Part shown: piece by piece, positions 1 through 64,000 of the stretch
How positions within the stretch are numbered: the stretch's first letter is position 1
Layout of the letters: each line of letters starts with the position of its first letter
Source: Thermodesulfobacteriota bacterium
Lineage (GTDB): Bacteria; Desulfobacterota; BSN033; UBA1163
Assembly (NCBI GenBank): GCA_026415035.1
Contig: JAOAHX010000016.1
Coordinates: 1-64,000 of the forward strand
Length of the DNA stretch: 64,000 nt
Reading direction: 5' to 3'
The notes under the pieces: generated by a model
What the model saw: the letters and a program-made list of their open reading frames with translations, nothing else
Told to the model about the DNA's origin: nothing
Databases searched by the model: none
Position numbers and translations under genes: made by a program

Positions 1-53
1 TGTGTTAGCAAAGCGATTATGTCCCCTGTAATTGCCAAGCTAAAATGTCCCCT
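1..53 (+). repeat. Left terminal inverted repeat of the IS
   Basis: About 53 bp that match the reverse complement of 1497-1548 imperfectly. It holds two tandem subunits, each ending in ATGTCCCCT (19-27 and 45-53) and each preceded by a GCAAAGCG- or GCCAAGCT-like stretch. Such doubled subunits are probably repeated transposase-binding sites (inference). Similarity might continue left of the window. Confidence 0.7.
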
Positions 54-74
54 ATGAAAGGGGAAAAGATACTC

Positions 75-1322
75 ATGAGTCAGAGGCAGTTGTCGAGGTG
101 GCAGATTATGGGTTTGGTGGAGGAAGGCAAGATCACCTTGAAGGAGGCGAGAGAGAAGATAGGTGTGTCCTACCGGCAGGCCAAACGAATTCGAAGGGCG
201 CTTCGAGTCAAGGGAGTCAAAGGGATGATCCATGGAAACACGGGGCGCATTCCATGGAATGTTACGGCGGATTCTGTCCGTCAGAGAGTGCTTGAGCTTT
301 CCAAACAGCTCTACGGGGATTTTAATGACATGCATTTTACGGAGAAGCTTTCTGAGGAGCATCGGATTGAGCTGAGTCGAGAGACGGTGAGGAAGTTAAG
401 GCGTCGGGCGGGGATCGGGCCCAAGCGGAGGCGCAGAGTGCCGGGGCACCGCAAGCGTCGGGAGCGAAAGGCGCAGGAGGGGGCGATGGTGCTTTGGGAC
501 GGGTCTCCCCATCCCTGGTTAGGTTCAGAGCAGCCTGCGTGTTGTTTGATGGCGGCCATGGATGATGCGACCGGCAAACTGCTGGCGGCGCGGTTTTTTC
601 CTTTTGAAGGTTCCTCGGGATATTTATGGCTTCTTCGAGAGGTGGTGAAACGCTACGGGATTCCTTTGGTGATGTATCATGATCGTCATGGGTCCCTTCA
701 TCGAAACGACTCTCATTGGAGCTTGGAGGAGCAACTGGCTGGCCGTCAGGAGCCGACCCAGGTGGGCTTGGCGCTTGAGGCCTTGGGGATTGCTTCGATC
801 GCAGCCCTCTCCCCGCAGGCTAAAGGACGAATTGAAAGGCTCTTTGGGACCTTGCAGGATCGCCTCATAGCTGAACTGGGCCTCCAAGGGATCCAGAGCT
901 TGGAGGCAGCCAATGACTTTCTCAAAACCTTTATCCCCCGGTTTAATCGTCGCTTTGCCCTCCCTGCCCGAGACTCTGAGAAAGCCTGGCGCAAGGTGCC
1001 TAAAGAGCTTGATCTGGACCGATGGATTAGCTTCCGGTACCGCTCGGTCGTAGGCAATGACAACTGTGTTCGCATTGGAGGTTTGATCCTGGATCTGCCT
1101 CCCGGTCCCCACCGACGCTCCTATGCCAAGGCTCAAGTTGAAGTCAGACAACTCCTCAATGGGGCCTGGAGGGTCTATTACCACGACCAACTCATCGGCA
1201 CACACCCTTCAACCGAGCTTCGAGAACCGGTTCGAGCCCTCAAACACAGTCGGCGCATCAAGGGAGCTTCTCCGGATCAATGGGTTTACTGGGCCTCTGC
1301 TCCGTCGGAGCAAGGGACTTGA
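75..1322 (+). CDS. IS transposase, ISNCY-like DDE integrase
   Basis: A 415-residue transposase. An N-terminal helix-turn-helix (about residues 1-60, with VSYRQAKRIRRALR) is followed by a second basic DNA-binding segment and an rve/DDE integrase core. Candidate catalytic residues are the Asp in VLWDGSPHPWL, the Asp in MYHDRHGSL and the Glu in KGRIERLFGTLQDRL, which all look intact. The C-terminal part (from about residue 320) fits the strand-rich tail of this family. I chose the ATG at 75; an in-frame ATG at 45 lies inside the terminal repeat and is less likely. It should act in trans on the doubled ATGTCCCCT ends of its own element. Confidence 0.85.
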   Translation: MSQRQLSRWQIMGLVEEGKITLKEAREKIGVSYRQAKRIRRALRVKGVKGMIHGNTGRIPWNVTADSVRQRVLELSKQLYGDFNDMHFTEKLSEEHRIELSRETVRKLRRRAGIGPKRRRRVPGHRKRRERKAQEGAMVLWDGSPHPWLGSEQPACCLMAAMDDATGKLLAARFFPFEGSSGYLWLLREVVKRYGIPLVMYHDRHGSLHRNDSHWSLEEQLAGRQEPTQVGLALEALGIASIAALSPQAKGRIERLFGTLQDRLIAELGLQGIQSLEAANDFLKTFIPRFNRRFALPARDSEKAWRKVPKELDLDRWISFRYRSVVGNDNCVRIGGLILDLPPGPHRRSYAKAQVEVRQLLNGAWRVYYHDQLIGTHPSTELREPVRALKHSRRIKGASPDQWVYWASAPSEQGT

Positions 1323-1496
1323 GTACAGGATCCATGAATCAGCCTTTTGGTTTCTGGAGGGGATATATCAACCTATGGACAACAAGACAATCGTCGTTTC
1401 CGGTGCATCCTGGCGATTCGTTGAACCTTGGATTTCATAACAAACGTTCAAAGATCATTTGTTCTCTGTAAAACCTATCCATTTGAAAAAGATTCA

Positions 1497-1548
1497 AGGG
1501 GACATTTTCGCTTTGCAGTTAAGGGGACATATTGCCTTTGCTTAAACA
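1497..1548 (-). repeat. Right terminal inverted repeat of the IS
   Basis: Mirror of the left end, with AGGGGACAT at 1497-1505 and 1522-1530. The outer tip CTTTGCTTAAACA ends at about 1548. Beyond it the sequence becomes the MazG remnant, so this marks the insertion junction. Confidence 0.7.
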
Positions 1549-1578
1549 GAAAATCGATGCCCTGGAGGTTCAAACCCG

Positions 1579-2040
1579 ATGGCTCCAAACCCTGATGGGA
1601 GCAAAAAGAGAAGAAATCGCCAGCAGATGGCTTCCCTCCTCGACGGCCTTCCCACACACCTCCCTTCCCTCACCCTGGCAAGCCAGATCACCCAGCGGGT
1701 CTCGGAGGTGGGTTTCGACTGGCCCAACCTAAGAGGCCTGATCGCCAAATTGGACGAGGAGATGGAGGAATTGAAAAAGGCCATCGCTTCAAGCGACAGG
1801 GAGGATATCCAGGAGGAGATCGGCGATCTCTTCTTTGTGCTGGTCAACCTGGCGAGATGGGTTGGGATCGACCCGGAGAGGGCCTTAAAAGGAACGATCA
1901 GAAAGTTCGTCTCGAGGTTCAAGTATATCGAGAGGTCGGTCAAGAAAGCGGGGAAGTCTCTCGTCGAATCCGACCTCCTCGAGATGGAGGAACTCTGGCA
2001 GGAGGCCAAAGGCCGGCGTTTCGATCGGAAGCGGCCTTGA
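1579..2040 (+). CDS. mazG: MazG NTP pyrophosphohydrolase, C-terminal domain only (truncated by IS)
   Basis: A 153-residue protein that matches the second half of two-domain MazG, an enzyme that hydrolyses nucleoside triphosphates to monophosphate and pyrophosphate. The linker motif SLLDGLPTHLPSL is followed by a MazG domain with the metal-binding pattern EEMEE...EEIGD (about residues 60-88), then VNLARWVGIDPERAL. Normal MazG is about 260 residues; the N-terminal domain is missing, and the reading frame runs into the IS right end 30 bp upstream. GGAGG at 1564-1568 sits 10 nt before the ATG, so the remnant could still be translated. Whether the single domain is active is unknown. The other half may lie left of the window. 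Confidence 0.75.
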   Translation: MAPNPDGSKKRRNRQQMASLLDGLPTHLPSLTLASQITQRVSEVGFDWPNLRGLIAKLDEEMEELKKAIASSDREDIQEEIGDLFFVLVNLARWVGIDPERALKGTIRKFVSRFKYIERSVKKAGKSLVESDLLEMEELWQEAKGRRFDRKRP

Positions 2041-2093
2041 TCCGAAGGGGCGGAGGCTTTCGAAACCCTTCGAGGCCTTGGAGAGGAGGGGGC

Positions 2094-3542
2094 TCAAATC
2101 ACGAATTCGGCGATGTTGATATGGTAGTCGTTGGGATCGAGGGTCTTGATGATCGTCCATTTAAACTGCCCGGTTTTCTCATCCCTTTCGGCGAGGTCGA
2201 TCACCTTTCCCTTCCGATACGCTCCATCCTGATAGTAGAGGAGGTTGACCTTGGGCCGATCGATCAGCTCGGGGTCTTCCTGAGCCTTGACGACGATGCC
2301 CATCTCGTTCGTATCGAGCAGGACGAGCGTCCCTAAAGGGAAGAGGCCCATCAGGTTGACGAAGACCTTGACCAAAATGGGATCGAACTCCTTCCCCCTT
2401 CGCTCCATCATCAAGCCCAAGATCTTCTCCGAGACATAGGGGAACCGGTTATAGACCCTCGGCCTGCCCAGGGCATCGAAGAAGTCGGCCAGGGTGATGA
2501 TCCGGCCGAAGAGGCTCACCCTCTTTTTCTCCGTCAACTTGGGATATCCGTTCAAATCGTACCGGAGATGGTGTTCGAAGGCCCCGCTCAACATCCGGGT
2601 GAAGAGGTCGCCCCACTCCTTCATCGCCATCACGATCTCGGCCCCCACGACCGGGTGGGTCCGGATCGTCTCCCATTCCTCAGGGGTGAGCTTCCCTTCT
2701 TTGTTGAGGATCTCTTTCGGGATCCGTGTCTTTCCGATGTCGTGGAAAAGACCTGCCATGCCGAGGTGGGAGAGATGCTTCTTGGGGAGGCCCAATCTCT
2801 GGCCGAGCGCGATCGCATAGAGGGCGACGTTGACCGAATGGTTGAAGGTGTACTCGTCATAATTTTTGATGTTGGCCAGGCCCAACAGGGTAGACTCGTC
2901 CTGGAGCATGATGTTGACGGCATTCTGCATCAGGCGCTTGGCCTTGCGGAGGTTGACCACCCTCTGGTTCTTGATGCCCTCCATCACCTCTTTGACCAGA
3001 TGGACCGATTTGAAGTAGACCTCCCGGGATCGCCGTTTCTGGTCTTCGGAATCGATGTAGATCTCCTCATCTCTGAACCATTCCAATTTCTCCACGTGGA
3101 TATGGCCGAACCCCCAATGCTGCAACTGTCTTCTCACATAGAGGTAGTTGCCCTCGTTCTGCTCCTCCAATCCCGACAGGAGGTAGGCGAAATCCCCGAG
3201 CTCCTCCTTTTTGACCGTTCCGTCGAAGCTGATCTCACCGATCCACCGCTTCCTCAGGGTGTTCATAAACTCCCTGAAAATGGGGTAGAGGTGGGCCTTC
3301 ATCTGGACCTTGGCGTGGTTGAAGAAACAGTTCTCCCTGACAATTTTGAAGGAAAGGTATCCTTCGGACTGGATCACGGAGTTGATCAGGGGAAGGCAAT
3401 CCTGGAGGTACTGCTCCATCACCAAATTGTTCCGCTCGTAGATGGCCGTCCCCTTCAGAACGCGGAAAAACCGGACGACAAAATCCGTCGCCCTCTGGGT
3501 GGGAAGGTCCTCCTGACTCGTGAAGATCTTTTCGGACATCAA
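2094..3542 (-). CDS. HD-GYP domain protein (cyclic-di-GMP phosphodiesterase-like)
   Basis: A 482-residue cytosolic protein. Residues 1-130 form a module of unknown function (FFRVLKG..YERNN...). The HD-GYP domain spans about 225-400, with the HD pair in LFHDIGKTRIP, HPVVGAEI, and HHLRYDLNGYP. The canonical pattern after the paired histidines is HHExxDGxGYP; here the Glu is Leu and DG is DL, though GYP and the other metal ligands remain. HD-GYP proteins usually hydrolyse cyclic-di-GMP, so a role in signalling is likely, but activity is uncertain given these changes. A C-terminal segment of about 80 residues looks strand-rich. The start codon overlaps the stop of the upstream HEAT protein gene by 4 bp, so the two are translationally coupled. 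Confidence 0.82.
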   Translation of the reverse strand: MMSEKIFTSQEDLPTQRATDFVVRFFRVLKGTAIYERNNLVMEQYLQDCLPLINSVIQSEGYLSFKIVRENCFFNHAKVQMKAHLYPIFREFMNTLRKRWIGEISFDGTVKKEELGDFAYLLSGLEEQNEGNYLYVRRQLQHWGFGHIHVEKLEWFRDEEIYIDSEDQKRRSREVYFKSVHLVKEVMEGIKNQRVVNLRKAKRLMQNAVNIMLQDESTLLGLANIKNYDEYTFNHSVNVALYAIALGQRLGLPKKHLSHLGMAGLFHDIGKTRIPKEILNKEGKLTPEEWETIRTHPVVGAEIVMAMKEWGDLFTRMLSGAFEHHLRYDLNGYPKLTEKKRVSLFGRIITLADFFDALGRPRVYNRFPYVSEKILGLMMERRGKEFDPILVKVFVNLMGLFPLGTLVLLDTNEMGIVVKAQEDPELIDRPKVNLLYYQDGAYRKGKVIDLAERDEKTGQFKWTIIKTLDPNDYHINIAEFVI

Positions 3543-5314
3543 GCCGTCTGCTCCTTCGAGGAGAGCTTCCTCAGGGCCTGCTGGCAGGCTGTCCGGATCG
3601 CCTCCTCTTTCGAATGCATCCCCCTCTCAAGGACGGCCTTCGCCTCGGGCGTCCCGATCATGGCCAGGGTGTTGGCCACGCCGAGGCGGATCTCGTCCTT
3701 GAGCCCAAGCCCAAAAAGGCTTTTCCGCTCCAGCATCTGCTGAAGGACCGGAATCGCCTCATTGGAACCTACCAACCCGACCGCATCCAGGAAGGCCTTG
3801 ATCTCGGCGGAATCCCTCTTCTGAAAATCTTTGGACTGGACGACTTCGAGGAGGGCTGCAAGGCCGACGTTTTTCCCCATCTTTCCGAGATTGAGGGCGG
3901 CCATGGCCCGGATTCGGGCATCCTTGTCCGTGAGGGCCTTGATCAAAAGGGAGACCGCCTTGGGGCCCCCGATCAGCCCCAGAGCCTGAACGGCCTCCCT
4001 GCGGACCCGGACGTCTTCGTGATTGAAGGCCTTCTGGACATGGAGCAGCCCCTTCTCCTTCCCGATCCGACCCAGGATGTAGGTGATATTCCGGACGAGA
4101 TACCACCGTCGATCCTCGATGAAGGGCGCAAAGAGCTCGATCGCATTCTTTCCGATCTCGGAGAGGGCATCGCAGACCATTCGCCGGGCCTTCGAATTCT
4201 TCAGCCTCCCCAGGAGGTGGATGAGGGGTTTGATCGCATTCTGCTGAAGGAGGGCAAGGTATTCGCTCACCTCTTCCAAACGGAGGGGGACTTCCTTTTC
4301 GAGGAGATTTCCGATCCGCTCGATCCTTTCCTCGTCCCCGGCCTTCTCGAGGAATTGGTGGAGGATCTCCACCTGCCAATCCTTCAGCCCGTAGCTCTTC
4401 ACCATGTGGTAGAGGCGCCTCAAGAGTTCACTCGCCCGGTTAAATTCCCCGAGGGTGATCAGGCCGTCCAAATTCTTCATTAAGAGATGGGCGGCCTGCT
4501 GATAGGGTCCCCTGTCCTGCTCGAGGTTCAAGATCTCGAAAAGGATGTCTGCCCCCTCAAAGACAAAGGCCGGATCGAGCTCCTGGGTCACCTCGCCTTG
4601 CAGCCTCTCGATCTCCTCCGGGGTGAGCTGATAGACGACCCGATCTTTTAAGGAAAGCGCGCTGGCGCTCTTGGCCAAAAGCCTCTCCAGATCCTGCCCC
4701 TCTTCGTCCAGCAGGTCGACCTGGACATTGTAGGCCAGGGGTTTAAAGACGAGCCCCCTTCGCAGTTGTTCCCCGTTTTCGGGAATCAGGATGGGCGTCT
4801 CCTCAAGAAATTCGTCGGTGGCTAAGTAGCTGATGTGAGGGAAATCCCGCTCCCACAGGAGGGTGACCAGATCGTCCTCCATCTCGTTGATCTGATCGCT
4901 GGTCCGGATCACCTCCAGCAACCCTTCGATCTCCCATTCCTCGAGCCCTTTCATGAATCTCAGCTCTCTCAACCCATCTTTATAGAAGAGAAAGGCAAAG
5001 CTCGATTTGGGATCCCGGTTCTCGTAAAGCACTCTCTCTTTGAAGAGGAGTGAATACTCATCGATTTGGAGGACGAAGGTAGGATAGCGGCCTAAAAAAT
5101 GCTGGAATTTTTTCGAGAGCTGCTCTTTGAATCCTTTGATCGTAGGGTTGTCGGGCGGGTAAAACCGGATGGCCTTGAAGGTCTTGAGGAAGAAGCTCAC
5201 TAGGTCTCTGGCCAAAAGGAGCTCTTCGTCTGCCTCGATCCCTTCGGTCGCCACCCACTCCTCGGCCAGATCGGTCGGTTTCTTTTCCGGACGAATCTCC
5301 TCGGGCATAGCCAT
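3539..5314 (-). CDS. HEAT-repeat protein with N-terminal module shared with its HD-GYP partner
   Basis: A 591-residue soluble protein with no signal peptide or membrane segment. Residues about 35-150 (FFLKTFKAIRFYPPDNPTIK...) resemble the N-terminus of the HD-GYP protein encoded next, with similar spacing of the YPPDN/YERNN turn and the LLFKERVLYEN segment. Residues about 370-590 form repeated helical pairs such as EDVRVRREAVQALGLIGG and DARIRAMAALNLGKMG, typical of HEAT/PBS-type repeats used for protein contacts. It is the first gene of a two-gene operon with a promoter match just upstream. The ATG at 5314 is used; a second in-frame ATG lies two codons on. I infer a scaffold or sensor partner of the HD-GYP protein; the actual ligand is unknown. 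Confidence 0.75.
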   Translation of the reverse strand: MAMPEEIRPEKKPTDLAEEWVATEGIEADEELLLARDLVSFFLKTFKAIRFYPPDNPTIKGFKEQLSKKFQHFLGRYPTFVLQIDEYSLLFKERVLYENRDPKSSFAFLFYKDGLRELRFMKGLEEWEIEGLLEVIRTSDQINEMEDDLVTLLWERDFPHISYLATDEFLEETPILIPENGEQLRRGLVFKPLAYNVQVDLLDEEGQDLERLLAKSASALSLKDRVVYQLTPEEIERLQGEVTQELDPAFVFEGADILFEILNLEQDRGPYQQAAHLLMKNLDGLITLGEFNRASELLRRLYHMVKSYGLKDWQVEILHQFLEKAGDEERIERIGNLLEKEVPLRLEEVSEYLALLQQNAIKPLIHLLGRLKNSKARRMVCDALSEIGKNAIELFAPFIEDRRWYLVRNITYILGRIGKEKGLLHVQKAFNHEDVRVRREAVQALGLIGGPKAVSLLIKALTDKDARIRAMAALNLGKMGKNVGLAALLEVVQSKDFQKRDSAEIKAFLDAVGLVGSNEAIPVLQQMLERKSLFGLGLKDEIRLGVANTLAMIGTPEAKAVLERGMHSKEEAIRTACQQALRKLSSKEQTA

Positions 5315-5336
5315 TTCATCCCGTCAAGTCTGTTAA

Positions 5337-5365
5337 TTTTTATTGTTTTATCCCTCAATTGTCAA
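5337..5365 (-). promoter_or_regulatory. Sigma-70-type promoter for HEAT/HD-GYP operon
   Basis: Reading the minus strand, TTGACA (5360-5365) is followed 17 nt later by TAAAAA (5337-5342), a 4/6 match to the -10 box. The distance to the ATG at 5314 is suitable. Prediction from sequence only. Confidence 0.5.
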
Positions 5366-5377
5366 TACTTTTTTGAA

Positions 5378-5429
5378 AAGGGCAGGCTCTCTCCTTGAGA
5401 GAAGGCTGCCCTTGAACCCTTCGAAGGGT
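5378..5429. other. Stem-loop and palindrome upstream of rsmI
   Basis: AAGGGCAG (5378-5385) pairs with CTGCCCTT (5406-5413), with an inner CTCTC/GAGAG stem. It is followed by the perfect palindrome ACCCTTCGAAGGGT (5416-5429). On the minus strand the first stem is followed by TTTTC, so it looks like a terminator in that direction, although no minus-strand gene precedes it. A leader structure for rsmI is the other possibility. Confidence 0.4.
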
Positions 5430-5446
5430 CGTGATAAAAAAAGACC

Positions 5447-6238
5447 ATGGCCCATTCGATCGAGCATCGCGAAAAAGGGTGCCTCTACGTCGTCTCCACG
5501 CCCATCGGCCATCTCGAGGACATCACCCTCAGGGCCCTCAGGGTTTTGAAAGAGGTCGATCTCATCGCCGCCGAGGATACCCGGAGGACCCTTCAGCTTC
5601 TCAACCACTATGGCATCCGAACCCCCCTCACCAGCTACTTCGAAGGAAACGAGATGAAAAAGCGGGCTCTCATCCTCGAAAGGCTGAACCGGGGAGAGCG
5701 GGTGGCCCTGGTCTCGGATGCGGGGACTCCGGGCATTTCCGACCCGGGCTACCGCCTCATCCGGCTGGCGGTAGACCACGCGATCCCGGTCGTCGCCGTG
5801 CCCGGGCCCTCCGCCCTGATCGCTGCCCTCAGCATCTCGGGCCTTCCCACCGATGCCTTCCTTTTCAAAGGCTTCCTTCCCCACCGACCCACGAGGAGGA
5901 GAAATGTTTTGAAAGAGCTGGAGGAGACGAGGGAGACCCTCATCTTTTACGAATCACCCCATCGTCTGGCCGAGACCCTGAAGGATATCTTCGAGGTCCT
6001 CGGCGACCGGGAGATCGTCCTGGCCCGGGAATTGACCAAACTGTTCGAGGAGGTCTTGAGGGGCAAGGTGAGCGAGATCAGGCAACGGCTTGCCGAAAAG
6101 AAGGTGAAGGGAGAGGTCACCCTCGTCGTCTCCGGCAAGGTCCGACGCAGTCCTCCCAAGAAACGGCCTTCAATGCCAGAACGGCCGGGTGAAGATCATG
6201 AGGACGGTGAAGATCTCCAGCCGTCCGACGAGCATTAA
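5447..6238 (+). CDS. rsmI: 16S rRNA (cytidine1402-2'-O)-methyltransferase RsmI
   Basis: A 263-residue member of the tetrapyrrole-methylase fold. RsmI uses S-adenosylmethionine to 2'-O-methylate C1402 in the decoding centre of 16S rRNA. Family motifs are clear: LYVVSTPIGHLEDITLRA near the N-terminus, AAEDTRRT, the SAM-binding VSDAGTPGISDPGYRL, AVPGPSALIAALSISGLP, FYESPHRL and the terminal KGEVTLVVSG. The length is close to the usual 275-290. The C-terminal 23 codons overlap the 3' end of the convergent trkH gene (6170-6238), so part of this tail may be non-conserved extension. Confidence 0.93.
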   Translation: MAHSIEHREKGCLYVVSTPIGHLEDITLRALRVLKEVDLIAAEDTRRTLQLLNHYGIRTPLTSYFEGNEMKKRALILERLNRGERVALVSDAGTPGISDPGYRLIRLAVDHAIPVVAVPGPSALIAALSISGLPTDAFLFKGFLPHRPTRRRNVLKELEETRETLIFYESPHRLAETLKDIFEVLGDREIVLARELTKLFEEVLRGKVSEIRQRLAEKKVKGEVTLVVSGKVRRSPPKKRPSMPERPGEDHEDGEDLQPSDEH

Positions 6239-7609
6239 AAAGGAGAGGATCCACTTCCCCAGGGCCGGCAGGTGGGCATAATTGTCCACCGGGCCGACTC
6301 CCCCTATGCCAGGCCCGACATTGCCAAGGGTGGCGGTGACGGCCCCGACCGAGGTCTCGATGTCCAGGCCCAGGCTCGTCATCGCCATCACCCCTAAGAA
6401 GAAGATCAAGAGATAGAGGCCGATGAACCCTGTGATGTTCGCCACCAGCCGTTCCGGAACGGCCCTGCCTCCCATTCTGACCGGAAAGATGCCGTGAGGT
6501 TGAAAGAGCTTTTTCAATTCGGACCCCATGAACTTAAAGGCCACCAGCATCCTCACGTTCTTGATCCCTCCCCCGGTCGAACTGGTGCATCCTCCGAAGA
6601 ACATCAGGGCGAGGAGGATGATCTGGGTCACATAGGGCCACTGCTCGTAATCCTGGGTGACAAAGCCCGTGGTCGTCACGATGGAGACGGTATGAAAGAG
6701 GGTGCTACGGAAGGCCTCTTCGGTGAGGGCCTCTCCCCCGAACAGCCGGGCGAGGAGAATCAATCCCGTAGCAACCCCGGTGAGGCCCAGAAAGAATCGA
6801 AACTCCGGGTTCGACCAATAAAGATGGACCTTCCCCCGCAGGGCCCAGTAGTGCAGCGAGAAATTGATCCCGGCGATCAGCATGAAGAGGGTGATCACAT
6901 ACTGGACGAAGGGGGAGGGAAAGGCGGCAATGCTCAAATTGGTGGGAGCGAACCCGCCGGTGGCCAACGTGCCGAAGGTGATACAGACCGAATCGAAGAG
7001 CGAGAGGCCACCCAACCACAAGAGGAGGATTTCGGCCAGGGTGAAGAGGAGATAGACCCCCCAGAGGATCTTGGCGGTCTCGCTGATGCGTGGGGAGATC
7101 TTCTCCTTGGTCGGCCCCGGGACCTCGGCCTTGAAGAGCTGGACGCCCCCGACCCCCAAAAACGGGAGGACCGCCACTGCCAGGGCGATGACGCCCATGC
7201 CTCCCAACCACTGCGTCATATTCCTCCATGCCAGCAGGCTCTTGGGGAGGGCTTCGATATCGGTGAGGATGCTCGCGCCGGTGGTGGTGAATCCCGACAT
7301 CGTCTCGAAAAAGGCATCGGTCAGGTCGGGGATCGCGCCGGAGGTCATGAAGGGCACGGCGCCCAAGAAGGAGAAGGTCACCCAGGTGAGGGAGACGGTC
7401 AAGAAGGCCTCCCGGATCTGGAGCTCTGGCGCTTTTCGGGTAAGATAGCGCAGCAGGAGGCTCAGAAGGCCGACGGTGACCATCTGGAGGAGGTAATGAT
7501 CGAAGAGCCCGTCACGATAATAGAGGGAAACGAGCAGGGGGAGGACGAGAAACCCACAGAGGAGCAACCAGAGCGAGGAAAGGGTGTAGAGGATCGAAGA
7601 AATTTTCAA
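6170..7609 (-). CDS. trkH: Potassium uptake channel TrkH
   Basis: A 479-residue inner-membrane protein of the TrkH/KtrB superfamily, which carries K+ through four pseudo-repeated membrane-pore-membrane units. Filter-like segments can be read in all four: GFTTTGAS, GTLATGGFAP, VTTTGFVTQDYE and LGNVGPGIGGVGP, each with the essential Gly. Many hydrophobic helices cover the whole protein. It lies downstream of trkA (7705-9045) with a 95-bp gap, and the usual TrkA subunit would gate it from the cytosol. Its 3' end overlaps convergent rsmI by 69 bp. Confidence 0.92.
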   Translation of the reverse strand: MKISSILYTLSSLWLLLCGFLVLPLLVSLYYRDGLFDHYLLQMVTVGLLSLLLRYLTRKAPELQIREAFLTVSLTWVTFSFLGAVPFMTSGAIPDLTDAFFETMSGFTTTGASILTDIEALPKSLLAWRNMTQWLGGMGVIALAVAVLPFLGVGGVQLFKAEVPGPTKEKISPRISETAKILWGVYLLFTLAEILLLWLGGLSLFDSVCITFGTLATGGFAPTNLSIAAFPSPFVQYVITLFMLIAGINFSLHYWALRGKVHLYWSNPEFRFFLGLTGVATGLILLARLFGGEALTEEAFRSTLFHTVSIVTTTGFVTQDYEQWPYVTQIILLALMFFGGCTSSTGGGIKNVRMLVAFKFMGSELKKLFQPHGIFPVRMGGRAVPERLVANITGFIGLYLLIFFLGVMAMTSLGLDIETSVGAVTATLGNVGPGIGGVGPVDNYAHLPALGKWILSFLMLVGRLEIFTVLMIFTRPFWH

Positions 7610-7704
7610 GACCGTCTCCTCGGTCAGCCAAAGGCCACGGAGGGCATCGCAGCTTAGGACCCCTTCCAGCCGGCCCCCTCGGGCGATAGGACCGGTTTGG
7701 TCTT

Positions 7705-9045
7705 CTATGCAAATTTCTTTTCAATGGCGGGGATCGCCTTTGGCAAGGCAAAGACGATCACCTTGTCTCCGGTCTCGAGGGCGCTCTTGCCGTGGGGGAT
7801 GATGACCTCATCCCGCCGGATGATCGCGGCGATCAGGGACCCTTGGGGCAACCCGAGGTCTTTGAGCGGCCTGCCCGTGATCTTGTTCGACTTCATCACC
7901 TCAAATTCGATCGCCTCCGCTTCGATCCCGTGAAACGTGGCGGCCGAGAGGATGGCCCCTCGACGGACGAAACGGAGTATGGCCGAGGCCGTCGAAAGGC
8001 GGACGTTGACGGTGGAGTCGATCCCGATGACCGGCAGGATCGGAAGATAGGTCGGTTTATTGACCAGGGCGATGGTCTTCTGGACCCCGAGATGCTTGGC
8101 CAACAGGCAGGAGAGGATGTTGTCCTCGTCATCGCCGGTGACGGCGATAAAGGCGTCCATGTTGAGGAGCCCTTCCCGGGCGAGGGTATCGATCTCGGTC
8201 CCATCGGCCTGGTAGACGGTGGTGCGTCTGAGCTGGGAGGCGATCTTCATCGATTTCTCTTTGTTCGATTCGACCAGGATCACCTCGACCCTCTCCTCCA
8301 GTTTGCCCGCCAGCCCCCTTCCGATCTTTCCGCCTCCCAGGATCATGATCCTCTCCAGCCTCTGGTCGGCCTTGCCCGCCAGGGAGAGGACAAGGGGGAG
8401 GCTTTCCCGCTTGGTCACCACGAAGATCTGATCGTTCTTGCTGAGATAGTCTTCTCCGGTGGGGATGATCGTCCGCTCGCCCTTCAGCATGGCCACCACC
8501 CGGAGATTTCGACGCTCCTCCTCCCGGCCGATCTCCTTCAGGGGCTTGTTCAGGTGCGGGCACTGCGCATCGAGCTTCAACCCGACCACCACGATCTTCC
8601 CGTTCTCGAATTCGATCACCTCGGAGGCGGAGGCGCGCATGAGGAGGCGGATGATCTCCTCGATCACCTCCTCTTCGGGGTGGATGAAGAGGTCGACCCC
8701 GAGGTCCTGGGGTTTCAGGATGGAAGAGGCCTCATAATAGTCTGGGTTTCTGACCCTGGCGATTTTCTTCTTCACCCCCATCTTCGAGGCGATCAGGCAG
8801 GCGATCAAATTGATCTCGTCCACCCCCGAGGCCGCGATCAGCATATCGACCGATTCCAGGCCCGCCTCTTTCAAGACCTTCATGCTCGAGGCATCGCCCT
8901 CGATCACCGAGACGTCGAGCATCTCCTGGGCGTGGGCGCATTTCTCCGGGTCGTTGTCGATCAGGACGAGATCGTGTTTTTCGAGCGAGAGCCTCTGGGC
9001 CAGGTAGAACCCAACCTCGCCGGCCCCGATGATGGCGATCTTCAT
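7705..9045 (-). CDS. trkA: Trk system regulatory protein TrkA
   Basis: A 446-residue cytosolic gating protein with two RCK modules. The first nucleotide-binding Rossmann domain starts at residue 1 (IIGAGEVGFYLAQRL), the second at about 229 (ILGGGKIGRGLAGKL); each is followed by a TrkA-C domain. NAD(H)/ATP binding to these domains controls K+ flow through TrkH. It sits between trkH and a second, single-module regulator (9071-9718), 25 bp apart, suggesting one transcription unit for both K+ systems. Length and order match canonical E. coli-type TrkA. Confidence 0.93.
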   Translation of the reverse strand: MKIAIIGAGEVGFYLAQRLSLEKHDLVLIDNDPEKCAHAQEMLDVSVIEGDASSMKVLKEAGLESVDMLIAASGVDEINLIACLIASKMGVKKKIARVRNPDYYEASSILKPQDLGVDLFIHPEEEVIEEIIRLLMRASASEVIEFENGKIVVVGLKLDAQCPHLNKPLKEIGREEERRNLRVVAMLKGERTIIPTGEDYLSKNDQIFVVTKRESLPLVLSLAGKADQRLERIMILGGGKIGRGLAGKLEERVEVILVESNKEKSMKIASQLRRTTVYQADGTEIDTLAREGLLNMDAFIAVTGDDEDNILSCLLAKHLGVQKTIALVNKPTYLPILPVIGIDSTVNVRLSTASAILRFVRRGAILSAATFHGIEAEAIEFEVMKSNKITGRPLKDLGLPQGSLIAAIIRRDEVIIPHGKSALETGDKVIVFALPKAIPAIEKKFA

Positions 9046-9070
9046 CGATCCTTCTTCCTGCCCCCTGCCT

Positions 9071-9718
9071 TCACCGAATCTTTTTGATGTCCTCCTCCCG
9101 GCCGAGGACGACGAGGATGTCGCTGTCCTTGATCACGAAATCGGCGCTGGGGATCAACCGGATTCGGTCGGGCAGCACCTCCCTCACCGCGATCACCTCG
9201 ATGTGATACCGGCTCCGGAGATGGAGCTCCCCGATGGCCTTCCCAAAAAAACTGGGAGGGGGGACCACTTCGCTGATGGTGTAATCTTCGGAAAGGGGGA
9301 TATAATCGAGGACGTTGGGCGAAATCAGGCTTCGGGCGATCTTGGCGGCCATCTCCTTTTCTGGGATGAGGACCTCTGTGGCCCCAACCTTCTCGAGAAC
9401 CTTCTTGTGATCTTCGTCGGGGGCCTTCACGATGATCCGCTTGACTCTCATCTCCCGGAGGTGAAGGGTGAGGAGGGTGGCGGCCGCCAGATCCTCACCG
9501 AAGGAGATGATGACCACGTCATCCTCCTGGAGGCCGATCGAATCCATCACCTCTTTGTCCGTTCCGTCCGCCAAGATCGCCTTGGTGGAATAGTCCTTGA
9601 TCTTCTGGAGGACGTCACGGTCTTTGTCGATGGCGATCACTTCGAAGCCATTCTCAAAAAGATCTTTGGCAATATTGAAGCCGAAGATCCCCAAGCCGAT
9701 CACCACCGCTCGTCTCAT
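9071..9718 (-). CDS. ktrA: Ktr-type potassium channel regulator (single RCK module)
   Basis: A 215-residue protein with one Rossmann-type RCK_N domain (VIGLGIFGFNIAKDLFENG, with the acidic nucleotide-ribose residue in AIDKD) and one TrkA-C domain (about 135-215, FFGKAIGELHLRSRYHIEV). This single-module form makes the octameric ring of the Ktr system, unlike the tandem TrkA next door. The ktrB gene lies 63 bp upstream in the same direction, so it is the probable partner. Confidence 0.88.
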   Translation of the reverse strand: MRRAVVIGLGIFGFNIAKDLFENGFEVIAIDKDRDVLQKIKDYSTKAILADGTDKEVMDSIGLQEDDVVIISFGEDLAAATLLTLHLREMRVKRIIVKAPDEDHKKVLEKVGATEVLIPEKEMAAKIARSLISPNVLDYIPLSEDYTISEVVPPPSFFGKAIGELHLRSRYHIEVIAVREVLPDRIRLIPSADFVIKDSDILVVLGREEDIKKIR

Positions 9719-9781
9719 CCGATCTCTCCCGATCCAGAAATCTCGACCCCATGGGTCAATCCCCTCCCCGCTCTCTCATCC

Positions 9782-11155
9782 TCACCCCACCATCACCCCT
9801 TCCTCGGCATAGACCAGGCTCCTCTTTCGACCGGACCTCGAAAGGGAATAGGCCAGGGTGAGAGGCCCCACCCTCCCGGCGAACATCATTAGAATGATCG
9901 CACATTTTTGGAGGTCGTTCAACTGCGGGGTCACCCCCATGGACAATCCGACCGTCCCGAAGGCCGAGACCACCTCGAAGAGATACTCCACGAAGAGTCG
10001 CCGGCTTTCGAGGGGGGCGAGGTCCTGTCCCCCGACCATCAAGAGAAAAGAGGTGACGAGGGAGATGGAGAAGGCCGAGGCGAAGATGATGGAGAGGGTG
10101 CGGCTGACCACCTCCTTGGGAATCGTCCGGGAAAAGAGGTTCACCTCCTCATTGCCCCGGAACCGGTTCCATATCATCAGGACGAGGAGGGCCGCGCTCG
10201 TCGTCTTGATGCCCCCTCCGGTCGATCCTGGAGAGGCCCCGATGAACATCAGAACGATCAGGAGGAGGAGGGTGGCATTCTTCAAGCCACTGATATCGAC
10301 CGTGTTAAACCCGCAGGTCCTCGGCGTCACCGACTGAAAAATGGAGGCCAGGAGTTGATTCAGGGGAGGCACCTCCCGGAGGACCCCCGTCCTTTCGAAG
10401 AGGTAGAAGAGGAGGGCTCCTAGGGTGATGAGGAGGGCCGTGGTCAGCAGGACCACCTTCGTGTGGAGGGAGAACCTCTTTTGATGGCCTCTCCCTCTCA
10501 AATAAATCTCATATTGCACAATGAACCCGATCCCTCCTGCAACCAACAGGCCGATCACCGCAACATTGACCAGCGGATCGCCCTGGTAACGCACCAGGCT
10601 GTCGGGAAAGAGAGAAAACCCGCAGTTGTTGAAGGCGGAAATGGCATGGTAGGCCGCCAAATAGAGGGCCCTCCAGGCCGGGAACTCTTGGGAAAATCGA
10701 ACGAAGAGGACGAGGGTCCCCGCCGATTCGAAGAGCAAGGTCGAAACCAAGATCGCTCTCAGGATGAGGAGGAGGTCCCCCCGTCGGGGTTGAAGATAGG
10801 TGGAAAGGATGATCTCCCTTCCTTTGAAGGAGATGCCCCGCCCCATGAGGACGAAGAAGATGGTGGAGAAGGTGATGATGCCCAACCCTCCGATTTGAAA
10901 CAGAAGGATCGTGACGACCTGTCCGAACAGGGAGAGGTCCCTTCCGTTATCGATGACCACCAGGCCGGTGACGCAGACCGCGGAGGCCGAGGTGAAGAGG
11001 GCATCGATGAGGCGAAGCTGGCCGTGGGCCGAGGCGATGGGAAGGGAGAGGAGGGCCGTGCCCACTAGAATGACGCCGGCAAAACTGAGAATGAAGATCC
11101 TCGAAGGGGTAAGGGTTCTCGATAAAAAGGGCTTGATCTGGACCGAGACACTCAT
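9782..11155 (-). CDS. ktrB: Ktr-type potassium/sodium-coupled uptake subunit KtrB
   Basis: A 457-residue membrane protein of the TrkH/KtrB family. The four pore-like segments read SASAVCVTGLVV, ISAFNNCGFSLF, VTPRTCGFNTVD and SAFGTVGLSMG, each with the filter Gly. The N-terminus LTPSRIFILSFAGVILVGT is typical of KtrB. The frame is open up to a TTG at 11215, but that TTG lies inside a good -35 box, so I place the start at the ATG at 11155 (about 25 nt after the predicted transcription start). KtrB proteins commonly couple K+ uptake to Na+, which fits the adjacent antiporter operon. Confidence 0.9.
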   Translation of the reverse strand: MSVSVQIKPFLSRTLTPSRIFILSFAGVILVGTALLSLPIASAHGQLRLIDALFTSASAVCVTGLVVIDNGRDLSLFGQVVTILLFQIGGLGIITFSTIFFVLMGRGISFKGREIILSTYLQPRRGDLLLILRAILVSTLLFESAGTLVLFVRFSQEFPAWRALYLAAYHAISAFNNCGFSLFPDSLVRYQGDPLVNVAVIGLLVAGGIGFIVQYEIYLRGRGHQKRFSLHTKVVLLTTALLITLGALLFYLFERTGVLREVPPLNQLLASIFQSVTPRTCGFNTVDISGLKNATLLLLIVLMFIGASPGSTGGGIKTTSAALLVLMIWNRFRGNEEVNLFSRTIPKEVVSRTLSIIFASAFSISLVTSFLLMVGGQDLAPLESRRLFVEYLFEVVSAFGTVGLSMGVTPQLNDLQKCAIILMMFAGRVGPLTLAYSLSRSGRKRSLVYAEEGVMVG

Positions 11156-11186
11156 GAAGAAACCTTTGACGATCGGACTTCGATCC

Positions 11187-11215
11187 AATTTACTCAATCT
11201 TTTTAGGCCTGTCAA
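11187..11215 (-). promoter_or_regulatory. Sigma-70-type promoter for ktrB-ktrA(-trkA-trkH)
   Basis: On the minus strand TTGACA (11210-11215), 17 nt, TAAATT (11187-11192). It decides the ktrB start, because an upstream TTG codon falls inside the -35 box. It is back to back with the promoter of the antiporter operon. Confidence 0.6.
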
Positions 11216-11232
11216 CCTCGCCGAACTCTCTC

Positions 11233-11261
11233 TTGACTATTTCAGACGCACCTTTTATGAT
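11233..11261 (+). promoter_or_regulatory. Sigma-70-type promoter for the Mrp-like antiporter operon
   Basis: TTGACT (11233-11238), spacer exactly 17 nt, TATGAT (11256-11261). Both boxes match consensus 5 of 6. Predicted transcription starts near 11268, leaving a leader of about 134 nt before mrpF. Confidence 0.62.
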
Positions 11262-11267
11262 CTGTCC

Positions 11268-11401
11268 GATTTTTAACAAGTAAGGGTAACGCCTCTCTGA
11301 TCATCGGGTTGAATCGGAGAGGTCAGAGGGATCTCCAATCCCTACCCAACGGATGGGAAAGACCGATTCCAAACCCCGGATAAGGGAGCGGGAGATTGAC
11401 G
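11268..11401 (+). promoter_or_regulatory. Structured 5' leader of the antiporter operon
   Basis: Between the predicted start point and the mrpF ATG lies a gene-free leader. CCTCTCTGAT (11292-11301) pairs with ATCGGAGAGG (11313-11322), ten base pairs with one G-U, around an 11-nt loop. A further GGGAT/ATCC-rich stretch follows. The SD-like GGGAGCGGGAG precedes the ATG at 11402. I see no T-run terminator. A regulatory RNA is possible but not recognised by eye. Confidence 0.35.
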
Positions 11402-11668
11402 ATGCTGGATCTCTTATTAGCCTTCTCCCTCCTCATCCTCATCTCCATCACCTTGAGCCTCTACCGTGGAGCCGTTGGCCCGGGCGTTTTTAATCGAGTG
11501 GCCGCGGTCAACGTCATCGGAACCAAGACCGTCGCCCTCCTGTTGGTCTTCGGATACCTCTTTGAAAGGCCCCTCTTCTTTGATATCGCCCTCCTCTACG
11601 CCATGTTGAATTTCATCGGGGTCTTGGTCATCGCCAAGTATCTCGAGAGAGGTGACCTATGGTCATAG
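11402..11668 (+). CDS. mrpF: Mrp/Mbh antiporter subunit F
   Basis: An 88-residue membrane protein with three predicted helices, matching MrpF/MnhF (RGAVGPGVFNRVAAVNVIGTK and a C-terminal NFIGVLVIAKYLERG). MrpF is a small structural subunit of cation/proton antiporter complexes. The ATG at 11402 is chosen because the GGGAGCGGGAG ribosome-binding site ends 7 nt before it; a TTG six bases upstream is inside that spacing. First gene of the operon; overlaps mrpG by 10 bp. Confidence 0.88.
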   Translation: MLDLLLAFSLLILISITLSLYRGAVGPGVFNRVAAVNVIGTKTVALLLVFGYLFERPLFFDIALLYAMLNFIGVLVIAKYLERGDLWS

Positions 11669-11988
11669 CCCATCTCTTGGTGGTCCCCTTTTTAGCGGGG
11701 GGCGTCTTCTTCTTGTTGGTGGGAGCCATCGGGCTGTTGAGGCTGCCCGATTTTTACACCCGCCTCCATGCCACAGGAAAGTGCGATACCCTGGGCGTCG
11801 GGCTCATCGTCCTGGGCCTCCTCATCTACCACCTCTTTCACTATCCCCAATATCCCCTCGTGCCGTTACGACTCGTCTTTCTGATCTTTTTCATCTTCGT
11901 CGCCAATCCCACGGCCACCCACGCCCTCATACGCGCAGCCTATCGGACCGGTTTGAAACCCTGGAAGGTCGGAGAGGAGAGGCGATGA
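11659..11988 (+). CDS. mrpG: Mrp/Mbh antiporter subunit G
   Basis: A 109-residue protein with three hydrophobic helices and the MrpG/PhaG signature: GAIGLLRLPDFYTRLHATGK, then TLGVGLIVLG and a C-terminal NPTATHALIRAAYRTG. It is a small membrane subunit of the antiporter complex. It overlaps mrpF at the start and mrpE by an ATGA junction at the end, indicating coupled translation. Confidence 0.92.
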   Translation: MVIAHLLVVPFLAGGVFFLLVGAIGLLRLPDFYTRLHATGKCDTLGVGLIVLGLLIYHLFHYPQYPLVPLRLVFLIFFIFVANPTATHALIRAAYRTGLKPWKVGEERR

Positions 11989-12512
11989 AACGGCCGAAGA
12001 AGAGAGAGGGATTTCTCCTCACCTTCCTTGTGATGTTCTTCTTCTGGGTCATCCTGTCCGGCCTCTTTGGCGCCTTTCACCTCATCGCCGGGCTTTTCAG
12101 CAGCGCCCTCGTGGCCTTGCTCTCCCATGACCTCCTGGTGCAGGGAAAGGCCGAAAAGCTCCTGACGAAGTCTTGGAGGCTCATTCGTTACATCCCGTGG
12201 GAACTTTGGCAGATCGTCCTGGCCAATTTCGACGTCGCCTATCGGGTGCTCCACCCCAAGTTGCCCATCGATCCCCGGATCTTCGAATTCGAAACCGACC
12301 TGAGAGGGGACTGGGCCCTGACCACCCTGGCCAACTCGATCACCTTAACCCCTGGGACCATCACCATCCAGGTGGAACCAGAGAGGGGAAGGTTTTTGGT
12401 CCACGGGATCTCCAAAGAGGCGGAAGAGGCCCTCACCCTCGAGCAGACGATGCAGAGAAAGGTGGGTCACGTCTTCATGGAACCTTCGATCAAAAAGGGG
12501 GACAGGGGATGA
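11985..12512 (+). CDS. mrpE: Mrp/Mbh antiporter subunit E
   Basis: A 175-residue protein of the MrpE/MnhE family. Two or three N-terminal helices (about 10-60) are followed by YIPWELWQIVLANFDVAYRV and the conserved soluble part with TLANSITLTPGTITI near residue 118. The start is the ATG at 11985, overlapping the mrpG stop; the frame is open further upstream but without family similarity. It ends in an ATGA overlap with the next gene. Confidence 0.9.
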   Translation: MKRPKKREGFLLTFLVMFFFWVILSGLFGAFHLIAGLFSSALVALLSHDLLVQGKAEKLLTKSWRLIRYIPWELWQIVLANFDVAYRVLHPKLPIDPRIFEFETDLRGDWALTTLANSITLTPGTITIQVEPERGRFLVHGISKEAEEALTLEQTMQRKVGHVFMEPSIKKGDRG

Positions 12513-12751
12513 CGATCTGGATCGACATTCTTCTCCTCTCCTTCGTCGTCGTCGTGGCGGTGGCGGCAGTGGTCATCAAGGACCTCTTGAGCGCCGTCAT
12601 CCTGCTGGGCGCCTACAGTTTTCTCATGGCCCTGCTCTGGGTGGAGATGCATTCGGTCGATGTGGGCTTCATGGAGGCGACCGTGGGCGCAGGGGTGACC
12701 ACCGCCTTTATGATCGCCGCCCTGAGCCGAACGACGAGGTGGGAAAAATAA
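12509..12751 (+). CDS. DUF4040 (MbhD-like) antiporter subunit
   Basis: An 80-residue protein with three hydrophobic helices. The pattern KDLLSAVILLGAYSFLMAL followed by MEATVGAGVTTAFMIAAL fits DUF4040, which occurs as MbhD in membrane-bound hydrogenases and as a domain in the MrpA C-terminal region of Mrp antiporters. Its start overlaps the mrpE stop (ATGA) and its stop overlaps the next start (TAATG). Confidence 0.82.
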   Translation: MTIWIDILLLSFVVVVAVAAVVIKDLLSAVILLGAYSFLMALLWVEMHSVDVGFMEATVGAGVTTAFMIAALSRTTRWEK

Positions 12752-13281
12752 TGAAATGGTTTAAGGCCACGGCCCTCGCCCTTCTCATCCTCCTCGGCCT
12801 CCTCTTCCTCTATGTGGTCGAGGACCTTCCGGAGTTCGGTGACCCCGGATCCCCTGCGATCCGGGCGGTGAAGCTTTTCGATCTCCCTCTCCTCTCTTTC
12901 GATACGGCCTTGGATCAAGGGAAGCCCCCCGAGGCGCTCCTCGACGCCCTGAGGCAGAGGGGATTTCCCCTTCCGGTCCGGATCGAAAAGGTGAGAGAAG
13001 GGGCGGCTGAGTGGATCGGTTACATTCCCAAGGAAGAGATCTATTACGACAAGGAAGAGAAGTACTACTGGATCGTCAAAGAGGGCCAGGAGCTCCGGAT
13101 CTTCCGATATGCCTTTGTCGTCCGTTGGTTCGAAAAAGGCCTCAAGGAGACGGAGGTCCCCAATATGGTCACCCACGGATTGGCCGATTACAGGGGTTAC
13201 GACACCCTGGGGGAGACGGTCGTCATCTTCACGGCGGGCGTCTCGGTCATTCTCCTGTTGAGGAGGCAGGGGAGGCTGTGA
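12751..13281 (+). CDS. MbhE-like antiporter subunit with a large insert
   Basis: A 176-residue protein. One N-terminal helix (about 8-28) and a C-terminal helix (about 150-172) frame it. The tail ADYRGYDTLGETVVIFTAG is the MbhE/MrpA-C signature. MbhE proteins are usually about 90-100 residues; here roughly 75 extra residues (about 42-115, rich in charged and aromatic residues, e.g. EIYYDKEEKYYW) sit between FGDPGSPA and the segment leading to NMVTHGLADYRG, on the outer face if usual topology holds. I take the ATG at 12751 in the TAATG overlap; an in-frame GTG at 12739 is possible. It ends in a GTGA overlap with mrpB. Confidence 0.72.
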   Translation: MKWFKATALALLILLGLLFLYVVEDLPEFGDPGSPAIRAVKLFDLPLLSFDTALDQGKPPEALLDALRQRGFPLPVRIEKVREGAAEWIGYIPKEEIYYDKEEKYYWIVKEGQELRIFRYAFVVRWFEKGLKETEVPNMVTHGLADYRGYDTLGETVVIFTAGVSVILLLRRQGRL

Positions 13282-13736
13282 AACCGCAAAAGGAATCGAA
13301 AAGCGTCGTCATCGAAACCGTCACCCGGATCATGATCCCCTTCATCCAGCTCTTCGCCCTTTACGTGGTCTTTCATGGATCGCTCGGCCCGGGCGGGGGC
13401 TTCCAGGGAGGGGCCATCTTCGCCTCCTCGTTCATCCTCTATGGGGTCGCCTTCCACCTCTTCCAGGCGAGGCAGAGGATCCCCGAATCGACCGTGACCT
13501 TTCTCAGCCCCGCGGGCGTGGGCCTCTATGCCGGCGTGGGCCTGCTCGGGCTTCTCTTCAGCCTGGGGGCCGCCCAGTATCTCAACTACGGATTCATCCC
13601 CTTCACCTCCCGTTTCGAGACCAATCGGGCCCTCGGAATCGACCTGGTGGAAATAGGGGTGGCCATCACGGTGATGGCCATCATGATCTCCATCTTCTTC
13701 GACCTCGCCGGAGGCCCAAAGGAAGGGGAGGGTTAG
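13278..13736 (+). CDS. mrpB: Mrp/Mbh antiporter subunit B
   Basis: A 152-residue MnhB/MrpB protein with four predicted helices and the family motif HGSLGPGGGFQGGAIFASSF in the first third. The start is GTG at 13278 overlapping the previous stop codon; the frame is open upstream only as a shadow. The C-terminal EIGVAITVMAIMISIFFDL is also typical. A small membrane subunit of the antiporter. Confidence 0.9.
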   Translation: MKPQKESKSVVIETVTRIMIPFIQLFALYVVFHGSLGPGGGFQGGAIFASSFILYGVAFHLFQARQRIPESTVTFLSPAGVGLYAGVGLLGLLFSLGAAQYLNYGFIPFTSRFETNRALGIDLVEIGVAITVMAIMISIFFDLAGGPKEGEG

Positions 13737-13740
13737 GTTC

Positions 13741-14130
13741 ATGTTCCAGTGGATCGCCGAAGAGGTCTTCGCCAAATACAACTACTGGGTTTCGATCTTG
13801 CTGATGCTCATCGGCTTCTATGCCATTATCCTGAAACAGAACCTCTTTAAAAAGATCATTGGCCTCAACATCTTCCAGACGGCCATCTTTCTCTTTTATA
13901 TCTCCCTGGGCTACGTCAAAAACGGGACCGCCCCGATCCTCAGCGAAGAGATGGTCCTCAAAGGCTACCAGTATGTGAACCCGTTGCCCCACGTCCTCAT
14001 CCTGACGGCCATCGTCGTCTCCGTGGCCACGACCGCGGTCGGGCTCTCGCTGATCATCCGGTTGAAGGAGGAATACGGAACGATCGAGGAGCCGGAGCTC
14101 CTGGAGGCCATCAAGAGGGGAGGGAAGTAG
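13741..14130 (+). CDS. mrpC: Mrp/Mbh antiporter subunit C (NuoK-like)
   Basis: A 129-residue protein with three helices, related to NuoK of complex I. Recognisable segments are GFYAIILKQNLFKKIIGLNI, QTAIFLFYISLGYV and PLPHVLILTAIVVSVATTAVG. It follows mrpB by 4 bp. In Mrp and Mbh complexes this subunit packs against the large D-type antiporter subunit encoded next. Confidence 0.9.
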   Translation: MFQWIAEEVFAKYNYWVSILLMLIGFYAIILKQNLFKKIIGLNIFQTAIFLFYISLGYVKNGTAPILSEEMVLKGYQYVNPLPHVLILTAIVVSVATTAVGLSLIIRLKEEYGTIEEPELLEAIKRGGK

Positions 14131-14131
14131 A

Positions 14132-15661
14132 GTGATCCCTCTTGTCGAACACCTTCCCATCTTGACCATCCTCGTCCCCCTCTTCTCCGCCTTCGCCACG
14201 CTCGTCGTAGGCTGGTTTCGAAAAGGCTCCTGCATCTTCTTCGTCTGGGCGGCCCTCTCGATCCAGTTCGTCCTGTCCTTATTCATCCTCCACCGTGTGC
14301 TGACCGATGGCCCCATCCGCTACTGGGTCGGGGGGTGGATGCCTCCGTGGGGCATCGAGCTGGTCGTGGACACCTTGAACGCCTACATCCTCCTCATCCT
14401 CCTCTTCCTCTGCCTCCTCTGCGCCGTCTATTCGAAGAGGAATATCGAACACGAACTCCCCCACAAGAGGGGCTCCTATTATACCCTCTTCCTCCTTCTG
14501 GTCGCGGGGCTCTGCGGGGCCACCCTCACCGGCGATATCTTCAATATGTTCGTCTTCATCGAGATCTTCTCCCTCTCTGCCTATGCCCTCATCGCCTCCC
14601 GCGGGAAGATCGCGCTCAAGGCCAGTTTTACCTACCTGATCTTGGGCTCCATCGGCACCTGTTTCTTCGTCCTCGGGATCGGATGCCTCTATTCGATCAC
14701 GGGGACCCTGAACATCCACGACCTGTCACTCCTCTTGCCTCCTTTTTACGGAAATAAGGTGATCAAGACCGCCTTCGTCTTCTTCCTCATCGGGCTGAGC
14801 ATCAAGATGGCCCTCTTCCCCTTCCACACATGGCTCCCCGATGCCCATGCCTTCGCCCCTGCGGAGGTGAGCGCCATCCTCTCCGGCATCATGATCGAGG
14901 TCTCCACTTACGCCTTCCTGAGGCTCGCCTTCTCGGTCTTCACGATTCAATTTCTGAAGGTCCTTCCCGTCTTCGATATCCTCTGTGCCGTGGCGGTGGC
15001 CGCCATCCTCTTCGGGTCGACGATGGCCATCTCCCAGGTCAACCTGAAGCGGATGCTCGCCTATTCGAGCGTCGCCAATATGGGCTATATCGTGCTCGGG
15101 GTCGGCCTCTCCCTCTCCACCAAGGAATCGCCCTGGGGGGGACTCAACCCCGCCCTGATCCACATCGCCAACCACGCCCTGATGAAGGGGTGCCTCTTCC
15201 TCGCGGCAGGGGCCTTCATCTATAAAGGCGAACTCTGGGAGATCCCCCAACTGGAAGGCCTGGCGAGGAAGATGCCCTACACCTGTGCCGCTTTCCTCGT
15301 CGCGGCCATCTCGATGATCGGGATCCCGCCCACCGTCGGGTTCGTCTCAAAGCTCTACCTCATCCTCGCCTCCATCGAAACCGGAAACTACCTCTTCGTG
15401 GCCGCCCTCCTGGTGAGTTCCCTTTTGAACCTGGTCTATTTCTGGAGGATCATCGAATCGATGTATATGAGACAGGGAGAGGCCGGACACGACGGTCACT
15501 CCTCCCACGGCTCCGGAGGGGAGGCCCCGATCGGCATGTTGATCCCCATCCTCCTCCTGGCCTCCCTCTGTATCGGGATGGGGATCGTCTGGTTGGCGAA
15601 GGCGCCGATCCCGATGCTCACTCAGATCAACCATCTCTTTGGATTGGGAAAGGGTCTATGA
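14132..15661 (+). CDS. mrpD: Antiporter-like subunit D (first copy)
   Basis: A 509-residue NuoM/MrpD-type proton-conducting subunit with about 14 helices. The TM5 glutamate is present (NMFVFIEIFSLSAY), as are the TM7 lysine (GLSIKMALFPFHTWLPDAH) and the TM8 lysine (VNLKRMLAYSSVANMGYI), the residues that form the hydrophilic proton path. A His-rich stretch (about 448-454) follows near the C-terminus. The start is the GTG at 14132, 1 nt after mrpC; it ends in an ATGA overlap with the second D-like gene. Confidence 0.92.
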   Translation: MIPLVEHLPILTILVPLFSAFATLVVGWFRKGSCIFFVWAALSIQFVLSLFILHRVLTDGPIRYWVGGWMPPWGIELVVDTLNAYILLILLFLCLLCAVYSKRNIEHELPHKRGSYYTLFLLLVAGLCGATLTGDIFNMFVFIEIFSLSAYALIASRGKIALKASFTYLILGSIGTCFFVLGIGCLYSITGTLNIHDLSLLLPPFYGNKVIKTAFVFFLIGLSIKMALFPFHTWLPDAHAFAPAEVSAILSGIMIEVSTYAFLRLAFSVFTIQFLKVLPVFDILCAVAVAAILFGSTMAISQVNLKRMLAYSSVANMGYIVLGVGLSLSTKESPWGGLNPALIHIANHALMKGCLFLAAGAFIYKGELWEIPQLEGLARKMPYTCAAFLVAAISMIGIPPTVGFVSKLYLILASIETGNYLFVAALLVSSLLNLVYFWRIIESMYMRQGEAGHDGHSSHGSGGEAPIGMLIPILLLASLCIGMGIVWLAKAPIPMLTQINHLFGLGKGL

Positions 15662-17199
15662 TGGACACGGTCGAATCCACGATCCCGGCCTTGGCGCTCT
15701 CCTGCCCCCTGATCGCCTCCTTCCTGATCCTTCTCTCGAGAGGGCGGCCCAACGTGAGGGAGAGCTGGAGTCTGCTGGCGGGGATCGGCCAATTTCTCCT
15801 GATCCTCTCCATGAAACCCCTCCTCCTCCAGGGGAAGACCGTCTCGTGCAACCTTCTGACCGGCGTCCTTCCCGGGATCGACTTGGGGTTGAGGGTGGAT
15901 GCCCTCGGACTCGTCTTCGCCATCACCTCCTCCTTCCTCTACATATTAGTCTCGGCCTTTTCCGTCGGTTACATGCGGGCCCTCGAAGAACACGGTCAGA
16001 CGCGGTACTACTTCTGCTTCGCCCTGGCCATTTTCGGCGCGGTGGGCGTGGCCCTTTCCAAAAATCTCCTGACCTTCTTCCTCTTCTACGAAATTTTGAC
16101 CGTCTCCACCTACCCCCTCGTGGCCCACGAGGAGTCCCAGGAGGCCCTCTTTGCGGGTCGAAAATATCTCGCCTATCTGCTCACCTCGGGCGTCTTCCTG
16201 CTTGCGGCCACGGCCCTCGACTACTCCCTCGCCGGGACGACCGATTTTCGTCCAGGGGGCCATCTGAGCCCGGCCACCGCCTCGAAACCTCTCCTCACGA
16301 CCCTCTTCTTCCTCTTCCTCCTCGGGTTGATGAAGGCGGCTTACATGCCGTTCCACTCGTGGTTGCCCACGGCGATGGTAGCGCCCACGCCGGTGAGCGC
16401 CCTGCTCCATGCGGTAGCGGTCGTCAAAGCGGGCGTCTTTGGGGTCCTCCGGGTCGTCTGTCATGTCTATGGAACCGATCTGATGAAAGAACTGGGCCTG
16501 GGGACGATGCTCGCCGCCCTGGCGGGCTTCACCATGATCGGGGCCTCCCTCTTCGCCATCGCCCAGGACAACTTGAAAAAGAGGCTGGCCTACTCGACGA
16601 TCAGCCAGCTCTCCTACATCCTCTTCGGGGCGGGGCTGCTGACCCCGATGGGCCTCACCGGCGCCATCCTCCACATCCCCTTCCACGGGTTCATGAAGAT
16701 CACCCTCTTTCTCTGTGCCGGCTTCATTTTGGCTGCCACAGGAAAAAAGGACATCAGCGAGATGGCCGGGATCGGAAGGGCCATGCCCATCACCATGTTC
16801 GCCTTCACCATCGGGGCCCTCGGGATGTGCGGAGCGCCTCCCGTGGCTGGACTTCTGACCAAATGGTACCTGGGGCTCGGGGCGGTTCAATCCGGATCCC
16901 TACCTTTTCTCGCCATCCTCCTCATCGCCTCCCTTCTCGACGTGGTCTACTTCTTCCCCCTGATCCGGACCGCCTTCTTCGAGGCCATGCCCCGGGAGGA
17001 AATCCTCCCAGGAGATTTGGCAAAAGGGGTGGAGATCCTTTCGGAAAGGCCTTTGCCTATCGAGACGGCCCGAAGGCTCTACGCCTTCATGTTCCTTCCC
17101 CTTTCGGTCACAGGTCTCTGCTCCATCCTCTTCTGCCTCTTTCCAAACCTCTTCGATATCCTGAACCTTGCCCGGATTGCCGTGAGAGGGGTTCTATGA
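15658..17199 (+). CDS. Antiporter-like subunit D (second copy)
   Basis: A 513-residue polytopic protein of the NuoM/MrpD family. Proton-path residues are kept: the Glu in TFFLFYEILTVSTYPL, the Lys in GLMKAAYMPFHSWLPTAM and the Lys pair in DNLKKRLAYSTISQLSYI. The segment APTPVSALLHAVAVVKAGVF is typical. It differs clearly from the first copy, so this is an old duplication. Located between the first D-like gene (ATGA overlap) and a small membrane protein gene. Confidence 0.9.
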   Translation: MMDTVESTIPALALSCPLIASFLILLSRGRPNVRESWSLLAGIGQFLLILSMKPLLLQGKTVSCNLLTGVLPGIDLGLRVDALGLVFAITSSFLYILVSAFSVGYMRALEEHGQTRYYFCFALAIFGAVGVALSKNLLTFFLFYEILTVSTYPLVAHEESQEALFAGRKYLAYLLTSGVFLLAATALDYSLAGTTDFRPGGHLSPATASKPLLTTLFFLFLLGLMKAAYMPFHSWLPTAMVAPTPVSALLHAVAVVKAGVFGVLRVVCHVYGTDLMKELGLGTMLAALAGFTMIGASLFAIAQDNLKKRLAYSTISQLSYILFGAGLLTPMGLTGAILHIPFHGFMKITLFLCAGFILAATGKKDISEMAGIGRAMPITMFAFTIGALGMCGAPPVAGLLTKWYLGLGAVQSGSLPFLAILLIASLLDVVYFFPLIRTAFFEAMPREEILPGDLAKGVEILSERPLPIETARRLYAFMFLPLSVTGLCSILFCLFPNLFDILNLARIAVRGVL

Positions 17200-17215
17200 A
17201 GCGAGGGTCAACCCG

Positions 17216-17476
17216 ATGAACAGGTGGAGAGAACTTCCCAAGAGAGCTTTCTGGATCTTCTATGGAGCCGGCCTTGGCTTGAGCCTCCTCTTTGGCTTCC
17301 TCCTCCCTCGTTTGGGTCTCCTCCATCCCCACTTCCCTTTTCAATCCTTTCCCCAATTCTTCGGCCTCTTCGGTCTCCTCGGATGTCTCCTGCTCATTCT
17401 GATCGCCAAAGCCATGGGCTCCCTCCTCTTGAAGGAGGAAGATTATTATGAGAGGGAGGGGAGGGGTTGCCGATGA
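17216..17476 (+). CDS. Small two-helix membrane protein in the antiporter operon
   Basis: An 86-residue protein I do not recognise. It has two predicted membrane helices (about 11-30 and 46-69) separated by a loop rich in Pro and Phe, a basic N-terminus (MNRWRELPKRAF) and an acidic, tyrosine-containing C-terminal tail (EEDYYER). It lies 16 bp after one D-like subunit and overlaps the next by ATGA, so it is very probably an accessory subunit or assembly factor of the same complex. Confidence 0.7.
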   Translation: MNRWRELPKRAFWIFYGAGLGLSLLFGFLLPRLGLLHPHFPFQSFPQFFGLFGLLGCLLLILIAKAMGSLLLKEEDYYEREGRGCR

Positions 17477-19350
17477 GAACGTGGATCCATCCCGGCATGG
17501 TCATCGTCCTGGGTGCCCTGCTGATCCCTTGGATCAGGTCGAGGCGGTTCCGGTTGACCTACCTCCTGCTCCTGCCGATTGCGGGAATCGGATTGCTTCT
17601 CTGGTCCTCATGGGGCGATAACGGGGCGATTCCGGACTGGCCCGAGGCCCTCCATCGCGGCCGGATGGACTTCCTCGATTACACGATCGAATGGGGGCGC
17701 ATCGACCGGGTGGCCACGGTCTTCGCCTACGTCTTCCTCATCGCCGGGTTCTGCATGAACCTCTATGCCTTCGGCGCGAGGAACAACTGGGAGCACGTCG
17801 CCGCCATGGTCTATTTAGGAAGCGCCCTCGGGGCCGTCTTCGCCGGCGACCTCTTCACCCTCTTCTTCTGGCTCGAGATCATGTCCTGGGCCCCTGTCTT
17901 TCTCATCTGGTTCAGAGGGACCCGGAGCGCCATGGGTGCGGCGCTTCGTTACGCCCTCTGGCATCACTTCAGCGGGGCCTGCATCCTCGCGGGGATCCTC
18001 CTTCACGTCCATCAGACGGGCTCGATCGAACTCGGTCGCCTTCCGTGGGGATGGGGCGGAGAACATCTGGGCTCCAACCTGATGCTTCTCGGGTTCCTCG
18101 TCAATGCGGCCACCCCCCCCTTCCACTGCTGGCTCTCCGACACCTACTCCGAGGCCACGCCGAGCGGATCGGTCTATCTGACCGCCTTTACGACGAAGAC
18201 GGCGATCTACTGTCTGCTCCGGACCTTCCCAGGGCTGGAACTGCTGATATGGCTGGGAGCCCTTCAGGCCATCCTCGCCCTCTTCCTGGCCCTCCTTGAA
18301 AACGACGGCCGAAGGCTCTGTTCCTATGATATCATCTCCCAGGTGGGGTATATGGTCGTCGGCGTAGGGATCGGGACCAACCTGGCGATCAACGGCGCCA
18401 TCTCCCATGCCCTCTGCCATATCCTTTACAACTCCCTGCTCTTCATGGGGGTGGGTTCGGTCCTGGCGGCCGCGGGGACGGCCAAATTCCATGAGCTGGG
18501 AGGACTATACCGATATATGCCCCTCCCCTTCTGGCTCTATCTGGTAGGCGGCCTCTCCATTTCGGGGGTCCCGCTCTTCAACGGTTTCATCAGCAAGACG
18601 ATGACGATCGAGGCCGCCGAGTTGATCCACAACGTCCCGGTCTATCTCCTCCTCGAGGGAGCCACCATCGGGACGTTTTTGACCACCGGCTTGAGGCTCC
18701 CTTGGAACATCTGGTTTCAAGGAAAGCAGGATGCCCCGGCCCCGATTCGAGCCAGGCTCGGGACCGCTGCCTTGACCACACCGATCTACATGATCCTGAG
18801 CATGGCCATCCTCGCACTCCTCTGCCTTCTCATCGGCGTCTATCCCAAGGTCCTTTATGTATGGCTTCCTTATCCGGTTGAGTTCATCCCCTTCACCCCT
18901 GCCCGGGTCTTTTCGATCACCCAGATGCTCCTCTTCACCTTCCTCGGCTTCTGGGTCCTGAGAGGTCACCTCGTCGGCCGTCCATGCCTCACCCTCGACA
19001 CGGATTGGCCCTTCCGGATCCTGGGAAGAAAACTGATCCGTCTCTGTCAGGGTCCTCTTATGAACTTTGCCTCTTATGTGGACCGAATGGTGATGGTGGG
19101 GGTTCGATGGGTCGTCTGGGTGAGCCGCAATCCCTTAGCCGCCCTCGAGATCGGGGGAAAGGAACTTCTTCTCAAAGCCCAGAAGGCCCTTTCGCTCCCG
19201 TTGGCCAAGGGCCTCTCCTATCAGGCGATCGAGGAGAGGAAGAGGCAGTATCCCGCCTCGGCCATTCTTTTTCCTCTGGGCGCCGCCATCGGGACCATCC
19301 TCCTCTTCTTCGTTCTCTACTTGGCCTTCTATCTCTTCGCCCCCCCCTGA
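17473..19350 (+). CDS. Antiporter-like subunit D (third copy), degenerate proton path
   Basis: A 625-residue NuoL/NuoM-type membrane protein. The TM5 glutamate is present (FTLFFWLEIMSWAP), but the TM7 lysine position reads Asn (GFLVNAATPPFHCWLSDTY) and the TM8 lysine region reads ENDGRRLCSYDIISQVGY, with Arg instead. About 120 extra C-terminal residues include a soluble segment (about 510-590) and a final helix. ATG at 17473 overlaps the preceding stop; a TTG six bases upstream is the alternative. It may be a structural or altered-gating paralogue. Last gene of the operon; 14 bp separate it from the convergent Memo-AMMECR1 gene. Confidence 0.87.
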   Translation: MRTWIHPGMVIVLGALLIPWIRSRRFRLTYLLLLPIAGIGLLLWSSWGDNGAIPDWPEALHRGRMDFLDYTIEWGRIDRVATVFAYVFLIAGFCMNLYAFGARNNWEHVAAMVYLGSALGAVFAGDLFTLFFWLEIMSWAPVFLIWFRGTRSAMGAALRYALWHHFSGACILAGILLHVHQTGSIELGRLPWGWGGEHLGSNLMLLGFLVNAATPPFHCWLSDTYSEATPSGSVYLTAFTTKTAIYCLLRTFPGLELLIWLGALQAILALFLALLENDGRRLCSYDIISQVGYMVVGVGIGTNLAINGAISHALCHILYNSLLFMGVGSVLAAAGTAKFHELGGLYRYMPLPFWLYLVGGLSISGVPLFNGFISKTMTIEAAELIHNVPVYLLLEGATIGTFLTTGLRLPWNIWFQGKQDAPAPIRARLGTAALTTPIYMILSMAILALLCLLIGVYPKVLYVWLPYPVEFIPFTPARVFSITQMLLFTFLGFWVLRGHLVGRPCLTLDTDWPFRILGRKLIRLCQGPLMNFASYVDRMVMVGVRWVVWVSRNPLAALEIGGKELLLKAQKALSLPLAKGLSYQAIEERKRQYPASAILFPLGAAIGTILLFFVLYLAFYLFAPP

Positions 19351-19364
19351 AGAAAGAGGTGCCC

Positions 19365-20774
19365 TCAAAAGATATCGGCGGAGAAGATGTAAATTTCGGT
19401 ATCCTTCTCCTTCCAGGCATTGGGAGGAAGCCCCGCCTTCTGGCAGGTATGCTCGAGGAAGGTTTTGCGGTCCCATCCGTTTTCGGTGGCCACCTGGGGA
19501 AGGAGTAGGCCGGAGAACCATCCCTTTCGGATGTAGATCCCGTGCTTTCCCACCTCGATCTCGTTGACGTCCGAGATCCTTTTGAGGGGAGTGAGCACCG
19601 AAATTTCGATCTCGAGCTCTGGAAGTTCGCTCTCCGTCACGGGCGAAAAACGGGGATCTCGGAAGGCGGCCGCCTCCGCCATCTCCTCCACCGTCTTGTA
19701 AAGGGGCCCCCTTCCCTCGATGTAGCCGATGCACCCTCTCAGCTGGCCTCTCTTATGGAGGGTGACGAAAGCCCCTCGATGCTCCCTGAGCCTGGGAGCC
19801 TCGATTTTGAATTCCGGCAGGGGCCTCCCTTTGGCCCGATTCTCGATGACGGTCTTGGCGATGTGGCGGAGGATCTTCTTCTCCTCCTCGCTCAACCCCA
19901 AATCGACGCCCACCCGCTTCTCCCCTTTCATCTGCACCTCTCCCTCGGCCTTCCGATAAAGGACGGCGGAGACGTATCCGACGACGCGGCCCCGGTCTCC
20001 GGTAACGTCTCCCGAATTTAAATACTGAAGGACCTTGCTTCGATTCGCCCCCAGGGCTTTTGCAGCCATCATCACCGTGAGGGCGGGCCCTCCCCCACAG
20101 GCCTCGCAGCGGCCTTCCCTCAGATCGCGGCTCAGCCCCTCTGGGTCGAATCGTTCCACATGGCCGAGAAAGATCCGGTCCAGTTGAACCGCCTTCTCAT
20201 AAGGATGAAAATGGGAGAGGTCGGTGCTGGCCACCATCAACACCCTCTTGCCCCGGACCGTCTCGGCGATGGCCTGACTGAGGGACCTGCAGGTCTCGAG
20301 ACTCCAGTAGGGCTCCATCACGATGGGGACGAGCTTGAACGACTTTAAGGCGACCTGGAGAAAGGGGATCTGGACCTCAAGGGAATGCTCCTGCCGATGG
20401 GCCTCGGGAAGGAATTGAATCCCCCTCCAACGCTCCATCATCCTCTTCGACAGCTCCTCATCGATGGGCACGACCCCCAAAGGGGTCCGATACCCTCCTC
20501 GGTCGTAGAGGGAGGCCCCTTTGAAGGCGACCCGGTGGCTGGGGGCGACGACCACCACGGACGGAAACTCCTTCCCCTGGATCAATTTGTAGGCCGAGGC
20601 CGCCACGAGGCCTGAGTAGATGTAACCGGCGTGAGGGGCGATCAGCCCAACGATCTCGCCCTCGATCGTCTCCCGCTTGACCTGGTCGAGATATTTTTGA
20701 ATCTCCCTTCGAAGGATCTCCGGTCGATCCGGATAGAACGTCCCCGAAACCGCAGGCTCTCTGATCTCTCCCAT
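19365..20774 (-). CDS. Memo-AMMECR1 fusion (AmmeMemoRadiSam proteins B and A)
   Basis: A 469-residue two-domain protein. The Memo-like part (about 1-285) shows EPAVSGTFYPD, LIAPHAGYIYSGLVAA, the metal-site histidines in EHSLEVQIPFLQ and STDLSHF, and CGGGPA. The AMMECR1 part (about 290-469) shows FVTLHKRGQLRGCIGYIEG and AAFRDPRFSPV. Genes for these families often sit with a radical-SAM enzyme of unknown product; none is in this window. I chose the ATG at 20774 because GAAGGAGG lies 5 nt upstream. The frame is also open to a GTG at 20876 and would add a hydrophobic helix (VLIFCFAVVFLVPFLLIG), so a membrane-anchored form cannot be excluded. Confidence 0.85.
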   Translation of the reverse strand: MGEIREPAVSGTFYPDRPEILRREIQKYLDQVKRETIEGEIVGLIAPHAGYIYSGLVAASAYKLIQGKEFPSVVVVAPSHRVAFKGASLYDRGGYRTPLGVVPIDEELSKRMMERWRGIQFLPEAHRQEHSLEVQIPFLQVALKSFKLVPIVMEPYWSLETCRSLSQAIAETVRGKRVLMVASTDLSHFHPYEKAVQLDRIFLGHVERFDPEGLSRDLREGRCEACGGGPALTVMMAAKALGANRSKVLQYLNSGDVTGDRGRVVGYVSAVLYRKAEGEVQMKGEKRVGVDLGLSEEEKKILRHIAKTVIENRAKGRPLPEFKIEAPRLREHRGAFVTLHKRGQLRGCIGYIEGRGPLYKTVEEMAEAAAFRDPRFSPVTESELPELEIEISVLTPLKRISDVNEIEVGKHGIYIRKGWFSGLLLPQVATENGWDRKTFLEHTCQKAGLPPNAWKEKDTEIYIFSADIF

Positions 20775-20893
20775 CCCCACCTCCTTCCTCTCCCTGAAAC
20801 CGAAGGGTTCACCGATGAGGAGAAATGGAACGAGGAAGACCACGGCGAAACAGAAGATTAGAACGTGGAGGCGCACCCTTCCTTTTTCACGCC

Positions 20894-21343
20894 TTAGGCT
20901 TTGTGTCGACTTTCGAGGATGAGGGTAACCGGTCCATCGTTCACCAGATGGACCTCCATTTTCGCCTGAAACTGGCCGGTCTCGACCCGAAGGTTCTGCT
21001 CCCGCAATCTCCGGACGAGGCCTTCGTAGAGCTCCCGAGCCCGCCCAGGCGCTTCGGCCTCCGTAAAGGAGGGCCTCCTCCCTTTCCGGCAATCGGCATA
21101 GAGGGTGAACTGGGAGACGACCAGGATCTCTCCCCCGATCTCTTTGAGGGATAAGTTGAACTTTTCGGATTCGTCTTCGAAGATTCTCAGCTCCGGGATC
21201 TTGGTGGCGAGAAAGGAGAGATCGTCATCGCCATCGCCCTTGCCCACGCCCAAGAAGACGAGTAGGCCCTGACCGATCTTTCCCGTGACCTGACCGTCGA
21301 CCAGAACCTCCGCAGACTTCACCCGCTGGATGACAGCCCTCAT
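20894..21343 (-). CDS. dtd: D-aminoacyl-tRNA deacylase
   Basis: A 149-residue DTD protein, which removes D-amino acids (and glycine) mischarged onto tRNAs. All family marks are visible: MRAVIQRV at the start, [12 protein letters not shown], the catalytic SQFTLYAD loop, the [11 protein letters not shown] segment and the cross-subunit proline motif NDGPVTLIL. Length is normal. Encoded between the EF-G paralogue and the Memo-AMMECR1 fusion in the same direction. Confidence 0.96.
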
Positions 21344-21398
21344 GGCCCTATGGGATCCGAGATCCGGAGCTCGAAACGGATTCGACGTTAAGGAGCCA

Positions 21399-21423
21399 GG
21401 GGTTCGCCGGACATTGGAACCCC
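21399..21423. other. Hairpin between fusA2-like gene and dtd
   Basis: GGGGTTC (21399-21405) pairs perfectly with GAACCCC (21417-21423) around an 11-nt loop, immediately after the EF-G-like stop codon. No T-run follows on the minus strand, so it is a weak terminator candidate or a transcript-stabilising stem. Confidence 0.35.
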
Positions 21424-21428
21424 CTCTT

Positions 21429-23525
21429 TCAATCCTCTTTCTCCTTCTCTTTTTTGGCCTGGGCGATCACCTTCTCGGCCAGCTGGGCAGGGACCTCCTC
21501 ATAATGGGAGAACTCCATGGTGAAGGTTCCCCGGCCACCGGTTTTGGAGTTGAGGTCTGGGGCATATTTGAGCATCTCGGCCATGGGGACGTGGGCTTGG
21601 ATCACCTGATAATTCCCTTTGGCATCGACCTTCAGGACCCGCCCCCTCCGGCTGTTCAAATCGCCGATCACATCCCCGATGGTCTCCTCCGGCGCGATCA
21701 CCTCGACCTTCATGATCGGCTCGAGCAGAACGGGATTGGCCTCTTGGATCCCCTTTTTGAAACACATGATGGCCGCGATCTTGAAGGCCATCTCCGAGGA
21801 GTCGACCTCGTGGGATTTCCCATCGTAAAAACGAACCTTCACGTCCACCACCGGATACCCCGCCAGAACGCCGCTCTGCATCGCCTCGAGGATCCCCTTC
21901 TCCACGGCGGGGACGAAATTCCTCGGCACGTTCATCCCCACCAGGGCATTCTCGAATTCGAAGCCCTGTCCTCGGGGGAGGGGGGAGATGTCGAAGTGGA
22001 CTTCGGCGAACTGGCCCCTTCCGCCGGTCTGCTTCTTGTGCCGGTAGATCACCCCCTGCTTTGATCCCCGGATCGTCTCTTTGTAGGGGACTTTGGGCGT
22101 GCTCAGGTTGACCTCCACCCCGAACTTCCGCCGGAGCTTCTCGATGATCACCTCTACATGGGTCTGGCCCACTCCGGAGAGGAGGATCTCGCCGGTCTGC
22201 TCATCCCGTCCCACGGTCATCGTCGGGTCCTCCTCGTGGATGCGGGCCAAGGAGGCTGCGATCTTCTCTTCGTCGCCCTTCGACTTGGGAGTGATCGCAT
22301 AGGTGATCATGGGTTGGGGGAGCTTCGTCTCTTCGAAGACGATCGGGTTCTTTTCGTCGCTGAAGGTGTCCCCGGTCGTCGTCTCCTTCAATTTGGCGAC
22401 GGCTGCGATATCCCCCACGCTCACATATCCGATGGGCTTCTGCTTCTTCCCCTCCAGGAGGAAGATCTGGCCGATCCTCTCCTTCACGTCCTTCTTCGAA
22501 TTATAGACCGTCGAATCGGCGTTGAGGCTTCCGGAGTAGACCCGAAAGAGGTTGAGCTTGCCCGCAAAGGGGTCGGCGATCGTTTTGAAGATGAAGGCCG
22601 AAAGGGGACCGTCCTCCTTGGGCTCCCGGGTCACCACCTCGCCGGTCTTGGGATGCCTTCCCTGGACGGCGCCTCTCTCCGCCGGGGACGGGAAGCATCG
22701 GATGATGAGGTCCAAGAGGGGTTGGACTCCGATATTCTTCAGGGAGGAACCGCAAAGCGCCGGCACCACCTTCCTCTCGATCGTCCCTTTTCGGAGGCAC
22801 CGGAGGATCTCGTCGCGGGAGACCTCCCCTGACTCGAGATACTTCTCCATCAACTGGTCGTCCATCTCCACCACGGCCTCGATCATCTTCTCGCGAAGCC
22901 GCCCGGCCTCCTCTCTCAGGTCCTCCGGGATCTCGGCGATCTCGAACTGTCCGCTTCCGTCCTCTTTGTAGACGTAGGCCTTCTGTTCGATGAGATCGAC
23001 CACCCCTTTGAAATGCCTCTCCGCGCCGATCGGGAGCTGGACCGGGACGAGGGAGAAGGTTGGAAAACTCTTTCCCACCTCCTCGACCACCTTCAGGAAA
23101 TCGGCCCGCTCCAGGTCCATCTTGGTCACGAAGAGGATCCTCGGCACCTGAAACTCGTTCGCATATCCCCAGACCGTTTCGGTCTGTACCTTCACCTCGG
23201 AATTTCCGCCGATGACGATCACGGCCCCGTCCACCACCCGCATGGAGGCCTTCGCCTCGGCGATGAAGTTGGCGTAGCCTGGGGTGTCGATGAGATAGAA
23301 CCGGTGTTTATCCCATTCGAAGTGGGCCAAGGAGGCGCTGATGCTGATCTTCCGGTTGACCTCTTCAGGTTCGAAATCCATCAACGAAGAACCGTCGTCC
23401 ACCCGACCCAGACGGGTATTCTCTCCTGTGTCGAAGAGGATGGCCTCGACCAGGGAGGTCTTTCCCTCTCCCCCATGTCCGAAAGTCCCGATGTTGCGGA
23501 TATGGCTCGGTTCGAATCGTTTCAT
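21429..23525 (-). CDS. Elongation factor G-like GTPase (EF-G paralogue)
   Basis: A 698-residue translational GTPase with EF-G domain order: GTPase domain (1-280), domain II (about 310-390), and domains III-V to the end ([15 protein letters not shown]-like GVGQTHVEV near 470; [14 protein letters not shown] near 640). It departs from canonical EF-G: the P-loop reads GHGGEGKTS rather than GHIDAGKT, DTPG is followed by YANF rather than HVDF, and the guanine-specificity motif reads TKMD instead of NKMD. These features suit the EF-G2/FusA2-type paralogues rather than the main elongation factor, whose role is not settled. It has its own start at 23525 after AGGAGCC. Confidence 0.88.
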
Positions 23526-23636
23526 CTTGGCTCCTTTCCCGTCCCGTCCGACCGAAATCGATAGAACAATTTTTCCTACCCTATTTCCCGAATAAAATCA
23601 ACCCTGCTCCTTGAAAATCCACCCGATCCCGTTTCG

Positions 23637-23665
23637 TTGACAGCCCTCCGAGATTCTCTTAGAAT
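23637..23665 (+). promoter_or_regulatory. Sigma-70-type promoter for the DUF362 gene
   Basis: TTGACA (23637-23642, perfect), 17-nt spacer, TAGAAT (23660-23665, 5/6). The CGGAGG ribosome site and the ATG at 23686 follow about 10-20 nt later. Confidence 0.65.
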
Positions 23666-23685
23666 TCTGCCGCGGAGGATCCCCC

Positions 23686-24819
23686 ATGAAAAGCGCGGTC
23701 TTCTTCTCCGACCTGAAGGTCGAACCCAAAAGGACGCTCTTCGACAAACTCGACCTCCTTCTGGATCGCACGGAACTGAGGAAAAAGATCAAGGAGAAGG
23801 ATCTGGTGGCCATCAAGCTCCACTTCGGCGAGAGGGGGAACACCGCCTACGTCCGGCCGGTCTATGTGAGAAGGATCGTAGACCGGGTGAGGGAGTGTGG
23901 AGGGAAGCCCTTTTTGACCGACACGAACACCCTCTATATCGGGGCCCGGAGCGAGGCGGTCTCCCATCTTCACACCGCCTATGAACATGGCTTCACCCCG
24001 CTCACGGTCAACGCACCGGTCCTGATCGCGGACGGGCTCAGGGGCAATAGCGCCGTGAAGGTCCGGATCGACAAGCCCCTCTTGAAGACGGTCTCCATCG
24101 CCCACGAGATTCACATGGCCGATGTCCTCCTCGCCGTCACCCACTTCAAAGGCCATGAGCTTTCGGGATTCGGCGGAGCCTTGAAGAACCTCGGGATGGG
24201 ATGTGCCAGCCGGGAGGGGAAGTTAACGCAGCACTCGAACATCTCGCCGCAGGTGAAGAAGAAGGCGTGCAAGGGATGCGAAAGCTGCCTCCCCTGGTGT
24301 CCCTCCGGGGCCATTTCGATGGTCCCCCAGGAGGTGGAAGGCCGGCAGAGGCCTCGGGTCGCTCTCATCGACCCCCAAAAATGCATCGGTTGTGGCGAGT
24401 GCATCCTGGCCTGTCCGGCCGGGGCCGTCCAGATCCAGTGGAACGAATCGATCCCCCTGTTCCAGAAGAAGATGGTCGAGTACGCCTTCGGTGCCCTGGT
24501 CAAGAAAAGGGGCAAGGCCCTCTTCCTCAACTTCCTCACCCAGATCTCTCCCGCCTGCGACTGTTACGGGTTCTCCGACGTCCCGATCGTCAACGACATC
24601 GGGATCCTGGCCTCGGAAGATCCGGTGGCGATCGATCAGGCCTCGGCCGATCTCGTCAATGCCCAGGAGGGCAACCCTTCTTCGAAGCTAACGAAGAATT
24701 TGAAGGCCGGGGGAGACAAATTTCGCGGTCTCTACCCCGAGGTGGACTGGACCATCCAGCTCGCCTATGCGGAGGAGATCGGCCTGGGCCGAAGGGGTTA
24801 CGATCTCATCCGGATCTGA
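23686..24819 (+). CDS. DUF362 protein with two [4Fe-4S] clusters
   Basis: A 377-residue protein. The DUF362 domain covers most of the chain (FGERGNTAYVRPVYVRRIVD, THFKGHELSGFGGALKNLGMG, and the later DCYGFSDVPIVNDIGILASE). Inserted at about 190-255 is a bacterial ferredoxin pair: CKGCESCLPWCPSGA and CIGCGECILACPAGA, giving two [4Fe-4S] clusters. These proteins are widespread in anaerobes; the reaction is not established. No signal peptide. Own promoter upstream; its 3' end overlaps the convergent DUF3786 gene by 22 bp. Confidence 0.88.
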   Translation: MKSAVFFSDLKVEPKRTLFDKLDLLLDRTELRKKIKEKDLVAIKLHFGERGNTAYVRPVYVRRIVDRVRECGGKPFLTDTNTLYIGARSEAVSHLHTAYEHGFTPLTVNAPVLIADGLRGNSAVKVRIDKPLLKTVSIAHEIHMADVLLAVTHFKGHELSGFGGALKNLGMGCASREGKLTQHSNISPQVKKKACKGCESCLPWCPSGAISMVPQEVEGRQRPRVALIDPQKCIGCGECILACPAGAVQIQWNESIPLFQKKMVEYAFGALVKKRGKALFLNFLTQISPACDCYGFSDVPIVNDIGILASEDPVAIDQASADLVNAQEGNPSSKLTKNLKAGGDKFRGLYPEVDWTIQLAYAEEIGLGRRGYDLIRI

Positions 24820-25436
24820 GGTTCGTGTGAACCTTGGGCCAGCAGGGCGATGATCCTCTTGGCCGTATATTCGGCCGTATCGGCCAGCCCCTCCACCGGC
24901 AGGAAACGGTCCGCGTTGGAGCTGAAGAGGCAGGTCACGGTCGCGGGAAACTCTTCGTCCTCGAGATTGAACAGATAGTAGAGAGGGACTTTGGGCAGAG
25001 GATAGAGCGTAAACGAGAAGTGGTAGCGTTTCACATCCAGATTGAGGTTTCCGTCGAAACGGGCGATCAATGCCTCCTTGGCCTTTTGGATAGAGGGGAC
25101 ATAGGGAAGGAGGATCCTCTCGGCGTTCTGGCTGAAGGCGGCCTGGTAGTTCATCCCTCCCCTGAACTGCCGGAAGGCCTTCAAAGGCTGGAGTCGAACC
25201 GGTTCCTCATCGGCCTGACTGGCATAGAGGGCGATCAAGACCCCCTCCGGACCGTCGAGGGGTTCTCCGTCGAGGAGGACCTCCTCCGGACGGAGCTCAC
25301 AGGCCCCTCCGAAGGCCCTGAAGCGGAGGGCGCCCCCCTCCCATCTTCCGGGCAAGGAGGCTTCGAGGTCCCTGAGGGGTCGGGACCAGGCCTTCTGTAA
25401 ATACTCCCTCTGGATCTCGCGCAGCGTCGGTGACAT
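24798..25436 (-). CDS. DUF3786 protein
   Basis: A 212-residue soluble protein matching DUF3786 as I recall that family, found mainly in anaerobic bacteria. Visible features: a small N-terminal strand-rich region (FGGACELRPEEVLLDGEPL), PLKAFRQFRGGMNYQAAF in the middle, and a strand-rich core (RYHFSFTLYPLPKVPLYYLFN, about 140-160). No metal-binding cluster or membrane segment. Its function is not known. It follows the Zn-dehydrogenase gene by 6 bp, so it belongs to that operon. Confidence 0.65.
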   Translation of the reverse strand: MSPTLREIQREYLQKAWSRPLRDLEASLPGRWEGGALRFRAFGGACELRPEEVLLDGEPLDGPEGVLIALYASQADEEPVRLQPLKAFRQFRGGMNYQAAFSQNAERILLPYVPSIQKAKEALIARFDGNLNLDVKRYHFSFTLYPLPKVPLYYLFNLEDEEFPATVTCLFSSNADRFLPVEGLADTAEYTAKRIIALLAQGSHEPQIRMRS

Positions 25437-25442
25437 GGCCCC

Positions 25443-26468
25443 TCATCGATGGGGTTCTATGACGACCTTCAAGGACTCCTTCCCCTCCTCCACCAGCCTA
25501 AAACCCATCTCGATCTCCGCAAGAGGGAGGCGGTGGGTGATCATCTCCCGGAGGGGAAGTCGATGGGATCGGATCAGCTCGATGGCTTGGAGAAGGTCTC
25601 CGGGCGCGGCCCCATAGGTGGGGAGGAGGGTGATCCCGTCGTTCCAGAATTGGAAGAAGGGGAGGACGAAATTGAGCTCCGGTTCGAGGGGAGCGAAGCA
25701 GAGGACCGTCCCTCCTCGCTCCACGGTCTCCAGGGCCTGCCGGTAGGCTGAAACCGCCCCCGCACAGACGATGACCAAATCGGGCAGATCTCCCCCGTTC
25801 ACCTCTCGAATCGTCTCTGGGCTGGCCTCTTTGGCCAGGAGGACCTCATCCGCTCCAAAGGTGCTGGCCATCCGAATTCGGGTCTCCTGGAGATCCGAGG
25901 CGATGATCCTCCCCGCCCCCGAGGCGCGAGCCAGGGCGATGTGGAGGATTCCCGAAATCCCGCTTCCGATCACGAAGACGCTCTGGCCGGGTTCAAATCG
26001 TGCCAGCCTCTGACCCCGGAGGACACAGGCCAGGGGCTCGATAAAGACCCCCTCTTCGAAGGAGACCTCCTCGGGGAGGACGAAGGTCCCCCGTTCCACC
26101 TGGAGTTGGGGAACTCGGACATATTCGGAAAACCCCCCGGGGTCGACATTGGTCTTTCGCAACGTATCGCAAACCGTGTGATGCCCCTTGAGGCAATGTC
26201 GGCAGGTATTGCACGGGACATGATGAGAGACGAAGACCCTCTGGCCCACTTTAAACCGGCCCACCCCTTCCCCCACCTCCACGATCTCGCCGGTCATCTC
26301 GTGCCCGAGGACCCGCGGGGCCTTCTGGATTCGATACCACTCCATCACATCGCTGCCGCAGAGGCCGCTGGCGATTACCCGAACCCGCAGCTCTCCCGGG
26401 CCGATCCGGGGCACGGGCCTCTCCTCCAGACGGATGTCCCGATTGTTGTAATAGACGGCAACCCGCAT
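25443..26468 (-). CDS. Zinc-dependent medium-chain alcohol/polyol dehydrogenase
   Basis: A 341-residue MDR dehydrogenase. The GroES-like N-terminal half holds the catalytic Zn site (GLCGSD, GHEMTGEIVEVGEGVG) and the structural Zn site, four cysteines in CNTCRHCLKGHHTVC. The Rossmann half begins near 165 (VFVIGSGISGILHIALARA) with Asp after the second strand (ASDLQ), favouring NAD+. It resembles sorbitol/threonine dehydrogenase-like members; the substrate is not evident. It lies 10 bp after the aldolase gene, so its substrate may be an aldolase product or precursor. Confidence 0.85.
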   Translation of the reverse strand: MRVAVYYNNRDIRLEERPVPRIGPGELRVRVIASGLCGSDVMEWYRIQKAPRVLGHEMTGEIVEVGEGVGRFKVGQRVFVSHHVPCNTCRHCLKGHHTVCDTLRKTNVDPGGFSEYVRVPQLQVERGTFVLPEEVSFEEGVFIEPLACVLRGQRLARFEPGQSVFVIGSGISGILHIALARASGAGRIIASDLQETRIRMASTFGADEVLLAKEASPETIREVNGGDLPDLVIVCAGAVSAYRQALETVERGGTVLCFAPLEPELNFVLPFFQFWNDGITLLPTYGAAPGDLLQAIELIRSHRLPLREMITHRLPLAEIEMGFRLVEEGKESLKVVIEPHR

Positions 26469-26478
26469 CGACCGAAAT

Positions 26479-27291
26479 CTATGAAGGATGAGAGAGACGG
26501 AGGCCCGCGGCCTTTTCCTGTTCGAGGATCTCCGCCGCTTCTCTTAGCGAGGCCTTTTCGTGGATGATGGCTCGAAGGGCTTTGATCATGGCCACGGGGT
26601 GCTCGTTCTGCCAGATATTCCTTCCGAGGTTGACGCCGATGGCACCCTTCTCCATGCCATCGTGGACGAACTGGAGGACCTCTAAATCGGAGTCGACCTT
26701 GGGGCCGCCGGCCATGACCACAGGAACCGGACAGCCCTGGACGACACGCTCGAACCCCTCGCACCAGTAGGTCTTGACGAGCCGGGCCCCCAGCTCGGCC
26801 GCGATCCGGCAGCTCAGGGCAAGGTAGCGGGCATCCCGCTTCTCCAGCTCCTTTCCCACGGCCGTGACCGCCATCACCGGGATCCCGTATTTCTCACCCT
26901 CATCGACCAGCCTGGCCAGATTGAGAAGGTTCTCCTTTTCGTGGTCGCTCCCGATGAAGATGGAGAGGCCGACGGCGGAGGCATTGAGCCGGATCGCCTC
27001 CTCCATGGACGTGGTGATCCCTTCGTCCGACAGGTCCTTGCCCACCATGCTGGTGCCGCCCGAGACCCGGAGGATGATCGGTTTGGAACGGGCAGGATCG
27101 ATCGAGGATCGGAGCACCCCTCGGGTGACGAAGAGGGCATCGCAGTAGGGAAGCAGGGGCTTGACCGTCTCGCCAGGCCTCTCCAGCTTTCGCGTGGGCC
27201 CCTGAAAATATCCATGGTCGATGGGCAGAAAGAGGCAATGCCCATCGGGTTGGATCAGCTGCGCCAAACGGTTTTTCATCCCCCAATCCAT
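26479..27291 (-). CDS. Class I aldolase of the DeoC/FbaB/LsrF family
   Basis: A 270-residue TIM-barrel aldolase. PIDHGYFQGP near residue 25 and VVMAGGPKVDSDLEVLQFV and GAIGVNLGRNIWQ near 190-225 match the LsrF/archaeal FBP aldolase/ADH-synthase group. The Schiff-base lysine is probably in RLVKTYWCEGFE (about 170). Possible reactions are fructose-1,6-bisphosphate cleavage, a 3-hydroxy-5-phosphonooxypentane-2,4-dione thiolase step, or the aminodideoxyheptulosonate synthase step of the alternative aromatic pathway. It sits 9 bp after leuB and 10 bp before the dehydrogenase, so they are one operon. The exact substrate is undecided. Confidence 0.8.
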   Translation of the reverse strand: MDWGMKNRLAQLIQPDGHCLFLPIDHGYFQGPTRKLERPGETVKPLLPYCDALFVTRGVLRSSIDPARSKPIILRVSGGTSMVGKDLSDEGITTSMEEAIRLNASAVGLSIFIGSDHEKENLLNLARLVDEGEKYGIPVMAVTAVGKELEKRDARYLALSCRIAAELGARLVKTYWCEGFERVVQGCPVPVVMAGGPKVDSDLEVLQFVHDGMEKGAIGVNLGRNIWQNEHPVAMIKALRAIIHEKASLREAAEILEQEKAAGLRLSHPS

Positions 27292-27300
27292 CTTCGACTC

Positions 27301-28359
27301 CTAACTTTCTAAGATATACCTCACCACCCGGTCGCCGACCTGGGAGGTGCTCAAGCCCATCTTGCCCGCGCTCAGGTTCTTCACATCGTTCCGGACGACC
27401 TTCATGACCGCCTCTTCGATGGCCCTGGCCGACGCCCTCTCCCCCAGGTGATCCAGCATCATCTGACAGGCCATGATGGCCGCCAGGGGACTGACCACCC
27501 CCTGGCCCGTGTATTTCGGGGCGGAGCCTCCCATCGGTTCGAACATGGAGACCCCATGGGGATTGATGTTCCCCCCTGCGGCGATGCCCAAACCTCCCTG
27601 GATCATCGCGGCCAGGTCGGTGATGATATCTCCGAACATATTGTCGGTGACGATGACGTCGAACCACTCCGGATTCTTCACCATCCACATACAGATGGCA
27701 TCGACGTGGGCGTAATCGGTCTCGATGTCGGGAAACTCCCTGGCCACCTCCTTGAAGGTCCTCTCCCAGAGATCGAAGGCGTAAGTGAGGACGTTCGTCT
27801 TCCCGCAGAGGGTCACCTTCTTCTTTCCGTCCCTCTTCCTGCACAATTCGAAGGCGTAACGGACGCACCGCTCCACGCCCTTGCGGGTGTGGATCGCCTC
27901 CTGGATGGCGATCTCATCCGGTGTGCCCTTCTTGTGAAAGCCCCCTGCGCCCAGATAGGCCCCTTCGGTATTCTCCCGGACGACGATGAAGTCAATGTCC
28001 TCTGGGCCTTTGTCCTTAAGTGGGGTCTCCACCCCGGGGTAGAGTCTGACTGGCCTCAGGTTGATATATTGATCGAGCTCGAAACGGATCCTCAGAAGGA
28101 TCCCCTTCTCGAGGATCCCCGGCTTCACCTCCGGGTGGCCGATGGCGCCCAAGTAGATGGCATCTACCTTTTTCAAGGCATCGAGAACCTGATCGGGCAG
28201 GACCTCTCCGGTCTTGAGATAATGGTCTCCGCCCAGTTCGTAATGGGCCAGTTCATAGCGGAATCCGAATTTTTCCGAAACCGCTTTCAGGACCTTCAAC
28301 CCCTCTGCCACCACTTCGGGGCCGGTCCCATCTCCTGGAATCACCGCGATCTTGTACAT
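27301..28359 (-). CDS. leuB: 3-isopropylmalate dehydrogenase-like enzyme
   Basis: A 352-residue beta-decarboxylating dehydrogenase. Family motifs: IAVIPGDGTGPEVVAEG, VVRENTEGAYLGAGG (as in the LeuB forms of Actinobacteria), KTNVLTYAFDLWE, DNMFGDIITDLAA (metal-binding Asp residues) and FEPMGGSAPKYTGQG, which binds NAD(H). LeuB converts 3-isopropylmalate to 4-methyl-2-oxopentanoate with NAD+. No other leucine gene is nearby, so isocitrate or tartrate could be alternative substrates; the VREnTEG loop leaves this open. Ends 9 bp before the aldolase gene. Confidence 0.82.
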   Translation of the reverse strand: MYKIAVIPGDGTGPEVVAEGLKVLKAVSEKFGFRYELAHYELGGDHYLKTGEVLPDQVLDALKKVDAIYLGAIGHPEVKPGILEKGILLRIRFELDQYINLRPVRLYPGVETPLKDKGPEDIDFIVVRENTEGAYLGAGGFHKKGTPDEIAIQEAIHTRKGVERCVRYAFELCRKRDGKKKVTLCGKTNVLTYAFDLWERTFKEVAREFPDIETDYAHVDAICMWMVKNPEWFDVIVTDNMFGDIITDLAAMIQGGLGIAAGGNINPHGVSMFEPMGGSAPKYTGQGVVSPLAAIMACQMMLDHLGERASARAIEEAVMKVVRNDVKNLSAGKMGLSTSQVGDRVVRYILES

Positions 28360-28415
28360 TTCTCCCTTCCATCCTCCTCTGTTTTAATCCGATCTTTTCC
28401 GATGCCCACTCCTTT

Positions 28416-29690
28416 TCAGAGCCAGCACAAGGCCTTCTTTCCGATGTCCCGGCGATAATGGACCCCTTCCCAGGAGATCTTCCCAACCGCCTCATAGGTT
28501 CTTTCGATCGCCTGGAGTATCGTCTCTCCGAGGCCGGTGACCCCCAAGACCCTTCCTCCGCTGGTCACCACCTGGCCGTCCTGGAAGGCCGTCCCGGCGT
28601 GGAAGACGACGACCCCTTCCATCTTCGAGACCTCCTCAAGCCCTTTGATCCGCTTTCCCTTCTCATAACTCCCCGGATAGCCCCTCGAAGCCATCACCAC
28701 GCAGACTGAGGCGCGACGATCCCACTCGAGCTTGCACCCGGAGAGGGTGCCGTCCAGACAGGCCTTCAGCACGGGGACGATATCGTTTTTCATGCGCAGG
28801 AGCAGGGGCTGAGTCTCCGGGTCCCCGAATCGGACGTTGAACTCGAGCACCTTGGGCCTTCCTTCGGAGATCATCAGGCCGGCGTAGAGGACCCCCTTAT
28901 AAGGCCTCCCCTCCTCGGCCAGGGCCTGAACGATCGGTCGCAAGATTCTTTCGACAATCCTCTGGCTCACCTCATCGGTGACCACAGGGGCTGGAGAGTA
29001 AGCCCCCATCCCACCCGTATTGGGTCCCTCATCCCCGTCGAAGACGGCCTTGTGGTCCTGAGAGGAGGCAAGGGGGAGGATCGATCTCCCGTCGGTGAAG
29101 GCGAGGTAGGAGGCCTCCTCTCCCTGGAGATACTCCTCGATGACCACCCGCCTGCCCGCCTCACCAAAAACCTTCTCCACCATCATCTGATCGACGGCCC
29201 GGAGGGCCTCCTCCTCCGTCCTGCAGAGGATGACGCCCTTGCCCGAAGCCAGGCCGTCGGCCTTGACCACGAGGGGTGCGCCCTGCCGACGGATATGGGC
29301 ATGGGCCTTGTCACGGTCCTCGAAGACCTCGAAGGAGGCGGTGGGGATGTGATACTTTTTCATCAGTTGCTTTGCAAAGGCCTTGCTCCCTTCCAGTTCG
29401 GACGCCCTCTGGCTCGGGCCGAAGATGGAAAGCCCTCTCGATTCGAAGAGGTCCACGATCCCCCGGGCGAGGGGATCCTCAGGCCCGACCACGGTGAGAT
29501 CGATCTTTTCGGCCAGGGCAAAGTTCAGAAGGCCCTCCAGATCGCTGGCGGAGATGGGGACGATATGGGCCTGTCGCGAGATCCCGGCATTGCCAGGAGC
29601 GCAGTAGACTTTCGAGACGAGGGGGCTTTGGCCGATCTTCCAGACCAGGGCATGTTCCCTGCCCCCTCCACCCACCACGAGGACCTTCAT
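28416..29690 (-). CDS. purD: Phosphoribosylamine-glycine ligase
   Basis: A 424-residue ATP-grasp enzyme (GARS) that joins glycine to 5-phosphoribosylamine in purine synthesis. Seen: KVLVVGGGGREHALVWKIG at the N-terminus, VVGPEDPLARGIVD, APLVVKADGLASGKGVILC (ATP-grasp), DHKAVFDGDEGPNTGGMGAY and VLEFNVRFGDPETQPLLLR. Normal length. Encoded 21 bp after purH and 56 bp before the leuB gene. Confidence 0.96.
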   Translation of the reverse strand: MKVLVVGGGGREHALVWKIGQSPLVSKVYCAPGNAGISRQAHIVPISASDLEGLLNFALAEKIDLTVVGPEDPLARGIVDLFESRGLSIFGPSQRASELEGSKAFAKQLMKKYHIPTASFEVFEDRDKAHAHIRRQGAPLVVKADGLASGKGVILCRTEEEALRAVDQMMVEKVFGEAGRRVVIEEYLQGEEASYLAFTDGRSILPLASSQDHKAVFDGDEGPNTGGMGAYSPAPVVTDEVSQRIVERILRPIVQALAEEGRPYKGVLYAGLMISEGRPKVLEFNVRFGDPETQPLLLRMKNDIVPVLKACLDGTLSGCKLEWDRRASVCVVMASRGYPGSYEKGKRIKGLEEVSKMEGVVVFHAGTAFQDGQVVTSGGRVLGVTGLGETILQAIERTYEAVGKISWEGVHYRRDIGKKALCWL

Positions 29691-29711
29691 CGTCTCCCTC
29701 CGCCTCTTCGT

Positions 29712-31274
29712 TTAATGCCGAAAATGTCGCATCCCTGTGAAGACCATGGCGATGTGATACTCGTCCGCAGCCGCGATGACCTCTTCGTCCCGGATCGAAC
29801 CTCCCGGCTGGATGATGGCCACGGCCCCGGCCTCGGCAGCCGTATCGACATTGTCCCTGAAGGGAAACATGGCATCCGAGGCCAGAACCGTTCCCTTGGT
29901 CGTGCTCCTGGCCTTCATCACCGCCAGCCGGGTGGAATCCACCCGGCTCATCTGGCCCGCTCCGATGCCGACGGTCCGGTCCTCTCGGACCAGGACGATG
30001 GCGTTCGACTTGACATGTTTCGCCACCTTCCATCCGAAGGCCATGGCCCTCATCTCCTCCGGGGTCGGCCTTCTCTTCGTCACCACCCTCCATTGATCCA
30101 TGGGGACCTTGCCGAGGTCCCGATCCTGGACGAGAAGGCCTCCCACGACCTTTCGAAGGTCGTATCCTTTCTGAGGGGAATAGGAGGCGAGAGGAGGCGT
30201 CTGGAGGATCCGGAGATCCTTTTTGGTTTTTAGGATCTCGAGCGCCTCGGGATCGTATCCGGGCGCGATGATCGCCTCGAGGAAGAGGTCCCGCATCTCG
30301 AGGGCGGTCTCGGGATCGACGGGCCGGTTGAACCCGACGATCCCGCCGAAGGCCGAAACCGGGTCACAATCCCTGGCCTTTCGATAGGCATCGGCCAGGC
30401 TCGTCGAGGAGATCGCCACCCCGCAGGGATTGTTGTGTTTGATGATCACCACAGCGGTCTCTTCGAATTCCTTCACGGTCTCGTAGGCCGAGTCGAGGTC
30501 CAAGATGTTGTTATAGGAGAGCTCTTTGCCGTGAAGCTGGACCGCATTGGAGACGGAGGGTTCGGTCAAGCCATATTCCCGGTAAAAGGCTCCCCGCTGA
30601 TGCGGGTTTTCGCCGTAGCGGAGCTCCTGGACCTTCTTGACCTGAAAGGTAAAGGTCTCCGGAAATTCGAAGGCCTTCTTTCCTTGTTCGATCTGGCCCA
30701 AATAGTTGGAGATCGCCCCATCGTAACGGGCGGTATGCTGAAAGACCTTCCTCGCCAGCCGAAAATTGGTCTCCAGGGAGATCTCCCCCTTGGCCCTCAA
30801 TTCGGTGAGGATCGGATCGTAATCGCCGGGATCGACCACCACGGTGACATCCGGATAGTTTTTGGCCGCAGAACGGAGCATCGTGGGACCGCCGATGTCG
30901 ATATTCTCGATGGCCTCCTCCAGCGAGCAATCCTCTCTGGCGACCGTCGCCTCGAATGGATAGAGATTGACGGCCACGAGGTCGATGGGAAGGATGCCGT
31001 GTTCCTCCATCGTCCTGACATGCTCCGGTTTGGACCGTTGTCCCAGGAGGCCTCCGTGGATCTTGGGGTGGAGGGTCTTGACCCTCCCATCCATCATCTC
31101 GGGAAATCCTGTGTAATCCGAGATCTCCTTGACGGGGATCCCTTGATCTCGCAATAGCCTGGCCGTCCCACCGGTCGAGAGGATCTCCACCCCCATCTCC
31201 GCCAGTGCCTTGGCAAAGGAGGCGACCCCTGTCTTGTCCGAGACGCTGATCAGTGCCCTTCCGATTTTACCCAT
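29712..31274 (-). CDS. purH: Bifunctional AICAR formyltransferase/IMP cyclohydrolase
   Basis: A 520-residue enzyme for the last two steps to IMP. The N-terminal MGS-like IMP cyclohydrolase domain (1-190) holds [22 protein letters not shown] and the conserved [15 protein letters not shown]. The AICAR transformylase domain follows, with [15 protein letters not shown], the catalytic [21 protein letters not shown] and [12 protein letters not shown]. It has the standard length and ends [14 protein letters not shown] as usual. Paired with purD. Confidence 0.97.
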
Positions 31275-31352
31275 GATTGCTTCCCCTTCGAGGTGGATGA
31301 TAGGAGTTTCCGGGGGCGAAACCCGGAAACCCCCTTGCGCAGATGAAAAAGA

Positions 31353-31994
31353 TCAGAACCCAAGCTCTTCCCCGACGATGAGGATCGACATCTCGGTCAA
31401 CGAGGGCCTTCTCTCGTGGATGACGATCACCCTGCAGATCCGCTGAGGGGAGTTGCAATCGACGCAGCGGGCCGCCCGAGCACAGGGGAGATCGAGATTG
31501 AGGCGCCTCGCATTGAGGGGTGCCGAGACGTTCTTGATCCTCCGGATCGCCTCCTGAACGTCCTCGACGATCTTGTTATACCCGGCCACGAGCAAGACCT
31601 TCCCTGGGCCGAAGATCGTCGAATTGACCCGGTTGCCGATCCCGTCGATATTGACCAGCTCTCCGTTTAGGGTGATCGCATTGACGCTGCTCAAAAAAAG
31701 ATCGGAGCCCATCTGGGCCTTTCGGGTCGAAAGGACCTCCTCCTTTGAAAGTCCCGAGGCCCAGTGGTCATAGAGCCGGTGGCCCCTCGCTTTTAACGTT
31801 TCGAGGATCCCCAATTCCCTGATCGTAAGGGAGCCGCCCACGCCGATGGTCTGGCCAGCCGCCACCTGCTTTAGAATCTCGGATACGGCCTCCTGCCGAT
31901 CTCTCACGTAGGCCGCCTTGAAGTCGTGGGCCTCCAACCTCTCCACCGCCCTTTTGGCCCTCTCTTCTGCCCACCACCGCTTGATCGAGTCCAT
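31353..31994 (-). CDS. LUD-domain protein (DUF162 family)
   Basis: A 213-residue protein with a LUD domain. Visible: GQTIGVGGSLTIRELGILETL (about 48-68), LSSVNAITLNGELVNIDGIGNRV (about 102-124), and GPGKVLLVAGYNKIV. Members like LutC take part in lactate oxidation, but many short LUD proteins such as this stand alone and have no known role. A cysteine-rich segment CARAARCVDCNSPQRIC near residue 170 could bind metal or iron-sulfur (inference). It starts 10 bp after glnA in the same direction, so it is probably co-transcribed. Confidence 0.8.
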   Translation of the reverse strand: MDSIKRWWAEERAKRAVERLEAHDFKAAYVRDRQEAVSEILKQVAAGQTIGVGGSLTIRELGILETLKARGHRLYDHWASGLSKEEVLSTRKAQMGSDLFLSSVNAITLNGELVNIDGIGNRVNSTIFGPGKVLLVAGYNKIVEDVQEAIRRIKNVSAPLNARRLNLDLPCARAARCVDCNSPQRICRVIVIHERRPSLTEMSILIVGEELGF

Positions 31995-32004
31995 CGCCCC
32001 CCTC

Positions 32005-33336
32005 CTATAGGATCGAGAAGTACTGCTCCAGCTCGTAGTCCGTCACCCTGGCCCGGTAACGCTCCCATTCCATCTTCTTGTTCTCGATGAATTTAAAAAA
32101 GACCTCGTCTCCCAGGGCCCTTCGGACCAGATCGCTCTTCTCGGTCACCTGGATCGCTTCCCAGAGATCCTCCGGTAGCGTCTCGATCCGGTATCTTCTC
32201 CGTTCCTTCTCGGTCATTTCGTAGACATTTCTCTCCACCGGATCCCTCAGGGGATACTTCTTCTCGATCCCCTCCAAGCCCGCCGCCAACATGACGGCAA
32301 AGGCCAGATAGGGGTTGCAGGCCGGATCCGGACACCGGTATTCGACTCGGGTGGCCATCTCCTTTCCGGGTTTGTAGACCGGAATCCGGATGAGGTCGGA
32401 GCGGTTTCGTTGGGCCCAAGAGATATAGACGGGCGCCTCGTATCCCGGCACCAGCCGCTTGTAGGAATTCACCCACTGGTTGGTGACCAGCGTGATCTCC
32501 CGGGCATGTCTCATCAGACCGGCGATATAGTGCTTGGCGATCTCGGAGAGGTGGTACTTGTCTTTCGGATCGAAGAAGGCGTTCTTCCCTCCCCGGAAGA
32601 GAGATTGATGGGTGTGCATCCCGCTTCCGTTGACCCCATAGACCGGTTTGGGCATGAAGCTGGCATAGACCCCGTTCTTGAGGGCCACCTCCTTGACGAT
32701 CAACCGATAGATCATCGTCCGATCGGCCATGGTGAGGGCGTCCGAATATTTAAGATCGATCTCGTGCTGGCTCGGGGCCACCTCATGGTGGCTGTATTCT
32801 ACGGGGACGCCCATCTCCTCGAGGGCCATCACGATCTGCTTCCGGAGGTCGCTCGCCACATCGAGGGGGGTGAGGTCGAAATAGCCCCCCGAGTCGAGAA
32901 ACTCGGGCTTTCCGGTCGAATTTTTGAAAAAGAAGAATTCGAGTTCAGGCCCGACGTTGAAGGTAAACCCCATCTTCCTCGCCCGCTCCAAATTCTTCTT
33001 CAAAACCCACCGGGGATCGCTCTGATAGGGGCTGCCATCCGGTTGGAGGATGTCGCAGAACATCACGGCCACCACATGATCGTTCGTTTTCCAGGGAAAG
33101 ATCCGGAAGGTGGAAGGATCGGGTTTGGCCACCATATCGCTCTCGTCGATGCGGGCAAATCCAGCGATCGAGGAACCGTCGAACCCCATGCCGTCCTCCA
33201 GGGCGGCCTCCAGCTCGCGGACGGTGATCGAAAAGCTCTTCAAAAACCCGAGGATGTCGGTGAACCAGAGCCGGACGAACTTGACCTTCTTCTCTTTCAC
33301 GATCCGCAACACATCCTTCTTGTTTAGCGTCGCCAT
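32005..33336 (-). CDS. glnA: Type I glutamine synthetase
   Basis: A 443-residue glutamine synthetase (glutamate + ammonia + ATP). Motifs: MGFDGSSIAGFARIDESD (beta-grasp), GPELEFFFFK, the metal-binding/active site VPVEYSHHEVAPSQHEIDL, GVNGSGMHTHQSLF with the catalytic His, LVPGYEAPVYISWAQRNRS, and the C-terminal EWERYRARVTDYELEQY. At 443 residues and with this tail it is the shorter GSI-alpha-like form without the enterobacterial adenylylation loop. It heads the minus-strand array with the LUD protein and purH-purD. A GAF-ANTAR regulator is divergent from it, which suggests nitrogen control of nearby transcription. Confidence 0.95.
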   Translation of the reverse strand: MATLNKKDVLRIVKEKKVKFVRLWFTDILGFLKSFSITVRELEAALEDGMGFDGSSIAGFARIDESDMVAKPDPSTFRIFPWKTNDHVVAVMFCDILQPDGSPYQSDPRWVLKKNLERARKMGFTFNVGPELEFFFFKNSTGKPEFLDSGGYFDLTPLDVASDLRKQIVMALEEMGVPVEYSHHEVAPSQHEIDLKYSDALTMADRTMIYRLIVKEVALKNGVYASFMPKPVYGVNGSGMHTHQSLFRGGKNAFFDPKDKYHLSEIAKHYIAGLMRHAREITLVTNQWVNSYKRLVPGYEAPVYISWAQRNRSDLIRIPVYKPGKEMATRVEYRCPDPACNPYLAFAVMLAAGLEGIEKKYPLRDPVERNVYEMTEKERRRYRIETLPEDLWEAIQVTEKSDLVRRALGDEVFFKFIENKKMEWERYRARVTDYELEQYFSIL

Positions 33337-33383
33337 GACCTCCGTTCCCCCCTAAATTTTTTTATCATGTAGCATAAAGACCC

Positions 33384-34175
33384 GTGGACGGTCAACTCTC
33401 GCAGAAAGGGCCGTTGACAGGGAAGGCTTTTTTTTTTAAATTGAGGGAACCTCGAACCTGGAGGAGGCCTCTGGCTTCGAAAAAGACCTCCTACAAAGAG
33501 CAGATCAAGGCCCTGACGGAGATCAGCAAGGCCATCGCCTCGGACCGCTACCTCGACGACATCTTGAAGCTGATCGTCACGGTGACGGCCAACGTGATGG
33601 ACTCGAAGATCTGTTCCCTCTGGCTCCTCGACGAGAAGGAGAAGGTGCTGAAGATCCGGGCCACCCAGACGATGAGCGAGGAATACCTCAAGGAGAGGAG
33701 CCTCAAGCTAGGAGAAGGGATCGTCGGATACGTGGCCCAGACCCGTAAACCCCTGACGATCCTCGACGTCCTGAAGGAGCCCCGCTACAAGGAGAAAGAA
33801 CTGGCCAAGAAGGAGGGGCTCGTCTCCATGATCAGCGTCCCCCTCTGCGTCAAGGACAAGGTCATCGGGGTCATCAACTGCTATACCTCTTATCCCCATC
33901 AATTCACCGAAGGCGAGAAAGAGATCCTCACGGCGGTGGCCAGCCAGGCGGCCATCTGCATCGAGAGCACGGAGCTGATGGTGAAGACGAAGGTGATCCA
34001 GGAGGAGCTGGAGGCGAGGAAGCTGGTCGAGCGGGCCAAGGGCGTCCTGATGAGGCGTCAAGGGTTGAGCGAAGAGGAGGCCTTCAAACGGATTCGGAAG
34101 GCCAGCATGGACAGCCGAAAGAGCATGCGGGAGATCGCCGAGGCCATCCTCCTCACGGACAAGATGGGGACATAG
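33384..34175 (+). CDS. GAF-ANTAR transcription antitermination regulator
   Basis: An open frame of up to 263 codons. A GAF sensor domain spans about 60-195 (LGEGIVGYVAQTRKPLTILDV, SMISVPLCVKDKVIGVINCY). After a helix (EELEARKLVERAKGVLMRRQ) comes an ANTAR domain with GLSEEEAFKRIRKASMDS, which binds paired hairpins in RNA to prevent transcription termination. The GAF ligand is unknown. The start is doubtful: GTG at 33384 is the first conventional codon, but TTG 33441 or CTG 33471 (after GGAGGAGG) suit the predicted promoter better. Divergent from glnA, so control of nitrogen-linked transcripts is the likely role. Confidence 0.83.
   Translation: MDGQLSQKGPLTGKAFFFKLREPRTWRRPLASKKTSYKEQIKALTEISKAIASDRYLDDILKLIVTVTANVMDSKICSLWLLDEKEKVLKIRATQTMSEEYLKERSLKLGEGIVGYVAQTRKPLTILDVLKEPRYKEKELAKKEGLVSMISVPLCVKDKVIGVINCYTSYPHQFTEGEKEILTAVASQAAICIESTELMVKTKVIQEELEARKLVERAKGVLMRRQGLSEEEAFKRIRKASMDSRKSMREIAEAILLTDKMGT
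33414..33442 (+). promoter_or_regulatory. Candidate promoter and T-run upstream of the ANTAR gene
   Basis: TTGACA (33414-33419), 17 nt, TAAATT (33437-33442). A run of ten T residues (33428-33437) fills the end of the spacer. GTTGAC here also pairs with GTCAAC at 33391-33396. If the promoter is used, the conventional starts upstream (33384, 33441) would not be transcribed or would lie at its edge. Confidence 0.4.
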
Positions 34176-34184
34176 AAGAGCTTC

Positions 34185-35852
34185 CTACCTGAGGGTCCCT
34201 TCGTATACTGTCGTCAGCTGACGGTTTCTCACGAGAGGATTGGTGTAATCCGGAAGAAGAAGGGGGGAGATCCTCCGCCGGTCGACGCCTGCCTCTCTCA
34301 ACTCCTCGTGAAATCTCCTCACGTGGTCGAGGCTCAGACGGCCCTGCCGAGCCATGTCCAAGGCATAGAGGGCACCGTTTCTCCCGGCGATCCTTCCGAA
34401 GACGAGGACATCCATGAGGGAGTTTCCTCCCAAGCGGTTCTCTCCGTGGACCCCTCCGGTCACCTCGCCAGCGGCATAAAGACCTCTGATCGAGGTCTCC
34501 CCTTTCTCGTTAAACCTCAGCCCCCCGTTCTGGTAATGGAGGGTCGGATAGACCAAGAGAGGATCCTTCGAAAGGTCGATCCCATATCGTTTGAAGAGCT
34601 TAAACTTTCCGACGAACTGTTGGGCAACCGTCCCCTCTCCGTAGAGGAGATCGATCATCGGCGTATCGAGCCAGACCCCGACCTTCCCGGAAGGGGTTTC
34701 GACCCCCTTCCCCAGACGGCACTCCCGGATGATGGAAGAGGCACAGGCATCCCGGGGCTCTGTCTCGCAGACGAAGGGCCTCCCTTCGATGTTGAGCAGC
34801 TGGGCCCCCGCTCCCCTGAACTTTTCGGAGATCAACAACCCCTCCGCCTGCTCCGGGAAGACCGCACCCGTCGGATGATACTGGGTCGTGTGAAGGAAGC
34901 AGACCTCCACGCCTGCCCGATAGGCCAGGACCAGACCATCGCCCGTGGCCCCGTAATGATTGGTCGTGGGAAAGCCGCCGATGTGTAACCGACCGGAACC
35001 TCCGGTGGCGAGAATCACGGCCTTCGCCCTGACCAGATGATACTCCTCCGTTTCGAGGTTGTAGAGGAGGGCGCCGGCGCAATCGCCATGCTCGTTGAGA
35101 AGCAGCTCCACCGCCGGGGTGAACTCGAGGATCTGGATCCCCGGCCTGTTCCGCGCCTCGTCCCTGAGGGTTCGCATGATCTCCGTGCCCGTGATGTCGG
35201 CCGCCACGTGATCCCTCTTCCGGGACATCCCTCCGAGGTGGAAGGTCTTGAGGTTTCCGTCCGGTTTCTTGTCGAAGATCACGCCCAGCCCCTCGAGCCA
35301 TTGCAGGACCCTGGGGGCCTGCGTCACGAGGGTATAGACGAGTTCGGGGACGTTGGTGAAGTGGCCGCCTCCGATCGTATCGAGGTAGTGATAATAAGGA
35401 GAGTCCTTGCCCGGTCGAGAGGCGGCCTGGATCCCTCCCTCGGCCATCATCGTGTTGGCATCCCCGTGTCTCAGTTTGGTGGCGAGCAGGACCCTGGCCC
35501 CTTGTTCCTGGGCGATGAGACTTGCGGCCGTCCCCGCCCCTCCCCCACCGATGATTAGAACATCGGTTTCGAGACTCACATCCGAAAGGTCGACCCGGTC
35601 CGGGTCGATTCGGCCCCAGGCCTCCAAGATCTCACAAATCTCCACGGGGACGGCGTAGCCCTTGCTCGGACCGATCCGCAACGGCCTCAGGGCCCCTTCG
35701 ACGTAGGAGGGATGAAACTGCCTGAGCCGCTCTTCCTTCTCCGAGAGGGAGAGCCTCGGAAACTCCCAGCCCTCCCGCTTCTTGGCCAGACGTTCGGGCC
35801 GGGTCTCTTCGACCCTTCGAATCAAGGCTCTGAGCTCGGCGGGGTAAGCCAT
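34185..35852 (-). CDS. FAD-dependent fumarate reductase/L-aspartate oxidase-like flavoprotein
   Basis: A 555-residue flavoprotein of the succinate dehydrogenase/fumarate reductase flavoprotein family. An extra N-terminal segment of about 90 residues precedes the FAD-binding VLIIGGGGAGTAASLIAQEQ. The catalytic core is recognisable: GGHFTNVPELV, DVAADITGTEIM-like HVAADITGTEIM, ILATGGSGRLHIG, HTTQYHPTGAVFPEQA, and the second FAD contact GLYAAGEVTGGVHGENRLGG. It lacks the long C-terminal helical domain of SdhA. No iron-sulfur or membrane-anchor subunit is encoded next to it. Located 37 bp after an acyl-CoA synthetase gene, it may act in anaerobic organic-acid metabolism. Confidence 0.78.
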   Translation of the reverse strand: MAYPAELRALIRRVEETRPERLAKKREGWEFPRLSLSEKEERLRQFHPSYVEGALRPLRIGPSKGYAVPVEICEILEAWGRIDPDRVDLSDVSLETDVLIIGGGGAGTAASLIAQEQGARVLLATKLRHGDANTMMAEGGIQAASRPGKDSPYYHYLDTIGGGHFTNVPELVYTLVTQAPRVLQWLEGLGVIFDKKPDGNLKTFHLGGMSRKRDHVAADITGTEIMRTLRDEARNRPGIQILEFTPAVELLLNEHGDCAGALLYNLETEEYHLVRAKAVILATGGSGRLHIGGFPTTNHYGATGDGLVLAYRAGVEVCFLHTTQYHPTGAVFPEQAEGLLISEKFRGAGAQLLNIEGRPFVCETEPRDACASSIIRECRLGKGVETPSGKVGVWLDTPMIDLLYGEGTVAQQFVGKFKLFKRYGIDLSKDPLLVYPTLHYQNGGLRFNEKGETSIRGLYAAGEVTGGVHGENRLGGNSLMDVLVFGRIAGRNGALYALDMARQGRLSLDHVRRFHEELREAGVDRRRISPLLLPDYTNPLVRNRQLTTVYEGTLR

Positions 35853-35889
35853 GGTTCAGGATGGGACCAAGGAAGGCCTTGCCACTCCT

Positions 35890-37470
35890 TCAGTGGACCT
35901 TCTTCTCGTACCCTTTCCAGTAAGGCTCTCGGAGTTCTTTCTTCTGGATCTTTCCGGAGCCCGTTTTGGGCAGGGCCTCCAGGAAGTCGATCGACTTGGG
36001 GGCCTTGTAATGGGCGATCCGTTCCTTGCAGAACTGGATGATCTCCTCGGCCGTGGCCTGGGCGCCGGGCTTGAGCACGACGATCCCTTTGACCGCCTCG
36101 CCCCATTTTTCATCGGGAACGCCGATGACCGCGCATTCCAAGATGGCGGGGTGCATGTAAAGGACATTCTCCACCTCGGTGGAGTAGACGTTTTCGCCTC
36201 CGGTGAGGATCATATCTTTTTTGCGATCGACGATCGTCACATACCCTTCTTCGTCCATCACGGCCATGTCGCCGGTGTAGAGCCAGCCCTGGCGGATCGC
36301 CTTGGCCGTCTCCTCGGGAAGCTTCCAGTAGCCCGGGGTCACGATATCGCCCCTCACGATGATCTCCCCCACCTCTTTCTCGTCCTTTTGGACCTCTTCC
36401 CCTTTCTCGTTGACCACCTTCAACTCTACCGCGATGAACTCCCTCCCGGTCTTCGACTTAAATCTCAACTGGTCCTCCTCCGGAAGCCTCCTCAGAGGCT
36501 CCTTGAGAATGGACAGGGTGAGGTAAGGGCTGGTCTCGGTCATCCCGTAGGTCTGGATGTAATCGCATTTGAAGGTCGCCACGATCTTCCGGACCACCTC
36601 TGGCGCGATGGGCGCACCTCCGCTCAAAAGAACCCTCAGGCTGCTGTAATCGTGCCTTCCTGCGTCCGGATGGTTCACCATCAGGTTGAGCATGGTGGGG
36701 ATCAGATTGGTCAGGGTCACCCTCTCCTTCTCGATCGTCTCGAGCACGACCTTGGGGTTGAACTCCCTCACCAGGACATGGGTTCCGCCGACCCAGGTGA
36801 TGGCCCAGGTGGCCCAGGCATCGGCCAGGTGGAAGAGGGGGGCGACGTGGACCCAGACATCCCGGTCGGTCAGGTGAAGCTCGGCGATCGTTCCGAGGGC
36901 ATGGGTGGTGACATTCTTATGGGTGAGCATCACCCCTTTGGGCCTCCCTGTGGTCCCGCTCGTGTAGTAGAGCTGGGCGATGTCCTCTCCGTCGATCGGG
37001 ACTTCGGGGAGGGGATCCGGGGCCTCCCTCCGGAGCATCTCCTCATAGGAGGAGGCTGCCTCCCCCGTCAGCCCGCTCGGGTCTCCAGTCCAGAGGATCC
37101 TTTTCACCCCCGGGAGCCGCTCCCGGATCGAGTCGATCGGCCCCCTGTATTGGGGATCAGAGATCAACACCTTCGATTCCGAGTCCTCGAGGATATAGGC
37201 CATCTCTCCGGGCGAGAGACGGATGTTGATGGGGACCGCGATGGCCCCGATCTGGCCGATCCCATAATAGGACTCGAGAAAGGTGTGGCAGTTGGGGTGT
37301 AGGATCGCCACCTTGTCCCCTTTCTCGACGCCGAGGGACCGCAAGACCCGGGAGAGCTGGTTGATCCTTTCCTGAAATTGTCGATAGCTCCAACGCCTCC
37401 CTCCGCAGACGATCGCCTCTTTCCCAGGAAAGAGCTTGCTCGCCTTTTTCAAGGTCTCCACCAGGTTCAT
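35890..37470 (-). CDS. Acyl-CoA synthetase (AMP-forming, FadD-like)
   Basis: A 526-residue member of the ANL superfamily, activating a carboxylate with ATP and CoA. Motifs: the P-loop-like YYTSGTTGRPKGVMLTH, the QTYGMTETSP adenine-binding segment, GWLYTGDMAVMDEEGYVTIVDR and the C-terminal catalytic lysine in LPKTGSGKIQKKELR. The length and the EFFERH-like tail suggest a medium/long-chain or aromatic carboxylate, but the substrate cannot be told. It starts 14 bp after the HMGL-Cache gene and precedes the flavoprotein, likely one operon. Confidence 0.88.
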   Translation of the reverse strand: MNLVETLKKASKLFPGKEAIVCGGRRWSYRQFQERINQLSRVLRSLGVEKGDKVAILHPNCHTFLESYYGIGQIGAIAVPINIRLSPGEMAYILEDSESKVLISDPQYRGPIDSIRERLPGVKRILWTGDPSGLTGEAASSYEEMLRREAPDPLPEVPIDGEDIAQLYYTSGTTGRPKGVMLTHKNVTTHALGTIAELHLTDRDVWVHVAPLFHLADAWATWAITWVGGTHVLVREFNPKVVLETIEKERVTLTNLIPTMLNLMVNHPDAGRHDYSSLRVLLSGGAPIAPEVVRKIVATFKCDYIQTYGMTETSPYLTLSILKEPLRRLPEEDQLRFKSKTGREFIAVELKVVNEKGEEVQKDEKEVGEIIVRGDIVTPGYWKLPEETAKAIRQGWLYTGDMAVMDEEGYVTIVDRKKDMILTGGENVYSTEVENVLYMHPAILECAVIGVPDEKWGEAVKGIVVLKPGAQATAEEIIQFCKERIAHYKAPKSIDFLEALPKTGSGKIQKKELREPYWKGYEKKVH

Positions 37471-37484
37471 CCTTCCCTCTCCCC

Positions 37485-39305
37485 CTATTCGCTTTCGCTC
37501 TTGGTCAGGTCTTCAAACCGGATATCCATTCCGAGCACGCCCTTGATCTCTCCCATCTCGTTCCGGATCGGTCCGGAGAGCGTGATGCAGAGGGCCCCGG
37601 TATGTTTCGAGGTGTAGAGGTCGGTCACGTGGATCTTGCCGTCCTTCAGGGGCGCGATGAACCAAGAACGATCAGAATAATCCTCGCCCACCCCGACGTG
37701 GGCAAATTTCGACTGATCCACAGGTTGAACGATGGTGCGGGTGATCTTGATCCCGTGGATGTTGACCACATAGACATATTGCAGGTAAGGATATTCGTCC
37801 ACGAGCGACTGGAGGATCGGTTCCATCTGGGCTGGATCCATCGATTTGATGCCGGGCTCCTCGATCACCCGTTCGATGATGTGGTAGGCCATCTCCTTGG
37901 CCCTCGTCTTCAACATGTCGAATTCGGAGACGAAGATCTCGGGCAGGTACTTCCGGGCCACCTTCTCCATCTCCTGATCGGAGATGGACGTCGTCCTCCC
38001 CTCCTCGTACTGTTTCATCACCCAACGATTGATCTTCGCCACCCCCGGATGGGTCTTCTCGATCCGGTCCTTTCCGGTCAGGGCGAAGTGGGAGTTGATC
38101 CACTGGGCGATCCCCGCCAGGCCCGATTTGTCGTTGACCGAGATGGAGATGGGCCGGTTGAGGATCTTGGCGGTGTTGAAGATGTTGTAGATCTCCTCGT
38201 TCTTCAGGATCCCATCGGCATGGATGCCCGCGCTCGTGGCATTGAAGTTGGCTCCCACGAAGGGCATATTGGCCGGGATCTGGACCCCGATGTTCCGCTC
38301 GAAATAGTTGCGGATCTCGGTGATCATCGTGGTATCGACGCCGTTGTTGTGGCCCATCAGGCTGATGTATTCGATGACCAACCCCTCCAGGGGAGGATTG
38401 CCCGTCCGCTCGCCGAATCCGAGGAGGGTGCCGTTGGCCGCCGAGCAACCGTAAAGCCAGGCCGTGGTGGCGTTGATCAGGCCCTTGTGGAAATCGTTAT
38501 GGCCGTGCCACTCTAAATATTCCGAGGGAACGCCCGCATCGTCGATCATCGCCCGGATGATCTTGGGGACGCATCTCGGGAGGGCTGCGCCGGGATAGGT
38601 CACCCCGAATCCGAGGGTATCGCAGAGCCGGATCTTGACCGGGAGCTTGGCCTCCTCGGAAAGGCGCATCAGGTCCTGGGCGAAGGGAACGCAGAACCCG
38701 TAGATGTCGGCCCGGGTCACGTCCTCGAAATGGCAACGGGGCGTGATGCCCAGTTCGAGGGCCGCCGAGACGATGGAGAGGTACTCCCTCAGCACGGCCC
38801 TTCGGTTCTTCCTCAGCTTCAAGAAGATATGATAATCAGAGACCGAGGTGAGGATGCCGGTCTCCTTCAGCCCCATCTCCTTGACCAGCTTGAAATCCTC
38901 CTTGACGGCGCGGATCCAGCCGGTGATTTCAGGATACCGGTAGTTGCGCTCCTGGCACCTTCGGACCGCTTCCTTGTCCTTCTCGCTGTAGAGAAAGAAT
39001 TCGCACTGACGGATCACGCCGTTGGCCCCTCCCAATTTATGGAGCATGTCGAATAGGTCGACGATCTGCTCCACCGTGTAGGGAGGCCTCGCCTGCTGGC
39101 CATCCCGGAAGGTCGTGTCCGTGATGAAGATCTCCTCGGGAGGGTCGATGAAGACAAACCGGTTGTCGAATTCGATCCTGCAGACCTCGTCGTAAGGGAA
39201 GATGTGACGGTAGAGATTCGGCTCCTGAGTGTCGATGAGCGGAAACTGGACGTTGGCGGTCTTGGCAAGGATCGCTCTCTTCTTTTTCGTCAGGACCATT
39301 GGCAT
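37485..39305 (-). CDS. HMGL-type acyl-CoA:oxoacid synthase fused to a Cache-like domain
   Basis: A 606-residue protein. Residues about 55-330 form the HMGL TIM barrel (ITDTTFRDGQQARPPYT, LCDTLGFGVTYPG, the metal-binding EWHGHNDFHKGLINA, GERTGNPPLEGL) as in isopropylmalate, homocitrate and Re-citrate synthases. A helical region (about 340-480) follows. Residues about 490-605 resemble a Cache (PDC) sensor domain: VYVVNIHGIKITRTI, GEDYSDRSWF and ALCITLSGPI with GEIKGVLGMDI. No signal peptide or membrane helix, so the sensor would be cytosolic. The Re-citrate synthase of syntrophic anaerobes is a plausible role by context. Neighbours are acyl-CoA synthetase and aspS. Confidence 0.8.
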   Translation of the reverse strand: MPMVLTKKKRAILAKTANVQFPLIDTQEPNLYRHIFPYDEVCRIEFDNRFVFIDPPEEIFITDTTFRDGQQARPPYTVEQIVDLFDMLHKLGGANGVIRQCEFFLYSEKDKEAVRRCQERNYRYPEITGWIRAVKEDFKLVKEMGLKETGILTSVSDYHIFLKLRKNRRAVLREYLSIVSAALELGITPRCHFEDVTRADIYGFCVPFAQDLMRLSEEAKLPVKIRLCDTLGFGVTYPGAALPRCVPKIIRAMIDDAGVPSEYLEWHGHNDFHKGLINATTAWLYGCSAANGTLLGFGERTGNPPLEGLVIEYISLMGHNNGVDTTMITEIRNYFERNIGVQIPANMPFVGANFNATSAGIHADGILKNEEIYNIFNTAKILNRPISISVNDKSGLAGIAQWINSHFALTGKDRIEKTHPGVAKINRWVMKQYEEGRTTSISDQEMEKVARKYLPEIFVSEFDMLKTRAKEMAYHIIERVIEEPGIKSMDPAQMEPILQSLVDEYPYLQYVYVVNIHGIKITRTIVQPVDQSKFAHVGVGEDYSDRSWFIAPLKDGKIHVTDLYTSKHTGALCITLSGPIRNEMGEIKGVLGMDIRFEDLTKSESE

Positions 39306-39325
39306 TCCTCCGTAGGCAAGGGGCG

Positions 39326-41122
39326 TTAAACTTTCAGCTTGATCCAGAGTTCATCGAGCTGTTTTGCATCGACCCTGGAAGGGGCGTCCGTCATCAGACA
39401 GGTCCCCTTCTGGGTCTTCGGAAAGGCGATCACGTCCCGGATCGACCCCGAATGGGTCAGGATCATGACCAGACGATCGAACCCGAAGGCGATCCCCCCG
39501 TGGGGAGGCGTGCCATATTCGAGCGCCTCCAGGAGAAACCCGAACCGCTGCCTCGCCTCCTCCTCGCCCATCCCCAACTTTTCGAAAAGGAGGGACTGAA
39601 CCTCCTTCAGGTGATTCCGGATGCTCCCCCCCCCGATCTCCGAACCGTTCAGGACCAGGTCATAGGCCTTGGCCTTCACCTCTTCGGGACGGTCCTTCAG
39701 TTTCGAGAGGTCTTCGTCTTTGGGCGCGGTGAAGGGATGGTGAACCGCGACATATCGGCCCTCTTCAGGGTCATATTCGAGCAGCGGAAAATCCAGGATC
39801 CATACAAAACGATACTCCTCCTCCGGAATGAGGTTCAATTTCCGGCCGAGATGGAGCCGAAGATTGGCCAGGGACTGGTTCACCACCCTGGATGCCCCGG
39901 CGATGAAGAGGAGGAGGTCCCCCTCTCGGGCCTCCATCCTCTCCTCCACCTTCCTCCGTTCTTCCGCACTCAGGGATTTCTGCAGAGGTGACTGCCACTC
40001 CCCCGTTCCGACCCTCGCAGAGATCAAGCCTTTGGCCCCGTAATCGTAAACGAACCGGGTAAGGTCGTCGATCTCCTTCCTCGAAAAATTGGCCCCTCCC
40101 TTCACATTGATCGCCTTGACGATCCCTCCCTGGGCCAATGCCTCCTCGAAGATCTTGAAGGTCGTGCCTTGCAACAGGGAGCTGAGGTCCCGCAACTCCA
40201 GGCCAAACCGAAGGTCGGGTTTGTCCGTCCCGTAGCGATCCATGGCCTCGTCGTAACTTAAAACAGGGAAGGGGGTCTTGAGGTCGATCCCCATCACCTC
40301 CTTGAAGAGATGGACCATCAATCCTTCCATCGTCCTCCGGATATCCTCGACGGTGACAAAGGACATCTCCACGTCGATCTGTGTAAACTCGGGCTGCCGG
40401 TCGGATCGAAGGTCCTCGTCCCTGAAACACCGGACGATCTGGAAGTAGCGGTCATAGCCTGCGACCATCAGGATCTGTTTGAAGAGCTGAGGGGACTGGG
40501 GAAGGGCATAAAAATGGCCTGGACTCAGCCGACTGGGAACGAGAAAGTCCCTGGCGCCCTCAGGGGTCGATTTGGTGAGCATGGGCGTTTCGATCTCGAG
40601 AAAACCGAGGCGGTCGAAATAGGCCCTCACCTCCTTGGCCAGCCTGTGCCGGAGCATGAGGTTTCTCTGAAGGCTTGGCCTCCTGAGGTCGAGATACCGG
40701 TATTTGAGGCGGGTGTTCTCCCCCACCCCCTCTTCATCTTCGATGAGAAAGGGCGGGGTCTTGGAGACATTGAGGATCTTCAACTCCCGGGCGACCACCT
40801 CGACCTCTCCCGTGGGGAGTTTCGGGTTGGCCGTCCCCTCGGGCCTCAAAAGGACCTCTCCTTTAACCCCGACCACATACTCGCTCCTGAGACCCTGGGC
40901 CTTCTCATGGGCCTGGCGGCTGGCCTCCGGACTGAAGACGACCTGAACCAGGCCCTGGCGATCCCTCAACTCGATGAAGATAAGCCCTCCGAGGTCCCTT
41001 CTCTTCTGAACCCATCCCAAAAGGGTCACCTCCCGGCCCGAGTCCTTTCTGCGAAGTTCTCCGCAATAATCGGTCCGCCTCCAGTCTCCAAGCAGGTCGA
41101 TCGTCACCTTCGATTCATTCAT
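39326..41122 (-). CDS. aspS: Aspartate-tRNA ligase
   Basis: A 598-residue bacterial class IIb synthetase. OB-fold anticodon-binding domain at the N-terminus ([20 protein letters not shown]), motif 2 [19 protein letters not shown] with [18 protein letters not shown], a GAD-insert region, and motif 3 [19 protein letters not shown] with [11 protein letters not shown]. Whether it also charges tRNA-Asn cannot be read from these residues alone. Encoded 20 bp before the HMGL-Cache gene; its start is the ATG at 41122. Confidence 0.96.
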
Positions 41123-41207
41123 GATTCCCTTTGCGTTGATTTGGGATTTCGGTGAGAAGGTTTTTTAAAAAAAAATGTTAACCCAATCTCCAATTCGGGT
41201 CAAGGAG

Positions 41208-42389
41208 TCAGCGGACCCTTAAAATCATCCCTCTCAAATACTCCCCTTCGGGGTGGAAGAGATCGACAGGATGGTCGATGGGATGGCCCCTCCGCCCCAG
41301 GAGTTGGACGCCCCTGCCCGCATCGACCGCTGCCGACAGGACGATTTTTTGGAAAAGGTCCCAGCCCACGTGGTGGGAACAGGAAAAGGTGAAGAGAAGG
41401 CCTCCCTCCCGCAGGAGACGGAAGGCCTGGAGGTTGAGCTCTTTGTAGCCCCTTGAGGCCCCGGGCAGATGGCCCTTCCTCTTCGCAAAAGGAGGGGGGT
41501 CGAGGATCACCACGTCATAACCAGGCTCGAGGCCCCTCAACACCTCGAAGGCATCCCCTTTGATCAGTCGAAAGGGAGTCTTCTCCAATCCATTGAGCCT
41601 CCGATGCTCTTCTGCCCTCCTCAAGGCCTCTTCGGAAGATTCGACGAGGGTGACCTCCGAGGCCCCGCCCAGTCCGGCATGGATGGAGAAGGCCCCCGTA
41701 TAGCTGAAGCAATCGAGCACCCTCTTCCCCCCGGCCATCTTTTGGAGGGTCGACCGATTCTCCCTCTGATCCAGATAGAACCCGGTCTTTTGGCCATTCT
41801 CTATGTCGATGAGGAAACGACCGCCGTGCTCAGCCATCTCGATGAAAGAGGGGACCCCTTCCCCATAGAGGAGGCCCTTTGTCTCGGGCAATCCCTCCTC
41901 TTTTCGCGCGGGGACGTCGCTCCTTTCATAGACGGTCTGAGGCCTAAACTCTTGAACGAGGAGGTCGACCAGAAGCCTCTTCACCCGTTCGATCCCCGCG
42001 GTCAAACATTGAATCACGAGGGTCTCTCCATACCGATCCACGATCAACCCAGGCAGGTGATCTCCCTCTCCATTGACGACCCGGTAGGCAGTGGTCTGCC
42101 CCCGGAGTCCCCTCCCCCTGAGGCGATCGGCCTGGACCAGTCGGCCCCTAAAAAAGGAGGAATCGATGGCTTCCCGGTTTCTCGTGAGCAAACGGAGGGT
42201 GATCTGGGAGCGGGGATTGAAGTATCCGGTCCCTAAAAATCTTCCGTCGCTGGAATAGACCTGAGCGATCTCCCCGGGCTCCAGGTCCCCTTCGGCCTTG
42301 GCGACGGCGCCGGAGAAGATCCAGGGATGGCCCCGGAGGAGAGGCATCTCCTTTCCTTTTTTAAGGACGATCCTCGGCAGGATGGCCAT
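41208..42389 (-). CDS. RlmI-like 23S rRNA cytosine methyltransferase
   Basis: A 393-residue class I methyltransferase of the RlmI family, which makes 5-methylcytosine in 23S rRNA in E. coli. A PUA domain (1-80, with RGHPWIFSGAV and VYSSDGRFLGTGYFN) precedes the Rossmann domain. SAM-binding and catalytic motifs: KRVLDCFSYTGAFSIHAG, the VVILDPPPFAKRK motif, and TFSCSHHVGWDLF with the catalytic cysteine. Length typical (about 396 in E. coli). It lies between aspS and the ATP-grasp gene. Confidence 0.9.
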   Translation of the reverse strand: MAILPRIVLKKGKEMPLLRGHPWIFSGAVAKAEGDLEPGEIAQVYSSDGRFLGTGYFNPRSQITLRLLTRNREAIDSSFFRGRLVQADRLRGRGLRGQTTAYRVVNGEGDHLPGLIVDRYGETLVIQCLTAGIERVKRLLVDLLVQEFRPQTVYERSDVPARKEEGLPETKGLLYGEGVPSFIEMAEHGGRFLIDIENGQKTGFYLDQRENRSTLQKMAGGKRVLDCFSYTGAFSIHAGLGGASEVTLVESSEEALRRAEEHRRLNGLEKTPFRLIKGDAFEVLRGLEPGYDVVILDPPPFAKRKGHLPGASRGYKELNLQAFRLLREGGLLFTFSCSHHVGWDLFQKIVLSAAVDAGRGVQLLGRRGHPIDHPVDLFHPEGEYLRGMILRVR

Positions 42390-42426
42390 GTCTCAATCGG
42401 AGGCGAAGGCTTGTCCGCTTAAGCCC

Positions 42427-43443
42427 TCACCTCTTTGCACCTCTTAGGTGGGCCCTTTCGATTACCTTCCGGATGAATTCGGCATAGGTCATCCCCTTGG
42501 CCTTGATCGCCCTGACCATCCCGGAAGGAGGGGAGATGTCGGGATTGGGGTTCACCTCGAGAATATAGATCTTCCCGTCCCGGCCGATCCGCATATCCAC
42601 CCGGGCATAGTCCCGACAGCCGAAGAGTTTGAAGACCCGGACGGCGAGGTGCTCGACTTGTTTCTGCAGGATCCAGTCCAAGGCCGCGGGGCAGATGGGT
42701 TTCGACTTCTGATACTCAGGGCTCTCCTGAACCCATTTCGCCTCATAACTACAGATCTTTGGAATTCCCTCGGGAAACTCCGAATAATCGATCTCCGAGA
42801 TGGGCAGGACCTCCACCCTCCCATCCGATTCCATCAAACCCACATTCAGCTCCCGACCCTCGATGAATTCTTCGACTAAGGCGGGCTGTCGATACCTTTC
42901 GATCACATACCGGACCTGACGGTTCAGGTCCTCGTCGGAAAAGACCACGCTCTCCTTGGAGATGCCTAGGCTGCCATCCTCGTGGAGGGGCTTGACGATC
43001 ATCGGAAAGAGATGGCCTTTCAACACCCCAACCTCCCGATCAAAAACTTTATATTTGGGAGTGAGGATTCCGTGGGAGGTGAGGATATCCTTCACCTTTC
43101 CCTTGTCCTGACAGAGGCCGAGGGTGAGGGCAGAAGAGCCCGTATAGGGAATCCGAAGCAGGTCGAGCAGGGCCGGGATGGTCATCTCAAGACGGGCATC
43201 TCCGTAAATGCTCTCGCAGAGATTGAACACCACATCCGGCCGGATCTTCTGCAACCAATGGATCACAGACTCGATTTCGTCGCGGACGGCCAGGACATAG
43301 GAGAGATATCCATTGAAGCGAAGGCCTTCCTCGATGGCCCCGATCTCCTCGACGATCGCTGCCTCGGCCACAAAGTCCTTCTCCTCACCCTTCTCGAGGC
43401 GCTCAAGGAGATTGTAAAGAACGGCCACCTTCAATTCCGCCAT
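42427..43443 (-). CDS. D-Ala-D-Ala-ligase-like ATP-grasp enzyme (copy A)
   Basis: A 338-residue ATP-grasp ligase with the domain order of D-alanine-D-alanine ligase: N-terminal Rossmann-like part, IRPDVVFNLCES, the IPYTGSSALTLGLCQDKGKV region, FPMIVKPLHEDGSLGIS (ATP-grasp), VEEFIEGRELNVGL and the metal-binding EVNPNPDISPP. It is about 30% similar by eye to copy B at 48600-49613 and is not a housekeeping Ddl judging by the genes around it. Such enzymes join two substrates through an amide bond after carboxylate phosphorylation. It follows kamA by 128 bp, so it may use the aminomutase product. Confidence 0.8.
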   Translation of the reverse strand: MAELKVAVLYNLLERLEKGEEKDFVAEAAIVEEIGAIEEGLRFNGYLSYVLAVRDEIESVIHWLQKIRPDVVFNLCESIYGDARLEMTIPALLDLLRIPYTGSSALTLGLCQDKGKVKDILTSHGILTPKYKVFDREVGVLKGHLFPMIVKPLHEDGSLGISKESVVFSDEDLNRQVRYVIERYRQPALVEEFIEGRELNVGLMESDGRVEVLPISEIDYSEFPEGIPKICSYEAKWVQESPEYQKSKPICPAALDWILQKQVEHLAVRVFKLFGCRDYARVDMRIGRDGKIYILEVNPNPDISPPSGMVRAIKAKGMTYAEFIRKVIERAHLRGAKR

Positions 43444-43506
43444 TTCAAATCCCCCATGGCCCTGCGAGGCCCTTCTCTATCCTCGGAGGACTCGACCCTT
43501 GCCCCC

Positions 43507-43558
43507 CTCTTTCCCTCAGGACGGAAAGAGAACCCGCTTTCCATCGAAGAAGGAAAGC
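43507..43558 (-). other. Tandem hairpins after kamA
   Basis: Two stems lie just downstream of the kamA stop. CTCTTTCC/GGAAAGAG (43507-43514 and 43523-43530) is perfect with an 8-nt loop. GCTTTCC/GGAAAGC (43536-43542 and 43552-43558) has a 9-nt loop. No T-run follows in the minus direction, so these are probably weak terminators or processing stems. Confidence 0.35.
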
Positions 43559-43571
43559 CATCCCCTCAAGA

Positions 43572-44849
43572 TCAAGGTCGAACGATCGCCTTCTTGGCGG
43601 CAATCTTCTCGGCAACCTTCTTGAATTCGATGATGTTGGGCTCTGGGTATTCGTAGACCTTCCCTTCGTAATTTCTCAGGAGGACCTTTCCCTTCTCCCT
43701 CGCCACCAGGTAGTTGGGCTCAAGCGGGATCTTCCCCCCTCCCCCTGGCGCATCCACCACGAAGGTCGGCACGGCATAGCCTGTGGTAAACCCACGGAGT
43801 TTCTCGATGATCTGAATGCCCGTGGCGACCGAGGTCCTGAAATGTTCCGTCCCCATGGCCAGGTCACATTGGTAGATATAGTAGGGGCGGACCCGGATCT
43901 TGAGGAGCTCATGGACCAGTTTCTTCATGATCTGGGGTTTGTCGTTGATCCCTTTCAGGAGCACGGTCTGGCTTCCCAGGGGGATGCCGCCGTCGGCCAG
44001 GTCGTTGCATGCCTTTCTTACGGCATCGGTGATCTCCTTGGGATGGGTGAAATGAATGGAGATCATCAGAGGATGGAACCTCTTGAGCATCTTCACCAGA
44101 CCCGGCGTGATCCTCTGAGGAAGGGAGACGGGAACTCTCGTTCCGATCCTTAGGAGTTCGATATGCGGGATGGCCCGGAGTCGACTCAGAATCTCCTCCA
44201 GCCTTTCATTCTCCAACAGGAGGGGATCGCCGCCCGAAAGCAGGACATCCCGAACCCTCCGATTCTTTCTCAGGTATTTCAGGACCTCCTCGAAATTGCC
44301 CTGGGTGATCGACCGCTCCGTGCTTCCGACCAGCCTCCTCCGGGTACAATAACGGCAATAGACGGCACACTGATCCGTGACGAGAAGGAGGACCCGGTCC
44401 GGATATCGGTGTACCAGTCCCGGAACGGGGGAATCCTTATCTTCCCCACAGGGATCGACCATATCGTTCTTGGAGAGACGGAGTTCCTCCACCCGGGGAA
44501 TGGCCTGCCGCCTGATCGGACAGTTTGGATTCAACGGGTCCATCAGGCTGACGAAGTAGGGGGTGACCGCCAAGGCCAACCTTCCCTTGGAATGTTTGAT
44601 CCCCTCGATCTCCTCCGGGGTCAGTTGGAGGATCTCCTTCAGCTGTTCCAGCGTCGTGATGCGGTGCCGGAGCTGCCATCTCCAATCGTTCCAATCTCGC
44701 TCCTTCACCTCCCTCCAGTAAAAAGGAATGGACTCTCTGGCCTCGAACTCGGTCTTTTCGCCCTCCACAGGACGGAACAGGCTGAGCTGGCAAGGTCTCT
44801 CCGCTCTTCTCGGCGGGATAGACAAATTAGAGTCTGAAGCAGGCTCCAT
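43572..44849 (-). CDS. kamA: Lysine 2,3-aminomutase family radical-SAM enzyme
   Basis: A 425-residue KamA homologue. It carries the radical-SAM cluster motif CAVYCRYCTRRRLVG (CxxxCxxC), the PLP-binding lysine in DAPGGGGKIPL, and NPNCPIRRQAIPRVEEL. The two acidic residues that hold the lysine side chain in clostridial lysine 2,3-aminomutase are kept (YQCDLAMG and FVVDAPGG), which favours lysine over glutamate. The clostridial zinc-binding C-terminus is absent. The ATG at 44849 is preceded by AAGGAG at 5 nt; the frame is open further up but through a terminator. It should make beta-lysine. No acetyltransferase AblB follows; instead an ATP-grasp ligase does. Confidence 0.87.
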   Translation of the reverse strand: MEPASDSNLSIPPRRAERPCQLSLFRPVEGEKTEFEARESIPFYWREVKERDWNDWRWQLRHRITTLEQLKEILQLTPEEIEGIKHSKGRLALAVTPYFVSLMDPLNPNCPIRRQAIPRVEELRLSKNDMVDPCGEDKDSPVPGLVHRYPDRVLLLVTDQCAVYCRYCTRRRLVGSTERSITQGNFEEVLKYLRKNRRVRDVLLSGGDPLLLENERLEEILSRLRAIPHIELLRIGTRVPVSLPQRITPGLVKMLKRFHPLMISIHFTHPKEITDAVRKACNDLADGGIPLGSQTVLLKGINDKPQIMKKLVHELLKIRVRPYYIYQCDLAMGTEHFRTSVATGIQIIEKLRGFTTGYAVPTFVVDAPGGGGKIPLEPNYLVAREKGKVLLRNYEGKVYEYPEPNIIEFKKVAEKIAAKKAIVRP

Positions 44850-44899
44850 CTCGGCTCCTTCCCGCATCCCTGCCTGGGGGATGACCCTCCCCGAAAACA

Positions 44900-44933
44900 A
44901 AAGAGGAGATATCCCCTTCGATACCTCCTCTTT
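44900..44933 (-). terminator. Intrinsic terminator/attenuator in the kamA leader
   Basis: On the minus strand AAAGAGGAGGTATC, a 6-nt loop GAAGGG, then GATATCTCCTCTTT: fourteen base pairs with one G-U, followed by TGTTTTC. It lies about 50 nt before the kamA ATG and after the lipoprotein gene. Either it ends the lipoprotein transcript or it controls read-through into kamA. Confidence 0.65.
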
Positions 44934-45030
44934 CAGAAAGGATCCCTCCTCCAATGGGCAGGCATGCACTTTTTCGTTTCTTTCGGTTGGTGATGGACGA
45001 CCGAATCTTTGCTCCCATAAAGAAATTTGT

Positions 45031-45065
45031 GTTGGCGTCCTCTCGTTTAAGGAGGGGACGCCAAC
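45031..45065 (-). other. Long inverted repeat in the leader of kamA
   Basis: GTTGGCGTCC (45031-45040) pairs perfectly with GGACGCCAAC (45056-45065); inner bases extend the stem with one bulge. Further on, the minus strand has CCATCACCAACC, whose CCAACC can pair with GGTTGG of the stem, so two exclusive folds are possible. I recognise no known riboswitch class. Confidence 0.5.
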
Positions 45066-45118
45066 CACCCACGATGTACCTCGTTTCGGTTAAAGGTTAA
45101 ACGGGCCCGTTTGGGTCT

Positions 45119-45334
45119 TTACTTCTTCGGTGCTTCGGCCGGCTTGGCCTCCCCAGGCTTCACTGCCGGTGGGGCCTCTGCGGGTTTCTCCGGAGCCGGA
45201 GCCGGAGCTTCGGCCGGTTTGGCCTCTTCTTTCACCGCTGGTTTCTCAGGGGCCTTGGCTTTGCACCCGATGCCCATGGCGGCAAGGTTCACGACGAGCA
45301 CCATCGCGAAAAAGAGAAGTACCCATTTCCTCAT
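45119..45334 (-). CDS. Small Ala/Pro/Glu-rich lipoprotein
   Basis: A 71-residue protein. The N-terminal signal (MRKWVLLFFAMVLVVNLAAM) ends in a lipobox-like MGIGC, so a lipid-anchored cysteine at about residue 24 is likely. The mature part is low-complexity with repeats of PAEAP and EKPA and many Lys/Glu, and would be an extended tether. Start supported by AAGGAGGTGAAGGGAG. It lies 6 bp after the receiver gene. No similarity to a known family is apparent; a role in the envelope is inferred. Confidence 0.65.
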   Translation of the reverse strand: MRKWVLLFFAMVLVVNLAAMGIGCKAKAPEKPAVKEEAKPAEAPAPAPEKPAEAPPAVKPGEAKPAEAPKK

Positions 45335-45340
45335 CTCCCT

Positions 45341-45766
45341 TCACCTCCTTTCTGACCGGGTTGAGTGTGCTCCCTTCGTCTTCCTTGATCCCGGAAACCG
45401 GATCTCCCCGGGGAAGGGGATCTCCCCGATCGCCTTCCTCAGGAGTTTCGGTTCGACCGGCTTTTTTAAAATGCGATGGAGGCCGATCTGTTTCAACCGC
45501 TGGGAGAGCTCGTCAGTGATCAAGGAGGTCATCAGGATGAACCGATCGTTCCATCGCTTCAGGTAAGGCAGCCACCGGTCGAGGGTCTCCAAGTCCAGAT
45601 CCGCGATGATCATCCCCTCCTTGATCTCTTTCTTTCTTTTCTCCAGCTCTTCAAGATCCTCGATCTCTTCGACCTCAAATCCATATTTCTTGAGGATCTT
45701 GTTCAGGCTGAGCCGGAGGAACTCGTCCCGATCTAAAATGAATGCCCTCTTGACCTTCTCCACCAT
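45341..45766 (-). CDS. Stand-alone receiver-domain protein
   Basis: A 141-residue protein made of one response-regulator receiver domain plus a short basic tail. Acidic pocket in AFILDRDEFLR, the phospho-acceptor Asp in MIIADLDLETL, the Thr/Ser in ILMTSLITD and the lysine in RILKKPVEPK. No output domain. The predicted sigma-54 start point would leave only about 4 nt of leader, so the start codon is uncertain. The kinase at 47508 is a possible phosphate source. Confidence 0.7.
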   Translation of the reverse strand: MVEKVKRAFILDRDEFLRLSLNKILKKYGFEVEEIEDLEELEKRKKEIKEGMIIADLDLETLDRWLPYLKRWNDRFILMTSLITDELSQRLKQIGLHRILKKPVEPKLLRKAIGEIPFPGEIRFPGSRKTKGAHSTRSERR

Positions 45767-45781
45767 ACCGAGCTTGTTTTA

Positions 45782-45796
45782 ACAATTTTTGTGCCA
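45782..45796 (-). promoter_or_regulatory. Sigma-54-type promoter before the receiver gene
   Basis: Minus strand TGGCAC (45791-45796), AAAAA, TTGT (45782-45785). The -24 box is perfect and the spacing exact; the -12 box has TTGT in place of TTGC. Transcription would start near 45770, unusually close to the ATG at 45766. Confidence 0.5.
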
Positions 45797-45934
45797 AATT
45801 TCCCATGGTTGGGCGTGTCCGCAAAAGCCAAATTAATTCAATGGGTTAAACTTGTTCGAACTCATCGTCCGAAAACCCGATCCAACCCTCCTCATCAATG
45901 GAACGATAAAATGGCATTACTCCTACCAAGAACC

Positions 45935-45949
45935 ATGACAAATTGTCAT
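45935..45949. promoter_or_regulatory. 15-bp palindrome, candidate activator site
   Basis: ATGACAA-A-TTGTCAT, a perfect 7-bp inverted repeat about 140 bp upstream of the sigma-54 promoter match and just after the NtrC-type gene. The distance fits a bacterial enhancer-binding site. A half site ATGAC follows near 45976. Confidence 0.5.
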
Positions 45950-45966
45950 AGTTTCTCAGATTTTCT

Positions 45967-47373
45967 TTAAAAATCATGACTTTTTGGCAGGTTTCCGCCG
46001 GCCTTTTCCAACGCTGGGGAAATTTTCTGGATTTCCTCGATCTTTCTATGGATCGTCCGGACGTTGATGCCCAGCAGTTTGGCCGCCCGCTGCTTGTTCC
46101 CTTTGGTCGCCCTCAGGGTATGGAAGAGAACCTCCCTCTCCACCTCCTCCAGAGGCGTCCCAATTTTGATCGTGATCACCCCGGGTTCTTCATCCATAGG
46201 CTCCCTGATTTCCAAAGGGAGATGATGGACGTCCAGGATTTCGGGGTTGTGGATGACCAGGGAAGACTCGATCGTATTTTCCAGCTCCCGAACATTCCCG
46301 CTCCAAGAATAATTCATGAGCAGGCTCATCGCCTTTTGGGAGACGCCCCTCACCTTCATCTGGTACTTCTTGTTGAATTTTTCGAGGAAGAACTGGACCA
46401 AAAAGGGAATGTCTTCCTTTCGCTCCCTCAAGGGCGGAAGCCTGAGGTTGACCACATTGAGCCGATAGTAGAGGTCCTCCCGGAAGGTCCCATTCCTGAC
46501 CGCTTCCTGCAGGTCTCTGTTGCTGGCCGCGATGATTCGGATATTGACCTTGATCGTCCGGTTTCCCCCCACCCGCTCGAATTCCCCCTCCTGGAGGACC
46601 CTTAAGAGTTTGGTCTGCGTGGCCAAGGGGATATCCTCGACCTCATCTAAAAAGAGGGTCCCTTCGTGGGCAAGTTCGAATCGGCCCTTCCGGGAGGCGA
46701 TCGCTCCGGTAAAGGCCCCCTTTTCGTGGCCGAAGAGCTCACTCTCGATGATCCCTTCGCTCAAGGAGGCGCAGCTCACTTTGATGAAGGGTTTGGCCGC
46801 CCGGGGACTGTTGTAATGGATGGCGTTGGCTATGAGCTCTTTGCCCGTCCCGCTCTCCCCGATGATGAGAACCGAACTGTCGTAGGGGGCAATATGGCGG
46901 ATGAGGTCGAAGATCTTGACCATCTTTTCGCTTCTTCCGATGATGTTCTTGAAATGGAACCGGTCTTCTAACTGGGAACGGAGGTCCCGATTCTGCAAGA
47001 TCAGGGTCTGCTTCTCCAGAGCCCTCTCGGCCAGCAGGGGGAGGACCTTCGGGTTGATCGGTTTTTCGATAAAATCGAAAGCGCCCAGCTTCATGGCCTG
47101 GACCGCCTTCTCGATCGTGCCCTGGGCCGAGATGACGATGACCTCTGTCTCGGGTCTGAGCCCCTTGACCGCCTCGAGGAGCTGGAGCCCGTCCATCTTC
47201 GGCATGACCAGGTCGGTGATGACCAGGTCGATCATCTCCTGCTGGAAGAGTTGAAACCCCTCCTTGCCGCTTGAGGCCAGAAGGACCTGGTACCCCTTCT
47301 TTTTGAAGAGGAGGCTCAGGCTCTCGCCTACTCCCGGATCGTCTTCCACAATGAGGATCGTCTTCCTATCCAT
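45967..47373 (-). CDS. NtrC-family sigma-54-dependent response regulator
   Basis: A 468-residue protein. Receiver domain (1-125, Asp in LVITDLVMPKMDG), AAA+ domain (about 140-380) with GESGTGKELIANAIH, GHEKGAFTGAIASR (the sigma-54 contact loop intact), LFLDEVEDIP and the R-finger region YSWSGNVRELENTIE, then a Fis-type helix-turn-helix (AAKLLGINVRTIHRKIEE). It is encoded with the PAS histidine kinase upstream (134 bp gap) and probably activates the sigma-54 promoter at 45782. Confidence 0.92.
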   Translation of the reverse strand: MDRKTILIVEDDPGVGESLSLLFKKKGYQVLLASSGKEGFQLFQQEMIDLVITDLVMPKMDGLQLLEAVKGLRPETEVIVISAQGTIEKAVQAMKLGAFDFIEKPINPKVLPLLAERALEKQTLILQNRDLRSQLEDRFHFKNIIGRSEKMVKIFDLIRHIAPYDSSVLIIGESGTGKELIANAIHYNSPRAAKPFIKVSCASLSEGIIESELFGHEKGAFTGAIASRKGRFELAHEGTLFLDEVEDIPLATQTKLLRVLQEGEFERVGGNRTIKVNIRIIAASNRDLQEAVRNGTFREDLYYRLNVVNLRLPPLRERKEDIPFLVQFFLEKFNKKYQMKVRGVSQKAMSLLMNYSWSGNVRELENTIESSLVIHNPEILDVHHLPLEIREPMDEEPGVITIKIGTPLEEVEREVLFHTLRATKGNKQRAAKLLGINVRTIHRKIEEIQKISPALEKAGGNLPKSHDF

Positions 47374-47507
47374 TTGAGTCGCAACCGTAACCCCGCCTTC
47401 GAAGGATCACCGGTCCTCGGGTTTGGGCTTGGGCTCTTCCCTTCACACCCGTCGCCTTGGGCGACCGGCGAGGACGGAAAGATGGAGGTCTTCCATGAGA
47501 GGCGCCC

Positions 47508-48596
47508 TCAGCCCGCCCTCGGGGTGAGCGGAAGCCGGACCCGAAAGATGGACCCGCGGTTCACCTCGCTTTTGACCGTGATGTCGCCATGGTGGTCCGC
47601 GATGATCTTCTTGACGATCGAGAGGCCAAGGCCCGAACCCGTCGGTTTGGTGCTGAACATGAAGTCGAAGATTCTCGGCAGGTGCTCTTTGGGAATCCCT
47701 ACCCCGTTGTCTTTGACGACGATAAAGACATTCTTCTTGGAGGCGCGGGTGATGAGGTGGACCTCCCCTTTCTCGGAGACGGCCTGAATGCTGTTGATGA
47801 GGAGATTGGAGACGGCCAGATTGATCTGGCTTACGTCGATCTTCACCAAAGGGAGGTTCTTCTGGAAATGGGTCTCCAGCCTGGCCTTTTTCATCTGGGC
47901 ATCGGGCCTGAGCAGTCGCACGACCGAGTCCAGCACCTCGTTCAGCTGGACCCATTCGAACTTCAGAGGGGGGAGGCGGTTGAAATCCAAAAACTCCTTC
48001 AGGTTGTTCTCCAGCCGAAGGGTCTCGTAACTGATAAAATTGAGGAGGGATTGGATCTCCTCTTTTTTGGAGAGCTGGGCCTCCCCCAGAATTTCGTCCC
48101 TCAAGAGTTCGATGTTGATATTGAGGGAGCTGAGAGGATTGCGGATCTCGTGGGCCATCCATCGGGCGAGCATCCCGATCGTGGAGAGGTCTTTGCTCTG
48201 GCTGATCTCGCGGGAGAGCATCCCCTTTTCGGTGATATCGGCAAAGGTGGCCAGACATCCCATGAACGTCTCCTCGGGATCAAAGACCGGGTAGAAACTG
48301 CACCGCAGGAGCCGGGTCTCGACCTGGGACGGAGACGGGACATGGATGGCCAGCTCGATATCGTGATGCCCTTCCCGGGTTTCATAGACGGCATCGAATT
48401 GCTTTCGGATCGGCTGGTAGGGAAGGATCCGCTCCACCCTCTCCCCCAAGGCCTGTTTCTCTTTCACCTTGAAGAATTCTGCGGCCATGGGGTTGAAGAT
48501 TCGGATCCGTCCTCGCTCGTCCGCGAAGACCACGGCCTCCTTCAGATGCCTCAAGATGGTTTCAAAGAGGTTTGGATCGGGCCGTTGGGTCTTCAT
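47508..48596 (-). CDS. PAS-domain sensor histidine kinase
   Basis: A 362-residue cytosolic kinase without membrane helices. PAS domain about 8-125 (RIRIFNPMAAEFF), phosphoacceptor helix with His in RWMAHEIRNPLSSLNINIEL, and an HATPase domain with N-box NLLINSIQAVSEKG, VKDNGVGIPKEHL and TGSGLGLSIVKKI. NtrB-like in layout. It sits 4 bp after ATP-grasp copy B and just before the NtrC-type regulator, so they form one operon and likely one signalling pair. The PAS signal is unknown. Confidence 0.9.
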   Translation of the reverse strand: MKTQRPDPNLFETILRHLKEAVVFADERGRIRIFNPMAAEFFKVKEKQALGERVERILPYQPIRKQFDAVYETREGHHDIELAIHVPSPSQVETRLLRCSFYPVFDPEETFMGCLATFADITEKGMLSREISQSKDLSTIGMLARWMAHEIRNPLSSLNINIELLRDEILGEAQLSKKEEIQSLLNFISYETLRLENNLKEFLDFNRLPPLKFEWVQLNEVLDSVVRLLRPDAQMKKARLETHFQKNLPLVKIDVSQINLAVSNLLINSIQAVSEKGEVHLITRASKKNVFIVVKDNGVGIPKEHLPRIFDFMFSTKPTGSGLGLSIVKKIIADHHGDITVKSEVNRGSIFRVRLPLTPRAG

Positions 48597-48599
48597 CGG

Positions 48600-49613
48600 T
48601 CACCCCTCCATCCCGTACCGTTTCAGGGCGTGGTGGAAGATGGCCCGAACCAGCTCCCGATACTCCCATCCCATCCGCCTAGCCATGATAGGAAGGTCGC
48701 CATATACCGGAGAGAGGCCAGGCAAGGGGTTGATCTCCAAAAAGTAGGGGACCCCGTCGGCTCCCACCCGGATGTCGACTCGAGAAACGTCCCTGCATTC
48801 GAGGGCGCGATAGGCGCGCAAGGCCACCTCTTCAATCCTGCCCTTCAACTCCCCGGAGATCGGAGGCGGGCAGTGGTATCGGACCCTCTCCTCCCATTCC
48901 CGCTTGACCTCGAGGGAGTAGATCGCCTCTTCGGCCGCGGATCCGATCACCTCGATCTGCATCACCCCAAGGACCTCGGGGTTCAAATTCCCCAGGATGC
49001 CCACGGTGAACTCCGGACCGCTCACGAACTCCTCCACCAGGAGGGGCGGGCCATAGGTCTCGAGGAGCCAGCTCACCTTCTCTCTTAAGAGGGAGAAATC
49101 GGAGATCTTCGAATCGAGGCGAACCCCTTTGCTCGAACCCTCATAACATAATTTCACGAAGAGAGGATAGCGGAGGCCGAGGTCCTGAAGGTCCTGTAGG
49201 CTCTCGACCTTTTTGAAAGGAGGGGTCGGGATCCCCTCGCTCCGAACCACTTTTTTGGCCATCGATTTGTCAAGGGTGAGGGAGAGGGTAAGGGGATCGG
49301 ATCCGGTGTAAGGGATGTTCAAGAATTCGAGGAGGGCGGGGATGTGGGCCTCCCGGTTTCGCCCTCCTGTCCCCTCCGCGATGTTAAAGACGATGTCGGG
49401 GCGGGAGGCCCTCAATCGATCGAGCAGCCCCACGTCGCCGCCCAGCCGGATGACCTCGTGTCCCTCGCTCTCAAGGACCTCACAGATCGCGTCGATTGTC
49501 TCCTCCGAATCGAACTCCTCGAAGGAGTCGATCGGCTGCCCCTCTTGCCAGGAGAAGTCCTTTCTCAGATTGTACGTGATTCCGACTCTCAATCGCTTCC
49601 AGGACGCCTTCAT
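48600..49613 (-). CDS. D-Ala-D-Ala-ligase-like ATP-grasp enzyme (copy B)
   Basis: A 337-residue ATP-grasp ligase. RPDIVFNIAEGTGG and IPALLEFLNIPYTGSDPLTL match copy A, then YPLFVKLCYEGSSKGVR (ATP-grasp loop), LVEEFVSGPEFTVGIL, and the metal-binding FLEINPLPGLSPVYGD. It heads the operon with the histidine kinase and NtrC-type regulator, 4 bp from the kinase. Together with copy A it brackets kamA and the regulators. Its substrates are unknown; amide bond formation is inferred from the family. Confidence 0.8.
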   Translation of the reverse strand: MKASWKRLRVGITYNLRKDFSWQEGQPIDSFEEFDSEETIDAICEVLESEGHEVIRLGGDVGLLDRLRASRPDIVFNIAEGTGGRNREAHIPALLEFLNIPYTGSDPLTLSLTLDKSMAKKVVRSEGIPTPPFKKVESLQDLQDLGLRYPLFVKLCYEGSSKGVRLDSKISDFSLLREKVSWLLETYGPPLLVEEFVSGPEFTVGILGNLNPEVLGVMQIEVIGSAAEEAIYSLEVKREWEERVRYHCPPPISGELKGRIEEVALRAYRALECRDVSRVDIRVGADGVPYFLEINPLPGLSPVYGDLPIMARRMGWEYRELVRAIFHHALKRYGMEG

Positions 49614-49624
49614 CCTTCAGTGAC

Positions 49625-49653
49625 TCTATATCTTCGTTTTCCGCCTTTGTCAA
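49625..49653 (-). promoter_or_regulatory. Sigma-70-type promoter for the ATP-grasp B/kinase/regulator operon
   Basis: Minus strand TTGACA (49648-49653), 17-nt spacer, TATAGA (49625-49630). Perfect -35 and 5/6 -10. It leaves only a few nt before the ATG at 49613, so a later start codon is possible. Confidence 0.6.
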
Positions 49654-49762
49654 TACGAGGTCTCGGAAAGGAAACCTTGTGGAGGTGAAGGGAGCAATAT
49701 TTCGAGGAGAGGGTATTTATGTTACATTACCTCCGTCTGGGATGGCACCAAGAGAGGCTGTG

Positions 49763-50479
49763 ATGAAGATCGAACGGCAGGAACTGTTTCAGGCCCTGGG
49801 GAGATTGAGAAGAAGACTCTTGATGATGATCGGCACGCTGATCCTTTTGAGCCTCCTCCTTTTCCCCTTCTCGAAGGAAATCCTCCGGTGGCTCCACCGT
49901 CCCCTCCAGGAAGATCTGGTGGCCTATGGCATTCCGGAGGCCTTCCTCTCCCTCCTCAAGGTGACGGTCTTTTCCAGCCTCTTTCTCTCGATGCCGCTCC
50001 TCTTTTTCTTCCTCTGGAGGGCCTTTTCTCCTCTCTTCCTCAGGCGGGGGTTAAAATCCTCTGTCCTGATCCCCCTGAGCGCCATCTTCCTTTTCTATGG
50101 GGGAGCCCTCTTCTGCTACTTCCTCACCCTTCCCTTTGGCATTCGCTTCCTCATGGGCTACCAGTCGGAAACGATCAGGCCCATGATCTCGGTGGGAAAA
50201 TTTCTCTCCTTCTGCGTCACCTTTATCTTCGCCTTCGGCCTTCTCTTCGAGCTTCCCCTTCTTCTCGCCCTCCTCAGCTATCTCGGGGCGATCCATGCCT
50301 CTTTTTTGGCCCGCCACCGCAGATACGCCATCCTCCTCATTGCCATCCTCTCGGCCCTTCTCACCCCCACGCCGGACGTCTTCAACATGGCCCTGATGGG
50401 CGGTCCCCTCTACCTCCTCTTCGAGATCGGCCTGATTCTGGCGAGGGTCATCGAAAAGAGAAAGCCTCCCCCCTTGTGA
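49763..50479 (+). CDS. tatC: TatC-like twin-arginine translocase subunit, divergent
   Basis: A 238-residue membrane protein with six predicted helices matching TatC, which recognises twin-arginine signal peptides. The C-terminal half (FAFGLLFELPLLLALLSYLG, ILSALLTPTPDVFNMAL, LYLLFEIGLILAR) is typical. Two glutamates of the signal-peptide site in E. coli TatC look missing: HLIELRKRL reads ALGRLRRRL here, and the cytoplasmic-loop KHERRL reads LRRGLKSS. The FE of FELPL, matching E170, remains. ATG at 49763 chosen for the AGAGAGG upstream; the frame is open to 49679. TatA/B are not next to it. Confidence 0.85.
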   Translation: MKIERQELFQALGRLRRRLLMMIGTLILLSLLLFPFSKEILRWLHRPLQEDLVAYGIPEAFLSLLKVTVFSSLFLSMPLLFFFLWRAFSPLFLRRGLKSSVLIPLSAIFLFYGGALFCYFLTLPFGIRFLMGYQSETIRPMISVGKFLSFCVTFIFAFGLLFELPLLLALLSYLGAIHASFLARHRRYAILLIAILSALLTPTPDVFNMALMGGPLYLLFEIGLILARVIEKRKPPPL

Positions 50480-50484
50480 GAAAT

Positions 50485-50513
50485 GAAAAAAGGCCCTCTC
50501 GATCTCAGGGCCT
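50485..50513 (-). terminator. Intrinsic terminator
   Basis: AGGCCCT (50491-50497) pairs with AGGGCCT (50507-50513) around a 9-nt loop. In the minus direction the stem is followed by TTTTTTCAT, a proper U-tract, so it ends the small secreted-protein gene at 50545. In the plus direction it may also stop tatC weakly. Confidence 0.75.
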
Positions 50514-50544
50514 TCCGGTCTGGCCTCGTGCCTTTTCAGGGGGG

Positions 50545-50880
50545 TTACTTCGTCTTCCCCTTGGGACTCTCCTTCGAATCTTCCGAGCCCAAGATCGTCA
50601 CCGTATAGGCGACCAGACTGCCTCGGTGGAGCATATATTCGACCTTGACTCTCTCTCCGGGGACCGGATACCGCTTCGGGCTGTAAACGGTCTTCCGTCC
50701 TATCCGGAAGCTCATCAAAGACTTATCCTTCTCGTTCTCGATCTCCATCACCATCCTCCCTTCGATGCCCTTGACGATGCCGACCACGACCATCTTCTCC
50801 TGGGCCATGGAAGCGGTGGCGAGGAGGAAGAACACCATCCCCATCGGAATGAGTATGGATAGAATCTTCTTCGGCTCCAT
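50545..50880 (-). CDS. Small secreted protein of unknown function
   Basis: A 111-residue protein with a signal peptide (KKILSILIPMGMVFFLLATA, cleavage probably after ASMA). The remaining about 85 residues are strand-rich and start VVVGIVKGIEGRMVMEIEN, then PVPGERVKVEYMLHRGSLVAYTV; a small OB- or SH3-like barrel is possible. The tail is Lys/Ser/Glu rich. I do not recognise the family. Ends at a strong terminator. Confidence 0.6.
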   Translation of the reverse strand: MEPKKILSILIPMGMVFFLLATASMAQEKMVVVGIVKGIEGRMVMEIENEKDKSLMSFRIGRKTVYSPKRYPVPGERVKVEYMLHRGSLVAYTVTILGSEDSKESPKGKTK

Positions 50881-50924
50881 CGATCTTCCCTCCTGTGTTG
50901 TAATGTCCCGGATGCTTCCTCGCT

Positions 50925-51941
50925 TTAGTGCGGGCTGTAGATGCAGACCCGGTTCCTCCCCCCCCTTTTGGCATCATAGAGGGCCTGGTCCGCCATCCGT
51001 ACCAGGTCTTCCTTCGTCCGGGCCCGATGGCTTGGCGAGTTGGCAATGCCCAGGCTGACCGTCACGTGGATCTTCGCCTTTCCGACATCGAAGAGGGTCT
51101 GCTCCACCAGACGCCGAATCCTCTCCGAGATCGCCACCGCCTCCTCCAACCCCGCATCGGGGAGGATCAGCACGAACTCCTCTCCCCCATAACGGGAGAC
51201 CGTGTCCTTCTTCCGGACCGATGCCTTGAGGAGGAGGGCGATCTCCTTCAGCACCTTGTCCCCTTCGGTGTGGCCGAAGGTGTCATTGATCCGTTTGAAA
51301 TGGTCGATGTCGACCATCACCAGGGAGAGGGCGGACCCGCCATAGAAGGCCTTCTGGGTTTCCACGACCAGCCGCTCGTCGAAATACCGCCGATTATAGA
51401 GGGAGGTGAGGGTGTCGTAGACGGCCATGCTCTTGACCGAGCTGAACCTCTGAAAATGTTTCAGGGTGGCGGCCATCTGGTAGCCGATGACCGAGAAGAA
51501 CTGGAGGTCCTGGGCGTCGAAGGCATTGGGCTGTTCGCTGTTGAGCGAGATCATCCCGATGATCTCGTTCTCAATCGATAGCGGGAGGATCAGGTAGGAT
51601 TTGAGCGTCGCCTTCGGATCCATGATCATGTGGGAGGGTCGAAGCTTCCTCTTTTCGACCTCGAGGCTCACCTCGTTTGGTTCCACGGGTTTCTCCCCCA
51701 GGAGCGAGAAGACCCTCAACATGTTCTCCACCACCTGCTGGGTGAAGGCTGGCGGACAGGACTCCTCCTGGTAGAGGTAGAGGACGGAGGACTCCTTCCA
51801 GAGGACGCCCAGGACGGAGAATTGGAAGAGGCTCGGCAGATGGTCGCCAGCCGCCTCCACGATCTCCTTCACCTCGAAACTCGTATTGATGGCGTTGAGA
51901 ATCGACCGGAGGAGGTTGAGGTTTTTCACGATGAGTCTCAT
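50925..51941 (-). CDS. Diguanylate cyclase with GAF-like sensor
   Basis: A 338-residue protein. A GAF-like domain (about 15-160, SYLILPLSIENEIIGMISLN) precedes a GGDEF domain (about 170-338). The active motif is RYGGEEF and the inhibitory I-site RKKD lies five residues before it, so it should make cyclic-di-GMP and be product-inhibited. The ATG at 51941 is preceded by AGGGGAGAAG; the upstream open frame overlaps the neighbouring gene. It starts 8 bp after a small helical protein gene. Confidence 0.88.
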   Translation of the reverse strand: MRLIVKNLNLLRSILNAINTSFEVKEIVEAAGDHLPSLFQFSVLGVLWKESSVLYLYQEESCPPAFTQQVVENMLRVFSLLGEKPVEPNEVSLEVEKRKLRPSHMIMDPKATLKSYLILPLSIENEIIGMISLNSEQPNAFDAQDLQFFSVIGYQMAATLKHFQRFSSVKSMAVYDTLTSLYNRRYFDERLVVETQKAFYGGSALSLVMVDIDHFKRINDTFGHTEGDKVLKEIALLLKASVRKKDTVSRYGGEEFVLILPDAGLEEAVAISERIRRLVEQTLFDVGKAKIHVTVSLGIANSPSHRARTKEDLVRMADQALYDAKRGGRNRVCIYSPH

Positions 51942-51949
51942 CTTCTCCC

Positions 51950-52345
51950 CTACTTCTGCGAGACAAGGCGCTCCGCTTCCCGGATCCTCGGAAAAACCTT
52001 GGGGAAGACCTCCCGGCTGATCACGCCTTCGGTCAATGCCGAAAAGAGGTTGAGAAGGTGATTGACCAACCCCTGAAACCCTTTGTGAAGCTCCGTAGGG
52101 GAGAGGTCCAGGCATTCCTCCCTCACCTTGGAGAGATCGACCCCCTCCTCGGAGACCTCCACGAGGCCTAAAAAAGGATACCTCTCTTTGAGGTGTTTGA
52201 GGGAGAGGCTGAACAAGAGGGCCAAGACGGCCTCGCCCAACATCGCCGAGACGATCTCCCAGAGCTCGAAAACCAGGGTGGCATAAAGGTCCATCACGAG
52301 TTCAGAGGTATATTTCCCGCGAGGCTCCTTTCCCAATCCTCTCAT
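51950..52345 (-). CDS. Small helical protein of unknown function
   Basis: A 131-residue protein predicted almost all helical (VMDLYATLVFELWEIVSAMLGEA, LVNHLLNLFSALTEGVISREVF). No membrane segment is certain; one helix (VLALLFSLSL) is quite hydrophobic. It is encoded 8 bp upstream of the diguanylate cyclase in the same direction, so it is probably its sensor partner or regulator. Not recognised. Confidence 0.55.
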   Translation of the reverse strand: MRGLGKEPRGKYTSELVMDLYATLVFELWEIVSAMLGEAVLALLFSLSLKHLKERYPFLGLVEVSEEGVDLSKVREECLDLSPTELHKGFQGLVNHLLNLFSALTEGVISREVFPKVFPRIREAERLVSQK

Positions 52346-52388
52346 AGCGCTCTGGTCGAAACGGAATCGCTTTCGAGATGCCTTAAGT

Positions 52389-53096
52389 CTAGACCTTCCT
52401 CAGTTGTTTGATCCAGCGATGAATTTTTTCGTGGTAGACATAAAAGATCAAGATGACCAGGGCCGAGATCCCGAAAAGGATCAACATGGTCTTATACTGA
52501 TGGTCGTAGGCTTTCCCCCCCTGGAGGCAGGCCATCAGGGTTCCAGGGATCCTTCCGATCGTGGAGATGATGAGAAAGATTCCGAGGTGCATGGGCGTCA
52601 ACCCTAAGATATAACAGAGGGCATCCTTCGGAAATCCTGGGATGAGAAAGAGAAGGAAGCTGAGGATCACTCCCTCGTGGCCGATCAGATAGTCAAATTT
52701 TTTCATCGTCTGGATGTGAACGAACTTCTCGACTGCGACCCTCTCGAAGGCCCTCGCGAGGGAGAAGGCCAACCAGGAACCCAAGACGGACCCGAGGATC
52801 GAGTATAGGAAGCCCAGTTTTACGCCGAAGAGGTAACCCCCGATGAACTCGATCAATCCCCCCGGGATGGGGACGACCACGACCTGGAGGGCCTGGATCA
52901 GGATGTAGGCGAGGAATGAATAGGCCCCGAAGCCAGTGATGATCTCTTTGAGGTGGTGTTGGTCGTGGAGGAGCTTATAGATTTGAACGAGCTCATCCCA
53001 CAGCACGGAATTGAAGCGGTAAATCAGAAGAACGAATAGGCCCAGAACCAGAAAGAGGAGGATCCATCTTTTTCTCTTGGGTAGAGGGATCGGCAT
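52389..53096 (-). CDS. TVP38/TMEM64 (DedA-like) family membrane protein
   Basis: A 235-residue protein with about six helices. The family signature is seen in VVVPIPGGLIEFIGGYLFGV, LGSVLGSWLAFSLARAFER and the later FLLFLIPGFPKDALCYILGL. Members are thought to be lipid scramblases or transporters; the exact role here is not known. The N-terminus is basic (MPIPLPKRKRW). It follows fliJ but reads away from the flagellar genes and is likely separate. Confidence 0.85.
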   Translation of the reverse strand: MPIPLPKRKRWILLFLVLGLFVLLIYRFNSVLWDELVQIYKLLHDQHHLKEIITGFGAYSFLAYILIQALQVVVVPIPGGLIEFIGGYLFGVKLGFLYSILGSVLGSWLAFSLARAFERVAVEKFVHIQTMKKFDYLIGHEGVILSFLLFLIPGFPKDALCYILGLTPMHLGIFLIISTIGRIPGTLMACLQGGKAYDHQYKTMLILFGISALVILIFYVYHEKIHRWIKQLRKV

Positions 53097-53198
53097 AAGA
53101 AAAGAAAAATAAACGGGTTAAACGGAACTTTTTAAGCGTAAATAACATAAAAACAGGAGGGAGTAAAGATTGAGAAAAGGCTCCAAACGATCTCCGCC

Positions 53199-53663
53199 TC
53201 ATTCCGGAGCCGACCGAAAAGGGTCCGGCCTTTGGCCACGCTCCCGGACCGCGAGGTCGTCGAGCTCCTTCTGCCCTTTCCTCTCCATCTCGCGGACCAG
53301 ATCTCGGTATCTCCGCTCCTTCAGCTTCTCGAAGATCTTCCGCTCCTGCATCCGTTGAACCAACCGGTTCCGTTCCTCTTCCATCCTCTGTTCGATCTCC
53401 CGCCTCCTCGCTTCCATCCGAACCCGATTCTGGTAGCCTTCCTCCGCGTAGTCCTTGTAGATTTGACACTCCCAACCCGGAACCCCTTTCTCCATCGAAC
53501 GCCGTAGGAAACGATCGGCCTCTGCCCGCTGGGCGAGGAGGGTCCGAAGCTCCTCCTCCTGCCTCTCCCGTTGGAGGCTTAGCCTGGCCAAGGTGAGGCG
53601 GGAAAGCTCCTCCAGGCTCTGCTTCCAGTTCAGCAAGGTTTGGAATCTGAAGAGAAATCTCAA
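53199..53663 (-). CDS. fliJ: Flagellar export chaperone FliJ
   Basis: A 154-residue, highly charged, coiled-coil protein (long helices from about 10 to 140 with heptads such as LARLSLQRERQEEELRTLLA). Start FRFQTLLNWKQSLEE and size fit FliJ, which links the FliI ATPase to the export gate. It lies 32 bp after fliI, the usual position. Sequence similarity is weak, as is normal for FliJ, so the call relies on context and form. Confidence 0.82.
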   Translation of the reverse strand: MRFLFRFQTLLNWKQSLEELSRLTLARLSLQRERQEEELRTLLAQRAEADRFLRRSMEKGVPGWECQIYKDYAEEGYQNRVRMEARRREIEQRMEEERNRLVQRMQERKIFEKLKERRYRDLVREMERKGQKELDDLAVRERGQRPDPFRSAPE

Positions 53664-53695
53664 CGTCGCCTTTATCGCTCCGAAGAGGGTCTTTC

Positions 53696-55030
53696 TCAGG
53701 CGCAGGCCGCCTTCAGGAGTCGCACCGACTGTTCGAGATCGACCTTTTCATCGATGTCCTGTTGAAGGTAGTGGAGGATGGCGGGCATCTTCTTGATGGC
53801 CTCGTCGATCTGAGGGTTGTTCCCCGAGACATAGGCGCCGATTTGGATCAGATCTTCTGCCTTTTTATAGGTCGCCATCAACCTCACCATCCTGGCCCGG
53901 GCCTCCAGGTGATCTTTTCCTACGATATCGTTCATCACCCGGCTGATGCTCCCGAGGACGTCGATCGCGGGGTAATGATGTTGGTTGGCCAGGTCTCGGC
54001 TGAGGACGAGGTGGCCATCGACGATGGAACGGACCGCATCCACGATCGGATCCTGAATGTCATCCCCTTCGGCCAGGACATTGTAAAGGCCCGTGATGCT
54101 CCCCTCTCCCTCCCGGGTGCCCGCCCGTTCGAGTAACTGGGGGAGCTGGGCGAAGACGCTCGGCGTGTATCCCTTCGAAGCAGGGGGTTCTCCTACGGCC
54201 AGGCCGACTTCCCGGGCGGCCATGGCAAAACGGGTCAAGGAGTCGATCATCAGGAGGACGTCCTTCCCCTGGTCCCTGAAAAATTCGGCCACCGCCGTGG
54301 CCAGGTAAGCCCCACGCATGCGGATGAGGGGAGGTTGATCGGAGGTCGCAACGACCACGACCGACCGTCTCAATCCCTCCTCCCCGAGGTCCCTTTCGAT
54401 AAATTCCCTCACCTCCCTGCCCCGTTCCCCGATCAGGCCGACGACGTTGACATCGGCTGCGCTATGGCGCGCGATCATTCCTAACAGCGTGCTCTTCCCT
54501 ACGCCCGATCCCGAGAAGATGGCCATCCGCTGTCCTTTTCCGAGGGTGACCAGCCCGTTGATGGCTTTGATCCCCACGTCCATCGGAGCGGTGATCCTCC
54601 GTCGTAGAAGCGGGGGCGGGGGTGAGCCATAGATCGGGTACACCTGTTCGGATACGAAAGGCCCCCTCTGGTCGATGGTCTCTCCCAGACCGTCGAGAAT
54701 GCGGCCCAACAACCCCATCCCGACCTTCACCTGAGCCGGACGGTCCAGAGGGAGGATTCTGGCCCCTGGTTGGACCCCCCGGGTCTCTCCGAGGGGCATG
54801 AAGAGCATTCGCTTCTCCCGGAATCCGACCACCTCGGCGACGATGGGCCCCAACCCTTCGGTCCGCTCAATATGGCAGACTTCTCCCACGGCCAGAGGGG
54901 GGCCGATTCCCTCGATCACGAGGCCGACCACCTGGATCACCCTCCCGTAGCACCGGACCATCCTCACCGGTCTCTGGGCATGGTCCTCGGGCGCCCCCCT
55001 GAAGAAGCCCGTTAAGCCCTCAGTCCTCAA
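53696..55030 (-). CDS. fliI: Flagellum-specific export ATPase FliI
   Basis: A 444-residue F1-beta-like ATPase. N-terminal domain to about 90, then the P-loop AIFSGSGVGKSTLLGMIAR, the Walker B region DVLLMIDSLTRFAMAARE, PPASKGYTPSVFAQLPQLLE and the arginine-finger segment. The tail region KAEDLIQIGAYVSGNNPQID is typical. It supplies energy to the export gate with FliH and FliJ. The start overlaps the fliH stop by 4 bp. Confidence 0.96.
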   Translation of the reverse strand: MRTEGLTGFFRGAPEDHAQRPVRMVRCYGRVIQVVGLVIEGIGPPLAVGEVCHIERTEGLGPIVAEVVGFREKRMLFMPLGETRGVQPGARILPLDRPAQVKVGMGLLGRILDGLGETIDQRGPFVSEQVYPIYGSPPPPLLRRRITAPMDVGIKAINGLVTLGKGQRMAIFSGSGVGKSTLLGMIARHSAADVNVVGLIGERGREVREFIERDLGEEGLRRSVVVVATSDQPPLIRMRGAYLATAVAEFFRDQGKDVLLMIDSLTRFAMAAREVGLAVGEPPASKGYTPSVFAQLPQLLERAGTREGEGSITGLYNVLAEGDDIQDPIVDAVRSIVDGHLVLSRDLANQHHYPAIDVLGSISRVMNDIVGKDHLEARARMVRLMATYKKAEDLIQIGAYVSGNNPQIDEAIKKMPAILHYLQQDIDEKVDLEQSVRLLKAACA

Positions 55031-55722
55031 GGTCGATTCTCCCCTGAAGAGGATTCTCGCGGTGGGAGGAGCGAAGAAATCAGTTCCTCAAATTGGGTTT
55101 CGAAGGTGGCGTCGATCGTCCCGAAATCGGTCTCCAAAAGACACCCCCCGCGCGTGACATCGGGATCCGGGACGATTCGAAGGCCAACCCCGTTATCGGA
55201 GAGATAAGGTCGTGCCTCGGGATGGGTCGAGAGATATTGATAATCGATGGGGTTGAGGTAGAGAAGGATTTCGCTCCGGTCCTTCACATATTGGAAGGCC
55301 TCCTTCAAAACCTCCAGGATCATTGACTCGTGGAGGAGGACGGCCCTCCGAAAAAGCCTTCTCCCGATCTCGATCATCCATCTCATCAACTCTTTCTCGC
55401 AGCTCTTGAAGACCTCCTGCTTCTGCCTCTCCACCTCCGCCAACACCTTCCCGAGCTGGTGGATCACGGTCTCAAGTCTTCTCAACCCCAGTTCCCTCCC
55501 ATCCCGCTCCCCTTGCTCAAATCCCCTTTCGTAAGCCTCTTTTTCGATGTGAAGGACCTTCTCTTCTAAATCCTTCATCACCCTGCTCTCCAGTTCTCTA
55601 TAGCCTGGGTAGAAGGCCTGCGAGGGCGCAGGAGAGAGATCAGGCCAGGCCATTTTAAGGGCCTTTGGAGGGGTTGCCTTCTCGCCGACGAGGCCCGGGA
55701 CGAATTTTTCAGACAAAGACAT
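55027..55722 (-). CDS. fliH: Flagellar export regulator FliH
   Basis: A 231-residue protein. A flexible N-terminal part is followed by a long charged helix (about 55-120, AYERGFEQGERDGRELGLRR, with GxxxG spacing) and the conserved C-terminal domain (LRIVPDPDVTRGGCLLETDF, with GTIDATFETQ). FliH restrains and delivers FliI. Position between fliG (14-bp overlap) and fliI (4-bp overlap) fits. Confidence 0.9.
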   Translation of the reverse strand: MSLSEKFVPGLVGEKATPPKALKMAWPDLSPAPSQAFYPGYRELESRVMKDLEEKVLHIEKEAYERGFEQGERDGRELGLRRLETVIHQLGKVLAEVERQKQEVFKSCEKELMRWMIEIGRRLFRRAVLLHESMILEVLKEAFQYVKDRSEILLYLNPIDYQYLSTHPEARPYLSDNGVGLRIVPDPDVTRGGCLLETDFGTIDATFETQFEELISSLLPPRESSSGENRP

Positions 55723-56725
55723 CCTCCTTCCCTTTGCTCGACAGAACGATCTTCCCTTCGCTCTCGAGCTTTTTGGCCACCTTCAGGATGGCCTGCTGAG
55801 CCGCTTCCACATCTTTGAGCCGGGCAGGCCCCATCACCTCCAGGTCCTCCTTCAACATCTGGGCGGCCCGCTCCGACATATTTTTGAAGATCTTCTCCTT
55901 CAACTCTTCCGAAGCGGTCTTCATCGCCATCGTCAACGTCTCATTGTTGATCTCCTTGAGGATGGCCATGATCCCCCGATCGTCCACCTGCAGGAGGTCC
56001 TCGAAGACGAACATCAGTTTTCGGATCTCCTCGGCCAGGTTCTGTTTCTTCTCCTCGATCTCCTTCAAAATCGTCTCTTCCGTGGCGCTGTCCATCTGGT
56101 TCAGGATCTCGGCGGCCAGGCGGAGGCCCCCTCGCTTCTGGCCTTCGTAACTCTTGATAGAAGCGATCTCCTGTTGGAGGACCTGGTCAATCTCTTCCAC
56201 GACCTCTGGAGGGATATCCTCCAGCTCGGCAATCCGGCTGACCACCTCGGCTTGGACTCTCGAGGGAAGCTCTTTGAGGATGGCCGAGCTCTGATCCGAA
56301 TCGAGATGGGTCAGGATGATGGCGATCGTCTGGGGATGCTCATTCCTCAAAAAGGTGGAGACCATTTTGGGATGAAGTTGCCGAACCTTCTCGAAAAAAT
56401 TCAACTTCTCTTTCCCCTGGAGCTCTTCCAAAAGGCTTTGGGCTTTCTCCCCGGTCATCGCCTTCGAGACGATGGAACGGAGGAACTGGCTTCCCCCTTC
56501 CTGCCCGAGGGCGATGGGAACGGGGGAGGCGGAGGCCTCCTGAAACTCCGCGAGGATGGACTCGATGACCTTCGGAGAAACAGAGGAGAGCTTCGAGAGG
56601 TGGTCCCCGATCTTTTTAATCTCCTCCGGCTCAAGCTGCCTCACGATGGTCGAGGCCACCTCCTCTCCCAAACTGTAGAGAAAGATAGCGGCCTTCTGGG
56701 GTCCTGAGAGACGTTCTGTGGCCAT
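55709..56725 (-). CDS. fliG: Flagellar motor switch protein FliG
   Basis: A 338-residue FliG with N, middle and C domains. Seen: LSGPQKAAIFLYSLGEEVAS at the start, the EHPQ motif in LRNEHPQTIAIIL, and the C-terminal torque helix area (FVFEDLLQVDDRGI, MSERAAQMLKEDLEVMGPAR). Length matches the family. I use the ATG at 56725, 8 bp after the fliF stop and with GTGAGG upstream; the frame is open to 56755 inside fliF. It binds the FliF ring and the stator. Confidence 0.95.
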   Translation of the reverse strand: MATERLSGPQKAAIFLYSLGEEVASTIVRQLEPEEIKKIGDHLSKLSSVSPKVIESILAEFQEASASPVPIALGQEGGSQFLRSIVSKAMTGEKAQSLLEELQGKEKLNFFEKVRQLHPKMVSTFLRNEHPQTIAIILTHLDSDQSSAILKELPSRVQAEVVSRIAELEDIPPEVVEEIDQVLQQEIASIKSYEGQKRGGLRLAAEILNQMDSATEETILKEIEEKKQNLAEEIRKLMFVFEDLLQVDDRGIMAILKEINNETLTMAMKTASEELKEKIFKNMSERAAQMLKEDLEVMGPARLKDVEAAQQAILKVAKKLESEGKIVLSSKGKEDVFV

Positions 56726-56733
56726 AGGCGACC

Positions 56734-58323
56734 TCACTCCTTCTCTCGGAGCCATGTCCGAATGACGCCGACCGCCTTCGCCGGGTCTTTCTGAACCAGT
56801 TGAAGGGCCTGCTCCCTCGGCGACCGAGAAGCCACCAGGACGGCCTCGGAAGAGGTCTCAGGAGACACCGTCGCCGGCCCCCCTCCCTGCAGCAGCGCCA
56901 CGGGCTGGGCTGGGGCCATCCCTGTTCCTCTTTTGAGGAGTGGACGGACCACGAAGAGAAGGAACAGGAGGACGAGGATCAGGCTGATGCCAGGTTTGTA
57001 AAGGAGGGGAAGGTAGGACTGGATCCCCCCCTTCTCTTCGCCCTTCGAATCCTCCTCCGGAGCCGACCAGTAGAAGGGGAGGTTGATCACCTCGACCTGA
57101 TCCCCCCTCCCCTCGTCATAACCGATCGCCCTTTTGACGATGCTCTCGAGGTGTTTCATCTCCTCCGGAGAACGGGGGGTATATTTCCGCTCCTTGACCC
57201 CTTTGGCATCGACCTCTTCTTTATAGATCCCGTCGACAACCACGGCGGCCGAAACCCTCTTGATTCCGCCCATAGGGCTTTTGATCTGCCTATTGACCTT
57301 CGATATCTCGTAGTTTCGGATCTCGTTCTGACGCTCCATCAAAGAGGCCGACCAGGAGGAAGCCCCGGCGGCCGCTCCCTTGGCGTCCCCTCCGGCCTCG
57401 GGTTTCGAAGGCTCGGTGGCCTTGGGCAAGGCCGAGGGCTTTTCGACGTTTCGCTGCTCGCTTCTCAGGATGGCGTTCGGGTCGTATTTCTCCTCGGAGA
57501 CCACCACCTGTTGAAAATCGATCTCGGTCGAGATCCTCGCAATCGCCTTGCCCGGTCCGAGGACCTCCTCCAACATGCTCTGGACCTTCTTCCGGAGGCT
57601 CTCCTCCAAGCTATGTTGGTATTCGAGTTGCGTGGAGGTGAGCTGACCGATGGGATGGCTCACCGCCTTCCGGGAGAGGACCCTTCCCGAGGTATCGATG
57701 ACCGAGATATTGGTAGGCTCGAGGCCTTCCACCGCACAAGCCACCAAGTGGACAATGCCTTCGACCTGGGAGGGGTTGAGGGCCATCCCCGCCTTCGTCT
57801 TGATGAAGACCGAGGCGGTCGGCTTTTTCTGCTCCTCCGTGAAGAGGGATTCTCGGGGAGTGGCGATGTGGACGCGAACCTGATCGACCTCTTTAATCTG
57901 CTTGATCGTCCGGCTCAACTCTCCCTGGAGGGCCCTCTGGTAATTCAGCTTTTGAACAAAATCGGTCGCCCCGATAGGGCTTCGGTCGAAGACCTCGAAC
58001 CCCACCCCACCCCCTTTGGGCAACCCCTCGGCGGCCAGGGAGAGGCGAAGGTCATAAACCTGATCCGAGGGAACGAGCAAGGTCGTTCCGTGATGGGCCA
58101 GGCGGAAGGGAATCCTCTTTTCTTTCAATTTGGCGGTCATCTCCGCAGCGTCCTCCGTGGAGAGCCCCGAAAAGAGGACTTGATAATCGGGTTGGGTGTT
58201 CCAGAAGATCAGAGAGCCGAAGAGGACGAGAGAGAGGAGGAGAACGAGGAGAAGGATCCACCTCCGCCCTTTCGGCAGCAGGTTCAGGAAGGAAAAAGTC
58301 GTCTCGGTCCTGGAATCTGCCAT
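56734..58323 (-). CDS. fliF: Flagellar MS-ring protein FliF
   Basis: A 529-residue protein with two transmembrane helices (about 23-43 and 441-461) and ring-building motifs between them: PDYQVLFSGLSTEDAAEMT, GVGFEVFDRSPIGATDF and KAGMALNPSQVEGIVHLVA, with VEGLEPTNISVIDTSGRVL. It forms the basal MS ring and starts flagellar assembly. A Gly/Ala/Ser-rich linker near 310-330 is normal. Encoded between fliE and fliG. Confidence 0.95.
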   Translation of the reverse strand: MADSRTETTFSFLNLLPKGRRWILLLVLLLSLVLFGSLIFWNTQPDYQVLFSGLSTEDAAEMTAKLKEKRIPFRLAHHGTTLLVPSDQVYDLRLSLAAEGLPKGGGVGFEVFDRSPIGATDFVQKLNYQRALQGELSRTIKQIKEVDQVRVHIATPRESLFTEEQKKPTASVFIKTKAGMALNPSQVEGIVHLVACAVEGLEPTNISVIDTSGRVLSRKAVSHPIGQLTSTQLEYQHSLEESLRKKVQSMLEEVLGPGKAIARISTEIDFQQVVVSEEKYDPNAILRSEQRNVEKPSALPKATEPSKPEAGGDAKGAAAGASSWSASLMERQNEIRNYEISKVNRQIKSPMGGIKRVSAAVVVDGIYKEEVDAKGVKERKYTPRSPEEMKHLESIVKRAIGYDEGRGDQVEVINLPFYWSAPEEDSKGEEKGGIQSYLPLLYKPGISLILVLLFLLFVVRPLLKRGTGMAPAQPVALLQGGGPATVSPETSSEAVLVASRSPREQALQLVQKDPAKAVGVIRTWLREKE

Positions 58324-58403
58324 ATCCCTTCTTTACCCCCAAGCAACAAAGTCCGAAGAAGGTCGAGCCGTTCGCAGCCCTCCTTGAAGGTTGATGGGGA
58401 TCG

Positions 58404-58694
58404 CTAAAATTGCATCCTCATGATCTCCTCATAAGCGGCGATCATCTTGTTACGAACTTGGAGCATCAACCTCAGCGAGATGCCTGCCTTCTCCATGGCG
58501 ATCATGGCTTCATGAATATCCGCCTCGCCCAGGACCATCTCCTCGATCTTCTGATTGGCCTCCTCTGAAAGCCGGTTCAGCTCCTCGATCGACCGGCTCA
58601 AAACCTTTTTGAAATCGGTGAAGGGATCGGTCCGCTCACCAACCGAAACCGGTCGAAACCCATACCCAAGGTCCAGGATTTCATCGACCTTCAT
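58404..58694 (-). CDS. fliE: Flagellar hook-basal body protein FliE
   Basis: A 96-residue protein with the FliE C-terminal pattern: EADIHEAMIAMEKAGISLRL, followed by QVRNKMIAAYEEIMRMQF. FliE connects the MS ring to the rod. Size and place (between flgC and fliF) agree. The start at 58694 follows GGAGG. Confidence 0.93.
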   Translation of the reverse strand: MKVDEILDLGYGFRPVSVGERTDPFTDFKKVLSRSIEELNRLSEEANQKIEEMVLGEADIHEAMIAMEKAGISLRLMLQVRNKMIAAYEEIMRMQF

Positions 58695-58718
58695 CGTCCC
58701 TCCTCTGGATGGCCGGCC

Positions 58719-59219
58719 TCAACGGCCGATCTCCAAGGCCTTCAAGGCCATGGTCTTGGCCGCATTGAAGGCCGTAATATTGGCCTCGTAACTTCTGATG
58801 GCCTTCAACATATGGACCATCTCTTCCACGACGTTGACATTCGGCAACAAGACGAACCCTTCCGGATTGGCATCGGGATGGGAGGGATCGTAGACCACTT
58901 GGAAGGGGCGGAGGTCATCAAAGGTTTGGACCTCGAGAGTCCCTCCTCCCGCAAGGAGATCTCCTCTGAACTCGAGCCGCTCGAAATGGTGCGGGTGGGT
59001 CCGGTAAAGGTGACCCACCTTCCGGAAACGACTCGAGAAGATCTCTCCAAAGAGGGGAGCCCTCGCCCCGGTAAAGATCACCCTTTTTCGACGATAAGGT
59101 TCACCCCCTTCCGCCCGGGTCGTCTGGAGGTTGGCCAGGTTCAGGGAGATCGCCTCCATGACCGTTCGCTGGGCGTGAAGCCCCTCCGAACTGATGCCCA
59201 TCGATTTCAAGAGGTTCAT
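58719..59219 (-). CDS. flgC: Flagellar basal-body rod protein FlgC
   Basis: A 166-residue rod protein. The N-terminus MNLLKSMGISSEGLHAQRTV with NLANLQTTRAEGGEPYRRK, the NPEGFVLLPNVNVVEEMVHM segment and the C-terminal SYEANITAFNAAKTMALKAL are diagnostic of FlgC. Slightly longer than the common 135-150. Lies 6 bp after flgB. Confidence 0.95.
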   Translation of the reverse strand: MNLLKSMGISSEGLHAQRTVMEAISLNLANLQTTRAEGGEPYRRKRVIFTGARAPLFGEIFSSRFRKVGHLYRTHPHHFERLEFRGDLLAGGGTLEVQTFDDLRPFQVVYDPSHPDANPEGFVLLPNVNVVEEMVHMLKAIRSYEANITAFNAAKTMALKALEIGR

Positions 59220-59225
59220 CGGGAT

Positions 59226-59621
59226 CTATCGACCTCCTTCGCTGATGACGTGTTTAAGGCCCTCGAACTTCTTCAAGAGGGCCTGGACCCCTGCTTGAAA
59301 AAGGAGGTTGTTTTCAGCCAATTTGGCCATCTCCTGATCCATCTGAAATATGCCAGAAGAGAGATGGACGGGGAAAACCTCTTCGAGCCCGCCAGGAAGG
59401 TGCTCGGGGTGAGTCCTCCGAAGGGCAAGGCTCGGCCGGGTCTCCATCGCCTCGAGCAGTATCTCTCGGAACGGAATCTCCCTCCGGAGGTGTTCGGGGT
59501 TGTCGGCGTTGGCGATATTGTCAGAAAGGATCCGGTGGCGCAGGGATCTCAGGTTCAAGGACTTCTGGAGCAGTCCGATGGTGTGGTCAAAGAGCTCTCT
59601 CTTGATCTGAAACCGATCCAT
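59226..59621 (-). CDS. flgB: Flagellar basal-body rod protein FlgB
   Basis: A 131-residue rod protein starting MDRFQIKRELFDHTIGLLQ, with SLNLRSLRHRILSDNIANAD and FREILLEA; the C-terminal MDQEMAKLAENNLLFQAGVQ is typical. The ATG at 59621 follows GAGGAGAAAGAGA; the frame is open to 59720 inside the upstream regulator and is not used. First structural gene after the regulator. Confidence 0.94.
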   Translation of the reverse strand: MDRFQIKRELFDHTIGLLQKSLNLRSLRHRILSDNIANADNPEHLRREIPFREILLEAMETRPSLALRRTHPEHLPGGLEEVFPVHLSSGIFQMDQEMAKLAENNLLFQAGVQALLKKFEGLKHVISEGGR

Positions 59622-59673
59622 TCTCTTTCTCCTCTCCGATGGCCGATCCCCCACTGCCTCGGAGGACGGCCGG

Positions 59674-61041
59674 TCATGGAGAGGTGGCCCCTGGGACCGA
59701 GGCCCCCTCCCGATATTCATTCAATTTGTTTCTCAAGGTCCGAATGCTGATCCCCAGGATCTTGGCGGCCTGGGTCCGATTCCCGTTCGTCTGATCGAGG
59801 GCCTTTAAGATGAGATGCCTCTCCATCTCTTTCAAAGATAAAGGACGATCCTCTTGGGGTCCGACCTTTCTGGGGAGTCCCCGATTTTCTTGAATCACAT
59901 CCTTCAACTGAAGGACTGGGCCGATCCCGGTCAACACGGCTCGTTCGATCACGTTTTTCAGTTCCCTCACATTCCCCCGCCAGGTCTGCTTTCCCAGCCA
60001 CTCCTGGACCTCTTTGGAGAAACAAAGGTCAGGCCTTCCGTAGCGGGCTGAAAAGACCTTCAGGAAGTGCGAGGCCAACAATTCGATATCCTCTCTGCGG
60101 TCTCTCAACGGCGGGAGGCGAAGGGTGATCACGTTTAACCGAAAATAGAGGTCCTCTCGGAAATCCCCTTTTTCGATCAGAGGTTCGATCTGGCGGTTCG
60201 TCGTCGCGATCAGCCTGACGTCGATCGGGATGGGCTGGCGGCCTCCGAGGCGATCCACCTCCTTCTCCTGAATGACCCTCAGGAGTTTGGCCTGAAGAAA
60301 CGGGCTCATCTCGGTCACCTCGTCCAGGAGGAGCGTCCCTTGATGGGCCAGCTCAAACTTTCCGATCTTTCGACTCAGGGCGCCCGTAAAGGCCCCCTTC
60401 TCGTGACCGAAGAGCTCGCTTTCAAAGAGCGTCTCCGGCAGGGAGGCACAGTTGACCGCGACGAAAGGTCCCTGGTGTCTTAAGCTTTTCCGGTGGATAT
60501 ATCGCGCGAAGAGCTCTTTGCCCGTCCCGCTCTCCCCCTCGATGAACACCGGCGCATCGCTCATGGCGATCCGATCGCAAAGGGCGACAAGCTCTTTCAT
60601 CCTTGGATCCCGTGTCAAAATGGCCGTCTCCCCATCTGCGGGCCCAATCCCTGGGCCTTCCGTCGGAGGCTGGGTGCGATCCAGGGCCGCCCTGATCCTC
60701 TCTTCGAGAAGGTTCAAGGGAATTGGTTTGAGGAGGTAGTCGAACGCCCCCCTTCTCATCGTCTCGACAGCATTCTGAATCGATCCGTGGTGGGTCAGGA
60801 TGATGACGGGGGGTTGGAGGGCTCGGCGTCTTACCGAGTCGAGCAGGTTCAGGCCATCCTCCCCTGGAAATCTTAGGTCCGCGAGGACGAGATCGAAGGT
60901 TTGGTGCTCCATGAGGGAGAGGCCTTCTTTGACGCTTCCGGCCGTGACGACCGTAAACCCGTTGTGGGAAAGACTAAAGGAGAGCACCCCCTTCATCTCG
61001 GGATCATCTTCAACGACGAGCAGACGACTCTTTCCCATCAT
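59674..61041 (-). CDS. Flagellar NtrC-family sigma-54 activator (FlrC/FlgR-like)
   Basis: A 455-residue three-domain regulator. Receiver (1-120; Asp in LVLADLRFPGEDG), AAA+ domain with GESGTGKELFARYIHR, FGHEKGAFTGALSRK and LLLDEVTEM, and a Fis-like helix-turn-helix (AAKILGISIRTLRNKLNEY) at the end. It is the first gene behind a strong sigma-54 promoter, followed by flgB-flgC-fliE-fliF. No dedicated kinase is adjacent. It probably controls late flagellar genes. Confidence 0.9.
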   Translation of the reverse strand: MMGKSRLLVVEDDPEMKGVLSFSLSHNGFTVVTAGSVKEGLSLMEHQTFDLVLADLRFPGEDGLNLLDSVRRRALQPPVIILTHHGSIQNAVETMRRGAFDYLLKPIPLNLLEERIRAALDRTQPPTEGPGIGPADGETAILTRDPRMKELVALCDRIAMSDAPVFIEGESGTGKELFARYIHRKSLRHQGPFVAVNCASLPETLFESELFGHEKGAFTGALSRKIGKFELAHQGTLLLDEVTEMSPFLQAKLLRVIQEKEVDRLGGRQPIPIDVRLIATTNRQIEPLIEKGDFREDLYFRLNVITLRLPPLRDRREDIELLASHFLKVFSARYGRPDLCFSKEVQEWLGKQTWRGNVRELKNVIERAVLTGIGPVLQLKDVIQENRGLPRKVGPQEDRPLSLKEMERHLILKALDQTNGNRTQAAKILGISIRTLRNKLNEYREGASVPGATSP

Positions 61042-61074
61042 TTTGCCAGCATCTCGGTTTGGAAAATAATTTGA

Positions 61075-61089
61075 GCAAATATTGTGCCA
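61075..61089 (-). promoter_or_regulatory. Sigma-54 promoter for the flagellar operon
   Basis: Minus strand TGGCAC (61084-61089), AATAT, TTGC (61075-61078): a full match to the sigma-54 consensus with exact spacing. Expected start near 61063, about 22 nt before the ATG at 61041. Confidence 0.85.
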
Positions 61090-61182
61090 TCAGGGTCCTC
61101 CATAAAACCCCATAAAAACAAGATATTAGTGATCGATCCCGAGGGGGCGGGCCTTGAAAAAATGTCAAAAACCTCTAAGGAT

Positions 61183-61196
61183 GTCATTCTTTTGAC
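61183..61196. promoter_or_regulatory. GTCA-N6-TGAC site upstream of the flagellar sigma-54 promoter
   Basis: GTCATTCTTTTGAC, an inverted GTCA/TGAC pair, about 95-110 bp upstream of the sigma-54 promoter. The same arrangement occurs at 62722-62735. A candidate enhancer for one of the two NtrC-type activators. A GTCAAAAAC stretch also lies near 61164. Confidence 0.45.
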
Positions 61197-61282
61197 CCAG
61201 GCCTCCCGCCTTTCCTCTCAGGGAATCGAAAAGGAGGCGTGTTGGGGGGCCAAAGGTAAAAGTCAGAAGGAAAGGGGTCTCC

Positions 61283-62668
61283 TTATGAGGTGGGACGCTG
61301 GAGGTTCTGCCGCTTGATCTTTTCGATGAGGGTGGTCCGGTTGACGTGGAGAAGTTGGGCGGCCTTGTTTTTGACCCATCCGCTCTTATTTAGGGCCTGC
61401 AGGATCAACTGCCTTTCGAACTCGTTCAGGGCGTTCTCGAGCGAAATCCCCTCCTCCGGGATCTCAAACGACCGGGTTGAGTCCTGGGAAGGGGTGGGGA
61501 GGACCCTCTCGGGGAGATCGGATTCTCCAAGGACTTCGCTGTTGGCGAGGATCACCATCCGTTCGATCATATTTTCAAGTTCTCGGACATTGCCCGGCCA
61601 GTCGTATTCCATCAACCGCCGCATGGCTTCGGGGGTGATCCCCGTCACCCTCTTCTTCTTGCTCCGGCTGAAATGGTGAATGAAGTGGTGAACGAGGAGG
61701 GGGATATCGGAACGCCGTTCCCGAAGGGGAGGAATTTGGATGGGGATGACATTGAGACGGTAATAGAGGTCCTCCCGGAACCTCTTCTTTGCGACGGCCG
61801 CCCTCAGATCTTGATGGGTCGCCGAGATGATCCGGATATCCACTTTGATCGGTTTGACGCCCCCGATCCGTTCAAACTGCCTCTCCTGAAGGACCCTCAG
61901 GAGTTTGCTCTGAAGGTTGGGATTCATGTCGCCGATCTCATCCAAGAAAAGGGTCCCCCCATTGGCCAGCTCAAACCGGCCGACCCGAGCGCGGATGGCA
62001 TTGGTAAAGGCCCCCTTCTCGTGGCCGAAGAGTTCGCTCTCTAAGAGTTCGCTCGGGATCGCAGCGCAGTTGACCGGCACAAACGGACCATCCTTGCGAT
62101 AGCTGTGGTAATGGAGCGCCCGGGCGATCAGCTCTTTCCCCGTGCCACTCTCTCCGAGGATGAGGACGGTGCTATCCGTATCGGCCACCTTCTCCACGGT
62201 TTCAAAAACTTTCTGCATGGCCGGGCTTTCGCCGATGATATTTTTGAATTGGTACTTCCTCTTCAATTGATTTCGGAGGTTGGTATTCTCGCGCTTCAAA
62301 TCCCTGTATTCCAGAGCCCTTTTCAACGTAATGGCGATCTCGTCCAACTTGATCGGTTTGGTGAGGTAGTCAAAGGCCCCGCTCTTGATCGCCTCCACGG
62401 CATTCCGGATCGTGCCGTATCCCGTCAGAAGGATGCAGATCGATTCGGGAGAGTGTTCCCTGACATATCTCAGGACCTCCATGCCATCGGCCCCAGGCAT
62501 CTTCAGATCGGTGAGGATGAGGTCGTAGAAGTTCTTTTCGATGAGGGAGATACCTGTGGTCCCGTCCGAGGTGGTGGTCAGGTCGTATCCTTCTTGGATC
62601 AAAAATTCCGAAAGGGTCTCGAGGATCTCTGAAGAATCGTCAATAAGGAGGATCTTCTCGTTTGCCAT
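61283..62668 (-). CDS. NtrC-family sigma-54 activator with GAFTNA loop
   Basis: A 461-residue three-domain activator. Receiver with Asp in LILTDLKMPGADGME; AAA+ domain (about 140-380) with GESGTGKELIARALHY, LFLDEIGDMNP and YDWPGNVRELENMIE; Fis-type helix-turn-helix (AAQLLHVNRTTLIEKIKRQ) at the C-terminus. The sigma-54 contact loop reads GAFTNA instead of GAFTGA (ELFGHEKGAFTNAIRA). It stands upstream of the second activator and the flg/fli genes and has its own sigma-70-type promoter, so it may be the master regulator. No kinase is adjacent. Confidence 0.88.
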   Translation of the reverse strand: MANEKILLIDDSSEILETLSEFLIQEGYDLTTTSDGTTGISLIEKNFYDLILTDLKMPGADGMEVLRYVREHSPESICILLTGYGTIRNAVEAIKSGAFDYLTKPIKLDEIAITLKRALEYRDLKRENTNLRNQLKRKYQFKNIIGESPAMQKVFETVEKVADTDSTVLILGESGTGKELIARALHYHSYRKDGPFVPVNCAAIPSELLESELFGHEKGAFTNAIRARVGRFELANGGTLFLDEIGDMNPNLQSKLLRVLQERQFERIGGVKPIKVDIRIISATHQDLRAAVAKKRFREDLYYRLNVIPIQIPPLRERRSDIPLLVHHFIHHFSRSKKKRVTGITPEAMRRLMEYDWPGNVRELENMIERMVILANSEVLGESDLPERVLPTPSQDSTRSFEIPEEGISLENALNEFERQLILQALNKSGWVKNKAAQLLHVNRTTLIEKIKRQNLQRPTS

Positions 62669-62696
62669 AGGGAACTCCTCCTGAGAACTCTAAGGA

Positions 62697-62735
62697 ATGC
62701 TACTACAAAAGGCTTGAAGTTGTCAAATTTTTGAC
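62697..62735 (-). promoter_or_regulatory. Promoter and overlapping operator for the GAFTNA activator
   Basis: Minus strand TTGACA (62721-62726), 18-nt spacer, TAGCAT (62697-62702). Overlapping the -35 box is GTCAAATTTTTGAC (62722-62735), a perfect 6-bp inverted repeat with a 2-bp centre. It shares GTCA-N6-TGAC with the site at 61183, so autoregulation is plausible. Confidence 0.5.
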
Positions 62736-62824
62736 TTTTCGGGGAGAGGGGAAAGGCCGAGAGAGTTTACGGTGTGGCTGGGGAATAGTAAGCAGGGGAT
62801 TGACACCCATCCTTTTGGGGAAGA

Positions 62825-63238
62825 TCAAAGATAATCTCCCCGACGGAACTTCTCAATTTCCACTGCGGAGAGGATGGCCGTTTCGATCATAATCTTACGC
62901 AAAGGGTCGTCCAAAGGAAGTTGTCTTGAAAGCCCATCCAGCTCCTCCACGCCTCTGGCCATGGATTGCACGATTGGCTCGATCCCCCTTAAAGGGGTTT
63001 CAGGGGAGGAGAGGCCCTCCTGATAAAGCTCGATCGTGGTCAATGTCTCTTCGATGCTTTGAAGACTCTTTGATCGAAGGGAGAGGGGATCCGCTGGGTT
63101 GATTGGCCCTGCACCATTCAACCTCTCCTTGGCGTGGATAAGCATTTGCGCAAAATCGAGGCCTTGGACCTGTTCTCGTCGATGGGGTCGATGGGAACCC
63201 CCGGGGGTGAGGCTTGGGTCTATGGTCTTGACTTTCAT
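62825..63238 (-). CDS. Small flagellar-cluster protein of unknown function
   Basis: A 137-residue soluble protein, mostly helical from about residue 25 (LDFAQMLIHAKERLN, SLQSIEETLTTIELYQEG, LRKIMIETAILSAVEIEKFR). The N-terminus is basic and disordered (SHRPHRREQ). It might be an export chaperone or anti-sigma-like protein, but I do not recognise the family. A sigma-54 promoter match lies 26-50 bp upstream, which links it to the flagellar regulon. Ribosome site GAGGAGG precedes the ATG at 63238. Confidence 0.6.
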   Translation of the reverse strand: MKVKTIDPSLTPGGSHRPHRREQVQGLDFAQMLIHAKERLNGAGPINPADPLSLRSKSLQSIEETLTTIELYQEGLSSPETPLRGIEPIVQSMARGVEELDGLSRQLPLDDPLRKIMIETAILSAVEIEKFRRGDYL

Positions 63239-63273
63239 GGGAACCTCCTCATGGGTTCTTTGGTTTCAATTAC

Positions 63274-63289
63274 TGCAAATTTAATGCCT
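63274..63289 (-). promoter_or_regulatory. Sigma-54-type promoter for the small flagellar gene
   Basis: Minus strand AGGCAT (63284-63289), TAAAT, TTGCA (63274-63278). GG and GC are exactly 10 nt apart as required; T to A at the first and C to T at the last base of the -24 box. Start expected near 63263, about 25 nt before the ATG. Confidence 0.6.
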
Positions 63290-63419
63290 AACAGGAGGTC
63301 TTTAACCCATCGAATCCCAAAAGAAGACTTCCCTCCATCCAATATAGAAACAGGCCCTTTGGGCAGAAATTTCCCTCTCGACCGGCAGCTTCTTCCTCAT
63401 CATGGTCATAGGCTCCCGA

Positions 63420-63869
63420 TCACTGGAAGAGGAATTCATCGAAATAGATCCTCCGGATCCCCTTCTGACCGAGGTGGCCATTGAACTTTTGGAGAAGCTC
63501 CTCTTTCAATCGTTCCTTGAAATCGCCCTTCCTTAAGTCGTCCAGCTTCTTTTCGCTGACGCTCAGGATGACGGTATCGGTAAAAATGGACATCCTCGCC
63601 TGAACCGGCTCGACCCACTTCTTGTCTTCCAATTCCAGAAGGATCCTTGTCTTGAGATAATGTCTCCCGTTCTCTTCGTTTAGATTGATGATGAGGGGAC
63701 TGAGCTTCACGATCTCGCCCATTTCTGTCGTCTTGGAAGGAGAGGCCTCCGCAGGCCGGGCGTTGGATTGGGTGGGTGGGGAGAGATAACCTAAGTAGAG
63801 GGCAAGGCCCAACCCGCCCCCTACGACCAAAACCATCATGATCCCGCCGATGAGAATATATTTGATCAC
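63420..63869 (-). CDS. fliL: Flagellar basal-body protein FliL
   Basis: A 149-residue protein with one N-terminal membrane helix (YILIGGIMMVLVVGGGLGL) and a periplasmic stomatin-like domain: VKLSPLIINLNEENGRHYLK, TRILLELED and TVILSVSEKKLDDLRKGDFK. FliL supports torque generation at the stator. I chose GTG at 63869 because GGAGGAG lies 5 nt upstream; an ATG at 63941 would add 24 residues without family character. Confidence 0.88.
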   Translation of the reverse strand: MIKYILIGGIMMVLVVGGGLGLALYLGYLSPPTQSNARPAEASPSKTTEMGEIVKLSPLIINLNEENGRHYLKTRILLELEDKKWVEPVQARMSIFTDTVILSVSEKKLDDLRKGDFKERLKEELLQKFNGHLGQKGIRRIYFDEFLFQ

Positions 63870-63950
63870 CTTCGCTCCTCCGATGCGTTTAACGTCCGGG
63901 GATCGCTCCCTCCGGCCCCTCCCTAAAAAGGGATGGCCCATCCCCCACCC

Positions 63951-64000
63951 TCAGTTCAGATTCACCATCTGGACGATCTCCTCGGGGATCCTGGCCAGGG
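63951..64000 (-). CDS. C-terminal end of a further gene (partial)
   Basis: Minus-strand open frame that enters from beyond the window and stops at 63951, ending LARIPEEIVQMVNLN. It stops 81 bp before the fliL start and points the same way, so it is probably a flagellar gene upstream of fliL. The 15 residues are too few to name it. Confidence 0.45.
   Translation of the reverse strand, partial: LARIPEEIVQMVNLN

Follow-up and report, generated by a model that had tools for sequence, protein, structure and literature searches.

The gene at positions 37485-39305 on the minus strand of the window (the whole 64,000-nucleotide stretch of Thermodesulfobacteriota DNA that was analysed) encodes an HMGL-type synthase with a C-terminal Cache module, and this fusion is confirmed as real. 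The best explanation, which we regard as probable, is that the product is a Re-citrate synthase of the Clostridium kluyveri type, in which a cytosolic amino-acid-sensing Cache module serves as a predicted allosteric domain replacing LeuA_dimer. The amino-acid nature of the ligand, its identity and its effect on activity are what we infer from the comparisons below. The open reading frame has 606 codons with an ATG start, and the product has a length of 606 aa and a mass of 68.9 kDa. The following features were assigned to the locus:

37485..39305, minus strand: predicted Re-citrate synthase with C-terminal Cache module, whole gene (open reading frame and profile matches)
38307..39128, minus strand: HMGL-like catalytic (beta-alpha)8 domain, residues 60-333 (PF00682, alignment, model)
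37941..38306, minus strand: post-HMGL helical subdomain, residues 334-455 (weak HCS_D2, PF22617, and model)
37824..37940, minus strand: linker and long N-terminal helix of the Cache module, residues 456-494 (helix 461-481 in the AlphaFold2 model)
37500..37823, minus strand: Cache (PDC) module, residues 495-602 (profile and AlphaFold2/Foldseek)
37659..37670, minus strand: R546-x-W548-F549, aligned with R126-x-W128-Y129 of PctA (HMMER alignment and ortholog conservation)
37614..37616, minus strand: Y564, aligned with PctA Y144 (HMMER alignment and ortholog conservation)
37524..37526, minus strand: D594, aligned with PctA D173 (HMMER alignment and ortholog conservation)
39326..41122, minus strand: aspS (aspartyl-tRNA synthetase), same-strand neighbour 20 bases upstream of the gene (gene neighbour)

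A Pfam search with the 606-aa protein gave an HMGL-like match (PF00682) at residues 60-333 with an E-value of 4.2e-30 and a weak HCS_D2 match (PF22617) at residues 350-399. The synthase part can be aligned to homocitrate synthase. Residues R67-D68, E194, H267, H269 and H362, which we take to be counterparts of the metal and substrate residues in LeuA and homocitrate synthase, are invariant in 54 orthologs. At the other end of the protein, residues 495-602 match the Cache-type PDC domain MCP-like_PDC_1 (PF22673) with an E-value of 4e-15 and 56.7 bits, above the curated cut-off of 27 bits; the dCache_1 family (PF02743) is matched at 1e-8, under its own cut-off. These values come from the profile search that the sequence-only reading of this DNA had suggested. 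According to the Pfam matches and the model, the tail has one dCache_1 module, versus two in dCache_1. Cache domains are usually extracytoplasmic and lie between two transmembrane helices, although this is not a strict requirement; the tail does not have this setting. The protein contains no transmembrane stretch, the highest 19-residue Kyte-Doolittle mean being 1.18. The sequence-only reading had placed a Cache module on a soluble synthase, citing the hallmarks GEDYSDRSWF, ALCITLSGPI and GVLGMDI. All three are found in the translation, and the PF00682 and PF22673 matches, the Cache fold and the lack of a transmembrane stretch agree with that proposal.

The structure of residues 456-606 was modelled with AlphaFold2 from an alignment of 70 diverse ortholog tails, and the mean pLDDT was 91.3. 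A Foldseek search of the PDB with this model, a comparison likewise suggested at the outset, retrieved Cache domains: the best match was the sensor domain of KinD (4e-8), followed by Campylobacter Tlp3 with leucine, valine or isoleucine (5e-8 onward), YkuI (1.5e-6) and PctA, PctB and PctC (about 5e-6); Mlp24/37 were retrieved as well. The sequence profile of the tail alone found Tlp3 at 2e-11, KinD as second best at 1.9e-10 and PctA at 1.3e-7. Both PF22673 and PF02743 are matched by all 70 tails, and YkuI_C (PF10388) is weakly matched by 25 of them. A full-length model (pLDDT 90.3) has a catalytic part that matches the structures of homocitrate synthase and LeuA. The tail is not the LeuA-C domain, or another known domain, that the sequence-only reading had named as the contrary outcome. 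A LeuA-C identity is ruled out, as LeuA_dimer (PF08502) is not found by Pfam in the 606-aa protein, the fold matches are Cache sensors, and the LeuA (L003) and CimA (L004) of the same genome do carry PF08502. The Cache module stands where LeuA, and likewise CimA, has its regulatory domain; for LeuA this had been proposed from the sequence.

The tail shares its fold with the dCache_1AA sensors (PctA, PctB, PctC, Tlp3, Mlp24/37) and can be aligned with them; unlike them, it is a single C-terminal module on a metabolic enzyme with no transmembrane helices. Another relative is YkuI_C of Bacillus subtilis YkuI (PDB 2bas/2w27), a principally intracellular domain of the Cache superfamily that also lies C-terminal to an enzyme domain. 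However, YkuI_C belongs to a different Cache family, and the enzyme to which it is joined, a c-di-GMP EAL domain, works in signalling and is no metabolic synthase.

In the amino-acid motif of PctA, R126 binds the carboxylate, W128 is a Trp of the pocket, Y144 is a further motif position, Y129 is a structural aromatic, and D173 is a key residue (PMC10104139). The HMMER alignment of the tail with PctA is gapless from before Y121 to past Y144 and sets D594 opposite D173. Four of the five motif positions (R126, W128, Y144 and D173) are kept as R546, W548, Y564 and D594, whereas the fifth, Y121, is lost; this position is variable and is occupied here by E541. The residue two positions past PctA Y144 is an invariant Ser (S566), as against Asp in PctA. 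Within the tail, conservation at the pocket motif residues is among the highest. Among 112 tailed orthologs, R546 is kept in 107, W548 in 112, F549 in 111 and D594 in 112, and the Y564 position holds Tyr in 98 and Phe in 10. In the 70-sequence alignment, only W548, S566, L572 and D594 are invariant. The motif is therefore incomplete compared with that of dCache_1AA, and the tail may still work like an amino-acid sensor. Two orthologs of family f34 (L040 and L050) have Cys at the Y564 position (GVCTSRIT and GICTSRIT), which may point to another ligand in their lineage.

The ligand might instead be a 2-oxoacid or another non-amino carboxylate such as pyruvate, 2-oxoglutarate or citrate, in which case the module would sense a substrate or product of the enzyme and not an amino-acid end product. 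KinD ranks first among the fold matches and second among the profile matches, and one of its structures contains pyruvate (4jgp, among the sensor-domain entries 4jgo-4jgr). Its R131, replaced in the R131A mutant 4jgq, is aligned with R546, so that an Arg at this position is common to both proteins. The substrates and products of the enzyme are also carboxylates. On the other hand, KinD is a transmembrane histidine kinase with pyruvate as ligand, and it has Ala at the position of D594, which is Asp in every tailed ortholog; an invariant Asp fits amino acids better (PMC10104139). We consider a non-amino ligand somewhat unlikely. An amino acid is favoured over a 2-oxoacid with moderate confidence, because the invariant D594 occupies a motif position that is Ala in pyruvate-bound KinD. 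The earlier expectation of a small carboxylate effector thus stands in part: the tail does appear to have a ligand site, but R546, W548, Y564 and D594 resemble the alpha-amino-acid site of PctA and not a site for a small plain carboxylate.

In this phylum the enzyme usually bears the tail; the fusion is not peculiar to this genome. We surveyed 297 genomes from across the phylum and found an ortholog in 145, two of these being cut by contig ends; the tail is present in about 139 of the 145. In four genomes (G016, G034, G212 and G294), both the match and the reading frame end at about residue 460. The order around G250 has the gene in 92 of 149 genomes, and it is tailed wherever it is uncut. In this order, the single-contig genome G585 contains one strong homolog, which is 63% identical and tailed (71.8 kDa from the MAKWNPQ start), carries all pocket residues and has aspS as upstream neighbour; PF00285 is absent from G585. 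Another genome of the same order, G639, has a normal ortholog and beside it a divergent second homolog (G639:C191:1547-2734; 33% identity) with a frame of about 457 aa that matches residues 54-455 only. Of the tailed orthologs, 127 had sufficient flanking sequence, and aspS lies upstream of 70 of these; it lies upstream of none of the 35 tail-less ones.

When named genomes were scanned, orthologs with the tail turned up in Desulfovibrio, Desulfocarbo, Syntrophales and Syntrophorhabdus, as well as in MAGs of Nitrospirae, Spirochaetes, Lentisphaerae, Elusimicrobia, Termititenax, Omnitrophota and Fibrobacteres. In the same scan, the orthologs of anammox Planctomycetes, about 64% identical to the 606-aa protein, were tail-less. 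A homolog is present in 19 of 199 Bacillota genomes, always without the tail. Relative to the sampled Bacillota and planctomycete members, which end at about residue 460, the Cache module is an addition. No separate Cache genes were seen beside the tail-less orthologs. On the catalytic-domain tree, the tail-less sequences of Planctomycetes, Firestonebacteria and Bacillota, together with two from the phylum, fall into one (starred) group; this tree took in the paralog copies L136 and L137, and the tree used for the AU test was built without both. Six changes of tail state are needed on the tree, yet a single split between tailed and tail-less sequences is not rejected (AU test, p 0.16), and the present distribution may therefore reflect gain or loss of the tail.

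Cache and PAS modules often dimerise receptors, and the tail could be a structural or oligomerisation module exerting no ligand-driven control. The tail-less orthologs indicate a self-sufficient catalytic part; since they are kept in many genomes, the tail is presumably dispensable for catalysis. However, the strictest positions of the tail include the pocket residues W548 and D594 (112/112 each) and R546 (107/112), and a structural tail would have no need for this Arg and Asp. A purely structural role therefore appears unlikely. Even a bound ligand need not be allosteric, as the module could serve oligomerisation.

As to its catalytic identity, the protein very probably represents a C. kluyveri-type Re-citrate synthase. 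Re-citrate synthases (EC 2.3.3.3) of the C. kluyveri and Syntrophus aciditrophicus type have a homologous HMGL-type catalytic domain, and that of S. aciditrophicus is listed as known and isolated (PMC12016533). In Kuenenia, 13C data indicated that citrate is made without an annotated citrate synthase, and the 13C/2H tracing study proposed a Re-citrate synthase gene whose product shares 55.1% identity with the C. kluyveri enzyme (PMC8027424). In the same work, acetate tracing suggested Si stereochemistry, a signal that the authors attribute to a side population (PMC8027424). Candidates in other anammox genomes are 55-58% identical to the C. kluyveri Re-citrate synthase (PMC8862662). The Kuenenia gene is presumably the ortholog seen in our scan, and the kinship of the present protein to the C. 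kluyveri enzyme is indirect: it runs through the anammox orthologs, to which it is about 64% identical and which appear to be of the kind given as 55-58% identical to that of C. kluyveri.

The distribution of the gene points in the same direction. With Si-citrate synthase scored by strong PF00285 matches, 118 of the 297 genomes had this gene only, 119 had Si-citrate synthase only, 27 had both and 33 had neither. The avoidance has a Fisher p of about 5e-26, uncorrected for kinship; counted per family, 26 had this gene only, 44 Si-citrate synthase only, and 17 were mixed. PF00285 was also missing from 15 of 18 gene-bearing Bacillota genomes that were checked separately. The other HMGL paralogs of the genome are LeuA, CimA and a homocitrate-synthase-like enzyme. 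The suggestion of a Re-citrate synthase, already made from the sequence, has thus gained ground through the identity of about 64% to the anammox candidates, the near-exclusion with Si-citrate synthase and the paralogs that cover the LeuA, CimA and homocitrate-synthase-like functions.

The protein could still be another Claisen-type synthase, one that forms homocitrate, citramalate, isopropylmalate or an unknown alpha-hydroxyacid. The curated NCBIfam models of the homocitrate, citramalate and isopropylmalate synthase families do match it, far under their cut-offs, and the genome also encodes a Si-citrate synthase. Against this stand the separate genes for LeuA, CimA and the homocitrate-synthase-like paralog, the strong mutual exclusion with Si-citrate synthase and the kinship with the C. 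kluyveri enzyme through the anammox orthologs. An isopropylmalate, citramalate or homocitrate synthase is disfavoured by the paralogs and the genome distribution, and we regard another Claisen-type activity as quite improbable. An origin of the fusion by misassembly of two genes, or a chance match, is ruled out by its conservation across genomes and phyla, the same fusion being present in more than 100 independently assembled genomes, single-contig ones included.

Unlike most holders of the gene, the genome itself contains both the Re-type gene and a Si-type citrate synthase, so the Re-type gene is not its only route to citrate. At locus L034 (G000:C3:203906-207985), the Si-type gene lies between the genes for aconitase and the succinate dehydrogenase flavoprotein. 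The possibility that its PF00285 match reflects a methylcitrate synthase only was set aside, and it is likely a true Si-citrate synthase because of these two neighbours. Both types are also present in most members of the genus and family of this genome, while two family members have the Re type only. A division of labour is possible, with the Si enzyme serving the oxidative cycle and the Re enzyme serving glutamate synthesis.

Two further loci of this genome can be noted. The first (L136:4946-13222, G000:C12) is a cluster in which a homocitrate-synthase-like enzyme, scoring slightly below the NifV cut-off, is encoded together with a B12-type radical SAM protein, large and small subunits of aconitase type, a thioredoxin-reductase-like protein and proteins resembling LuxE and LuxC; the family-library scan covered the synthase, and the other names were read from the translations. 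It looks like a 2-oxoacid chain-elongation pathway. The second, in the window, is a gene for a GAF-ANTAR protein (33384-34175, plus strand) head to head with a glutamine synthetase gene (32005-33336, minus strand). ANTAR proteins are RNA-binding antiterminators, and a link of this pair to nitrogen control is possible.

Returning to the preferred reading, a Re-citrate synthase with an amino-acid-sensing Cache module, the homocitrate-synthase-like enzyme would condense oxaloacetate and acetyl-CoA to citrate in the cytosol. An alpha-amino acid would sit in the Cache pocket with its carboxylate on R546/W548 and its ammonium group on D594/Y564, and the long helix (461-481) joining the module to the catalytic subdomain would pass the change to the barrel. 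The entry of carbon into the branch from citrate through 2-oxoglutarate to glutamate would be tuned in this way. Glutamate or a relative is the simplest guess for the ligand, since the route to 2-oxoglutarate and glutamate begins with Re-citrate synthase, and control would most simply take the form of feedback by glutamate or by a compound of its family. The direction, feedback inhibition, is assumed by analogy with LeuA and CimA, in which the same type of catalytic domain carries a C-terminal effector domain for amino-acid feedback (Leu, Ile); their regulatory domain is unrelated, being LeuA_dimer there and Cache here.

A survey of Cache domains described them as principally extracellular, except for two small families, YkuI_C and Diacid_rec, and linked almost every family to known outputs of signal transduction (PMC4822843). 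In our literature search, outside which many subscription papers lay, no paper was found that joins Cache with citrate, isopropylmalate or homocitrate synthase, and little was found on the regulation of Re-citrate synthase. Both the catalytic family and the sensor superfamily are known; their fusion is widespread and apparently undescribed. We tentatively suggest, with somewhat less than even confidence, that this is an undescribed control of central metabolism, in which an amino-acid chemoreceptor module in the cytosol provides Re-citrate synthase with allosteric feedback in most users of the Re enzyme in the phylum and in several other phyla, and that it may be the first dCache_1-type sensor to regulate a metabolic enzyme directly. 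The conserved pocket on an enzyme makes such regulation directly testable, and tailed and tail-less orthologs at about 60% identity provide a ready comparison. Re-citrate synthase is the entry to glutamate synthesis in many anaerobes, including sulfate reducers and syntrophs, and if the proposal is true, Cache domains would have a metabolic enzyme among their outputs.
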